From assembly GCA_905250025.1 (NCBI GenBank), contig CAJNOJ010000022.1, forward strand, positions 1,707 to 65,706: a stretch of DNA of 64,000 nt. The letters are read 5' to 3'. The notes under the pieces were generated by a model that saw nothing but the letters and a program-made list of their open reading frames with translations, was not told the origin of the DNA and searched no databases. A program made the translations under genes and the position numbers. Below, piece by piece: positions 1 through 64,000 of this stretch. This stretch comes from Adineta ricciae (Eukaryota; Rotifera; Eurotatoria; Adinetida; Adinetidae). Numbering within the stretch: the stretch's first letter is position 1; the number at the start of each line of letters is the position of its first letter.

Positions 1-27
1 GTGTATGTAGTTCGTCGATCGACAATC

Positions 28-250
28 ATTTCAACTTCATATAGTATATGAAATGAATTCAATCCACCTGCTGATTCATTTTCGGCTACTATTCTAGTTC
101 TCGCTACAACCATGTCAACTTCATATTATATATGAAATGGATTCAATCCACCTACTGATTCGTTTTCTACTACGAGTGTAGTCCGTCTTACTCATTCTTG
201 ATCTTCATATATAATATCAAATGTAGTCAATCCATCTGCTAATTCGTTAT
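28..250. repeat. Degenerate ~90-bp tandem repeat, three copies
   Basis: Three imperfect copies begin near 30, 115 and 205. Each contains a 'caacttcatat' or 'cttcatata' block, a 'atgaaatg-attcaatccacct' type block, and then 'ctgattcgtttt'. The first two copies are close to each other and the third is more diverged. The array starts at the window edge and may extend to the left. No coding frame runs through it. Confidence 0.6.
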
Positions 251-1962
251 CTAGTCTTCTAGCGAATCTTTTTTTTCCTTTCCAATTGCATCACATATAT
301 GTAACATCGACTTTCTTTTTCAGGTTCTCATCATCTGGCCTATCAAGTCGAGTCAAGTCAGTTACTTGTTCAGCCTACCCTTTCATTTGACTCTCAAACA
401 ATACATTTGCTCATTCAGTTTTCACGAACAAGCCGATTCATCATTTCATTCGCTCATACTCTTCAAATGAAACGAACACTCGAATCATGTGCTGTGTCCA
501 GGTGTGTGTGTAGCTCATATACATGTATGGCACATGTCATCAGACAGTCTTTTTGGTTCAACATCGTCCAATAGACAAGAAACAATCGCACAATGAAAGA
601 TTGTCTTGTTTGTCGAAGTTTCATTCATCTTGCATCGTCGTTCATGTGTTAGTTTCGAACAATTCTTCAATTAGCGTCGTCTTTTCCTCAACACTTCTAT
701 CATCTATTATCAATCGTTTGTTTCATTCGTGTATTTTCTCTTCGTAGTCATCGACTTGTTCGATTTGACTTCTTACTTCTTTTTCGATGACATCAAATTC
801 TAGAAGATATCGAATCATTTGTTTTCTCCCTACGCTTAGTAATAGATGTCATTCAACGAAATATTCTTATTTGTTCTTCATCAAACAAATCAACAATAGA
901 ATCAAATCAAAATTTCATTCACTCGCTTATTTTGCTGTATTCGATTTTCCATTCCATTCTTTTTGTTCATATTTTCGATCGATTGGAATAACTGCCATCA
1001 TTGCGTATGTTCCTCGTCGTTATACAAATGACTTCGTCTAATCTCAGAATTTCATGCATACGAAGATCAGGTGTATGTTCCGTGTTTCATTTTTCAATGT
1101 GTTTTCTCATGTCATTTCTTCATCGTGCACATCGAAGATCTATTCCATGCGTGACATGTTTTCTTTTTCAGCCATTTGAAGACGTTTGGCCTTTTCTCAC
1201 TCTCGTGATCATATTATCTAGCGGTGCATTTCAGTTCAAGATCTACTTTGTTTTCGACTTCTACATTGCAAATCGATCCAAACAAATATTCATCATGCAC
1301 GTGTGTCTTTTGATTTTATTCAAGTTTTCTAGATCGGATCGAAGGAGAAATAAGATCTTGAACGTTTATTCCTTTAGATTGCCATCGTTTATGCCACGCA
1401 TGTATGTTCATCGTTGTGTTGTATTTTCACGTGTTTCACAGATCAGCTGGGCATCGTTGTCATTTTGCTTGATGTTCATTCATATGTACACGTAGCTAAC
1501 AGAATTGATTTCTTTTCAGATGTGCAATATTTGTGTCGATTTAAATGAATGAGGAGGCTTTGTCATACTCATTCATGTACACGCTATTTCGCTGCTCATA
1601 TGAGAGCAAGTTTCGTTGGAAAAGAAGAGACAGTATTTTTAACGCCAAAATCGATCTTGACGATGTCGAAATTGTATAGGATGACGATGGGAAGTTTCAT
1701 TCTTCGTGCCGAATCATCGAATTGTTGTCGAATGAAGTACCAATTGATGTACACAAGATCGAATGAAAATGCCGTTGAAACATGATAGTTCAGTTGAAAA
1801 TCAAACGTATATGACTATTAGTTTGCTGCTTTCATATTCTATCAATACGGGTTGATTGAATCGAAAGTGCCAGGTTAACAAACACATACCATACGTATAT
1901 GAATGTAGAGAATGAGAATTTGTAACTAGTTTACTATTGACTTGCTCTTCTCATCGTCATCG

Positions 1963-2020
1963 CCGTCACCATCATCACCATCATCATCATCATCGTTGTT
2001 GTTGTTGTCGTCGTCGTCGT
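1963..2020. repeat. Trinucleotide low-complexity tract (CAT, GTT, GTC)
   Basis: Runs of cat/cac, then gtt, then gtc units follow one another. In one frame they read as poly-His then poly-Cys/Arg. That frame (1937-2173) is judged non-coding because it has no other protein-like features. Confidence 0.8.
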
Positions 2021-2304
2021 CACAAGCAGCATAACGAGATCGAATTGAAAATGGAGAAAATGCATCTGAATGCTTCAAAACAAGGTATTTCGTCTATACG
2101 TCCGAGAATGCATGTGTTTAATCCAGTTGAAAACTTCATTCGATTCTATTTTTCATCTAGATTTGACGATTGATCTAATGCTGGTAGCGGGGGAATACAT
2201 TTGAATCGAATCGAATCGAATTGAATCAAAATCAATAAGCAAGTGAAGATTTCTAGTCAAGTCCATGAGGAACGACTATCTTCGTTGATTTATTTTATTA
2301 TATG

Positions 2305-2647
2305 CATAACATATGTTTGTGTTAGTTTTTCGAATGCATAGAATGTATCTATAGATGTTGTTTGTATAGTTGTCGTCGTGTACAGTGAAATAGTTGTTAC
2401 TGCGTCATTGTAAGACGTGTTAAAATAAAAACGCCAAGGAGTTTATGTTTATGTCAAGTTCAATGAAGATGTGTGACATTGAAATGGAGTATTCTTGATA
2501 CGTGTATTTCAGTTGCGAAGCGAAGNCATAACATATGTTTGTGTTAGTTTTTCGAATGCATAGAATGTATCTATAGATGTTGTTTGTATAGTTGTCGTCG
2601 TGTACAGTGAAATAGTTGTTACTGCGTCATTGTAAGACGTGTTAAAA
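2305..2647 (+). repeat. 121-bp direct repeat (2305-2425 and 2527-2647) flanking one N
   Basis: Positions 2305-2425 recur at 2527-2647 (offset 222) with no difference I can see, beginning 'cataacatatg' and ending 'gacgtgttaaaa'. After that, 'acgccaaggagt' is still shared before the two copies diverge. The second copy starts directly after the only ambiguous base in the window, N at 2526. This pattern suggests an assembly join or a mis-placed second haplotype rather than a biological repeat, although a true local duplication is possible. Confidence 0.85.
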
Positions 2648-3545
2648 CAACGACGCCAAGGAGTACCCTTTCTTTTAGAAAATGGGCTAATCAATGATAT
2701 GTGACAATGTCATTGTGCTGAAAACACGTCTTCAGGATCTATTGGAAGGAAAGCTGTATCTATGATTTTGCCTATTCTAAACTACAAAATGAGTCTTCCT
2801 ACCAAATATGACATTCTCGTCGTCATGTTACTCCAAGACAAGCTTTGGTAAACAAATTCAGCTTCAGATCATGCGTAAAGCTGATTTAATTTGAATTCAT
2901 ACCGACAGACGAGTTTCAGATTCATAACCATGCAGCCACCATACCATCATACAATAACATACTACCAAATTTAGTCAGGCTATCTGTTAATTCGTTTACT
3001 GGTACTGGAACATGTCTCTTGTTTTCTTTTCTCTTCGCATTATCTCACATCAAATTGAACGTTACTTGTTTATTGCTTTTATTAGTAATTTATTCTGTTT
3101 TTGATACGAAATGCTTTGAATATGTATGATTATTGTTTTAAAGTGACCGTTGTGATGCTACCAGCTTTGTTGTCACCAGAATTCTCTGTTTGACACTTTT
3201 GGAACATTACTAATAAAATTGTCTGAGCGTTGAGTATATTTTCGCCACGCTTATGCTTTGGCTTGAATAATTGTAGGTAGTTTGGCTATACCGCTTAAAA
3301 TGAAATCAGTAATATGTGTTCAAACGGTTTTTGAGAAAATGTCGTTTGATAAAATCTCATGGATTATTCGGTGTATTGTACTATTCTGTTTATTAGTTTC
3401 ATTGATTTCTGACTTTTACTATTTAGGTAGTAGTCCATAGCATTTTGACATTTAATTACAATTCTGTTGAAAAGGAAAGGTTATAGATAGCATTCTTATC
3501 AATATATCAGGCGTGCTGCTCTTTTAAACAACACAGTTGAGTAGG

Positions 3546-3560
3546 TATATATATATATAG
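3546..3560 (+). promoter_or_regulatory. Possible TATA element upstream of the carboxypeptidase gene
   Basis: A run of alternating TA lies about 45-57 nt before the likely start codon at 3603, a plausible TATA position for a short 5' UTR. Alternating TA tracts are common in AT-rich intergenic DNA, so this is weak. Confidence 0.25.
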
Positions 3561-3602
3561 CAAAAAAGTGACTTGTTTTTTGTTTGTTTGATCGAAGTAA
3601 TT

Positions 3603-6600
3603 ATGAATCAGAACAAGTTGATTTATATTGGTACAGGTGTTGCTATTGCAATTGTTCTATTTGTTGCTGGAATTCTCATTGGTCGGTTTGCTATTCCAAG
3701 GCCGGTACATAATCTTCATGCAGATGGTATAACAACTAGTAACATATATTCGAAAGACGAGCAGCTGGCGATACGGAATCAATTTTTAAAATATGTTAGC
3801 GCAGAAGAAATAGAAGCTACTCTTCGGTGAGAAAGAAATCATTGTGATGATACAATAATTGAATTGGATGATTTTATTGCAGAAATTCTACTAGACAAAC
3901 TCATTTAGCTGGAACAGATGATGATCGAAACGAAGCAGAATCTATAGCAGATAGATGGCGAAGACATGGCTTAGACGTTACTATTTATCCGTACGACGTT
4001 CTACTTTCATATCCAGATTCTGCTCAACCGAATCTGTATGTTTGACAGTAGTTGGACTTTGTTTTCACTCGAAATTATCTAGTGTATCAGTTTTTGATTC
4101 AGATAACAATCTACTGACTCAATCTACTGGGAGTGAGCTTGTGTATGATGAAGATGATAGATCGCTGCCATTTCATAATATTGTTCGACCATTTCTTGCA
4201 TATACACCAAATGGAACCATGCAAAGCTCCCGATTATACTACATAAACTACTGTACATCGGAGGATTTTCAATTCATAGAGACGCAAATAGATAAAAATG
4301 AGTTGCAAGGAAGCATTGTGATTTGTCGATACGGCAAGATTTTTCGTGGAAACAAAGTAAAGTTAAATAATTGTTGAAAACCGAATTCTTCGAAGAACAT
4401 CTACAGTTTTATTTGATTTAGATTAGTATTGCGGAAAAATATGGCGCCATTGGTGTAATCTTGTATGGTGATCCAAGTGATGCTGCTGCAGTGCATTCAT
4501 CTTATCCGTATTCCATAGATCTGCCTGAAATGGGTCAACAACGTGGTTCAGTGTTACTTTTATCTGGAGATCCATTAACAATGCATTACCCTGCCAAAGG
4601 TGTTCAGTTGTAATCTATATCTTCAAACGGTGTCGATCGATCAGTTGTTTTATTTAGACTACACATATCGAACATCGACAAACAATAATCGATGGTTACC
4701 AAAGATCGTAGCTCAACAGATTGGCTACAAAGAAGCAAGAGACATATTCAGGTAACTCGATATTACATCAAAGAAACGAAACATACGAATATCAGACGAT
4801 CAATGACTAAAAATTTTGTTATTTTAGTCATATGACGGGTAAAAGTGTTATTTCCAATTGGACCGGTCGTCTTGACCAAGTCAATTATGTTTATGGAGGC
4901 TTATTATTAAATGATCGGCAAGTGAATTCGAGAATTTCTTGGTATTTAACTTTTTTGAATCGACTTTGTTAGATCAATACAAATAGTATCACACAATAGC
5001 TTACAAATTCGACGAATACATAATGTTATAGGAATCATACCCGGGCATATTGAACCAGGTATAACGAGTGCTTGCAACTGGCTTATCTAGAGATTTGACA
5101 ATCGCTTTAGACCGTTACGTACTTGTTGGAGGTCATTTTGATGCTTGGAATTTTGGTGCTCTCGACGATGGATCAGGTATTGCAATCAATCATGAATTAG
5201 TACGTGTCTTTGGATCTTTGATGAGACCAAGTAAGATGTACTGGATAGAGAAAAAAATATCATATATTTTTTTCTTGTTGTCAGATTGGAAACCGAGACG
5301 AAGTTTAATGTTTTGTGCATGGGCAGCTGAAGTAAACAGCTTCAAGTCATATTTTAGGCAGAAGATGTATGTGTTTTAGGAGTATGGGATTATTGGCTCA
5401 ATTGAGTTTATTGAAGTGAGTAGGTGAAGTTACACCTGAATTGAGAATAACTGTATAAATTTATATCAAAAGGAATTTGCAAAAATATTAGGTGCGAGAG
5501 TTGTTTCATATCTTAATATGGATGTTGCTGTTACTGGTATGACTCATTTTTGTGGGTTTAAATAAATACCATTGTATTATTAGGTCGTGAAGTAATGTTA
5601 CTGGACATGTCTCCATTACTTTATGATTTTGTAATTGATATATCTCGACAAGTATTCACAGAACCTATTACTCTTATACACAAAATGTTATATTTATGTA
5701 AAGGTCAAAGCCCCGTATATGAATGAAACCATCTATGAACAATGGATACGTATAAATGATGGTGATAAAGACGTCGGAAAACGATTTTTGTGAGATATTA
5801 CAATGAGATAGAAAGCAAAAGACTTTCATATGATTTGTTTAGTACAATGGGAATTAACGCAGGTTCGGATTATACTGGTTTCAGTCAAATTGCCGGTAGT
5901 TCAAATCTTGGTATGACCTACGTGAATGTGGTAAATTTTGAAAGAGCAATTTTGAGTTTCCATTATCGTAAAGTACGTTGTGTTTAGTCAGGTATACAGA
6001 GCGGCGGTGCTTATCCATTATATCATACCCAATATGAAACATTTCGCCTAGTGAAAAATTTTGTTGATCCTGAATTTCAAGTAACCTAAAGTTTATTGCT
6101 TGATTCTACTCTTTTCATATTTTACAAGGCTCATCAAGCTGTTGCACGAGTAGTTGGCTTAGCGGCGTTAACTCTCACTGATGTCGATTTACTTCCATTC
6201 AATCCTATACGGTACTATGAAGCATTACTTACTTTGCTAGAATTCACAAAATCATCTGCACCGGAATCAACCAATTTCAGTGAGTGAATCGAGCTGTAAC
6301 GTGATATTTGTATTGGTTGACTAAAAAAACAATCATTTAGCATCATTGGAATATGCAATCGATCAGTTTAAAATTGTTTCTAATCAATTCAGTCATCGAG
6401 TACAAACAACATTAGATAAATCAGAGTAAATTTATTTTCGAAATTGTCACACTGCTAACGGTCATAATACGAATCCGTATATATTTGCATCTCTGTTCTA
6501 GCCCACTGCAACTTCGAATAGTCAATGATCAATTGATGCAACTGGAACGAGCATTTCAGAATCCATTAGGCAATAGCCTTGAACAATCTGACCTTAAGTA

Positions 6601-6837
6601 AGCAATGGTGAAAAATTTGTCGAAAAAACTTCTGTGAATAATATAATTATGTATAGACATATCGTTTATGCACCAAGTCGAACAAATCGATACAATGCTC
6701 GTGGCTTTCCAACTATAACTGATGCTATCGAAGATCGTAATGTCACACTGATCCAGCAACAAATCTCCATCGTTACGTATTTTGTTCAGTCCGCAGTTAG
6801 TGTACTTCGACCACCTCAGATCATTCAAACAATATGA
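3603..6837 (+). CDS. Glutamate carboxypeptidase II-like M28B metallopeptidase
   Basis: The product is a type II membrane peptidase of the FOLH1/NAALAD family, which removes C-terminal glutamate or acidic residues outside the cell. The gene has many short introns. I start at 3603 (MNQNKL); an upstream in-frame start would only add a few residues. A membrane segment follows at about residues 6-30. The PA-like part carries '[11 protein letters not shown]'. The zinc ligands of the family can be followed: His in '[10 protein letters not shown]', bridging Asp in 'LDDGSG', Glu-Glu in 'AAEEYG' (split by an intron), Asp in 'YLNMD' and His in 'YHTQYE'. The C-terminal dimerisation domain has '[19 protein letters not shown]', very like human FOLH1. 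The residue after GGH is Phe where FOLH1 has Arg, and Ala replaces Asp before the Glu pair, so substrate preference may differ. It probably acts as an exopeptidase; natural substrate unknown. Confidence 0.88.
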
Positions 6838-7000
6838 AACACATAGATCAGTACTAAAAACAAACACTTTTTGCTTTTCTTTTCCAAAACGTTAGAATAA
6901 TGATTGCGTATGTACTTGGTCATCGTTTTTTTATACAAATAGAAGTTGAATACATTCACACACACATACATAAATATATGACATAGGGGTACAAAATCAG

Positions 7001-9795
7001 TTAAATTCGTTGTCTTTCCGACAGTGACTGTATCGTAGTTACATTCGATGTAATATTTTGCTGGTTTTGTTTACGAAAAACTCGACTAAATTGATATTTT
7101 GTTTGATAAAAATACAATTGACAATGGTTCGAAAACCATTCTTTGATTGCTTGATAATGCAAGTGAGTAAATTCATACATTAGAATGAATAACTTGCGAT
7201 ATAACCCAAAAACACGACGATTGCAGACATAAACAACAAATATAAACAAACCGGGTGTTGCGTTAAGAAGAATAAATAAGTATTTGAAGATGGTCACAAG
7301 GTAATGTTGAAAGCCTTTTTGAGTGTCAGGCAAAGCGAACAAGATAAAACCAATCGTCCAACCAAACCCAGCTAGGACAGCCATGCGCATATAGATTTTG
7401 ACATCATGTTCACCAGGTACCACTTGTTTCTTACGTTGAAACTTTCGTTCAACTTGTACTCGAACTAGAGGAAAACTTTTTTGACTAGTTTTAGATGCTC
7501 AAGTGACATAATCTTACCAGATTTCAAACCTCGACGAATACTGCGAACTGTCAAAGCATAAAATATGAAATTAACAACGAGAATTATAGCAACAGGAACG
7601 CCGAATAGTAAGAAACGCATCAAAGCTGATTCAATCCAACAACCTGAACCAGAGAATAAAGATTAATCTATCAAAATATTTCATGATCTTTAAAAATGGC
7701 TCACCTTGTAGTGGTGCATCATTATTCGTGTGAAAACAAACGTCGTAACATCCACGAAAGTATCGTCCATAACATGGTTTCAGTGATGCATTCTTAGCGT
7801 CAAGGACAATGCCAATGAGTACAATAAGAACGGGCATGCCCCATGCGTATAGAGCATAATATGGTAGACGTTCGCGAATCTCACAAACATAAATGGAAAA
7901 ACCTTTATGAAATGTTTTCCAAAGATCAAAAGCCATGACATTCATCCAGAAAAAACTTGCCAAGAAGAAAAAATGTATTCCTAATGCGAATAGCAAACAT
8001 ACACTTGGTCTTGTCATAATGAACAAACTTTGCAATAGGAAAAGGATTTCTGCCAGCATTAATGCAACAATTAGATTGATTGTATTACAACCAGGTAAAT
8101 TTCGTAGGGAAGAAAATACTATGAATGTGATTAAAGTAATCGCTAAGGCAAATATTGATAAAATAATTGCAATAGTCGATAAAAATCCTGGTGCTTTTTC
8201 GAAAAAGCCTGGTTTTTTCCCATTGGTTGTACCATTGTGTGTATCATGTTTACAAACCACAACATATAAATCAGACCGGAAGTCATCGTAACGATATTCA
8301 CGATTGGTATACAGTCGACCAGTGCGTTTAATGCGAATTGAATGGTTTTTGTATTGAGTCACTTCGCATAGAGCAATGCGCATAACGAGACTATCTGGAC
8401 AGCGTTCAACTATCCGAGGTTGACGGATGCAGACAGAAACCATTTTTCTTGACGTTGAATTGGTTGGCGAATTTTTCAAAGCCACATCAGACTAAACTTA
8501 GATATCGAAAGAACGATTCCATCACCAAATGGAAATCTTACCGTCTGTTGTGTTAGCGTTGAAACCATATATAAATAAGTAAAGTCGCCGCCTTCATATG
8601 TTGCTTCAAGTTCAGGCACATCGACTACGTAATCAACTTCTCCCGATGGTCGTATTCGTCGACGTATTTCGCCGTTCTTTGCTACGTACATCACGTCTGG
8701 ATCGTCACAGAATTCTTGACGAGTTTTATTTTTATCAGATACAATGGATAATGTTTGAACAACCAATGCATAATTTTGACAAAGATCAATCGAAGCATGA
8801 CGCTCAGATGCCAGTAGAAGTAATGTAACGACATGTAGACCTGTTAACGTATCTTTAGATTCTTCATTTCGATCGGCGATGGAAAAATGAAAGTTTAAAG
8901 TTACAGAGTCATTCTTAACGAGCTGTTGATTGATGTAATCATTTGTCGACGTGCCATGAGGAATGACAGATGTGCTATTATTCTTTTTTGGAGCTTTACC
9001 AATCGGTGGTTTCTCATCTTCAATACTGAATCGAATCTTAATAATACGGTCGCGATCAATGCCAAGATAGCCTGTTGAAATGAAATGTGATCGAATTCGA
9101 TTGTTTTGCCGTATACTTCCATTATATTTGGACTTACTTTTCAGTGTTTCATGGAACATTTTTGCCCAATCGGCTGTGCATGATTCATTCATTCGACTAT
9201 TGAGATAAACGGAAAAATTCGCATTTCCACTTGCAACACGATTAGTACGAGAAATCACAATAATCGTCGACAGATCAATATCACTCATACGTTTATATGC
9301 ATTTGTTGCATTTTTACTTTCATCAGGTATGCACATGGTTCCATTGAATTTATGATTTAGTTCTTGACAGTAAATATCCCGGCAACGTCCTGTGGCTGGA
9401 TCAAATAATTGACCGTACTTACAAAGTCCACCATCCACATAAACAACTTGTGATCCTATGATAAGTCGAGAGTAAATATTGACATAAGAATCGGATCCTT
9501 TTTTTCTGTCATTATTATAATCATGATTACCTTGCATAATTTGAAACGATGTTGTGCCATCATTTTTGAAATTCATTAGCAATGTCAATGACTGAGGTAC
9601 ACTAGCACGATTTCGACCTTGCCGTAATTTCGAGTCGCTCGTGGCGTCCTCAGATTTGATTAACCCATTCGATATGGAATTCTAAATCGAAAGAGGGTCA
9701 ATATATCTACGCATGAACACAAATCTTGCCTTGATTAGATCATTTGCAAAGATGGAAACAAGTTGAAATAGAAATAGCCATATAATTGTATTCAT
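7001..9795 (-). CDS. Methuselah/secretin-like (family B) G-protein-coupled receptor
   Basis: The gene reads leftward in five exons: 9795-9730, 9681-8542, 8491-7705, 7643-7518 and 7464-7001. Exon 1 encodes a signal peptide (MNTIIWLFLFQLVSIFAND). The long ectodomain contains 'CKYGQLFDPATGRCRDIYC' and further cysteines, a pattern seen in Mth-like receptors. Seven hydrophobic segments follow, the first at 'STIAIILSIFALAITLITF', the second and third around 'NLIVALMLAEILFLLQSLF' and 'HFFFLASFFWMNVMAFD', and the last two in exon 5 from 'AVLAGFGWTIGFILFALPD'. TM3 ending in WMNVMAFDLWKTF fits family B. I see no clear GPS cleavage site, so this is not a typical adhesion GPCR. The first intron has a GC-AG boundary. 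Ligand unknown. The C-terminal tail is short, basic and Gln/Asn-rich. Confidence 0.8.
9682..9729 (-). other. GC-AG intron of the family B GPCR gene
   Basis: On the minus strand exon 1 ends ATC AAG and is followed by 'gcaaga'. The intron is 48 nt, ends 'gatttag', and joins in frame to AAT TCC ATA. The surrounding AAG|GCAAG is the usual strong context for the minor GC donor class. No GT donor nearby keeps both the signal peptide and the frame. Confidence 0.6.
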
Positions 9796-12700
9796 AACAA
9801 TGGCAGTAAATAAAATAATTACAAGATTTTGCCTGATTCTATCAAGGACGGTTCTTTTTTACAATAGATTTTTCATTTTTGATTCGATTATTATCAGTAT
9901 CAAGTAAGAAATATCGCCGCGCAGGCGCGAGAATCCAAACAGATGTTTCATATATATGTGCAATACACGCGTCAATGTTCTTATCTTATTTCAGTCCTGA
10001 CTTCAACGATTTTCAGTATTTTCACAATAAACGCCGAAAACTAAAATATCCATAATTAGATTTTTCTCCAGGACCAAACAAAAAAATCCGATTTATTATT
10101 CATTTGTGAAACTAGACAAGTATAATTAGATGGCGCTTTTCAAGGGCCTAAAAACCAAAACAAATATAATTCCGATCGATAATTTTCATTTCGGCCAGCC
10201 GAGAAAAATAGCAGTACGAATGTTATTATCATTTACTGATGAGCAATTCAAATCTCCCTAATCCTCATTTGATATCTTTCTAATGAATTGTACTACGACC
10301 ATTTCACTGCCGATAGTATTCAGTAGAATTCTTTATGAATTTTCATTATATCGCGCAACGAATACTTGAATGTAACGAAAGAGAGAGTGCATGTATTTTG
10401 TTGGAATTGTTCATTATTGCAGTACTTTTTTTCATTACATAAGTAGTCTTCTATCTTTTCACATGCTTCATTTCTTGTCCGTTGTCATACAATAAGTAGT
10501 AGAAACAAATTTTGTGTCGTTATGAAGAAGAAAAAATGAAGTATGTATTACACAACTGACATGTCAATAATGAAGAAGTAGATTTCGATTAATTATTTAT
10601 TTTAACAAAGACTTGGACACTCTTCAACTGAGATTATTTACTTTCACTTGAAAAAAAGGTTCTCTAAGAATAACATTTCTTTTTACGCCGAAGATATTTT
10701 ACTAATCGATAAGTTCGAAGAAAAAAATTATAGCACTTGAACTAAATAACTTTAACGGATTTTCTCTTCTGCACTGCTCTGGGTGTATTCAAATAGAATA
10801 GATTAAAGTTCATTGAAATCAATTTGTACTAGAAGAGCTATTGAAGTGATAAATTACAGTCATAAAAACATAATTGAAAGTCGTAGATGTCATTTTAATC
10901 AGCTAACACAAGAAGAAAAAGACAATTCATGTTGAAATTGAACTCATATAAGTGATTAGTTTTACAATGAAACGAAAAGTTTGTATGCCTCTATTATTAG
11001 TGACCAAGTTGTTGCAGACTAGAACATCAATCTCATTGAAACATTCATATGCGTTTGAAAACATCAAGCGCGTCTGTTGCCCTATATGGCAATTGATAGT
11101 AATGACTGGAGTGCCTTTTGTTGACTTTGTGCGTCAGATTTTGGTTGTTTGGGACGAGAGAAAGGAAAATCCTTCCTCATGCTTTTCTTCTTCTTCTCCT
11201 TCTCTCCCTCTTTCGATTATCATATAGAGTGCGTAATTATCGACTTTCAATTGTGTGAGAATATGTGTCGACATTATGCTCAACACTGATAAAACGAAGA
11301 GAACATGCGTTTGAAACACTCTTGTTGTTTCTCTCAAGAATATAATTCTAATGAATGCGTCAAGTGTCTGGTAACAACGAGCTAATTGAATGTCGAGTAC
11401 ATCGCTATACTCGTAGTATGACTGTCAAAATAACATTGAAGTTCGATTTGCATGCTGAGATCAAAGAGATAAATATGCACATTGCATAAACCAATGGTGA
11501 TATTCTTTGTCGATATTATCTTTGCTTCTACTCTGTATGGTTGCATGCAAGCTGGTAGTTGCACTTTTTCTTCTTCGTTCTTTTATTTCATTTGTTATAT
11601 ACATGCACATTCATTCCCATTCTCTTGATCTTGTGAATGAGCACGAGTGCGCCTTTGTACGATACTTTATCTTAACTTTTACTAGTCACACACACACATG
11701 CACCCATCATCCATGGCCAATGCCAAACAATCATTCATTCGTTTTTTATTCGCTACGTAAAGTCAAGGCTTTCTTCTTCAGATTAAAATTCGCTATCCCA
11801 TCCATCAATGTATGCGGTTTGTTCAATTATCAATTAAGTATAAGGCTTATATATACACACACATGCAAATATAGAGATTGACCTGTCTAAAGCTTCGACT
11901 AAGCAAATTGAAAAATTGTAATTACACCATTTGTCTTTCAAATTTCTCTATTTTTTTCCTGACTCATTTCTACTCATGACGATAGAACGAGTGGAAGAGA
12001 GAGAGAGAGAGAGAGAGAAGAGAGCAAAAGTGCAAGAAAGAAAAAAAGTCGGAAAGAGGTGAACTTTGCCTGCATAAGAAAAAAATGAAGAAAAAAAACC
12101 GCCGACCTTCTGTTAGTGTCATGTGAACGCGTACAATACTCCTTTGTACATGAGAACTGAAACAAAGAAAGAAGACAGACGGAAAGAAAGGTACTACACT
12201 GTATGTATGCAATCAACGTCATGGCATCGCATGCTTCTCTTCCGGTCATAAGTATGTTGAATCTGGAAAAAACGAGAGACGACGCGATGAAGAAAGAACA
12301 GAAGAAGAAAAAAAACGACTGTTGACCAGTACCTGTAAGCAAAAAAGACCTCGAGGAAAAGAGAGGAATGAATGACAGGAAGGAAAAAAAGAATGAGTTT
12401 TACATATACTACGTACTACCACTACTACAAATGGATAGTATAAGTTTGCATCTCATCTTCATTTACCCTCGATTCATCGTTTTTTTTATTCTGTAAAAAA
12501 AACGACATAAAAAGAAAGAGAAAGTATCCATTCATTCATCAAACGTGGAGTTTCGCTGATGCGTACCACGATGATTACTACAACTACTACGACTTTTTAC
12601 CCTTATTTCTTCAATACTGTCTTCGTCATAACGTTTACTCTATCTGTTCTGTTCTTTCCTTCTCTTTCTCTGGTATTCTCCGCTCTTAACTAATACTAGA

Positions 12701-12894
12701 CGCTACGCACGCATAATAATATCTACATCCTACATAGATATACACACACACACACACACGTTTTTCATCTTCTCATCTGACAACACGCTTGGTTGTGCAT
12801 TCGTTGTTGATATTTTTTCTTCTTTTTTTTACGTAGTAAAACACCGATAAAAAGTATGTATTAACCTTCATTTCTTTCAAGATAAATATAAATT
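9796..12894. other. Intergenic region between divergent GPCR and TTP-like genes
   Basis: About 3.1 kb lie between two divergently transcribed genes, so both promoters should be here. It contains purine-rich stretches, a GA run near 11992-12020, a CA run near 12741-12760, and open frames of up to 124 codons that look like by-products of low-complexity DNA. I see no domain, no convincing exon chain and no structured RNA. Confidence 0.5.
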
Positions 12895-13770
12895 ATGCCA
12901 AGTGTCGATTCGAATTCTTCTTATTCATCATCCGATTCATCTTTATCGTCTCCACGTGCACTCTTAACTGATATACGACATTCGCAAGCAATTCAACAAC
13001 AGGATCATTCAATGAGATCATCAAATAATAATACTTCACATGTATGTGTTACACGTTATAAAACTGAATTATGTCGACCATTCACTGAGACTGGAAAGTG
13101 TAAATACGGCGATAAATGCCAATTTTCACATGGAATGAAAGAATTGAGAATCTTAATACGGCATCCAAAGTATAAAACAGAATATTGTCGAACATTTCAT
13201 ACAAGTAAGAAAATAAGAAGTTCAATCTTTAATTAATTGCATTTTTAACGAAACTATTTAGCTGGCTATTGTCCATATGGCCCTCGGTGTCATTTCATTC
13301 ACGATATTCATGAAGCACGGCCAACTAACCATCCAAATGAAACAACAACCCGACGATACTCCGATGTACGAATGAATCAATCGACACAAAAGTCAGCAAC
13401 GAGGTGAATGAAAAACTTCAATCGTTTGGAAAAAATTAATGAAAATTCTTTCTTTATGTTTTTCTCTATAGAAATCGTATCAACAGTGATTTTACAGCAT
13501 TATCCTCTTCGTCATCTTCATCTTCTCATCTAATTAATAATTTAACTTCATCGAAGCTTCCTTTCACTTTCGAAGAACTTAATCAGGCATTACTCTCTTG
13601 CGATACTGATGATATATTTCATCATCAACCACAACAACAGCAACAACAAACACAACAACATCAAGAATTTTATCCGTCAATATTATCTACAATGACAAAC
13701 TCATTAACACATCGTACGTTTTCATCATTATCATCATCGAACAGCAGTTTAGCTCCACAGTATATTTAAG
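12895..13770 (+). CDS. Tristetraprolin-family tandem CCCH zinc finger protein
   Basis: TTP/ZFP36 proteins bind AU-rich elements in 3' UTRs and recruit the CCR4-NOT deadenylase. Three exons are seen, with introns at about 13206-13261 and 13404-13471. Finger 1 is '[20 protein letters not shown]' with the lead-in RYKTEL. Finger 2, completed across intron 1, is '[20 protein letters not shown]' with the lead-in KYKTEY. Both have C-x8-C-x5-C-x3-H spacing and the 18-residue linker typical of the family. The N terminus is Ser-rich. The C terminus has a Ser run, the segment [14 protein letters not shown] and a Gln/His-rich tract, and ends APQYI. I do not see the usual C-terminal NOT1-binding motif. 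The protein is about 250 residues. Which vertebrate paralogue is closest cannot be decided. Confidence 0.92.
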
Positions 13771-16048
13771 TTCGGTGTTTCGACGAATTCTCTCTCTCTG
13801 TTTTCATTCTACCGTCCGTTCGTTGACTCTCGTGCTCTATTATACATAAATTATATATACATGTTTTTGTTTCTAATTTTTCGCTTTTTTTTCTCTCTCT
13901 TTTTCTCGTTTTTCTTCGTTTTACTATTTCATTCATACAATATTCTATACGGTGCTCGTTTACTACCATTGTCCAGCAAATGCGTGCCTTATCATCAGAA
14001 ACGTGTCATGGATTATCCAGTCGTCGTCCTCGTCATCTTCGTTGTTGTTGTTGTTTTTCGCAACTCCATATTAATGCAAAAAAAAAACTTACGAAAATCG
14101 TACGTGTGAATACGTGAAAAATGAGTATACTATGCGCTTATGACAATGACAGTGACTAATGTGCGAGGGCAATGATAATAAAAAAAATTTCTAACAAATA
14201 TTTGTCTAGAAGTCAATGATAATATATATATACATATATATGTATTCAATTAAATAGATTTACTTGTGATAATAATTTTGCCCGCTAGCAATTGATAATT
14301 TCGAAAGCACAGAAAAAAACACTCGAAATATGCTTGCAGACAGCTATTCGTTGTTTTGTTTCATCTGTTTTTTAGCTTACAGCCCGCTTTTATTGACACG
14401 TTTTTGCTAATATTATCGCAATAGAGTACGCACACACATACACATCTACTATTATTTTCTTTTCTTCTTTTTCACTCGCTTTCTCGTTTGCTCTTCTCTG
14501 GAGTACGACGTACTTATTCATCAGAAAAATCGATAATCGATCGAGTAATGTTTTTATTAAAGTATGCACGTAAATATTCGATCGAACCATGCCATCCGTA
14601 TTGGGATCTATACAATGAAAAGGTGATGAAAGGTAAACAACACCAACTATGCAAGCCATATGCATACGCATATGTACACACACACAGCGCATTTGTATTT
14701 TCTCATGCTTCAGATGTTAAAAAAGGTTTCTTTTTTCTTCTTGTAACTTTATTAGTTGTGTTTAAAATTAGTAGCAATAGAAGATTTCAAGATGGCATTT
14801 CTTTTCTCATCGATGTTTATCTTATTAATGGATGTCATATAATGTAAACAAATCATGACGCCTATGTCATTGACGTTTTACATACATCGTCGATGAGATG
14901 AAAACTATCTGATGACAAAACGATATATCGAGTTGTTCATTAATCTGTAACGGATTTCCTCTGTATCGATAATAACGACGACGATGATGATGATGATGAC
15001 GATGAAGACCTTCAAATCATCCTTGAGAAAACATATCAGTTCATTTGATTCATCAATTAATGCATACTAATCAGACTTGTACAAGAATGGTAGGAAAAGA
15101 AATGAAAGAACGTGACATGGATATCGAATTTGTACAAGAAAAGATAAACTTATCAGGCATCGATCGAAGCCTAGACAGACAAATATTCTATGTAGAGATC
15201 ATAAACTTTGCTTCTCTCATCATGTAACGAGCGATTGTAAACTTTTACAACAGAATTTTTCTCAATGATAATGACGCGATGAAGTATCTATGTATGCAAA
15301 AGTATCCTATGCATGATTTCAATGTATAATGAAGGTAATTATACAACAGCTTACAAAGGATAAATATAAATCCAAATGATAATTTAGAAGATGTGTGTAG
15401 CATATGAATCTCCCAAATTAAGATCATATAACCAAAAAAGCACGTGTGACGAACATTGAATATATATATGTGTGTGTTTGTGCATGACTAACTAATTTAT
15501 AATGATACATCATCAATATTCTCAAATGAAATGATGTCATCAAATGAATGCGACGTATATTAATAATCGTCTCTTGCAGAGAAGAAAACGTGATGGAGCT
15601 ATAGATGAACATTGTTCGTAGACATAATCTGATTATCAAATTATTCCTTCAACCTATAGAAAAAATGAATCAAGATAGATGAGTGAAAAAGCTCTCCTTT
15701 TTGATGAATGTCAATGAAAGAATGCATTCAATATAGCAAAGAAAAAAATTAATAGTACTTAAATGCATTCCATCAAATACAGAGATAAGAAAAAGGACGG
15801 TCTTTAGTATGAAAGGTCGATTATGAATTAGATTACAGAAATAAATAGGAAGGAAAAGTCTTTTCACAATAGCTTCAATGATATGTGGATAAACATCAGT
15901 TTGACTGGCTAAACTTATGATCTAATTATTCATCGGAGGAAAAAAAAGATGAATTCGCTGAATCTATTCATCATTACACGATCAACTAGACACACATGCA
16001 CATGTAGTATATTGCCGCAATCGGTAGTGTCCAAAATCCGTCGATGAT

Positions 16049-16092
<44 letters not shown>

Positions 16093-16333
16093 TAATTTCT
16101 GGAAATGCTATTTGAGTTGAATTGCATTGAATAGAAAGTAACCGATTGAAGAAGAGAATTATGACTAGTAGTAGTTTTGTTCTTTTGTACAGAATTGGGA
16201 ACAACATATGTATTTGATAGACGATCAAGGTGATCATGACAATATACATTAAAAAATCTTTATCACAGAATAGATTGATCATACCTAATCATGATTTATG
16301 ATTCCTTTTTTTTATATCCCTATCTTTCGATAG
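13771..16333. other. Intergenic region: TTP-like 3' UTR and upstream of the NTF2-like gene
   Basis: The first several hundred bases are T-rich and AT-rich, include 'caaatatttgtc' near 14196 and an alternating TA tract at 14223-14245, and probably form the 3' UTR. The rest holds a GAT/GAC tract near 14970-15006, a long GA run at 16050-16089, and frames of 60-119 codons on both strands that I do not consider genes. Confidence 0.5.
16050..16089. repeat. (GA)n microsatellite
   Basis: About twenty consecutive GA units, followed by ordinary sequence. The bottom strand reads as a long Ser-Leu repeat within an open frame, which explains that spurious ORF. Confidence 0.95.
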
Positions 16334-17157
16334 ATGGCAGACGTGCGTGCGACGCTTGTAAGTTTGTTTCTCCCGATATTGATTGATTCGGAAATGGACC
16401 AATAGTACCTGCTAGAGAGTCATAGTAGCTGATGGTATATTTACGTGCAATTGGTTTTCAATTCAATCTAATCACCCGTCTGTTCCAGTCAAATATGTCA
16501 GATATTTTATTATTTCGTTCGAAAAATCCAAGTATTCAATCGAAATTTATCGGTCAATTAGAACGCGAATTCGCCAATCTTGCTCGATTGCTATATACAA
16601 CTGATGTATCTAGTTCTGTGCTTGAACAAGAATGTTTACCGTATATTGCCAAAAACATTCTCTTTAAACATCCTCTGCAAGAAGGAAATGGCAAAGAACG
16701 CTATAAGTTTATAATGAAAGGCTTTCACAACATGTTTCATTGTATTTTTGATAAATCTCAATTAAATGTGAAGCTGAACGATGATGGCAAGACCGGTCGA
16801 TGTATTATTGACAGTGTCGTTAATTTAAAACAATTTTCGTGGCTCTACACATATCCATTGCGTTCCATCATCATTTTTGAATTTCGTCTATTGAATACTC
16901 AAAGTATTGAAGAACCACAATTCGAAATCTTTCGGCACGAAGAAATGTGGTTGGTTGCATTTGTTTTCAATTTAGAAGTAGTCTTCTCTGTATTACATTT
17001 TAGGTCACTTGCTGATTTAATTGATGCCATACCTGCCATTGGATGGTTTTATAAAAATATCTTTCGTCAGGGCTGTCGTCATTTGTCCATAGGAGTTTAC
17101 ACTTTAAGTTGTTATATTCATGATAGATTCGTACAATCGAGAAAGAAAAAGCAATAA
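16334..17157 (+). CDS. SnoaL/NTF2-like fold protein, function unknown
   Basis: I prefer a three-exon model. Exon 16334-16357 (MADVRATL) joins through a gtaagt donor and a 'tgttccag' acceptor to 16489-16949, then a 54-nt intron (16950-17003) leads to the last exon. An alternative start at 16432 reads through intron 1 and would give an amphipathic N terminus, MVYLRAIGFQFNLITRLFQS. The body has the alternating helix/strand pattern of NTF2-like domains. Near the end, 'EEMWSLADLIDAIPAIGW' and 'FYKNIFRQGC' resemble the tail of uncharacterised eukaryotic SnoaL-like proteins; that resemblance is from memory and only moderate. It has the same orientation as the next gene and its stop lies 62 nt before that gene's start, so it may be the first cistron of the run. 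No catalytic function can be assigned. Confidence 0.55.
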
Positions 17158-17219
17158 TATTTTTCTGACTTTTACCTTTTCTTTTTTTTATTATAGATGA
17201 TCTGATTTCTGAAACAGTT
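17158..17219 (+). promoter_or_regulatory. Intercistronic gap with 3' splice acceptor (possible trans-splice site)
   Basis: The 62-nt gap has a long T-rich tract ending 'ttattatag' at 17196, 23 nt before the proposed ATG at 17220. No AATAAA is visible. The layout fits spliced-leader addition to the downstream cistron. Confidence 0.4.
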
Positions 17220-18792
17220 ATGAATAATGTAGACGAGGTCGGTTGTTCTTCACATATCATCGTTTTGAAAACTTGCTGTTGCTTTTTGAAATAGTTTCCA
17301 TCGTGTTTCTATTGTGCAGGATATTACACTCGATGTTTCGGCGATCCAATCTGTCGAATTTGTCATGCATTTATCTATCCATATGAAATTGATCAACAAC
17401 AAGAGCCCAATGTTTGTGAAGATGTATGATTATGAATTATTTTCAATTGGAAAAATGTATCGATTGCATTTATAGAAAGGTGAAGCAGATGATTCGGGAA
17501 ACGAAGATACTGATGATGGATATGCATGTGCATCCGGTTCGAGTAGATCGACTAAAAAGTCTTTAGCGACGTCAGTGACAACAACCAATACTGATTCTTC
17601 TGCGCAAGCAACAACATCAAATACTTCTGTCGTGTCAGCAGCATCGAATAATCGACGAAATGATTTATTAAACGAGCTGTTACTTGAATTAACAGCAGCA
17701 AATGTGATATGGAATGATCATACGTCTTATTTGAGTCAGTTGCCACCAGAAGTGATGCTGACAATAATGAAATGCATGGATGATTTGAGTATATATGCAT
17801 TAGCTAAAGCTTCGAATCGCTGGAAACAGTTAGTTGACTCCACGGTTGATTGGAGACAATTTATTCGAACGCGTTGGCCACTTTTCCCGCTGTCGGATGA
17901 TGATGATCAAAAGACGAATCTCAGCCGAATCTATGATCAATTGTAAGGATGATGTTACTTTCCAAGGAGAAAATAGCAACATTACTTTGTTTTAGAATCC
18001 GGAGTTCGAGCTGTTTTATATGTTTAAATGATACTGGAATTCGAGTAAATATGAAACAAATCAGGAAGGAATGAATTTTCCCGTATACTGGATTTCTGTG
18101 TTTAGTTTGAAAGCAACGGACAAATGCAGCCAACATTGTGGCGACACCGGCGATTACAAAGTGAAATCCGTGCTCTAAGAGTATGTCTTAAATTGAATTC
18201 TTCTTTTGAAAACAAGAGGTGATTATCCAATCTAGGACGATCCACCGGATGGGATTCGTGCAGAACCATTAGACTCATCTTGTTGTCATTGGCATGCTTC
18301 CATTTGGGGTCCTAGCGCATCACCTTATGAAGGTGAGTCCATCCTTTGAAATAAACGATCGTTTGAAATCAAAGCTCTTCGTTTCTTCCTAAGGTGGTGT
18401 TTTCTATTTATATTTACATATTCCACAATCGTAAGTATTTCTCTCGGTACTATGATATATAGGATGTAACACAAAACGAGTTTTATCCTAGTTATCCAAT
18501 GATTCCTCCTGTTGTACGATTTATTACAAAAATTTTTCATCCAAACATAAATATTCATGGTGATATTGGTTTAGATTCGTTTGGTTCCAATTGGAGTCTA
18601 GCTCTAACCATATCGAAAGTCTTAATATCCGTTCAATCTTTGCTGAGCGATCCTTACGCACATATCTGTATGAATCGACAAGCCGCAGATTTATATACGA
18701 ATAATCGTGAGCAATACGAGCAAAAAGCGCGTCAATGGACATGGGCATATGCAATGCACGACTATATCAATGGGGACGAAATAGAGATCTAG
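17220..18792 (+). CDS. F-box/E2-fold fusion lacking the catalytic cysteine
   Basis: One spliced reading frame joins four parts. First is a short Cys-rich module, 'RCFGDPICRICHAFIYPYE', that could bind zinc. Second is a Ser/Thr-rich acidic linker. Third is an F-box, 'LSQLPPEVMLTIMKCMDD' followed by SIYALAKASNRW. Fourth, after another Cys pair (CFICLND), is a full ubiquitin-conjugating (UBC) domain from RRLQSEIRALRDDPPDGIRA to the end. The E2 core is clear: 'WHASIWGPSASPYEGG', 'YPMIPPVVRFITKIFHPNIN', 'WSLALTISKVLISVQSLLSD'. The residue that should be the thioester cysteine, about eight after the HPN motif, is Gly (GDIGLD, codon GGT), so the domain should be catalytically dead like UEV/COP10-type variants. 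The F-box suggests an SCF partner. At least six short introns keep frame. The first exon (17220-17241) is the least certain part. Confidence 0.8.
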
Positions 18793-18897
18793 AAACATAA
18801 TAAAGGGAGAATCCTTTTTTTTCTTTGTTATTTATTCTTATTCTCCTTATTGTTGTTATTACTATTATTATAAATAATGCCTTCTTTTTCGTTTTAG
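18793..18897 (+). promoter_or_regulatory. Intercistronic gap with acceptor abutting the COQ8 ATG
   Basis: The 105-nt gap has an AATAAA-type signal near 18799, a T-rich stretch, and 'tcgttttag' directly abutting the ATG at 18898. A poly(A) signal followed by a splice acceptor is the arrangement expected between trans-spliced cistrons. Confidence 0.5.
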
Positions 18898-21100
18898 ATG
18901 TCTCATAATCTGTCAGATGCAGGTCGTTTCCTACGCGGACTGGTTCAAGTTAGTCGACAAATAGCTAATGAAGCATCTCGTTCAGGTGATCTTCGTCACC
19001 GACCGTCTGCTGTGCTTGAACCATTTGTTGGTCTTATATCGACTGGCTTAACACGATTGGGAAGTGTTAATGTTACGAATGCTTTATCTAAAACAGCATG
19101 GAAATCGAGTGTACTCGTTCGACAAACTGGTATTGCAGCAAGCAATGCCATTCGAGCGTCGCCAGTCTCTTCATCAATATCGGTACCGTCTGCAACTCAA
19201 ATCCCTGAAGATGTGATTCCGATCCCTCCACATGCTAAAATTCAATCTTCTGCAGTTATAGCAACCACTTCACCGCCATCTGAGATCATTCTACCGGCAA
19301 CGAATGACTTTGTTTCCCATAAGATGTCAATTCCTACTTATTCGGAGAGAGATGTATCATCAGCGAAACCATCGACCACATTAGCAAAAGATAAAATCGC
19401 TATTCCGTCGCAACCTAAACTTGATCATATCGCTGAAACGAAACCGCCGACAGTTGCACCATCTATAGCAACGAAGAAACCAATTCCTATTTCGTATACT
19501 TCAATTGATAAACCTACTGAGCCATTGGCACTGAAAGTCGAACCAACTTTTTTCACGCCTTCTACAGAGAATGAGTCATCCACACCATTAACATTAGAAG
19601 AAAATCAACCCCAAATTGCGGTTCCACCATCACCCACAAATACTGAAGCTCAAGCACGTGCTGTACCAACTACACGAATTGGTCGATTGGCAAGCTTTGG
19701 TTCGTTGGCTGCCGGTCTCGGCGTTGGCGCTCTAGGTTCAATGGTTCGTCGTTCGGTTGGACTTGAACCGACATCTGCATCACAAGGTTCACTTTCTCCA
19801 TATTTGTCGAAAGCAAATGCCGAACGCATTGTTGACACTTTATGTAAAGTACGTGGGGCTGCACTGAAATTAGGCCAAATGATTAGTATTCAAGGTACAT
19901 AGTGGACAATATCCTCTTTTTACTGTCTCTTTCATGTTCTTTTGCTTTTGTTACAGATAATTTTCTTGTCCAAGATGATATCCAAAAGATTTTTGAACGA
20001 GTTCGTCAGAAAGCTGATTTTATGCCTGAATGGCAAATGAATGAGGTAATGACGAACGATTTTGGTGCTAATTGGCGTGAAAATTTCGAAGAATTTCAAG
20101 ACCGACCTTTTGCTGCTGCCAGGTGAAAGATACATATTCTTCTGTCTTTCTAAATATCATTCTTACTTTTTACTCGCCTTTTAGTATCGGTCAAGTACAT
20201 TATGGCGTTTTGAAAAATAGTAAACAGCGCGTTGCTGTCAAAATTCAATATCCTGGTGTTGGAAAATCGATTGAAAGTGATATTAACAATTTGATAACAT
20301 TACTCAATTTTTGGAATATTCTACCTCGTGGTTTATATATCGAGAGTGTAATCAACGTAGCAAAACGCGAATTGAATTGGGAGGTCGATTATATTCGTGA
20401 AGCAGAATGGGGACGCCGATTTAAAAATTGGCTGATTAACAATCCTATGTTTTATATTCCAGACATAGTCGATAATTTATCATCGAAAAGTGTTTTAACA
20501 ACAACGTTTTTCGATGGAATTACTCTAGATAATGCTGTCAATGAAGACCAAGCTGTACGTGATCGTATTGGAACAGCAATCTTGGAATTATGTCTGCTAG
20601 AATTGTTCAAGTTCAAAGCGATGCAAACCGATCCAAATTGGTCAAATTTCCTATTCAATAAATCCACAAAAACCATTGGTCTCATTGATTTTGGAGCATC
20701 ACGAGACTTCAATCCGAGTTTCATTGATAACTACATAAAAATCATTCGTGCTTCTGCTGACAATGATCGTGAAGCTGTTAAACAATTATCCATTAAGGGT
20801 GGTTTTCTTACGGGTTACGAAACGCGTGAAATGACGGAAGCACATGTCACTGCTGTTATGATTTTAGGTGAAGGTTTTCGTCAAGATGATGCATTTGATT
20901 TTGGTTCACAAAATACAACGCACAATATTCATAAACTAATTCCAACTATGTTAAAACATCGTTTAACACCGCCACCAGAAGATTCTTATTCGCTACATAG
21001 AAAAATGTCCGGTGCATTTTTACTTTGCTCAAGATTACGCTCTCGGGTTTATTGTAAACCACTGTTCGAACGTATATGGAAAGAGTATAATGCGTCATAA
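18898..21100 (+). CDS. COQ8: COQ8 (ADCK3/4-type) atypical kinase for ubiquinone biosynthesis
   Basis: COQ8 proteins are mitochondrial UbiB-family ATPases that support assembly of the CoQ-synthesis complex. Three exons are seen, with introns at about 19895-19957 and 20122-20184. The N-terminal third (about residues 80-260) is Pro/Ser/Thr-rich, poorly conserved and probably disordered. The KxGQ motif is in '[15 protein letters not shown]', the Ala-rich loop in '[13 protein letters not shown]', the ATP lysine in VAVKIQYPG, and the catalytic and metal-binding segment in '[12 protein letters not shown]' and '[12 protein letters not shown]'. All are diagnostic of COQ8A/B rather than other ADCK proteins. 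One gene matches the single COQ8 of non-vertebrates. It sits directly upstream of COQ2, which supports a shared role. Confidence 0.93.
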
Positions 21101-21239
21101 ATTGTCACTGCTCCTCCTTTTTATACACGAGCGCCAAGTATGTTTTGTCTTCTTTTTTTTCTGTAATCTAGGAAATAAATCTAGCTGATATTCGATTGTT
21201 ATACTGTTTAATTATTGAATACTATTTTAGATTATTTTC
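21101..21239 (+). promoter_or_regulatory. COQ8-COQ2 gap with acceptor site
   Basis: The 139-nt gap contains AATAAA near 21173 and then 'actattttag' ending at 21230, 9 nt before the COQ2 ATG. It fits poly(A) addition to COQ8 and spliced-leader addition to COQ2. A separate short promoter cannot be excluded. Confidence 0.5.
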
Positions 21240-22292
21240 ATGACCTACCTACTACGCCAGACTTGTCCGCTAATATTACGCTCGTCAATTATTCGCATTG
21301 CAACAACATCTACATCTAGTCAACATCAACGATGCAGAAATGTATCATCAATTCCTCAACCAAAAAACCTTTTCGATATAATACCGAAAACTATTCAGCC
21401 ATATGCTCGTCTAAGTCGAATTGATAAACCCATTGGATCATGGTTATTGTATTTACCTGGTGCATGGAGTATCGCATTTGCTGGTATAACATTAAATAAT
21501 GTCGCATTGATGGGCTTATTTGGTGCTGGTACTATTCTAATGAGAGGTGCCGGTTGTACAATAAATGATCTTTGGGATAAAGATTTCGATCGACGAGTGG
21601 ATAGAACAAAATCAAGACCAATAGCTAGCGGTGAAATTACCGTTCGACAGGCATTGATATGGGCAGGCGTACAATTATCATTGAGTTTTTTAATTTTAAT
21701 CCAATTGAATATTCCGTCAGTTATCCTAGGAGTAATCTCATTAGTTCCCGTAGTTATCTACCCTTTGATGAAACGATTTACCTATTGGCCGCAATTCTTT
21801 CTCGGGATGACATTTAATTGGTGAGCGGCAACAATATTTTCTATTGTAAATTCAATCAAAAATTGTTTTAGGGGTGCTCTGATGGGTTTTACTGCTGGGA
21901 CAGGCATTATCTACCCATCAGTTATCTTACCACTGTATTTTGCTGGTATTGCTTGGACACTTCATTACGATACAATTTATGCCCATCAAGATAAAACAGA
22001 TGATTTACTTGTTGGAGTGAAGTCCACGGCACTGCGTCTTGGAAAAGAAACGAAACTCTGGTTACGAGCTTTTTCTATTGGCATGATGTCGCATTTGATC
22101 ACTGTGGGTTTAAGTGTTGATCAGACTTGGCCATATTATTTAGGATTAATTGGAGCCAGCTATCATCTTCATCGACAAATTGAAACGGTCGATTTGAATA
22201 AAACACAATCGTGTTGGAATACATTTGCTGCAAATCGTACTACCGGTTTGATAATCCTTGCTAGTATTTTAGTTGGAAATTGCTTGAAATAG
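21240..22292 (+). CDS. COQ2: COQ2, 4-hydroxybenzoate polyprenyltransferase (mitochondrial)
   Basis: COQ2 joins the polyprenyl tail to 4-hydroxybenzoate, the first membrane-bound step of ubiquinone synthesis in the inner mitochondrial membrane. Two exons flank a ~50-nt intron (about 21822-21871). The N terminus is basic and Ser/Thr-rich, as expected for mitochondrial import. The family signature 'RLSRIDKPIGSWLLYLPGAW' is present, as are the first Asp-rich motif in 'NDLWDKDFDRRVDRTKSRP' and the second in 'YDTIYAHQDKTDDLLVG', followed by KSTALRLG. Multiple membrane helices are evident. The length of about 330 residues is normal. Its stop is only 44 nt before the NDUFS4 ATG. Confidence 0.95.
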
Positions 22293-22336
22293 CTGTGATA
22301 TAATAATCTCGCTCGTTTACTCTTGTTTATTTGTAG
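22293..22336 (+). promoter_or_regulatory. 44-nt COQ2-NDUFS4 gap with acceptor
   Basis: The whole gap is 44 nt. It has no AATAAA, is T-rich, and ends 'tttatttgtag' directly against the NDUFS4 ATG. It is too short for an ordinary terminator plus promoter, making it one of the best pieces of evidence in the window for a polycistronic transcript. Confidence 0.6.
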
Positions 22337-23081
22337 ATGAATTTATTAAAGTCGATCGTACAACCATCTCGCGTTAATTTATTCGCGATTCCTCAACGGT
22401 AGTCTTTTGAAATTTTCAATATCTCTTTTGGCAAGTTCCAATAGTGGTTTGTGTTTATCCTTCTAGGACGTTATTCGATATTCAGAATGTTTGGGGTCGT
22501 ACAGCTGTCGACACACAAAAACCACTGGATCCAACTCCTTTAGGTGAAATGCCTCGACAAGACGTAAGTGAATTCAGTTGAAATTTCACTTCATACTTTT
22601 ACGTATATGTAGGAACAAATTGGCCCTCTGTCCGGTGTTCCTCGAGATATTTTCAAAGAACGCCGTTGTCGCATATTCGTACCTGCACGTGCTGCAACAC
22701 AATCAGGTACAAATAATACAAAGAAATGGAAGGTTGAATGGGATACCAAGGAACGTTGGGAAAATCCTTTGATGGGCTGGGCATCATCGTGAGAATTACT
22801 TATCCATGGAAAACTATTTTATGGAGAAATCCTATTTCCATTTGTAGTGCTGATCCACACTCATCAGTAATGGTCGAATTCAGTAGCAAGGAAGACGCGA
22901 TGATTTATTGTGAGCGTATGGGTGAGTCTTTGTTCGCCAACTGAGAACGATTTGTATTATATGAATCGCATTTTTAGGTTATAAATATGAAGTCGTTGAA
23001 CCACCTTCACGTCCCCATTTTCGAAAAACTTATGGAGCGAATTTTTCGTGGAACAAGAAAACACGTGTGTCAACCAAATAA
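22337..23081 (+). CDS. NDUFS4: NDUFS4, 18-kDa accessory subunit of complex I
   Basis: NDUFS4 stabilises the NADH-oxidising arm of mitochondrial complex I. Five exons with short introns give about 165 residues, the usual size. A basic N terminus ([16 protein letters not shown]) looks like a mitochondrial presequence. The conserved core starts '[19 protein letters not shown]' and continues '[20 protein letters not shown]', '[17 protein letters not shown]', then [19 protein letters not shown] and ends [10 protein letters not shown]. The terminal K-x-R-V-S/T pattern corresponds to the region around the mammalian phosphorylation site. It lies immediately downstream of COQ2; AATAAA follows near 23132. 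Confidence 0.95.
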
Positions 23082-23378
23082 ACTAAACACCAGGACTTTA
23101 TTCTTCTTTTTCCCCTTTTACATTAATGTAAAAATAAATTAGTTCTCAAACTGTCCCGTTATTGATCGTAGCTTCGTTTTCTTTTTCATTGTAAACGCTG
23201 TATTGATGCAAAGATCAGCGACATGTGCGAATTAGACCATCTGGTCGTGCAGAAGAAACAGTTTGACAGAAAGTGGATTGTTATCGATATGACAGGACAG
23301 TTTTTCTTATCTTTCGTTTGGTATTGATAAACATACGAAAACTACAAAAACTTTTCTTTATTTCTAGATTTTGTCCTT

Positions 23379-24889
23379 ATGAAGAATATTTTTTTACTTC
23401 GAACGGCTATTGCTGTATCCCTGTTCGTCTGCACTTTTGCCACATTAACTAAAAAGTAAGAATTCGGTGGTAACTATCTCTGGTTAATGGAAGTTTCGAT
23501 TGTTTAGCTATGAGATATCCGATGGAAAATTGGAAATTCTTTTCAAGTAAATGTCCTTTCGAATGATAATATTCATTATCATGAGGTATGCTTCTTTCTT
23601 CGAAGGAATTGGCTTGATGAAAGTGGGCGAGAATACTATTCATTTTCTGAATATCAACAACGAATGATTGTTTTCAAGGAAAACTATATTCTTATCCAGA
23701 AAATGAATGAAGTTTACGGGTAAAATCATTGAATGTCTCTTGAGACGTCATTCTAAATTATCGTTGCTATTTATAGACATGATATGACATTTGAATTGAA
23801 TAAATTTGCCGATTTAACACAAGATGAATTTCGAAATACAATCTTAATGCGCCCTCAAGCACCGCCTATGCATTCACCAAAAAAGTGATTAATTATTTCT
23901 CTTTTCAACGACATATACAATTGATTTTGTTCATCATAGATACATGAAAGTTTCCGAAGTTGGGGATCTACCTGACTCATTTGATTGGCGTGATCATAAT
24001 GCAGTTACTCCTGTTAAAGATCAAGGTAAGACTAAAATAAGTGAGAAATAGTTCGCCGGATATCGATGTGAATCAATAGGATCGGTTGGCACATGTTGGG
24101 CGTTTTCAACTGTTCAAAATGTTGAAGGTCAATGGTATATGAAAAGTAAAACATTAACAAATTTGTCTGTTGAACAAGTTGTCGACTGCGATGGCATGCA
24201 AAAAGTTGATTCGTTCGTATATTCAATATTCGGTCGATCCCAAGAGAATTAAAATCATGTTTGTTTAGAGCGCAAGCTGATTGTGGTGTTTATGGTGGTT
24301 GGCCATTTCTTAGTTTTCAATATTTAAAACAACAAGTAATATCTGTTGACTTTGATCCCATTGCATAAACACAAATAAATTTTTATGATAGGGTGGTATT
24401 GTATCCGAAGACTTATATCCATATTGTGCTGGAGCAAAGAAACCTTGTGAGCCGTGCAATGCTCCAGGATATAACAAAACTTTATGTGGTCCTCCGATTC
24501 CTTTCTGTTACATGAAAGATAGTTGTGAAAGTAAATTAAATCCATCGGACTTCGTACCTGGTCTCAAAGTTGTTGATTGGAAAGCGATTAGTGAAAACGA
24601 AACGGCAATTGCCACAGCTTTGATGACAACGGGTCCATTGTCAGTTGCTCTCAATGCTGAAATGTTACAATTTTACCATAAAGGAATCTTTAACCCAATA
24701 TTTTGCAATCCAAAAAATCTTGATCATGCCGTACTTCTTGTTGGTTGGGGAATTGAAGGTTCAAAACCATACTGGATTGTTAAAAATAGTTGGGGTGCTG
24801 CTTGGGGTGAACACGGTTATTTCCGTATCTTACGTGGTAAAGGCGTTTGTGGAATCAATACCCAAGTAACAACTGCTGTGCTTGGTTAA
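23379..24889 (+). CDS. Papain-family (C1A) cysteine protease, cathepsin L/F-like
   Basis: A secreted or lysosomal zymogen in at least seven exons. A signal peptide starts MKNIFLLRTAIAVSLFVC. The I29 inhibitor prodomain contains 'YQQRMIVFKENYILIQKMN' and 'FELNKFADLTQDEF', matching the ERFNIN and GNFD regions. The mature enzyme begins near 'LPDSFDWRDHNAVTPVKDQG'. The oxyanion Gln and catalytic Cys are in QGSVGTCWAFS (split by an intron), the catalytic His in 'NLDHAVLLVGWG', and Asn in 'YWIVKNSWGAAWGEHGYF'. A Cys-rich insertion, 'CAGAKKPCEPCNAPGYNK', precedes the His domain. The donor after KVDS is weak (gttcgt). A splice acceptor lies 12 nt before the ATG, but the 297-nt gap after NDUFS4 makes operon membership uncertain. 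Confidence 0.9.
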
Positions 24890-25057
24890 AACACGACATT
24901 TCGATTTTCTTTGTCTTTCATTTGTATAAAACATCTTCATCATGTTGGTAATTCAAGCAAAAAAATGTGTATTGAAATGTATTTTGATAATTATTCAATA
25001 AAAAAAGAGAAAGAGGTAAAAACATCAATTCGGTTTCGTCTACAAAAGAATTCATAT

Positions 25058-26125
25058 TTAACAAAGAAGACGAATACTATCGCTGGGAGTAAAGAATGCT
25101 ACAACAACTCTCCATGGCAATGAACATGCGCGGGAATCAATTGGAAATTGATCGATGGTCTCAGTTCGATAATGTTCCAGGATAATTTGATGTTGATCGC
25201 AATTTAAAGTAAGAGAAATCTCATCGCCTTCAGAGAATGTTTTGTCGAAATGACTCGATCCGATTTTTTCACTTTGTACAATGCGTATGTGAGGTGTTAC
25301 CCAACCGTAAAGTGATGGAGATTTAAAAGCAGAACGCGTCATTTGTTCGAACGAATCGATAACTCCAATGAAAAGAAGTTTATTGGCCTTTTTCTCAATT
25401 TGAAAACGAATATTTGACGTTCCAGAGGCATAAGACTTTGTTAAATAAACCATTGTACTGCGTCGACAATCACCTGAGTGTTTTGCTACAAGATGATTTT
25501 CTGCAAATGTGGCATGTCCAATGAAATTCTCGAAAGTTTGATCTATTGTTGTCAGTGATGATCGACAGGGTTGTAGGTGTTGATCAGAAGAGTGACAAAA
25601 TTGTAGACCAGTCTTATCTCGCACTTGAATCATTCGAATGGCCGTTGAAATGTTTTCATCTTCGAAAATCTCGATTACTGGTGGATTTTCTAACATTTTC
25701 CGCAGTTCACGTAAGCGTTCGATCCAAAGATGGAAATCAGTTTCAGTATAATCGCCCGATTCTCGACTTGCATGTAAATCTTCCGTTAGTTTATTACAAA
25801 TATTCGTTATTTGACTTTTATTTGTATCTAAATATTGTCGTAGATCAAAACGAGCTTGTTGGGCGATTTGTTGAATTTGATTTATCGATCGTTCTTCCCA
25901 TAAACGAATACGATCGAAAAGTAAATGATGATCGTTATCGTCACGAGCTAAGTCACGTCGAAGTAAATCATATTCTTGACCAATATTATCCATTTCAACG
26001 GAAAGATCTTGTCGATGATCGCTAATGTGTTTAGCACAAAAGGATTGTTGACATCCGTCACATGTAAGAATGCTAGTATTTTTATTACATTTAGCACAAG
26101 GCTTCTTCAAATTACTCGATGCCAT
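25058..26125 (-). CDS. B-box-type zinc finger/coiled-coil protein, TRIM-like without RING
   Basis: A single 355-codon exon read leftward. Residues 8-40 form a compact Cys/His cluster, 'CAKCNKNTSILTCDGCQQSF' then CAKHISDHR, consistent with a B-box-like zinc site. About residues 50-140 are helical and Glu/Gln/Arg-rich and probably form a coiled coil. The C-terminal half (about 190-355) is mixed alpha/beta with 'YGWVTPHIRIVQSEK' and 'GDEISLTLNCDQHQIILEH', reminiscent of a SPRY-like beta sandwich, but I cannot confirm that. Intronless B-box proteins of this style are common in bdelloid genomes (general knowledge). Function is unknown, possibly ubiquitin-related or scaffolding. It converges with the cysteine protease gene. 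Confidence 0.7.
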   Translation of the reverse strand: MASSNLKKPCAKCNKNTSILTCDGCQQSFCAKHISDHRQDLSVEMDNIGQEYDLLRRDLARDDNDHHLLFDRIRLWEERSINQIQQIAQQARFDLRQYLDTNKSQITNICNKLTEDLHASRESGDYTETDFHLWIERLRELRKMLENPPVIEIFEDENISTAIRMIQVRDKTGLQFCHSSDQHLQPCRSSLTTIDQTFENFIGHATFAENHLVAKHSGDCRRSTMVYLTKSYASGTSNIRFQIEKKANKLLFIGVIDSFEQMTRSAFKSPSLYGWVTPHIRIVQSEKIGSSHFDKTFSEGDEISLTLNCDQHQIILEHYRTETIDQFPIDSRACSLPWRVVVAFFTPSDSIRLLC

Positions 26126-27874
26126 GTTTTAATTTTGAAATTTTGAACGACAGCATCAACGTTTCGGTTAAGCCAAATGACGAAGGACGAGAGAAAAGAT
26201 TTCTTTCGCATTTCTTTTTCTCAAACGGCGCACCTTTTTCTTATCGTCGAACCGTCGATACGCTTGGGAGAAGTTGTACAGTAACTCCATATTTCTTCTT
26301 CAAAGAACCTACACAAGGTGAGCGTGAGTGAGATGAATCGAAATTGATTAAATAACTTCAGGCGAAAAGCGTTCGTTTCGTTCGTTATGATTATAATTTA
26401 AAACAACGATCAGTGAAACAAATCCAAATCATCGGAGTCTCAGAATTTCTGTCTTGAGTAACTTCATCGAATGTTTTTGACGAAATAAAGATCGAGTTAG
26501 AAACTTTCATATGTAAAACCACGAATCATCTCATCGATCACTATCGATACTTGAGAGTACACGATTAAACTAAAGCAAAACCAATGATTGATCATCAAAG
26601 CTAATCGCTATACGTATAAAGAGTAAGCGATATCGCATACGAAACACTTGCTATGCTTGATAAATTTAGTATAATATTCAAAGTCTGCCTGAGATGTAGT
26701 AGTCGAGTATGTTGAGGCAATATAGAAATATAATTGTAGATGTCGTTACTATTCTATTATTTATAGATCTGCATTAAGGTTACACGGCATGAAAACACCA
26801 ATCGTTAAGTATTGCTGATGAAAAATATAGAAAAATGAAGTAGTGCAAGATTCAATCGATGGTTTTACTTTTTGGATTCTTTTTTCTTGTGATGATCATG
26901 TAAAAATAATTATTTCGTGTTTTTAGGTTTTATCTCGTCCGCTTCTTCTTCGTATCGATCCATTGAGTAATTACAAGGAAATTGCATTGTAATGGATAAG
27001 AAGAATTAGGCAAAGTAAATACGAATCTATTGATTGTTTGCTACTTATCAATCGTTTATTAATCCATATTTGGAAGTTTTTCCATTCGATTCCTATACAA
27101 ATCTTTTTACTTCCCAAGAAATGGATGAACATGAGTCACCTTTCGAATAGGATCATGTTTTCTGTCGAAAGATAAGGTTTTTATCGATCGAAGAGCGAAA
27201 AAGATCAATCATTAGAGTAATTCCAGTCAGGTATTATGAAACGATACATTCTATAAAAGAACCAATGAGAAACAAGTCTTTTAAGGGTTTCTTAAGACTA
27301 ATTGGATCGGACTAGAAAAATAGCGAATTGTCAGTTTCAATATGTAAGATCATATTTGATGGGTACATAAGCTGATCTATTTAATTAAAATCTTTAGCGA
27401 ACTTCCGGATTACTTTCCATATCATGACATCAGTTTCCTGAAAGATTCGATAGTTTACTAGATATATTATCGGAAGGGTTATTATGTTCGATGAGAATGT
27501 AAAAGATTCATGTGAAATACGTATATTGTTGTAAACTATTTCTCGATGTAAGAAAAAAGAGTTTTTCCCATGAGAAGCCATCGTGAATATTGACAGAGTA
27601 TAATTTGTTTGCAATCCCCTTTCGATGAGTGATTGGCTCCTTATACAGCAATATTTATCATCTAATGTAACATTTTTATTGATCTCTAAAGAAAATTTTA
27701 TTATCATAATTATAGATTAGACTCAAAGGTAAGAACCTGTAAAGACGTATTATCGATTAACAATGACATACCGCTGTGCATTCACGATGCATTTGATGCG
27801 AACAAATTTTTCAAATAAGCTGCAATGAACTCAGCATAGTAGTTTTTTTTGTAGATTATCTTCAAAGAACAAGA
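26126..27874. other. Intergenic region between divergent genes
   Basis: About 1.75 kb separate the leftward B-box gene from the rightward TRDMT1 gene. The only sizeable frames (about 70 codons at 26119-26331 and 108 codons on - at 27381-27707) lack domain features. An acceptor-like 'tttttttgtag' ends at 27854, 20 nt before the TRDMT1 ATG, as for other genes here. Confidence 0.5.
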
Positions 27875-28930
27875 ATGGTGTTACGCGTTCTGGAATTATT
27901 TAGTGGCATGGGCGGAATGCATTGCGCACTTGATTTGAGTGGAAGAGAATATGAGATTATTGCAGCTATCGATATAAATCCAACAGCAAATCTTGTTTAT
28001 GCATCGAATTTTCCCGAAGTTTCAATTATAAATCGTTCGATTGAAACGATACCTTTGAAACAGTGGGAAAAATGGAGTGCCGATCTATGGACAATGTCGC
28101 CTCCTTGTCAACCATTTACTCGACAAGGCAAACAAGAAGATCTAAATGATCGTCGTACGGATGGATTTGTTCACTTAATGAAAAACATTCTCTCACAACT
28201 GAATTCCAAACCAAAGTATATTCTTCTCGAAAATGTCTTCGGTTTTCAGAATTCCGATGCACATCAATTGTTATTACACACGTTACAGTCAAATCATTAT
28301 TCCTATGAACAATATCTCCTTTCTCCAATACAATTCGGCATACCTAACTCACGTCTTCGTTATTATCTCATTGCTAAACAGCAAGACCAGTTGAATACGA
28401 ATGCTTCCGTTCTTCAAACTCGAATATCAAATTTTGACCGCTTGTTAACGAAACTACACGAACAATTTCCTTCGAAATGTGGTGGCAGTTATGACAAAAA
28501 TTCTCTCCATCGAAACGATCAAATCACAGACCAATGCAGTCATTCATCCGAAATACTCATCGATTCAAATCAGTCGATGTTAATCAATGATTTTCTAGTA
28601 TCGAATGAAAACTCAGAATTTGAATTAGATGATAAGCAGTTAAAACGTGGTTTACATGTGTGTGACATCATCACTTGTCATGCGAAACGTTCGTTCTGTT
28701 TTACCAAATCTTATGGCAAATACTTTGAAGGCACCGGTTCGTTATTTCGAACAGAGACTGACCGTATTCGATATTTCACACCGAAGGAAATAGCGAATCT
28801 ACATTGTTTTCCTCAAGGGTACCATTTTCCTGAGGAGATTACCAATCGTCAGGCATACGCATTGCTTGGCAACAGCCTAAATGTTTTTGTTATTGGTGTT
28901 TTACTCGAAAACCTTTTTGAGCGCTGTTAA
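27875..28930 (+). CDS. TRDMT1: TRDMT1/DNMT2, tRNA-Asp cytosine-38 C5-methyltransferase
   Basis: DNMT2 enzymes methylate C38 in tRNA-Asp and related tRNAs. A single 351-codon exon carries the cytosine-C5 methyltransferase motifs: I 'LELFSGMGGMHCAL', II AAIDINPTANLVY, IV 'MSPPCQPFTRQGKQ' with the catalytic Cys, VI 'ILLENVFGF', VIII 'FGIPNSRLRYYLIAKQ', and X 'RQAYALLGNSLNVFVIG'. The DNMT2-specific 'CFTKSYGKYFEGTGS' separates it from DNMT1 and DNMT3. The length is close to that of animal DNMT2 proteins. The next gene starts 27 nt after the stop on the same strand. Confidence 0.95.
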   Translation: MVLRVLELFSGMGGMHCALDLSGREYEIIAAIDINPTANLVYASNFPEVSIINRSIETIPLKQWEKWSADLWTMSPPCQPFTRQGKQEDLNDRRTDGFVHLMKNILSQLNSKPKYILLENVFGFQNSDAHQLLLHTLQSNHYSYEQYLLSPIQFGIPNSRLRYYLIAKQQDQLNTNASVLQTRISNFDRLLTKLHEQFPSKCGGSYDKNSLHRNDQITDQCSHSSEILIDSNQSMLINDFLVSNENSEFELDDKQLKRGLHVCDIITCHAKRSFCFTKSYGKYFEGTGSLFRTETDRIRYFTPKEIANLHCFPQGYHFPEEITNRQAYALLGNSLNVFVIGVLLENLFERC

Positions 28931-28957
28931 CAATTTCGTTTATTTTTTCAGATCAAT
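28931..28957 (+). promoter_or_regulatory. 27-nt TRDMT1-JMJD6 gap with acceptor
   Basis: Only 27 nt separate the stop and start codons. They contain 'gtttattttttcag', an almost ideal polypyrimidine-AG acceptor ending at 28951, and no poly(A) signal. This strongly suggests one precursor RNA resolved by trans-splicing. Confidence 0.6.
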
Positions 28958-30921
28958 ATGAACTCTCGAACATTAAAACGTATTTCTAGTGTTCGTTTAA
29001 AAGCCCGGAGTGAATTAAAGCCTGAAGAGTGGGAACAACATCATTATTATTACGACCAAAATGTGGTATCTTGTTTCAAAAATCAAATCGAACGAATCGA
29101 CGCACGAAATATTACACGCGAAGAGTTCATTGAAAAGTATGAACGACCAGCAAAACCAGTCATTATTCAGCATTTAATCGACGATTGGCCAGCATTCGAA
29201 AAATGGACAGTTGAAAAACTAGGAAGAAAATATCGAAATCAACGTTTCAAAGTTGGTGAAGATGATGATGGCAAATCAGTGAAATTAAAGATGAAATATT
29301 TTCTTGATTACGCATCGAATAATCATGATGATTCGCCATTGTATTTATTTGAGTCAAGTTTCGGTGAACATCCGAAAAAGAAGCGTTTAATCGATGATTA
29401 TGATGTTCCCGAATATTTTACTGAAGATTTATTCCAGCTCGTCGGTGAACATCGACGACCGCCTTATCGTTGGTGGTGCATTGGACCACAACGTTCTGGT
29501 ACTGGCATACATGTAAGTTCCACAGTCATTTACAAATCTACTTATAACAAAAGACAACTTCTCAAACAAATGATTTCATCTGTGAATATTCCAGATTGAT
29601 CCATTGGGCACGAGTGCGTGGAATGCACTCATTTCGGGACACAAACGTTGGTGCATATTTCCTCCATCAACACCACGTGAATTACTCAAGCCGACGTCGA
29701 GTGATTCACCGAAAAATAAAGATGAAGGTATTACATGGTTTAAAGTCATCTATCCACGTACGCAACTTAGTTCATGGCCAAAGCAGTACCCTTGTCTCGA
29801 AGCGGTTCAATATCCTGGCGAAGTCATATTTGTACCCGGTATGTCACAGCAGTAGACAACACGATAGAAAAAGTAGCTTTTATTATCGAATAGTAGTTTA
29901 TTAATACTAGTGAATAGACTGTTCGACATATTCAATCATAGTTTGACATGTGCAGGATTGTAAATATGATGATCGATGAATAAAAGAAATGATTGCTCAT
30001 TCAGTTAGAGAACGAAAGGGAAGAGCCAGTCGCGTAAAGATTATTACATAAAAAGACATTTTTTTTTCTGAGGATTTTCTCACACTTCTTATCTTGTCTT
30101 ACACTGTCAGATAGATATTGCTAATTAAAAAAGATATCTCACGTGTGCTACGTTAATCTTATCTTTCAAGAATAATAACTTCCATGGCGACGAAGATAGA
30201 ATACAAGAATGGATGATCGACTGATTCGAACGAATAACCAGTTAGCAATAAACGGCTTGTTGATAGTAACACTTGGTTTAGTGAGAAAAAGAAGACAATA
30301 ATAATCATACGCCTACCTTTGTGTAGACATGTAAAAACTCCGCGAAGTCATCGATCGCCTTAAGCAGCAACAACGTTCTCGTCACCCTATTTTTCTTCCT
30401 TTCATTGTAAAATTAAAAAAAACAGCATAGTAACATTCTGTTCCTGTGCGTGACACTTTCTTTCTTGTAAAGAAAACACATTTACAAAGTAATCAGTGAA
30501 AGTCACATAGATTGCATTTCACGCTAATTCTTTCACTATTCTAGGCGGCTATTGGCATGTGGTACTGAATATGGATCTTACTGTAGCTGTGACGCAGAAT
30601 TTCTGTTCGTCTGTAAATTTTCCAACTGTATGGACACGTGTCGTTCGCAGTCGTCCGAAAATGTCAAAGAAGTTTTTGGAACGTTTGAAACGTCGTCGAC
30701 CAGATTTAGCACGGCTAACAGAGAAAATCGACGTTAATGGCGATACGGGTCCACGATCAGACACATCATCATCGAGTAGTTCATCTTCATCAGCTGATTC
30801 ATCGCCTGATTCAACAGATGAGAGCGATACAGAATCGAAACCAACAGGAAACCATCAACGGTCTTTCGAAAAGGGCGATGAATCTGTTGTGAAAAAAATA
30901 CGTGTTTCTGAACAGCAATGA
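28958..30921 (+). CDS. JMJD6: JMJD6, JmjC 2-oxoglutarate/Fe(II) lysyl-hydroxylase
   Basis: JMJD6 is a nuclear oxygenase that hydroxylates lysines in splicing factors; reported arginine demethylation is debated. Exons are 28958-29512, 29594-29838 and 30545-30921. The N terminus has '[19 protein letters not shown]'. The JmjC iron ligands are His and Asp in '[18 protein letters not shown]' (split by intron 1) and the distal His in '[20 protein letters not shown]' (split by intron 2). '[20 protein letters not shown]' follows. The C terminus has a Ser run and an acidic/Ser-rich tail, as in vertebrate JMJD6 with its polyserine tract. Intron 2 is 706 nt, far longer than neighbouring introns. Confidence 0.95.
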
Positions 30922-31078
30922 CAAATTTGCTACTTATTACTCTTATGCAATGTGTTTTTTTTTGTATCAAACGAAAACAAGAAAATTGTGCTACAAAGTT
31001 TCTGTGACAAAAGATTTCTTTCTCATCTTCTCTCAGCTAATTTCTCTTTCTAGATACCTTTTTTCTTCAATATCTGTC
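30922..31078 (+). promoter_or_regulatory. JMJD6-SFXN gap with acceptor
   Basis: The 157-nt gap holds a T/C-rich tract ending 'tttctctttctag' at 31053, 25 nt before the sideroflexin ATG. The layout resembles the other intercistronic gaps, though it is long enough for a minimal promoter. Confidence 0.4.
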
Positions 31079-32733
31079 ATGTCAGAACTCGTACACGACG
31101 CAAAAATCAAGATTGATGATCCACGTTATGATCAAAATACTTATTCGGGTCGAGGTTCGCTTTCTGATTCATTCATTCAACTAATGTCTTATAAATTCTC
31201 ATTTTCTAGCTAAACATTTCTTTTTAACAACTAATCCATTGAATCTTTTGGCTACTAGCCAACAATTGGATGAAGGTAAAGAATAAACGATGTCCATCGC
31301 TATCTAATGCCATCGGAAATGTATGCTTTCAGCAAAAAGAATTGTTGAAGAGTATCGTCATGGTGTTATTGCACGAACGGGCATGACTGTTGATGATTTA
31401 TGGAGTGCAAAATACTTATATGATAGTGCATTTCATCCTGAAACGAAAGAAAAAATGTTCATTCTTGGTCGAATGTCAGCTCAAGGTTTGAATAAAAAAT
31501 ATATTTCGATCTCTTGTTCTCTATTGCTACTGCTTCCTCTTCACCTTAGTTCCATGTAACATGTTAATTACTGGTTTTATGCTGACAGTAAAGATGAAAA
31601 CTTTTCTTTTCAATATGCGAATGAAAGTTTTTTCTTCGTTGCTAGTTTTATAAAACGGTCCCTGCTATTGTCTTTTGGCAATTTGTCAATCAATCGTTTA
31701 ACAGTATAGTCAATTATACAAATCGAAGTGGTGACAAACCAATAACGAATACTGACCTAATGAAAAGTTATGCTGTAGCAACAAGTGTAAGCTTTCTCCT
31801 TTATATGCAATGAAAATCGCCAGAATCTCTACGTTCTTCACAGAAAAGAACTTTGTAAACATCATCTGTGTCAAATTAGATCGTAAAATAGCTCTTTAAT
31901 TGCTACAATTCCGCATGCGTAGTGATGATAACTCTAAAATCGAATTAACAAATCGTAGATATGAGGAACTAACTGTTAGATCTTGATCATCTATCTCTTG
32001 AAACTTTCCTTAGATTGAGTTTTCAATCTTTCTCTTATAAAAACTGACACTTTTATTCATTAAGGCTGCCACGGCTACTGCACTTGGTTTAAAAGGTAAC
32101 AACGAATTATTTCTTAGAAAAACTTATGTCATTCAGCACGATTGTCGTTATAGCTGCTGTATCAAAATTACCACCCATCATGGCTCGGTTCGTACCATTT
32201 GCTGCTGTAGCTGGTGCTAACTGTGTGAATTTACCGTTTATGCGGTGGAATGAAATTCGAGATGGTATTGCAGTATTCGATAAAGATGGCAATCGCGTTG
32301 GAGGTAAATTGATACATCTCAGTGGAAGATTCGAATCTACATTCTCTTCTCGAAATTAGAATCGTCCCAAGCTGCAAAGAAAGCTATCACTCAAGTTGTT
32401 CTTTCACGTATCGGCATGGCTGTACCAGGTAGGAAGTTAAGCTGTACATATATTCCTTCCAATACTTTTCGCTCATCAGGTATGATTATCCCACCGATTA
32501 TTATGAATTCTTTGGAACAAAAACCATTCATGCGCCGTCGTCCATGGTTAAACAGTCCTATTCAAATTGCTCTATGTGGTGTCTTTTTAACATTTACAAC
32601 ACCCATGTGCTGCGCATTATTTCCACAGAAGAGTTCCTTACCAGTGGCGAAATTAGATGCAAATCTTCGAGAAAAATTACTACGTGATGGAATGAAAGAA
32701 ACCGATCGTGTCTATTTCAACAAAGGTCTTTAA
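31079..32733 (+). CDS. Sideroflexin (SFXN1/3-like) mitochondrial serine carrier
   Basis: Sideroflexins are inner-membrane proteins; SFXN1 imports serine for one-carbon metabolism. At least nine short exons join in frame. The N terminus has '[13 protein letters not shown]', then the family motif '[14 protein letters not shown]' across intron 1. '[20 protein letters not shown]' and '[20 protein letters not shown]' follow, the last containing the conserved NYTNR. Later come '[20 protein letters not shown]', '[20 protein letters not shown]', '[17 protein letters not shown]' and a final [15 protein letters not shown]. About five membrane helices and roughly 320 residues are normal for the family. 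The paralogue number is not decidable. It is third in the second gene run. Confidence 0.93.
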
Positions 32734-33008
32734 ATCCAAAAGCAAGATATGTGCAAACAAAACCATAAAAGAAGATATGCAATCCCATCCGTTTCTTTCT
32801 TCTCATTTTTCTCTCTCATAGTATTTATTGCATCAGTGTTGTAACCGCAGTAATTTGAACATCCCTCTATGATTGTTTCATCCGCTTATTCGTATAATAT
32901 CTTATTTTTCTTCCCTTCCGGTTGTCTTTCTTTGATTGATTTATGATTATAAATTAGAAAATAGTGGAAGTATATCTAAAGAATTCACCGTAGCATCTAT
33001 ATTTTTAG
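32734..33008 (+). promoter_or_regulatory. SFXN-PYROXD1 gap, acceptor abutting ATG
   Basis: The 275-nt gap is T-rich and ends 'tatatttttag' directly against the ATG at 33009. I see no strong core promoter. The length leaves both a separate promoter and a downstream cistron possible. Confidence 0.35.
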
Positions 33009-35013
33009 ATGCAAAAGTACCAGTTTGTTGTTATCGGTGGTGGTATAGCTGGCGTTACCTGTGTTGAAAGTGTAAATTCTTTGACTTAGAACGGATTACT
33101 CCAATCCTCTTTCTCTTCAATGAATAGATCGCGACGTTTCATCCTGAGGCACAAATCCTACTGTTAACCGGCACGCCGTTAATCAAGGCGATTACTAACT
33201 ATGTGAAAGTAAAACAATGAAAAGTTGTAATTCTTTTTAATTTAATTTTGTAAACATTTAGGTAAGCAAATTTCTCGAAGAATTTGATATTGAAGAAAAA
33301 CCATTCAGCTACTTGGCAGAACAGTACCCTAACTTGACTATACAGAATAAAGTCGTGACACGATTAGATACTGATAGACAAGTAAAGAAAAGTGGTTGGC
33401 GTATCACGAAATGGCCATGTTTTGTTTTACAGGTCATTTTTTGTATGGATAATACCCAGATGCAATATGATCAATTATGTATATGCACCGGCGCACGTCC
33501 AAAAGTAAACTAAGGGTGACAAACCTTGATTTTTTCACAAAAGGTCATATTATTTTTCTTTTTCTACTCGATTTTTAGCTACTCTCAGAAACGAACCCGT
33601 ATGTTCTTGGTATTCGTGATACAGAAACTGTTGAATCTTTTCAAAAGAAATTATCGACAGCAAAGCAAATCGTCATTATTGGCAATGGTGGCATCGCTAC
33701 TGAACTTGTGTAATGAGTGTCAAGGAAAACGACATGTTTTTATCTAGATTTGACTTCTCCTTAGGTATGAAGTCGAACATTGTTCTGTTATCTGGGCAGT
33801 GAAAGATCCACATATTTCTACAACATTTTTCGACGAAGCTGCGGCACGATTCTTTCTAGAACGAATTCAACTCGCCAAAGAAAAGCAGAAATTAAATGAG
33901 AAAAGACAAAAGTATGAAACTACCGATCGACTAGCAAGCGCGCAGAGTTCCACAGGAAATTTATGCGGTGGTGCATTAGGTCCTGATTGGGCAGCAGAAC
34001 GATCGATGAAAGGGACATCGCCAGTAAGTTCCATTTGATTTATGTAAAGTTGGACATACTCTCGTAGCAACCTAGACAAGTTCATATCGAATATGAAGTC
34101 GAAGTGAAGAGTATTCTTACATCAGACGAATATCAGGAACGAAAATTAAGTACTAACACTGTGCAGTCATCGAATGGTAGGTAACTATTCGTCGAGTTCG
34201 TCTCAAATTCTTGGCTTTATACTTCGAAGAAGTTCAGTGGCCAGTCTATGTTGAATTAACAAATGGGAAAATATTTGGTTGTGACTTCGTTATGAGTGCC
34301 ATCGGTGTGGCACCAAATGTAGAACTTTTTCTCAAGTCTACGAATGTAAAGAAAAATCATAGCTATCTACTCTGATATCTAATCAATTCTATTTCAATTT
34401 TAGTTTACATTGGGTGCTGACGGTGGGCTGCTAGTTGATGCCAATATGCGTACGTCAGTTAAGAATGTTTTTGCTTGTGGCGATGTATGTACTGCTGGTT
34501 GGGAATTAGCTGAACATTGGTTTCAAGTATAGTGTTTGTATGATTTTCTATGTGTATGGTATTGAAGTATGCATTTAGATGCGTCTTTGGTCTCAAGCTC
34601 GCCAAATGGGACACTATGCTGGTAAATGCATGCTGGCATATGCAAATAATGAACAGGATTCGTTGACAATGGACTTCTGCTTTGAACTATTTGCTCATAC
34701 AACAAAGTTTTTCAATATGAAGGTTGTTTTACTTGGTAAATATCACGAAAATGATATGAAAAAATATGAAAATCTCATTCGAATGACACCAGGTAAACAA
34801 ATAAAGTTGAAGAGTTAATACTTACTGAGAATTCTAGGGGAAGAATATATTCGTGTTACACTTAAAGATGGGCGAGTACATGGATGTGTGTTTATTGGTG
34901 ATACAGAACTCGAGGAAACATTTGAAAATTTGATTTTAAATCAAATTGATGTCAGTGCATTTGGTGAAACTTTATTGGATCCAAATATCGATATAGCCGA
35001 TTATTTTGACTGA
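33009..35013 (+). CDS. PYROXD1: PYROXD1, FAD/NAD-dependent oxidoreductase
   Basis: PYROXD1 is a pyridine nucleotide-disulfide oxidoreductase family flavoprotein; the human protein protects the tRNA ligase complex from oxidation. About nine exons with short introns join in frame. The FAD-binding Rossmann motif is at the start, '[20 protein letters not shown]'. '[20 protein letters not shown]' follows, then a second dinucleotide fold '[20 protein letters not shown]'. A large family-specific insertion comes next, including '[17 protein letters not shown]'. '[16 protein letters not shown]' and the second FAD motif '[13 protein letters not shown]' follow, then '[20 protein letters not shown]'. The tail ends IDIADYFD. 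There is no CxxxxC redox disulfide after the first fold, as in other PYROXD1 proteins. Confidence 0.92.
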
Positions 35014-35297
35014 TCATGTGCTTTTATTGATTGAAATAAAAGATCTATTTTTTTAAATCCGTCGAAATAGGAAGTGAATAACATTCTGAAAAAGCGGAAA
35101 CATGTGTCATTCATTTTCTGTAAGTATGATCCGACTATGGCAATAACGTTTGAAAGTGACACAAATATTTTTAATGGCACTTATCGGAAATAAAGAACAC
35201 GCCATTTTCAATAATGGAAGGAGCGTAAGAGAATAATATCTACACTTACTCCTGGTTGACAATTCGCAGCTTCTGCTTGCGTTAATCTCGTGGTTCG

Positions 35298-35462
35298 TTA
35301 CGATTTTTGAGTCTCTGCTTCCGTATCGTATTTTTCTAATGGCGAATGTCGATAATGACGAAGACGTTCAGCAGCAATAGATAAAGGAATAAAGAAAATA
35401 GCTAAAATATGACGATACAGAGAATACGAAACGATCAATTCTGTTTGTCTCTTTTGCATCAT
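35298..35462 (-). CDS. Candidate small membrane protein, 54 codons
   Basis: An intact leftward frame starts at 35462 (MMQKRQTELIVSYSLYRHI) and stops at 35298. It has one hydrophobic stretch, LAIFFIPLSIAAERL, followed by a basic patch (RHYRHSP) and an acidic tail (EKYDTEAETQKS). That layout is typical of small single-pass, often mitochondrial, proteins. An in-frame acceptor-like 'catattttag' falls inside it, so a spliced version with a different N terminus is also possible. I recognise no family. A frame this short can occur by chance in AT-rich DNA. Confidence 0.3.
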   Translation of the reverse strand: MMQKRQTELIVSYSLYRHILAIFFIPLSIAAERLRHYRHSPLEKYDTEAETQKS

Positions 35463-35983
35463 TGATATCTACATATTTATTACGTTTTCAGTGTCCGACA
35501 AGGACAAACTGATACGATTATGAGGAGATTTTATTTGATAAGATCCATTGCAAGTTAACTATGTTATTACATCTATCAAGTATGTTATTATCGTCAAGGG
35601 ATATTCTTCTGATGACTAATAATATACAGCAACTATTATGTTTTGTTATTAACTGAATATGTTGTAATATATCAAATTCAATGTGAAACATATTAAACGT
35701 GAGTCTTCCTGCAAATGTCTCCCAAATCTGCAATATTCGGACTGGCAGTTAAATATTACGGTCTGCCTTTTACAATATTTAAGCACTCCGTGTAAACTAA
35801 AGTATGCGCGTGTATCGTCAATGCGTTTTTCTAAAAAACAATAACGATGGTTTCGATTTATCAGTAAGCAAATACTTCATTTCTCTTTATCAAAGAGATT
35901 AATATACGAAGCATGCACTGTCCTCTACAAACTCTTCTGATCATTTCGAATCAAAGTCTTTATGAGAAGTCAAACGAATCAAC

Positions 35984-36967
35984 ATGAACAATACAACAGC
36001 ATCCACAGAAAACACACTAGAGTTTGTTCGTATTTATATTTTGTGTCGTTATTGTTATTTAATCCTTTTTTCTGTTGGTATCATTGGCAATATCCTGAAT
36101 TTAATTGTCTTCTTTCGAAGAAAATTCCGTAGGAATTCATGTTCTATTTATTTCATTGCGTATTCCATAAATAACTTCATGAATCTAACCATAGGATTAT
36201 TCATGTGGTCGTTAACCCTTGGCTTTCATTTCGATTTTGAATACCAGATAGTGAACTATTGTAAAATTCGTCGTTATTTCACCCATGTCAATTTTCTTCT
36301 TTCATCATGTCTATTAACAATGGCATCAATCAATCGGTATGCACGTGTTCGCCAAGCACAAATGACTAGACATCGTCAACGTTACATCTCACTATGCACA
36401 CATCAAACAACATATACTACCATTCTACTAATCACACTCTTTTGTTTAATTGTCAATCTACATATTCCAATATATTTCCAAATTAATCAACAAGAATGTT
36501 ATGCTCGTCCTGGTCTGTACCGACTTTTGTTCGATATTTATTTTCTTATTTTCTATGCAATTCTTCCACCGATGTCAATGATTGCCATTAATCTCGCAAC
36601 AGTCGTACAAATTCGTAATATTAAACGATTAGTACATCCAACAGTTTCTCGTCGTGAATACCACTTGATTATTCTTGTTATTATGCATAGTATCACCAAT
36701 GCTATTCTTACCCTACCATTTACAATTAACAAATTTGTCTATTATTCGTTAGTAGATTCAAACGTTTCAGAAAACAGTAGATTTGCTTTTGCGGTCACAC
36801 TTTTAATTGCATTTATGAATCCTGGTTTGTCATTTTTTCTATATACATTGACAACACAATCATTTCGACGTGAATTTGTTCGAGCTGGTAAAGATTTCTT
36901 CTATAAGATTCACCAGCGTTCAAAAACTATATATCAGATTGATATAAAAACTTCTGAAAGAATTTAG
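35984..36967 (+). CDS. Rhodopsin-like (class A) GPCR, orphan
   Basis: A single exon of 327 codons with seven hydrophobic segments. N-glycosylation sites (NNTT) precede TM1, 'YLILFSVGIIGNILNLIVFF', which contains the GN motif. The TM3 end reads 'LLTMASINRYARVRQ', i.e. NRY in place of DRY. TM7 has 'NPGLSFFLYTL', an NPxxF/Y-type variant, followed by a short basic tail. A Cys near the start of TM3 (IVNYCKIRRYF) and one in the second extracellular loop (QQECYARPG) could form the usual disulfide. Such intronless receptors form a large expanded set in bdelloids, probably for peptides or chemosensation. Ligand unknown. AATAAA lies near 36995. Confidence 0.82.
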   Translation: MNNTTASTENTLEFVRIYILCRYCYLILFSVGIIGNILNLIVFFRRKFRRNSCSIYFIAYSINNFMNLTIGLFMWSLTLGFHFDFEYQIVNYCKIRRYFTHVNFLLSSCLLTMASINRYARVRQAQMTRHRQRYISLCTHQTTYTTILLITLFCLIVNLHIPIYFQINQQECYARPGLYRLLFDIYFLIFYAILPPMSMIAINLATVVQIRNIKRLVHPTVSRREYHLIILVIMHSITNAILTLPFTINKFVYYSLVDSNVSENSRFAFAVTLLIAFMNPGLSFFLYTLTTQSFRREFVRAGKDFFYKIHQRSKTIYQIDIKTSERI

Positions 36968-39417
36968 AATTTATTTTTGATAGTTTTATTTACCAATAAA
37001 CCATCGATAAAAAGCATATGTTTTGTATTGGAAATGATGTTTGCCGAGAATTTGATATGTCTGTAGAAGAACATAAGAGAATTGGCGAAGGAAGGATAGA
37101 TTATTTACTCAGTGAGTTATCCTTCGCAGCACATCTTCAATCATGGATGGCGAATAACACACGTTTTGTTTGACTAATGTGTATTGTATTATGTCTCATA
37201 GAGTAATATTGCTCGTCTTACGGAGTGTCTTTCTCGACATGTAAGCAGACATGTTTATGTAATACATATTGAGAAGCTTTGGAACACAAATTTGTTAGTG
37301 TATAAACTATCAACATTGAGATCTTGCTGAGTGATCAAGGCAGTATGTAATTAGATTAAGAAGAAGATGAACAAAATCCTTGAACGTAATATTAACTATG
37401 ATGGAGATCATCTTATGTCACATTTTGTTAATAATAATTGTTTGATTGTAATACATAAGAGAATAGATCGAAATCGAATGCTTCATCATGGATATCTAAA
37501 TGTGATCTAGGTGCACATGATGACATTACGGATGACATTCCTAAGAGAAATCGACAACTATCCCAGTCAACCAATCATCGATGTTGGATGCAGGAATTGA
37601 TTGATCATCATTATCGTCGTTATATCAAATACATGACATTCTTATGAGGCAATGGATGACACTCGTGAGCAATAGATTTACTGTTTCAGAAGAAAAATAA
37701 TTTCAAACTAATATTTATACAGAGTCGATATTTTCTCTTCTTCTTCTTCTTCTTTCTCTTCGTTCGATAACAAGATTCATATGTCAAGAAAGACGTAAAT
37801 AATAGAGTTATGTGTATATCACCCAGACATATCTCGTTCTTACGCATCTTGCACGATTGGCATCAGACTAGAAAATCTATTTTATCATCAGTTCTTATAC
37901 AATTTCTTCATCTTCCCTAGAACCAAACGAACTTAGCACACACGTAGACCATCTAATCTCATTTTATCTCAGTTGGAGTTCTTACATGCATTCTTCGCCT
38001 TTCTTTTCATATTTATTGAGTATAGCCAATGAAAAAGAAAAACTTATAACAGTTAGTTCTATTTTCTCTTCATTCGTTACTTATGCTGCCATATGTAAGT
38101 GTGGTAATTGCATACAAATCTGTCATAAATAGAATAGCGCCGAGTAATGTAAGTAGTACAATTTGAGAAATTTGTCTGATAATACATCAAGCAAGAGTAT
38201 TTATCGATTTCGCAAACGCTTGTAGTAAATATGGTATACAAAGTGCCATAAAGGAAAGTTATTCTCGTCTGAAAACGTACTTTTAAAAGTGAAGACAGAG
38301 GAGTGTCGTAGAAAGTATTTACTTTGTCTTTTTTGCATAGGAAGTATTTGTATAAAATATACGCGTCGACGACAAAAAGAGACTAAACATTCTACAAGGT
38401 CAATCGACTGATGTCAGGCGACCTCTGGTAATCATCCCTTCCAGTACAGCATAGAACTTCGTTAATTCACAATATGTCACAAATATTGTTGTTTTTTCTT
38501 CTAATTACAACCCAATTTTCCCGTTTTCAATTTCATCAACAGATGTCGCTCTAATGACATTATCTTCTAGAAATTCGTTCTATTTCTTTGAAAACCGAGC
38601 AGATTCCATTCTGAAAACAACTAGACATATTTTCTGATTGGTAGGTATATCATAACAATGCGTTGATATACAAAAAAAAACAACACTGGTAACTCAATTT
38701 TGTACATCGATGAAAAATAGTTGACATTTTCAACATTTTTTAAGGTATCATACTCTCTTTTTCTCGTCTTTCTTACGACGTACTTACTTATACATTCATT
38801 CAATCAATGGAAATAATGTTTGTATTAAATACAATTCAAATTAGTTCCTACTCAATTGCGTTTTGAAAATCGTTCTCTCGAACGAAGATCATATACATAT
38901 TTTTTTTTGTTCGTGCATATGAAATCGAAACCTATTCGATTGAAGAAAGAACAGCTTAGCGTTAATCCAAGTTATAAAATAGAAGGTGATTATCGGTTTT
39001 TTCTTCCTTTATAGTATTAGTAATCTCAATTGATTAAAATCCATTTTTCTGTATAAAAGAAAACGGAAGGTGAAATTGCTTTTTTCCTCGTTCTTTCTTC
39101 TTCTATTAGTAGTTCTTTCACGATATTGTTTTTCTTGTTTCTTCCACTGACTAGACGAATATCCACTATTGATTTAGCGAGGTGAGACGCGCCTGTTCAA
39201 ATATTAATCGATTAAAATGCCAATTTTCTATGATAATCGGTTTCTTAACAACATTAATTCTTCCTTCTTACTCTTAATCACTCGTGTCATATGCTATCTA
39301 AGTGCAAGTCAAGTATTCTTTCGTTTTACTTCAGATCCGAACAGATGCAATCGATGAGAATGATGTAATTAAATCGTCGTTTGTACATTCTTTATTTATT
39401 TTCTCTCTTCTCCTGAA
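36968..39417. other. Intergenic region, no supported gene
   Basis: About 2.45 kb. It holds a CTT run near 37737-37756 and several short frames, none with recognisable features. The best is 51 codons at 37018-37173 on +, which I judge a chance frame. The last few hundred bases before 39418 are T/C-rich and presumably include the convertase promoter and 5' UTR. Confidence 0.5.
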
Positions 39418-42400
39418 ATGATGTTCCCGTCCATTATTTTAACCGTTATCTTATACTGCGTATTATTTTCAACAACAAATTCAACAAAATCAGTCGTTAT
39501 TGAAGTTAATGGAGATTGCGAGGTCATTGGTAAACAAGTTGCACATGAGCATGGTTATCGATACGTTCGAAAAGTTTGTTGCTCTCTTATTTGGTTTCTA
39601 GTTATGACAGAGTGATCAATATCTCTGTAGATTTTCGATGGCTTTTGCGAGATAGAAGAAGATCCAGCATCTGTTAGACATCGACGATTTCGACGTGCTA
39701 TTCAGCAAGGAATTGATCCTGCCGATATTCTTTCACAGCATGAAAATGTAAATCGAAATATTAATAATTAATGCTCATAGAATGACTTTCAATGTCAAAT
39801 AGGTACACTGGGCAGAGAGTCAAATAGCAAAAGTACGGCGAAAACGTGAATTTGTTTTTAATGACCCTCAATGGAATTCAATGTGGTATTTGGTATGAAA
39901 TAGTGTATGATTGATAGAAATTTCTCATGGATACATTGTTTAGATGCGACATTCTCAAACACCAAATTTGCCCGATTTGAATGTCACAGGAGCGTGGGCA
40001 ATGGGCTATACAGGTCGTGGACGAGTAGTCACCTTCCTAGACGATGGATTAGAATTTGATCATCCAGATCTACAAGAGAACTATGTGAGACTCTATATTG
40101 AAATGGACAGTTCTTTCATTGATTTGTGTTTTTTTTTTCAAGGATAAAGATGCTAGTACGGATATAAATGGAAATGATGATGATCCAACTCCACGTTACG
40201 AAGCAACAAATGAAAACAAGTAAAAGACAGACAATTCAAAAAGATTTGATTATTGAACATTTACTTTTATGTAGGCACGGAACTCGATGTGCTGGAGAGG
40301 TAGCTGCTAAAGTTAACAATAATATCTGCGGAGTAGGCATCGCTTATCATGCTCGAGTGGGTGGCATTCGAATGTTGGATGGAGATGTCACAGATAGTGT
40401 TGAAGCACGATCATTAAGCCATCGACCTGATCATGTAGATATATATTCGGCTAGTTGGTAATGAGTTTGAGCATATAAATTTAAAAGGGAACGAATGAAT
40501 TATTTATGACGTATATTTATAGGGGACCTGACGATAATGGTCTTGTCGTTGATGGACCCGGTCGTTTGGCAAAGAAAGCATTCGAAGATGGCGCTTTAAA
40601 TGTAAAAAAATTATTTTCTTTCTATTTAAATTTGTTAGTTGAATTTTTAGGGACGCGCCGGTAAAGGATCTATCTTTGTTTGGGCTAGTGGTAACGGTGG
40701 TCGTCAATCCGATTCATGTGCTTGTGATGGTTATATTACATCAATCTATACCGTAAATCAAATTGAATGTAATATTTTATCGATTTCACATTCTTCTCTT
40801 TGTATAGATTGCCATCAGTGCTACAACAGAACGTGGCGATAAGCCTTGGTACCTCGAAGAATGTTCAGCAACTCTTGCATCTGCCTATAGCAGTGGCCAG
40901 TCTAACAATGGGGAACGCGATATTGTAGGTGTTATACGTTCGTTCTCAAGACAGATCTGACTTTATTTTTATTCTTCTTTCTAAAGTATACTACTGATTT
41001 AAATCATGCCTGTACGAGTCATCACACAGGTACATCAGCTGCCGCGCCATTAGCTGCTGCTATTTATGCTCTTGTGCTCGAAGCTAAGTAATGACTTTTA
41101 TTCGTGTTCGTTTCTCTTTTTCAATTCTGATTTTCTATGCAATTAGTTCTGATTTAACTTGGCGTGACATAATGCATATAACTGTGCTTGGTTCTCGACC
41201 ATATGCTATCCCTTCGAATACAAATCTTGTTCAAAATGCCGCTGGATTCAATGGTAAAACATCGGGAACGATATTCTAGTCTTCTAAACTTCCCTTGGTT
41301 TAATTTCCTATAGTTAGTAATCGATTTGGTTTTGGTTTAATGGATGCTGGTTTAATGACTTGGTATGCTACCGGCTGGAAGAATGTTCCACCAATGTCAA
41401 CTTGTGGATCAGCAACAAGCGATCCTCAAAGAACCATATCAGCTCGATCAAATGAAATATTTCATTTGAACGTTTTGGAATGCAAGGATGAGAGTGATCC
41501 GAGACATGAAGTGAATTATATCGAACAAGTGCAAATATATGTTACTCTAAATACGGAGAGACGAGGAGAAATTGAAATCTATCTTTATTCACCATCAAAT
41601 ACACGAACTCAGATCTTACCAGTATGATACTTTGTATAGATTCTTATGGTTAGAACAGATTACTTTTCATTTTAAGAAACGAGATCGTGATCAAAGTAAT
41701 AAAGGTTTTCAAGATTGGCCTTTTCTGACCGTACAATTATGGGGTGAGGTTCCACATGGCCTTTGGAAACTTCAAATAGTTAATACGGGTAGTGGATCAG
41801 GTAAATAATTTTTGTTCAAAGCTCACTACCCATCTTGTCTTTTCTAAACTTGAATCATTGACATTCATCTACCAGCATGACTATTTCTCGATTTTCTAAA
41901 ATTTTTAGCAACACTATTGTCTTGGAAATTAGTCATTCATGGCACTCGCGAATATCCAATATCATCTCGGGCGAACTCTCGGCCGAGTTCAAATGAACCT
42001 GATCGAACTAGTGTAAGTCTTTATTCGTCGTCATATTTCGATTCATCATCTCAAACGACCTATATGTGCCAACACATCTTCCTACATATGTTCGCGTACA
42101 TCCTGACGTTTCTTCTGTAATCTCTAATGGGGAATGTGATAGTAATTCTCTCATTTTCAAAAATTTTTTGTTTGTTTTATTTTTATTTTCTACGAAAAGA
42201 AGTTTTTTATATTTCTCAGAATACAATCTAATTAAGTGTCCTTGTTTTTTTACATTATTAATCAACTGGTTTGTGGACGGTGCTCGTTCTCTTCTTCTAG
42301 CTTCTTCTTAATTCTTTGCATGCAAATGACTATTACCTTCAGCGACAACAACGACATAGACAATTGTTTCAACCACTTATTACGACCTTTTTGTCACCGT

Positions 42401-45400
42401 CATTATCAGCAGCAACATCATTATCGTCATTGTATGGACTAATGCATTATTACACGGAGCCATTGTTGAGTTATGCTTCAAATTGGTTTTCAGCATCATA
42501 GCTATTTTTTGATTTTTACATTCCAATTTGTTTTCTTCTCGTGCTATTTCTCAGGCTTATTTCAAGATCAAGAATAGAAATAGACATTTTGTTGTTGCTT
42601 CGATCTCTTTTTTTAAATACAACAGTATGCGCATGGTCAATCTCCCTTACTCTTTCATACGTTTATTTTTCCTTTCTTTCTCGTTTTCTTTTATCATTTA
42701 CTACGTTCTGCTTGGAATAAAGTGAACAGTTGTATCTGTGTAACCGTTTTCATAGATTTAAAAAAAGAAGGAAAAATCATGTATAAAACTTTTTTATCTT
42801 AACTTATTTAGAAAGCCGCACGAAAAGCCAAAGAGGTAAAATAACTATCGGAGTGAGAAAGCAGACGGACCTATGTTGTAAATGATCAACTGTTACTCAT
42901 TATTATTATCGTTGTTGTCTATATTATCTGTGTACCTGTTGTACAGTGTTTTTTGTATTATGTCCACTATGAAGAATGATAAATGTTTAGGTAGATCCGC
43001 TAACTTCTCTCATGCTTATTTTAAAAAAAAACCTAAGGCGAATAGATACTGCTAATTTGTAACACTCTGTGTTCGTTTTTAACGATTTGTAACCGTGGGC
43101 TGCTTTCAGTCAGTTCTCTTTCATTCTGCCTTGGTTTGTTTTGATTATGCTGAATATCATTCTATTTTAGTGTCATATGGAATGTAAACCAGACGAACCA
43201 TGTGGCAATACGGATACAAAATGCACGGCATGTAGACACTTCAAGCAACCATTAGCGGATGGGAGATTGTAAGTTTCGAAAGGATATGTCAGGTGATTTT
43301 CAGTGTGTGATGCTTGTAGTCGGTGCGTGGGAATTTGCCCTGAAGCCACGTACGCAGTCGATGAAGATAAAACATGTTTACCGTGTCATTCGAGATGTGG
43401 CTCATGCCGAAATGCAAGTGAAAACAGCTGTATTAGCTGTAAATCGGACCTATTTCTTATACATGATGTAATGACTTGTGCAGAATCTTGTCCAGAACAG
43501 TATTTTACTGGTAAGATGTTGCTTTTTGATTGAAAAGTGTAAGAAATCATACATTCGAATTGATTGAATCAGATCGTCATCTTCGAAAATGTATTCGCTG
43601 TAAAAGCGACTGTGCATCGTGTGATACAGGCTCGCAAATATGTTCATCTTGTCCGGATGGTTATGCCCTTAAAAATACAGACTGTGTTAAGTCAGCACGA
43701 AAATGTGAAAACAACGAATATTACGATTTCACAGGAAACAAGTGAGAAGAACAGCGAAATTTGATATTATGATAAGAATTTTATGTCTTTTCCGCCAATA
43801 GTTGCCGGTGGTGCGATTCAAGATGTTTAACTTGTAGTGGAGCACGATCAGATCAATGTAAATCCTGTGATAATACTAGCAAATATCCATATCTTCAATA
43901 TCATGCATGTGTTGCTTCTTGTTCACCTGGTTTCTTTCTCTCAAAATCCACACTCCAATGTCTTCCTTGCCATGATAGTTGCCTCAACTGCACATCATCG
44001 AGTGAATTAGCATGCACATCATGCAAAATTGGTTACGTTTTCCTTGCCGACGAGCATCGTTGCGAAAAGCATATCGGTAAACCATTTTATCTGGATACAA
44101 AAACCGGTGAAACACATACATGCCACGCTTCGTGTGCACAATGTAAAGGACCTAAGCCGAGTGATTGTATCGCCTGTAATCCTAAAGCTGAAATTCTTCT
44201 TGATGATGGACATTGTGTTAATGAATGTCCAGTGGGCTATTATAAACATGAAAAACAAACGATCGAATATCAAACGAACACGTGTTTGCCTTGTTCAATT
44301 GGGTGTACAAAGTGTTTGGATATAAATGACTGTCGTCGATGCGATGAATCAAAAGGATATAAATTAATCAATGGGGCTTGTGTACCAACATGTCAACCGA
44401 GGTAAACATCTGTCGAAAACACCAGGACGCGTTCTTAATTTTGCAAATATTCATTCTTTGCAGAACATTCTTATCGAACAATCAGTGTGATGTATGTCAA
44501 ACGCCATGTCTGACGTGTTCGAATTCAACAAGCTGTTTGACGTGTAAAGATAATTTACTTTTAATGAATGACCAATGTGTTGAAGAATGTCCGAAAGGAT
44601 ATTATCAATACGATCAAAGATGTTTACAATGCCATTCAATATGTAAAACTTGTAAAGGTAAACGAGTGAACTGCATGAAAACTTTTGCTTTATTGATCTG
44701 TTCGTTTAGGACCAAGTGAGGACGATTGTAAAACATGCGCAGATGGTTTTACATTTAATGAAAAAGAAAGGAAATGTTTGAGTTTATGCTCAAATGGAAA
44801 TTATTTCGATAAGAACACAAATGTAAGTTGAAACAGTTGACTATTTGTTTTCAATTATGATCTTTTTTGGAAGGAATGCAAAATATGTACAGACAATTGT
44901 CTGGAATGTCTTTATCCCGGTTCCTATTGTCGTCAATGTGTTTTTCCTATGTCATTGGACACAGTTACACATCGCTGTTTAAATTGTTGTCCATCTAATA
45001 AAACTACAAATGACTGTTGTCAATGTCCATTGTCTTGGGACGGTAAGTAACGAATTCGATCTGATTGCTCGTATACAATTCTGCTTTTTGAACAAACTTA
45101 GGTTTTTGTCTTCATCCACTTGTCACTCCAGTAACGCGTGGAAATACTTGGTGGACATATTCGATTGATACAATCCGTACTAGCTTCAATCAGTTGAATA
45201 ATTCACATCAAACAATTGTGATTGTTGCATTGGTTTTGCTTCTACTCGGTATAATCATTTGTCTGGTGACATGTGCCCTCTGTCAAATGTTCACCTCGCG
45301 TTTGTCATCAAACAAAGAACATCACAATGTTGAATATGTTATGCTGAACAATGTCGATGATGTTGACAACGATGATGATGATGATGATGACGAAGAAGAA

Positions 45401-45481
45401 GAAAAGAAACCAGCACCTGGCAATGATCATATAAAACACGGTCAAACATCAGAAACATCTATTTCGATCGACCAGACTTAA
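39418..45481 (+). CDS. Furin/PC5-PACE4-like proprotein convertase, membrane-anchored
   Basis: A subtilisin-type endoprotease that cuts secretory precursors after multibasic sites. A signal peptide begins [17 protein letters not shown]. The prodomain has a secondary site near RHRRFRR and a primary autocleavage site KVRRKR before '[15 protein letters not shown]'. Catalytic residues: Asp in '[16 protein letters not shown]', His in '[19 protein letters not shown]', oxyanion Asn in '[13 protein letters not shown]', Ser in '[19 protein letters not shown]'. The P domain ends near '[15 protein letters not shown]'. After a 1.16-kb intron a long furin-type Cys-rich region starts '[12 protein letters not shown]' and runs for roughly ten repeats to about 45030. 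A single membrane helix, '[20 protein letters not shown]', and an acidic cytoplasmic tail with a [11 protein letters not shown] run follow. The overall plan matches long PC5/PC6B-type isoforms. More than fifteen exons; individual boundaries in the Cys-rich part are less certain. Confidence 0.93.
42812..42835 (+). other. Possible 24-nt in-frame microexon of the convertase gene
   Basis: Inside the long intron (42013-43170) a 24-nt segment is flanked by 'acttatttag' and 'gtaaaa'. It encodes KAARKAKE and is phase 0 at both ends. The upstream exon ends RTS in phase 0 and the downstream exon starts CHMEC in phase 0, so inclusion or skipping both keep frame. It would add a very basic linker between the P domain and the Cys-rich region. 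Confidence 0.45.
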
Positions 45482-45901
45482 AAAAGCTTGAGATGTTTTT
45501 GTTTCTTGTATTGTTATTATTCTTATTCTTGTGTCGTTTGTTAATGTTGATTTAAATTATAGCAGTGACTTTATTTCATTCCATCGAAATCTCTGTTATC
45601 CTTTCTGTGTTCTTTGAAATAATGTCTTTCAATTAAACAAAAACAAATCTATCTGGTCCTAAGTAAATCACCTCGAATTCGCAGTTAAATAACGAATCTG
45701 TGTTCAAGAAAATGATTCTCGCACTCTCTATCTTTATTGAAATTTTGATAATAAACACACTCACACCCAAAGAAAAACAAAAACATTTTCAAGAGTTTTC
45801 TTTCTTTTTGCTCTCTATCTGTTAAAAATATTAATGAGAATATTCAACTGTTTTCTACATTGGTTTTCTACGAATTCATTGCACAGATGTATGTATAACT
45901 G
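45482..45901. terminator. Shared 3' region of convergent convertase and SCLT1-like genes
   Basis: 420 nt between two convergent stop codons, AT-rich. 'gataataaacac' near 45748 could serve the + gene. 'tttatt'-type sequences on the + strand, for example near 45735, could serve the - gene. No coding signal is visible. Confidence 0.4.
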
Positions 45902-48645
45902 TTATTTTTCATCGGAAGGATGCTCGATACTTTCAGTAGGAGGAGCAATCGGTGGTGAAAACGATGTTAAATTGAATAACGAAGTTGAATGATTCGGTCT
46001 AAAACCAAGACTAACATGTCAATGTATCAAGTATTCAGACATCTTACCGATATGCTGAATATGAATAATGATCGCCTTGTGTTATAGCTAACCGATCGCG
46101 AACTAATTGTTTAGCAGCCTATAGAATACAAAATCGATTCTTAACTATCAATTCTGTGTAAAAACGAGTGGTGCGACACATTCTTGAAATGTATATGTCG
46201 CACTCTACTAGTAAAGAAGTCTCTTACGCGTCGTGACGCTTCAATTGCTTGTTCTTCTGTATCGTGTAAAGATTGTTCTAATGTTTTGATACGATTTGCA
46301 TTCTTCGCTAGTAGTCTCTCCGTCTAAACGAAAATCACAAGGATGTAATGCACTTCTGACATATGAAAAAAAAACAAACTTCTGCTTCTTTGCGTTTGAC
46401 ATCTCCTATTTCAGATTGTAACTGTTCATTTCGTCCGCGTAAATTATCCATCTTTTGTTTTAATTCACTCATTTTCAATTCACTTTGACTAGCGATTGTA
46501 TGACATTCTTCTTTATACCTACAAAGAGAAAACAAACGAGTAATTACATAAATTTTACAAATAATTTTACTTGACAATCATTCGTTGTTGTCGATTGACA
46601 AGATTACGTAGTTCATTGAACGTTGTTCGATTGATTTCATCTCTTTGTTTCAAACGTGATAGACAATCGGCTTCTTTCTCAACCATTTGTTCCTCATGTC
46701 TTTTTATCTGAAATGATAAGACAATAAAAAACGATCAAAACATCATAGTCGTTTTACTAATTCGGTTATTCGCCGTTGTAGCAAAGTCTGTTCGTTCTGA
46801 TTTGTTGACAATCGTTTCTTCAATTCGTTTAATTCTGTAAATGTTGACGTGTAATCCAATGTCATTTTCTCTAGATCGTTATTGATCTTTTGTAAACGGT
46901 CAGTTAATTCTTTTTGTTTCAACTGATGATTGGCCTTTTCAGCTTCAAAGGATTGTTGTAGGAGTTTATAAGATTGTTGAATTTGTTCGAGTTTCAACTG
47001 ATTTTCATCACGTTCACGCTCAGCATGAAAACATCGCTTGCCAAGATCTTCATTATCAATCGTACTTTTTTCTAAGTTGAATCGACGTTCTTGTAAAATC
47101 TAGAAAAGCAGTTCTTCGAATGTAATATTTGTTTCAATAGAAGAATGGCTAACCTTTTCTAATTCGTCTTCGACTGTTCGTTTCGAGCGTAAACATTTAT
47201 CGAATTCGATTTGTTTTTTATTTAATTCCTAGAATAAAGAGAAAAAAAACATCAATTGTTTTAGCAGAAAACAAGTTTAGTGTTCAAAGTATTACCGCTT
47301 CCATATCATTGTATTCTTGCATGATTCGTTCCAGATTTTCGTTATATTGTTTTCGAACTTCTTCAACCTAGAAAAATCTCCTCTTTTTCTCAAACAGATT
47401 CAAATTCACGAAGATTAACATACAGCAGAGCGTGTTTTTACAGCTGCTTGTTCAATTAATTCGTTGATAGTTCGATGCATTTGTTCATGCGTATGCTGAT
47501 CATGTCCATTCGTATTATCCGTATGTTCAACGGTTGTTTGAAAATGGACTTGATGTTGTAATTGCTCCATTGTATCATTCAGTTTTTCCTGTAACGAATG
47601 ACTACTCGACAGAATTTATTGAAATCCTGAAGTGATAGGCTTATCTGACATACTTTTGTTGAATTAAATCTTTCAGTTTGGTTTCCATGTCATCGCGTTG
47701 TTGTAGAGCATTTTCTTTATCCCTTGCTGCATGTTCAAGTCTAGGAAAAGAGTTTTTATTGAAAATTTGAGAATTAATCAAATATGTTTGGTACGTACCT
47801 AACTTCTAATGCATCAATCGAACTTTGAAATGCAACAAATGTGCCATCGTATCCATTTTCTTTTTTCAAATGGTTACGTAAATCATCTTGCTAGAAATAA
47901 AACATCGAGAGATAATGCCAATCCGAGCTCTGATTCCTACTTTTCGATAAACTTCAGCTTGAAGGTGTTCGTTCTGTCGTTCTAATTCTTTCACACGTAA
48001 TTGTGCATTTGTTAATTCTCGACTGCGTTTTCTGAAAACATGAAAAAAACAGTAAACAACACTGTTATAACGGAAAAACTTTCATACAAAAGCTCCTCGC
48101 GTATCATGTGAATCTCTTGAGCTAATTGTACTTCTGCTCGTGCGTGTTCCTCTTGTGCCTAAGAAAAAGAAATATTGGAATTCTTAGTTGTGAGAAACTT
48201 CGTCGATCCAACCTGTTTTCCTTGCATTTCGAATTTGATTAAATAGGGCTTTAATGGATCTTTTAAATCATTATTTTCTGCTTCTAATTGGAATATATGT
48301 TGTTTACTTTCTTCATATAAACGCATCGCATTATTTCTCTCTTCTTCCAGTGCTTCGATTTTTTGTTTTTGAATTTCAATAACAGGATTGCTATTCAAAT
48401 TCGAAAGAGTGTCAGCGCGGCTGCCTGGTAATTTCTCTTCTTTAGTACGTCGTAATTCATTTCGCAGAGAATCATTTTCATCAGTTAATCTCTGAACTTT
48501 GGTTCGAATTGTTTCTAATTCGGACTAAAAAAAACGAATAATTTTAGAAGAAAAAGAATAACGGAAGTTTTATTACTTGAAATGCATTTATTTGTGAACG
48601 TAATTGTGTCGCATCTATATTCAGTTCATTCTGATTTGTATTCAT
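45902..48645 (-). CDS. SCLT1: SCLT1-like centriolar distal-appendage coiled-coil protein
   Basis: SCLT1 is a distal-appendage protein of the mother centriole needed for ciliogenesis. The gene reads leftward from ATG 48645 through about 14 short exons. Nearly all of the roughly 650 residues are heptad-rich coiled coil. The assignment comes from similarity in order and position to human SCLT1: 'QSSIDALEVRLEHAARDK' to the QSSIKQLEIRL region, 'KTRSAVEVRKQYNENLERI' to the RTKKEVANTKKQ region, 'RTVEDELEKILQERR' to the KKAVEEELEKI region, and 'AIEASRRAAKQLVRDRLAI' near the C terminus. It ends with a non-coiled tail containing SPPIAPPTESIE. Coiled coils match each other easily, but the shared order and the final domain favour this call over other CCDC proteins. 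Confidence 0.72.
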
Positions 48646-49091
48646 CTTTAATCCGTTCGCTAAATCGCAGTTTCTATTCTTCTGTGCGGTTAGAATTCAT
48701 TCAGGCATCATCTTTACCGTTTCATAGTTTAAACCTCTATTAAATTCAACGCGCCAATGAGAATTGAACGCAGATGGCATACATTACGTTCGTCGGTAAC
48801 ATAAATGATTGTTGAATTGCAATTTTAATCATGATAGATGCTTGTACAAGAAAAGAAAAAGAACTCTCATTTGTATTATCGAAAAGAAACGAGGTAATTT
48901 CGAAAGGTTAGCGAATCCAAACAATCAATGATCATTTTTTCCTTCTTTATGATAACATTTGCAATGTATAGATCAAATTCAAAATGTGAATAATCATACC
49001 CATTGCATATACATATTCTCATTTTTTAAATAGTGGTACGTGTCGATTAAAAGTTGTCGAGAAAGAATAGAAGATCGACACACATATCAAA
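48646..49091. other. Divergent intergenic region, SCLT1-like and permease genes
   Basis: 446 nt separate the two start codons on opposite strands, so both promoters probably lie here. It is AT-rich and I see no clear TATA element, repeat or frame. Confidence 0.45.
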
Positions 49092-51099
49092 ATGTCATTA
49101 TCCCTAGAAACGACAGATCATCTGAGATACAGTCAATTAAATGTGAGAATCCGTCGGTTTGCTCACAATCGTTTGCAGATAATTAAAAGTGAACTGAGGG
49201 AAATATTTACATTTCACCCAAAAGAATGGATAGGCTCATTTCGTTGTAACTCAACATATCCATTCTTTGCCAAAGGCGATATCGATGGTTTCATTGCACT
49301 ATTCATCAATACATTAGCAACATTCTTAGCAGTTATTCTAAGTTTACAACCAATTTTAGGCAATGAAATTGTATTTGAAAAAATTGCACCTGGGTAAGAG
49401 TCTTTCGATTTTAACGGCAAACTTGATTCGATCCTTTCACTGCAGAGTGGGAATATCGATGTTGTGGGGTAATCTGTATTACGTGTATATGGCACGCAAA
49501 TTAGCATTCAAAGAACAACGTGATGATGTATGTACTATGCCCTATGGAATGAACACTCCGGGTGCATTTGCTTTCATTTATGTTATTATTTTGCCGACTT
49601 ATTACGGGTGTATTTCATCGAATGAAAAAAGTTACTGTCAAGAGCTATCATGGCATGTTGCTTTGGCAAGCAACTTGATAACAGGGATTATTCTATTGTT
49701 ATTGAGTGTCTTCGGCGAATTTATCCGACGCAATACACCGAGTGTGGCTTTACTTTCGTCAATTTCCGGTCTTGGATTTGTTTTCCTAGCACTAAATGAA
49801 TATCTGCCAGTTGCAGCTACACCGATTGTATCATTCCTTCCATTTGCAATTGTTATGTTAGGATTCTTTGGGCGAGGTGAGAATCATGACGATTATCATT
49901 GTCAAATGTTTGCCGAATTCTTTATTTCTTCAGTTGAAATTGGTCCTATTCCAGTAGCATTTATTGCACTAGTGGTCGGCACCATTCTAGCGTGGATCAC
50001 GTCGCTCAACCAGTCTTCAGACGTGCGCGAAGCAATTCAATTCATCAAAGTTTACAGACCTGTCTTTCCAATCAAAGAAATATTTCGCCACTTCAACACG
50101 ATCAGCGGTTATCTCTCGACAACGATACCAACAGCGATATCGATTGCTATTGGAACTATTCAATGTATTGAATCAGCCAAGCGCGCAGGTGATTTTTATC
50201 CAACAAGGGAAGCGATGTTTGCAGACGGAATGGGGACAATTATCGCAAGCCTATTTGGATCTATTTTTGGCATGACGAGTATGTAAATCATTGTCATCTG
50301 TTGAACGAAAGTAAAGTGAAGTCTGTTAAGCGTACATTGGTCATTCAGCTTACAAAAAAATGGGGGCAAAACAAGCATATTCAGTTCTCCATGGTATTGT
50401 TTATTTACCATTGTGTTTTCTTGGACTTAATGCTCTATTAATTTCTATTATTGCCATTGTATCAATCAATCCTATTGTGGTAAATTAGATGCGTTTTTCA
50501 GAATGAACGGTCGAAACACATCTTTCGTTCTATAGATCTTTATCGGTTTGGTTATCTGTACAGATACTCTATCCATCACTCCTCAACGTCATTACCCAGC
50601 ATTCCTTCTTGGTATTATGTCCATTGTTGCTGATTGGGCACAAGGAACGATTATCAATGGCGTTACGGTCGCTTATTCTGCTTTTACCATACCAAATGTT
50701 CAGTTCTCATCCAACATAACGTCATCAATATCCAGTTTTTCATACCGTGGTTTAATTAACTTTGCTGGTGGATCCCAATTGCAATGTATTTTCATCACTG
50801 CAATTATGATGTATATGATTGATCGGAAGTTCATACGTGCTGCTGTTTGGTCTTTTCTTGCCGGACTGTTTGCATTTTTTGGATTGATCAACTCAACTAA
50901 TGTTGGCATATTAATTAAACATACCGATGATGGTTGGCGATTTACGCTTAGTTATCTGATGCTGGTTATTTTATTTGCATGTTTGCAATTTGCACAACAA
51001 AAAAAGTGGATAAAAGAACAAGAAACTGAACCTGATGATTTGTCTAGCCCAGAATGGATTGAATGGAAAAACCGACAAACTTCGGGAGAAATATCTTGA
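49092..51099 (+). CDS. NCS2-family (xanthine/uracil permease-like) transporter
   Basis: A polytopic membrane protein in five exons with introns of about 51-75 nt (near 49394, 49877, 50272 and 50480). The start is cytosolic and basic, then 'YPFFAKGDIDGFIALFIN' leads into TM1. 'PGVGISMLWGNLYYVYMARK' and 'RDDVCTMPYGMNTPGAFAFI' match the N-terminal part of bacterial and algal purine/pyrimidine-type permeases. 'ESAKRAGDFYPTREAMFADG' followed by 'GTIIASLFGSIFGMT' is the NCS2 family signature around TM8-10. About 12 or more helices are expected. The sequence looks closer to the AzgA-like prokaryotic type than to animal SLC23 ascorbate transporters, so horizontal origin is possible, although the gene carries ordinary short introns. 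Substrate cannot be stated. Confidence 0.75.
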
Positions 51100-51169
51100 A
51101 TGAAATAGATTCTCACTCCTACTAAGTCATCTAACAGAATATCCTAGTGACTAACTAATAGAATCATAA
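51100..51169. terminator. 70-nt convergent 3' overlap zone
   Basis: The stop codons of the permease (+) and the FkbM-type gene (-) face each other only 70 nt apart, so their 3' UTRs must overlap or be extremely short. No AATAAA is visible on either strand within the gap. Confidence 0.5.
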
Positions 51170-52195
51170 TCAGCAGAAGCTCGATGCATTTCTTTTCAAC
51201 CAATAGATTTCGTCTGGCCATGAACGAACATCTTCTGAATCTAACATCTTACATTCAATTTCCATTGGATCATACTGACGTTGCTTTAAAAAGTCAATGA
51301 TCCGCTTCGTTTGATTGTTATTTTGTTGAACGATTTTCCATTCCATTTGAATCAATGGAATATGTAGCGAATCGAAAATTCGACTACCTGTTTCCAAAAC
51401 GAAACCTTCGCTTCCTTCGATATCAATTTTCATCAAAACACTACGAATACTACGCGCATCGAGAATCGGAAGAAGTTCGTCGAATGTAATTGTTTTCACA
51501 ATATATGGATTAACGATGGACGTATTCTTTGTTTCACGATATCTATGTGATGGTTGTCGTATACGTTGTCCTCCGACATTGGCTGTATCGAGTGATAATC
51601 GTAAATACTCTCCCGAACGACTATAGATCGCATTTTGAACTAGAACGACTTGTTCATGAACATTCATCAGTTGAACTGCTCGACGTAGACGCACAAGATT
51701 GGGCGCAAAACAGTCGATAGCCAAAACGAATCGACCGAGTGCGGCAACATACATTGTATAAGTCCCAATGTTTGCACCAATATCAATGAAATGAATAGTT
51801 GGATGACGAATAAGATACTGGAGAGTACGTGTGACTTGTTTTTCTTCCCAAATGGACGTTAGCTCGGAAAATGCACCGCTCACATATCGATCACGTTTTG
51901 AGTTGTATAAACAAATAGTCGTGCTAATATTGCGGACTAATGGTTTCGTTTTGATGCATCGAAATGTTGTCGTTGTGCTAGTTGCGTACAGATCAATCAG
52001 ATACACGTTTGGTGAAACATTATATCTATTCTGTTCAACATGCAAGTAATTCAATACGATACCTTTCAGTCGACGTGTGTCGAATACAAAACGATACAGA
52101 CATACTGCCAGTAGAACAAAGATAATAATCTTTCGTAGTACTTTTCCGTCGAGCGATCGAAGAAAAATCAGTTTCTTAGTTCCAACGAACGTCAT
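51170..52195 (-). CDS. FkbM-type SAM-dependent methyltransferase, membrane-anchored
   Basis: A single 341-codon exon. A basic N terminus and one hydrophobic segment (IIIFVLLAVCLYRFVF, about residues 23-38) make it a probable type II Golgi or ER membrane protein. The SAM-binding motif I is 'IHFIDIGANIGTYTMYVAAL', followed by 'VLAIDCFAPNLVRLRRAVQL'. The FkbM family signature is 'VLMKIDIEGSEGFVLETG' with the acidic pair, then a C-terminal IPLIQMEWK. FkbM enzymes O-methylate sugars or small metabolites; here a glycan substrate is plausible but not shown. Intronless FkbM genes are frequent in bdelloids and often considered horizontally acquired (general knowledge, not tested here). Confidence 0.85.
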   Translation of the reverse strand: MTFVGTKKLIFLRSLDGKVLRKIIIFVLLAVCLYRFVFDTRRLKGIVLNYLHVEQNRYNVSPNVYLIDLYATSTTTTFRCIKTKPLVRNISTTICLYNSKRDRYVSGAFSELTSIWEEKQVTRTLQYLIRHPTIHFIDIGANIGTYTMYVAALGRFVLAIDCFAPNLVRLRRAVQLMNVHEQVVLVQNAIYSRSGEYLRLSLDTANVGGQRIRQPSHRYRETKNTSIVNPYIVKTITFDELLPILDARSIRSVLMKIDIEGSEGFVLETGSRIFDSLHIPLIQMEWKIVQQNNNQTKRIIDFLKQRQYDPMEIECKMLDSEDVRSWPDEIYWLKRNASSFC

Positions 52196-52902
52196 CGAAT
52201 ATGATGTGTCACTCCATTTATATGAACGACACAGAAAATACTGCTAAGAAAATGTTTGAAGTGGTAGTTTTCTTCAACGACTTCCGTCTTTGATGAGTGT
52301 TTTTTTTGAGAAAGTATGATCGGTGAAGTTTTGTTCCGTCTACTTTTCTCACCTAATTATTGACATAACGACAGAGAGAAAGATTGCTTTGCTATACTAC
52401 AAGTTCGTCACTCAATGTGTTCAATGACTATAGTATAGTTTCTGGAATATAGCTGAAAAGTTCGGATGATAACTACAATCTTTCATTTCATTCATAATTG
52501 CCTGGACGAAGCTGGTGCGCACAAGTAACATGATTGACTAAAGAGAAGAGTTTTATTTTGCTGTTGAACTGTTTAAAATTCATTCGGTTATGGGCAATCC
52601 CTTGAAGTAGAAAACGTTGTTTTGTTGCTCGATAGATATGAGACTCGTTTGTTAAGAAGTTTGATTACTTTAATGCAAAGTACCGTCAGGAGGAGCATGT
52701 GGTATAAAATACTTATTTTATTTTCAGTAACATGAAATTTTACATATTTTATTGCACATACCGTTTTCTATCAATAATGTGGATAACGGTGACACTCGGA
52801 TGATACGAGTTTTTAGTGTTTTCATACGAGTTTTATTCTGTAATCCATCGAAAAAGTTTTAGTGCACGAAAATGCCAAAAGAATTAAAAATCATCGTTCT
52901 TT
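52196..52902. other. Upstream region of FkbM-type gene and 3' region of D8C gene
   Basis: About 0.7 kb, both flanking genes on the minus strand. It should carry the FkbM-type promoter next to 52196 and the D8C gene's 3' UTR next to 52902. No frame or repeat of note is seen. Confidence 0.45.
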
Positions 52903-55637
52903 TTATTGTATTATTCTTTTAAACAATCTCTGAAAATAACTCATAATCCTTGTGATGGTGCCTTCTGGTTCGTTGGACATTTTAGTACTTGACGGATCAA
53001 CAGTACAGTAGCGAAGACTACAACCGTTTGGTTTAGACAATTGATACACGAAAAATGATCCGCAGTTTGTGACTTGTATGTTATTTTGCCAGTTGCAAGT
53101 TTTTCCGCCCCATGAAAAGCACGCCGATCCATTCGTACTTGAGTATGTATCGGTTGGCATGGAACCAGAATACCAACCAGGTGCATCGGTACCACATCGA
53201 CTAACTGGTGGCGGCGTTGTTGGAATCTGTGTACCGCCTGCGCCAACAAATCGAACCCATCTTGGTATCGAATTGAATGTAGATTGGTCACATGTTCTAG
53301 GAGAATTGCCAAAATTAACGCCTCTTGATGAATCGTTGATTATTTGATGTTCGTAGCATTGTGGAGCAACAAATGGTATACTTGTTGTTGTTGTCACTAA
53401 ATACAAACGAAAGGAATTGTTCTTCCATTTCTTCCATACAAAAATTATACAGATGGTACATTTTAAAAAAAGAAAACCTACTTTCTGTAGTAGTTGTTGT
53501 AGAAGCAGCAGGCGTATCGGTACAATAACGATAACTACATCCAGGTGGTCGGATTAAACCATAAACGTAAAATGATCCACAATTGGTAACCTGCATAGTG
53601 CCTTTGCCAAAACACGTATTACCGTTGTATGAAAAGCACACTGTTCCATTTGTGGTTGAATATGTATCATTTGGCATAAGGCCGGAATACCAACCACCTG
53701 CGTGCGTACTACAACGGTTGCTCATTACTGCTGATGTTGGAATTTGTGTACCACCTTCACCGACAAATCGAACCCACGTTGTTGTAAAATTGAAAACAGA
53801 TTGATCACACAAAAGATTGTTGCCAGTTGCATTACTACTTCTCGAGGGATCATTGATTATTTGATGTTCGTAGCATTGTGGAGCAACAAATGGTGTACTT
53901 GTCGTTGTCACTAAAGTATAATTGTATCAATGAATATAAATAGTAAACAGCTGTTTGTCTAGATATTTCTGTTTCGGCTCGCATATCGGAGAAAACAACA
54001 TCTTATTCAAATAAAGTCTTACTTTCCGTAGTAGTAACGGTTGACATAATCGTCGGTGTCTCAGTGCAATACCGTAAAGAACATTGAGGTGGCTGAGTCA
54101 ATTGATACACGTAAAATGATCCGCAGTTTGTGACTTGTATGTTATTTTGCCAGTTGCAAGTTTTTCCGCCCCATGAAAAGCACGCCGATCCATTCGTACT
54201 TGAGTATGTATCGGTTGGCATGGAACCAGAATACCAACCAGGTGCATCGGTACCACATCGACTAACTGGTGGCGGCGTTGTTGGAATCTGTGTACCGCCT
54301 GCGCCAACAAATCGAACCCATCTTGGTATCGAATTGAATGTAGATTGGTCACATGTTCTAGGAGAATTGCCAAAATTAACGCCTCTTGATGAATCGTTGA
54401 TTATTTGATGTTCGTAGCATTGTGGAGCAACAAATGGTATACTTGTTGTTGTTGTCACTAAATACAAACGAAAGGAATTGTTCTTCCATTTCTTCCATAC
54501 AAAAATTATACAGATGGTACATTTTAAAAAAAGAAAACCTACTTTCTGTAGTAGTTGTTGTAGAAGCAGCAGGCGTATCGGTACAATAACGAAAATTACA
54601 TCCAGCCGGTCGGATTAAACCATAAACGTAAAATGATCCACAATTGGTAACCTGCACAGCGACGTTGCCAAAACACGGATTATTGCCGTATGAAAAGCAC
54701 ACTGTTCCATTTGTGGTTGAATATGCATCATTTGGCATAAGGCCGGAATACCAACCACCTGCGTTCGTACTACAACGGTTGCTCATTACTGCTGATGTTG
54801 GAATTTGTGTACCACCTTCACCGACAAATCGAACCCATGTTGTTGTATAATTGAAAACAGATTGATCACACAAAAGATTGTTGCCAGTTGCATTACTACT
54901 TCTCGAGGGATCATTGATTATTTGGTGTTTGTAGCATTGTGGAGCAACAAATGGTGTACTCGTCGTTGTTGTCACTAAAATAAGAACATCATTGAATAGA
55001 AACTAGCATTTTCAAGAAGACTCTCTTCGGGAGATTGGGTAGAAACGGGTTTAGTTCTCTCCTTGGAACATTACAGTACTTTGTGTGGTGGTCGCTGTTG
55101 TAGGTATAGCGGGCGTCTCAGTACAATACCGAGCTGGACAAACAGGAGGCATTGATAGTCGATAAACATAGAAGGATCCACAGTTAGTGACAGAGATTGT
55201 GTTCGTCCAGTGACAACTATTATTCTGCCATGAAAAGCATACTCGAACATCATGCATTGTCAGCAAGGGGTCCGGCATCGATCCTGCGTACCAACCGGTA
55301 GCTTGCGCCCCACATCTATCAAAACTGGTTGATGTTGTTGATAGTTGTGTGCCGCCTTGGCCAACAAAACGAATCCATTTAGGTCCAGATATGAACATTG
55401 TGTCACATTGGGTATTACCACTTGCATAAACATTGCGACTTTCATCATTAATGATCGTATGGTCAAAACATTGCGCTGGTAGATCAGCTCTTTGAGATAC
55501 TGATAGTACAGACAGAAATCAATTTACAACATATAAAAATCAGCCAATTTCACAAACTTACCTGTAGATTCAGCACCAGTGAATAGAATCAGTAAGCAAA
55601 GGAAACGTATGAAATCTTTCACACAATTCATAATCAT
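52903..55637 (-). CDS. Secreted protein with five tandem D8C domains
   Basis: The gene reads leftward. Exon 1 (55637-55562) encodes a signal peptide (MIMNCVKDFIRFLCLLILF). Five further exons each encode one D8C domain of the GP2/uromodulin/OIT3 type, with 'WVRFVGEGGTQIP', 'RCSTHAGGWYSGLMPNDTYS', 'VCFSYNGNTC', 'VTNCGSFYVYGL' and a final CSYRYC. Eight conserved cysteines per domain can be counted. Domains are joined by Thr-rich linkers and separated by phase-1 introns, so each exon is a symmetrical module. Domains 2 and 4, and domains 3 and 5, are near-identical pairs. There is no EGF, ZP or membrane segment; the tail ends FQRLFKRIIQ. In vertebrates D8C sits in mucosal secreted glycoproteins; here a secreted, possibly carbohydrate-linked role is inferred only. 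Confidence 0.85.
53041..54976 (-). repeat. Tandem duplication of a two-domain unit, offset 1061 bp
   Basis: 53041-53915 corresponds to 54102-54976 at a constant offset of 1061 bp. Domains 3 and 5 are identical at protein level for about 118 residues and then diverge in their last 30. The intron between paired domains, including its flanks, is essentially identical. Domains 2 and 4 differ at scattered residues, for example NDTYS/NDAYS and YNGNTC/YGNNPC. A recent unequal crossover or ongoing gene conversion explains this; an assembly error is the alternative. Confidence 0.85.
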
Positions 55638-56116
55638 CACAGATTTTCTCCGTAAATGAAAAATAACCAGCTCGATCGCTCGTTATATAAAATTCTATTT
55701 TTGGATTTATATTCAATTTAGCTACGTCATTCCAATCAAAATTTAATCCATTTCAAACATATTTTTCAATAGTCAGAAATGCTCAGTAATCAATATTTAC
55801 TATGAATGATAGGAGGATTAAGCAGACTTACGAAATTAATACAAGCAGTTGTTTTCTGTATTACATAGCAATTTTCTACAAGTTTTACAAAACAAATATT
55901 GGCACGATTCATTTCTATCGAAGTTCTAGTTCTGATCACTGTGAATCAGTTGAGTATCCCAAATATTAAATAAAAAGAAACAACGTAAAGAAAGATTAAA
56001 TCAACGCGCGTTCATAAAAGATCACAAACCTTGAAAAGCTATTGTTTCTATTCTTTCGCGCATTGATTCAACTTTTTTTCCTGTTCGTTCGTTTTCAGTT
56101 AACAAAATACACGCAA
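55638..56116. other. Divergent intergenic region, D8C gene and unknown gene
   Basis: 479 nt between divergent start codons. Apart from the TATA-like element on the minus strand, it contains a T/C-rich tract ending 'gttcgttttcag' near 56099, 18 nt before the ATG at 56117, another possible spliced-leader acceptor. Confidence 0.4.
55683..55694 (-). promoter_or_regulatory. Possible TATA box of the D8C gene
   Basis: On the minus strand 'ttttatataacg' lies roughly 50 nt upstream of the start codon at 55637. That would give a 5' UTR of about 20-25 nt. It is a better match to a TATA consensus than anything upstream of most other genes here. Confidence 0.4.
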
Positions 56117-58316
56117 ATGAATCGTCTGAATATCTCAGATTCTAATCCTTCATTACTCACTGCCGGTCTTCCTTCCAGCTCAATAATGATCTCTCAGCAC
56201 GTTCTACCCTCATCACTAAATAATCACAACCAAAACCACACAACAGATACTCAACTCATCAATTCCAATTTCAAATCGAATATCGATAAGCACGACTATA
56301 CAAAACTTTCACATCGAACTGTGTCGGATACATATTTAAACCTTTCACGAGACGATATCGATGACATCATGTCAGCTTTGCACACTCTAGCTCAATATTT
56401 ACAGTACGACGTTGATAGTATAGATCAACAACATATGATTCCAAGCGATGATAATGAAAGTCATCCTCTGACGATGATTTTTTCCAAGGAAAGCCATCAT
56501 AGTTTAAAAAGTTCTATTCAAGCGAATAGCTCTTTTCGTCATCCTCCACGATATTCACTACGAAAAGATCGACGACGTCATTCATTATCGTCGGATCGTT
56601 GGCTTCATCATCGCGAGCATGTAAAAATAACGCACAGGATATCTATATAAATCTTTATTTCACCATTTATTCTATTAATATCTAGATAAAACATCATCCA
56701 AATGTCGTGGAAGCATTTCATCATGATCTATACGATCTTCGGCACAAACAAAAACGTCGAATTCTCCATCGTCTACAACAGCAAAATTTAATTAGCTATC
56801 CGTCATATAGTACTAATGCAATCTTGTATAAAACACCATACAAATCTAATCAACAACCTAGACATGTCTATCACTGTTCTCAACGACATCAATCAACTAC
56901 GAGAACGTACTCCTATGATCAATATCAACAATCAATCAAACCAAATCTCACGTCATCTATGTCTCTATCTTCCTACATTCTTGATCAACTTATTTCGATT
57001 GATTACAATGAACCGATCCGGAAAAATCTACAAGTTGTACCAAAGCAGGCCCACACTTTACAAATACTACAAACGAATCCGATTTGCAGTTTTATGTCGG
57101 GCGATTATCCAAATAGAAAACCGATAGCGGATCTGGATGATCGCTACCAATCGAATAAAATCGATGTTGCCACACAATGGAGTGTGCAAGTTCTAACACC
57201 AACATTACCATCTGACAAGCAGCAATTAGTGAACTTCAACTATGAAAACGAGGGAAAAAATTTCAATTTACACTTAACAAGAACAAATTCAAACATTCTA
57301 ACAGAATTAACACCATCCATTGCAACTGTTCCTACGCATCATTCGTCGTCGAGCACGGCCACTGTTAAAAATGATTCAATCATACCAAATAACCGTATGT
57401 AAACATTCATTTCTATCAACAATTAACTCAATATTCTTTACTATGTACAGTTACGAATCAAGAACCGAATTCAGAAAACACGCCGTTAATACATCCTAAT
57501 AAAAGTCGATTTACGAAAAGTATGACAGAACGATTGTTAACAACGCTTCAACTGCCGACTTGTAAATGCTCAACCATTGAAACTAAACCCAAACATAAGG
57601 AATCACCACTTGATCCGCCGTCAACGACTCAAAGAATAAAACAACTTGCAAAAAAATGTACATAAGCATTAGAATTGAGTACTATCATTCAAATCTTTGT
57701 ATGTACACTTCCGTATCAAGTTCAGAAGATTTCATTGAAATGTGAGAAACACTATTGACAAAAAACTTTCCAGGAAAATCATTACATATGTTATTAATAG
57801 AACAGAGTAAAACTTGCCTTTACATCTGCATAGAATATCTCGAAACGGAAGGAAGCAGTCATTTTGCTTGAAGTACTTCTTTATGAAATACATGTATATA
57901 GCCTATAGAAGCTTGATAAATTCTCTGATTTCTAAACGGAAAACTCGTAGGCACTAATTTTTTTTCTCCCCGAATTCTGTTACGTTGATCAAGTACTAAT
58001 CGGCATCAGAATTTTTACTTTCTAGGTGCCACTAAACGATCTTATCCTCTGACATCAAGACTAAATCAAGCTGTGAAACGGCAATGTCGTCACACACAAG
58101 CGAATGATCGGCTTAGAGATACAATTCAAAGATTGGATCGAAATGACGATTCATCGTTCGATTTCTTTGATATTGATACAACATTTACTGATGCATACGA
58201 TCGATTATTTACTGATCTAACAACATCAGCAAAGTAAATTTATTCAGAGAAAACAAAACCGAATCTTACCGTTAATCAACATTGTTCTCTTCTTTGCTTT
58301 TTCATAGATCCTCTTA
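56117..58316 (+). CDS. Unrecognised, mostly disordered Ser/His/Gln-rich protein
   Basis: Four or five exons can be joined in frame: 56117-56619, 56686-57394, 57451-57657, 58026-58233, and perhaps 58308-58316. All boundaries use GT-AG. The ATG at 56117 is the first in the frame. The product (about 540 residues) is rich in Ser, Thr, Gln, His and Asn and probably disordered. Short ordered-looking pieces are 'LSRDDIDDIMSALHTLAQYL', 'VVEAFHHDLYDLRHKQKRR' (helical, basic) and, at the end, 'DDSSFDFFDIDTTFTDAYDR'. 'SYPLTSRLNQAVKRQCRHTQ' could carry a nuclear-localisation patch. If the last splice is not used the frame ends at 58237 instead. I recognise no domain and assign no function. Long exons with consistent splicing argue that it is real. 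Confidence 0.6.
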
Positions 58317-58953
58317 AAAATGGAAACGCAAATGTAGTGAACTGCTGCCATCTATCAGTTAATTAAATTAAACGGAGAATTTCTTTCGAATATACTTTCT
58401 TAGTCGATATTTTCTTCAAATAAAATCGAAAAACATGCTTTCCAACTCATTTTCTTCTAGAAATTATTTATTATATTTAGTCGATCTCTAAATACCTGTT
58501 TGTATGTCATTCGAGAGGTGCAGATGCGTCTACTCAACATGGCGGATACCTGTACAATAAGCATGCATGTAAAACATTAATCGTTGACGAATAAAATGAT
58601 TATGAAGGGAAGAAAGAAAGAAAAAAAAGTAGGAAAATTGCCTACGTTCTTTTCATTTTAGTTTACAGATAATTATCTTAATAGTTACGAACCCGTCTTT
58701 ACTGCTCATTTAATTATCGGTCGTTTTTTTTTCTGTATTTGTTTCTTTCTTTAGATTATGAGATTTTGTTTTCTCAAATGGTATAACTAGAAATCGATTG
58801 AACATTGAATTGCCATAAAAACTTTTGATCCATGACTTGGTGAACAGTGTATACCAATCAGTGTTATAGTCAATACGAATACGAAGAAGAAAAAAGCCCC
58901 ACAGTAATCAGAGAAAATTTTCATATCAAGGACAATCGCGATTGTATCACAAG
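58317..58953. other. Upstream region of the MARK/PAR-1 gene
   Basis: About 0.64 kb, AT-rich, with T-runs and A-runs. It should contain the 3' UTR of the preceding gene and the promoter or 5' UTR of the kinase gene. No frame or motif worth naming. Confidence 0.4.

Positions 58954-64000
<5,047 letters not shown>

Follow-up and report, generated by a model that had tools for sequence, protein, structure and literature searches.

Gene model and neighbourhood

Within the window, meaning the whole 64,000-nucleotide stretch of Adineta ricciae DNA that was analysed, a predicted gene occupies positions 17220-18792 of the plus strand. This span, proposed in an earlier note on the same DNA, is correct, and the spliced open reading frame encodes 390 amino acids with no internal stop codons. 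Splicing was predicted from reading frame, splice signals and homology, giving a model with eight exons; its seven introns measure 52-61 bp and every one has GT-AG borders. Exon 1 (17220-17237) supplies the start codon and the peptide MNNVDE; it is short, and confidence in the model is lowest here. A C4 zinc finger is encoded by exon 2 (17295-17423), while exon 3 (17476-17942) encodes a Ser/Thr/Ala-rich linker and the F-box. Exon 4 (17996-18044) contributes a linker carrying Cys211 and Cys214, and exon 5 (18106-18180) more linker sequence followed by the beginning of the UBC domain, which continues through exon 6 (18236-18332) and exon 7 (18394-18430) into exon 8 (18492-18792), where the HPN motif, Gly317 and the stop codon are found. 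An ungapped alignment to UBE2D2 spans the last three introns and so supports those three junctions; the exon 3/4 and 4/5 junctions were placed by frame and splice signals alone. For the last intron, an acceptor ending at 18462 (32-bp intron) was rejected because it causes a frameshift, and an acceptor whose last base is 18491 gives a 61-bp intron and makes the E2 alignment ungapped again.

The gene is closely flanked by other reading frames. An upstream ORF on the plus strand (16429-17157) ends 62 bases before the start codon, and an open frame begins at 18898, 105 bases past the stop codon; neither gave a match in Pfam. Following the latter frame, a Pfam match to the ABC1 atypical kinase family (E = 1.2e-28) was obtained for a stretch at approximately 20186-20500, and the frame and this stretch probably form one COQ8-type gene. 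Polypyrimidine-AG sites lie upstream of both the start of the gene at 17220 and the start of the 18898 frame. It is possible that the region is a tight gene cluster resolved by trans-splicing.

The genome contains the rotifer spliced leader. The spliced-leader consensus for Rotifera has been published as GGCTTATTACAACTTACCAAGAG, and a 20-base pattern, TTATTACAACTTACCAAGAG, is part of that consensus (PMC3795323). Searching the 130 Mb genome with this 20-base part gave 47 matches at no more than two mismatches, 41 of them exact, compared to one match for the reversed control. No exact match in the genome was obtained for the published 23-base leader, whose 5' end is GGC; at the one locus that was read (L031), TTGC precedes TTATT. 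The 41 exact copies are found on contigs C2, C6, C8, C43, C77, C79, C99 and C146, often in divergent pairs about 156 bases apart.

Domain composition of the predicted protein

The earlier note had placed a Cys-rich module, an F-box and a complete UBC fold on one predicted polypeptide, and this is upheld by the gene model and Pfam, the Cys-rich part being N-terminal and the domains standing in the order zinc finger, F-box, UBC. In the N-terminal finger, Cys10, Cys13, Cys26 and Cys29 have exactly the spacing CX2CX12CX2C and make up a putative zinc site. The F-box (residues 135-176; PF00646, E = 1.1e-7) scored 31.9 bits against a cut-off of 20.5, and the UBC domain (residues 237-373; UQ_con, PF00179, E = 1.3e-41) covers profile positions 1-139 of 140. 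Both matches exceed the Pfam cut-offs, and chance can therefore be set aside as their source. Trp165 and Trp175 lie inside the Pfam F-box match and Trp128 and Trp183 within eight residues of it, the next Trp being residue 233. Comparison of exon 3 with the PDB gave weak matches (E = 0.011-0.17), four out of five of which are F-box proteins by name. Structure predictions made from single exons were poor, with a mean pLDDT of 51.8 for exon 3 and 46.0 for exon 8.

A glycine at the E2 catalytic site

The E2 half of the protein matched 307 distinct PDB chains, and the best 60 of these were examined; among those 60, the top solved relatives belong to UBE2D (UbcH5). Compared with an engineered UBE2D2 chain, 72 of the 144 aligned residues are identical and there are no gaps. 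Within this 144-column alignment, Gly317 (codon GGT, 18568-18570, plus strand) sits on the UBE2D catalytic Cys. This confirms the earlier assignment of the Gly to the thioester position, and the HPN motif is likewise intact as described. The mark of an active ubiquitin-conjugating E2, a catalytic Cys after HPN, is absent, with Gly317 standing instead. The Cys in HICMNRQ had been put about 29 residues downstream and called the only other Cys of this half: it is residue 350, which is 33 residues past Gly317, and it is indeed the sole Cys of the last exon, but Cys262 and Cys263 also fall in the E2 domain.

Further differences from UBE2D are seen outside the catalytic position. Phe62 and Pro95, which we take to be RING contacts, are replaced by Met and Leu respectively, and Asn114 and Asp117, presumably near the active site with Asp117 facing it, are replaced by Tyr and Ile. 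The residues at UBE2D Asp87 and Ser108 are retained. At position 22 of UBE2D2 the window protein has Arg, as does the engineered chain used in the comparison; wild-type UBE2D2 has Ser at this position, and the Ser22-to-Arg change has been used for blocking backside ubiquitin binding. From these residues, it appears that the E2 half has probably long been freed from catalysis, and that its contact with ubiquitin is probably not the usual backside one. The changed surfaces would narrow the area in which a chain-binding site should be sought.

Relatives of the protein within the genome

Searches of the genome with the zinc finger (exon 2) and the F-box (exon 3) found no second match for either. 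The E2 half has many relatives, and the whole protein gives at least 70 matches in the genome. We counted the residue in the catalytic column in a search of 48 of 62 loci, omitting 14 (four from the window region, four spliced-leader loci and six, L003-L008, that overlap later loci). The 58 matches with an entry in this column comprise 43 with Cys, three with Gly and 12 with another letter or a gap. Several of the 12 look like alignment ends at introns, while one, L043, has Lys and may be a true non-Cys E2. Two of the three Gly entries were taken as misalignments, as the first column of the alignment falls there in L050 and a Cys lies two columns earlier in L054, leaving L009 as the only real Gly among them. 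Loci L003-L008 have Cys at the catalytic position in all six cases which, together with the 43 Cys against one real Gly, indicates that Gly is rare at the catalytic site in this genome.

Locus L009 (bases 1060-1776, minus strand; G000:C23:686559-687275) holds an intact E2 of the UBE2D type whose catalytic residue is Gly. Its complete ORF has 148 residues (Pfam E = 6e-50) and encodes no F-box, and the counterpart in the corresponding position on contig C9 (L010, G000:C9) has Cys. From gene models based on splice signals and frame, the differences between the two copies number 53 in 447 exon bases, 13 in 270 intron bases and 6 in 124 upstream bases, with a dN of 0.12 and a dS of 0.16. Exon divergence exceeds intron divergence, which may reflect gene conversion or rapid change of the protein. 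The Gly of L009 may be an assembly error.

Probable identification as Morgue and alternative readings

Drosophila Morgue is described as having an N-terminal C4 finger of the form CX2CX12CX2C, a central F-box whose conserved Trp residues typically number five, and a C-terminal UEV in which Gly replaces the active-site Cys (PMC3787007). The window protein has in common with it the finger spacing, the F-box, the C-terminal E2 variant and the Gly at the catalytic Cys. It differs in belonging to another phylum and in its numbering, the Gly being residue 317 of 390 here and residue 421 in the fly. Older taxonomy included the rotifers in Platyzoa. The fly account states that Morgue is conserved across Ecdysozoa, Lophotrochozoa and Platyzoa, and that Gly at the active site is found in no UEV except Morgue; it also describes MMS2 and TSG101 as UEV proteins that have an E2 fold without the catalytic Cys and bind ubiquitin non-covalently (PMC3787007). 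The window protein resembles MMS2 and TSG101 in having this fold without the Cys but, unlike them, its E2 half matches mostly UBE2D and related active E2s among the best 60 of the 307 PDB chains.

Judged against the published description of the family rather than by direct sequence comparison, the gene is very probably the Morgue orthologue of a rotifer, itself probably a bdelloid, and the best reading of its product is a non-catalytic, ubiquitin-binding F-box protein of a known family. The novelty implied in the earlier note is accordingly unsupported, as the F-box/E2 architecture and the Cys-to-Gly change are published hallmarks of Morgue (PMC3787007). The open-access papers searched gave nothing that joins Morgue, rotifer and ubiquitin, and a rotifer Morgue may already be published outside them; in the titles and abstract openings of that literature, no further F-box/E2 protein with Gly was found.

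Other readings of the locus were weighed against this identification. An adjacent F-box gene and an inactive E2 gene might have been wrongly joined in the model, and it is true that the unspliced exon 3 frame runs into a stop at 17944-17946, within the donor site, and that splicing from exon 3 through exons 4 and 5 was drawn from frame and splice signals only. However, the joining introns of 53 and 61 bp are GT-AG with matching phases, like the other five, and the joined order is that published for Morgue (PMC3787007), which makes a false join highly unlikely. We consider it just as improbable that the F-box/E2 fusion arose independently in rotifers and is merely Morgue-like: the likeness was drawn from a published description and not from a sequence alignment, but an independent origin needs a coincidence in which three domains, their order, the C4 spacing and the Cys-to-Gly change all came out alike.

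Two further alternatives concern the catalytic position. The E2 could still be catalytic through Cys350, which aligns with UBE2D Pro118, adjoining Asp117, and may be closer to the active site than the earlier note assumed. Against this, Tyr and Ile occupy the columns of UBE2D Asn114 and Asp117, and we regard retained catalysis as extremely unlikely. That Gly317 is a sequencing or assembly error is hardly credible, since Gly at this place is the published hallmark of Morgue, whose other features the protein also has.

Proposed role

For the rotifer Morgue, we envisage that the F-box would dock SKP1 and thereby a CUL1 (SCF) ligase, while ubiquitin chains would be bound by both the finger and the pseudo-E2 domain, with no thioester being formed. 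The protein would then be an SCF subunit that binds chains and guides or stabilises them on a client. By analogy with the fly, this whole mechanism, combining SCF docking with chain binding without a thioester, is perhaps somewhat likelier to hold than to fail. For Drosophila Morgue, association with both SkpA and K48-linked polyubiquitin is reported, and fly pull-downs show SkpA binding to be F-box-dependent (PMC3787007). We infer that the rotifer protein would share both associations. The earlier note's idea of a pseudo-E2, here joined to an SCF adaptor, that keeps ubiquitin or SCF in place fits what is published of fly Morgue (PMC3787007) and is to that extent supported. For its further option, a hold on a partner E2, the analysis gave no evidence in either direction. 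The abstract of the fly paper states that over-expression phenotypes were unaltered by F-box loss or by changes to the Gly, while a passage of its results reports some attenuation of lethality with every domain deletion (PMC3787007). On these observations, the SCF role is unsettled even in the fly.

The 148-residue E2 of locus L009 raises the separate question of whether Cys-to-Gly pseudo-E2s arose more than once, besides Morgue, which we think unlikely on present data. Provided that it is real and functional, this E2 would make a second pseudo-E2 of the Gly type, contrary to the statement in the fly paper that such a Gly occurs in Morgue only (PMC3787007). With the window gene, the Morgue family gains a well-formed rotifer copy, and the altered surface residues of its E2 half suggest that this half is no longer suited to RING ligases or to the usual backside binding of ubiquitin.
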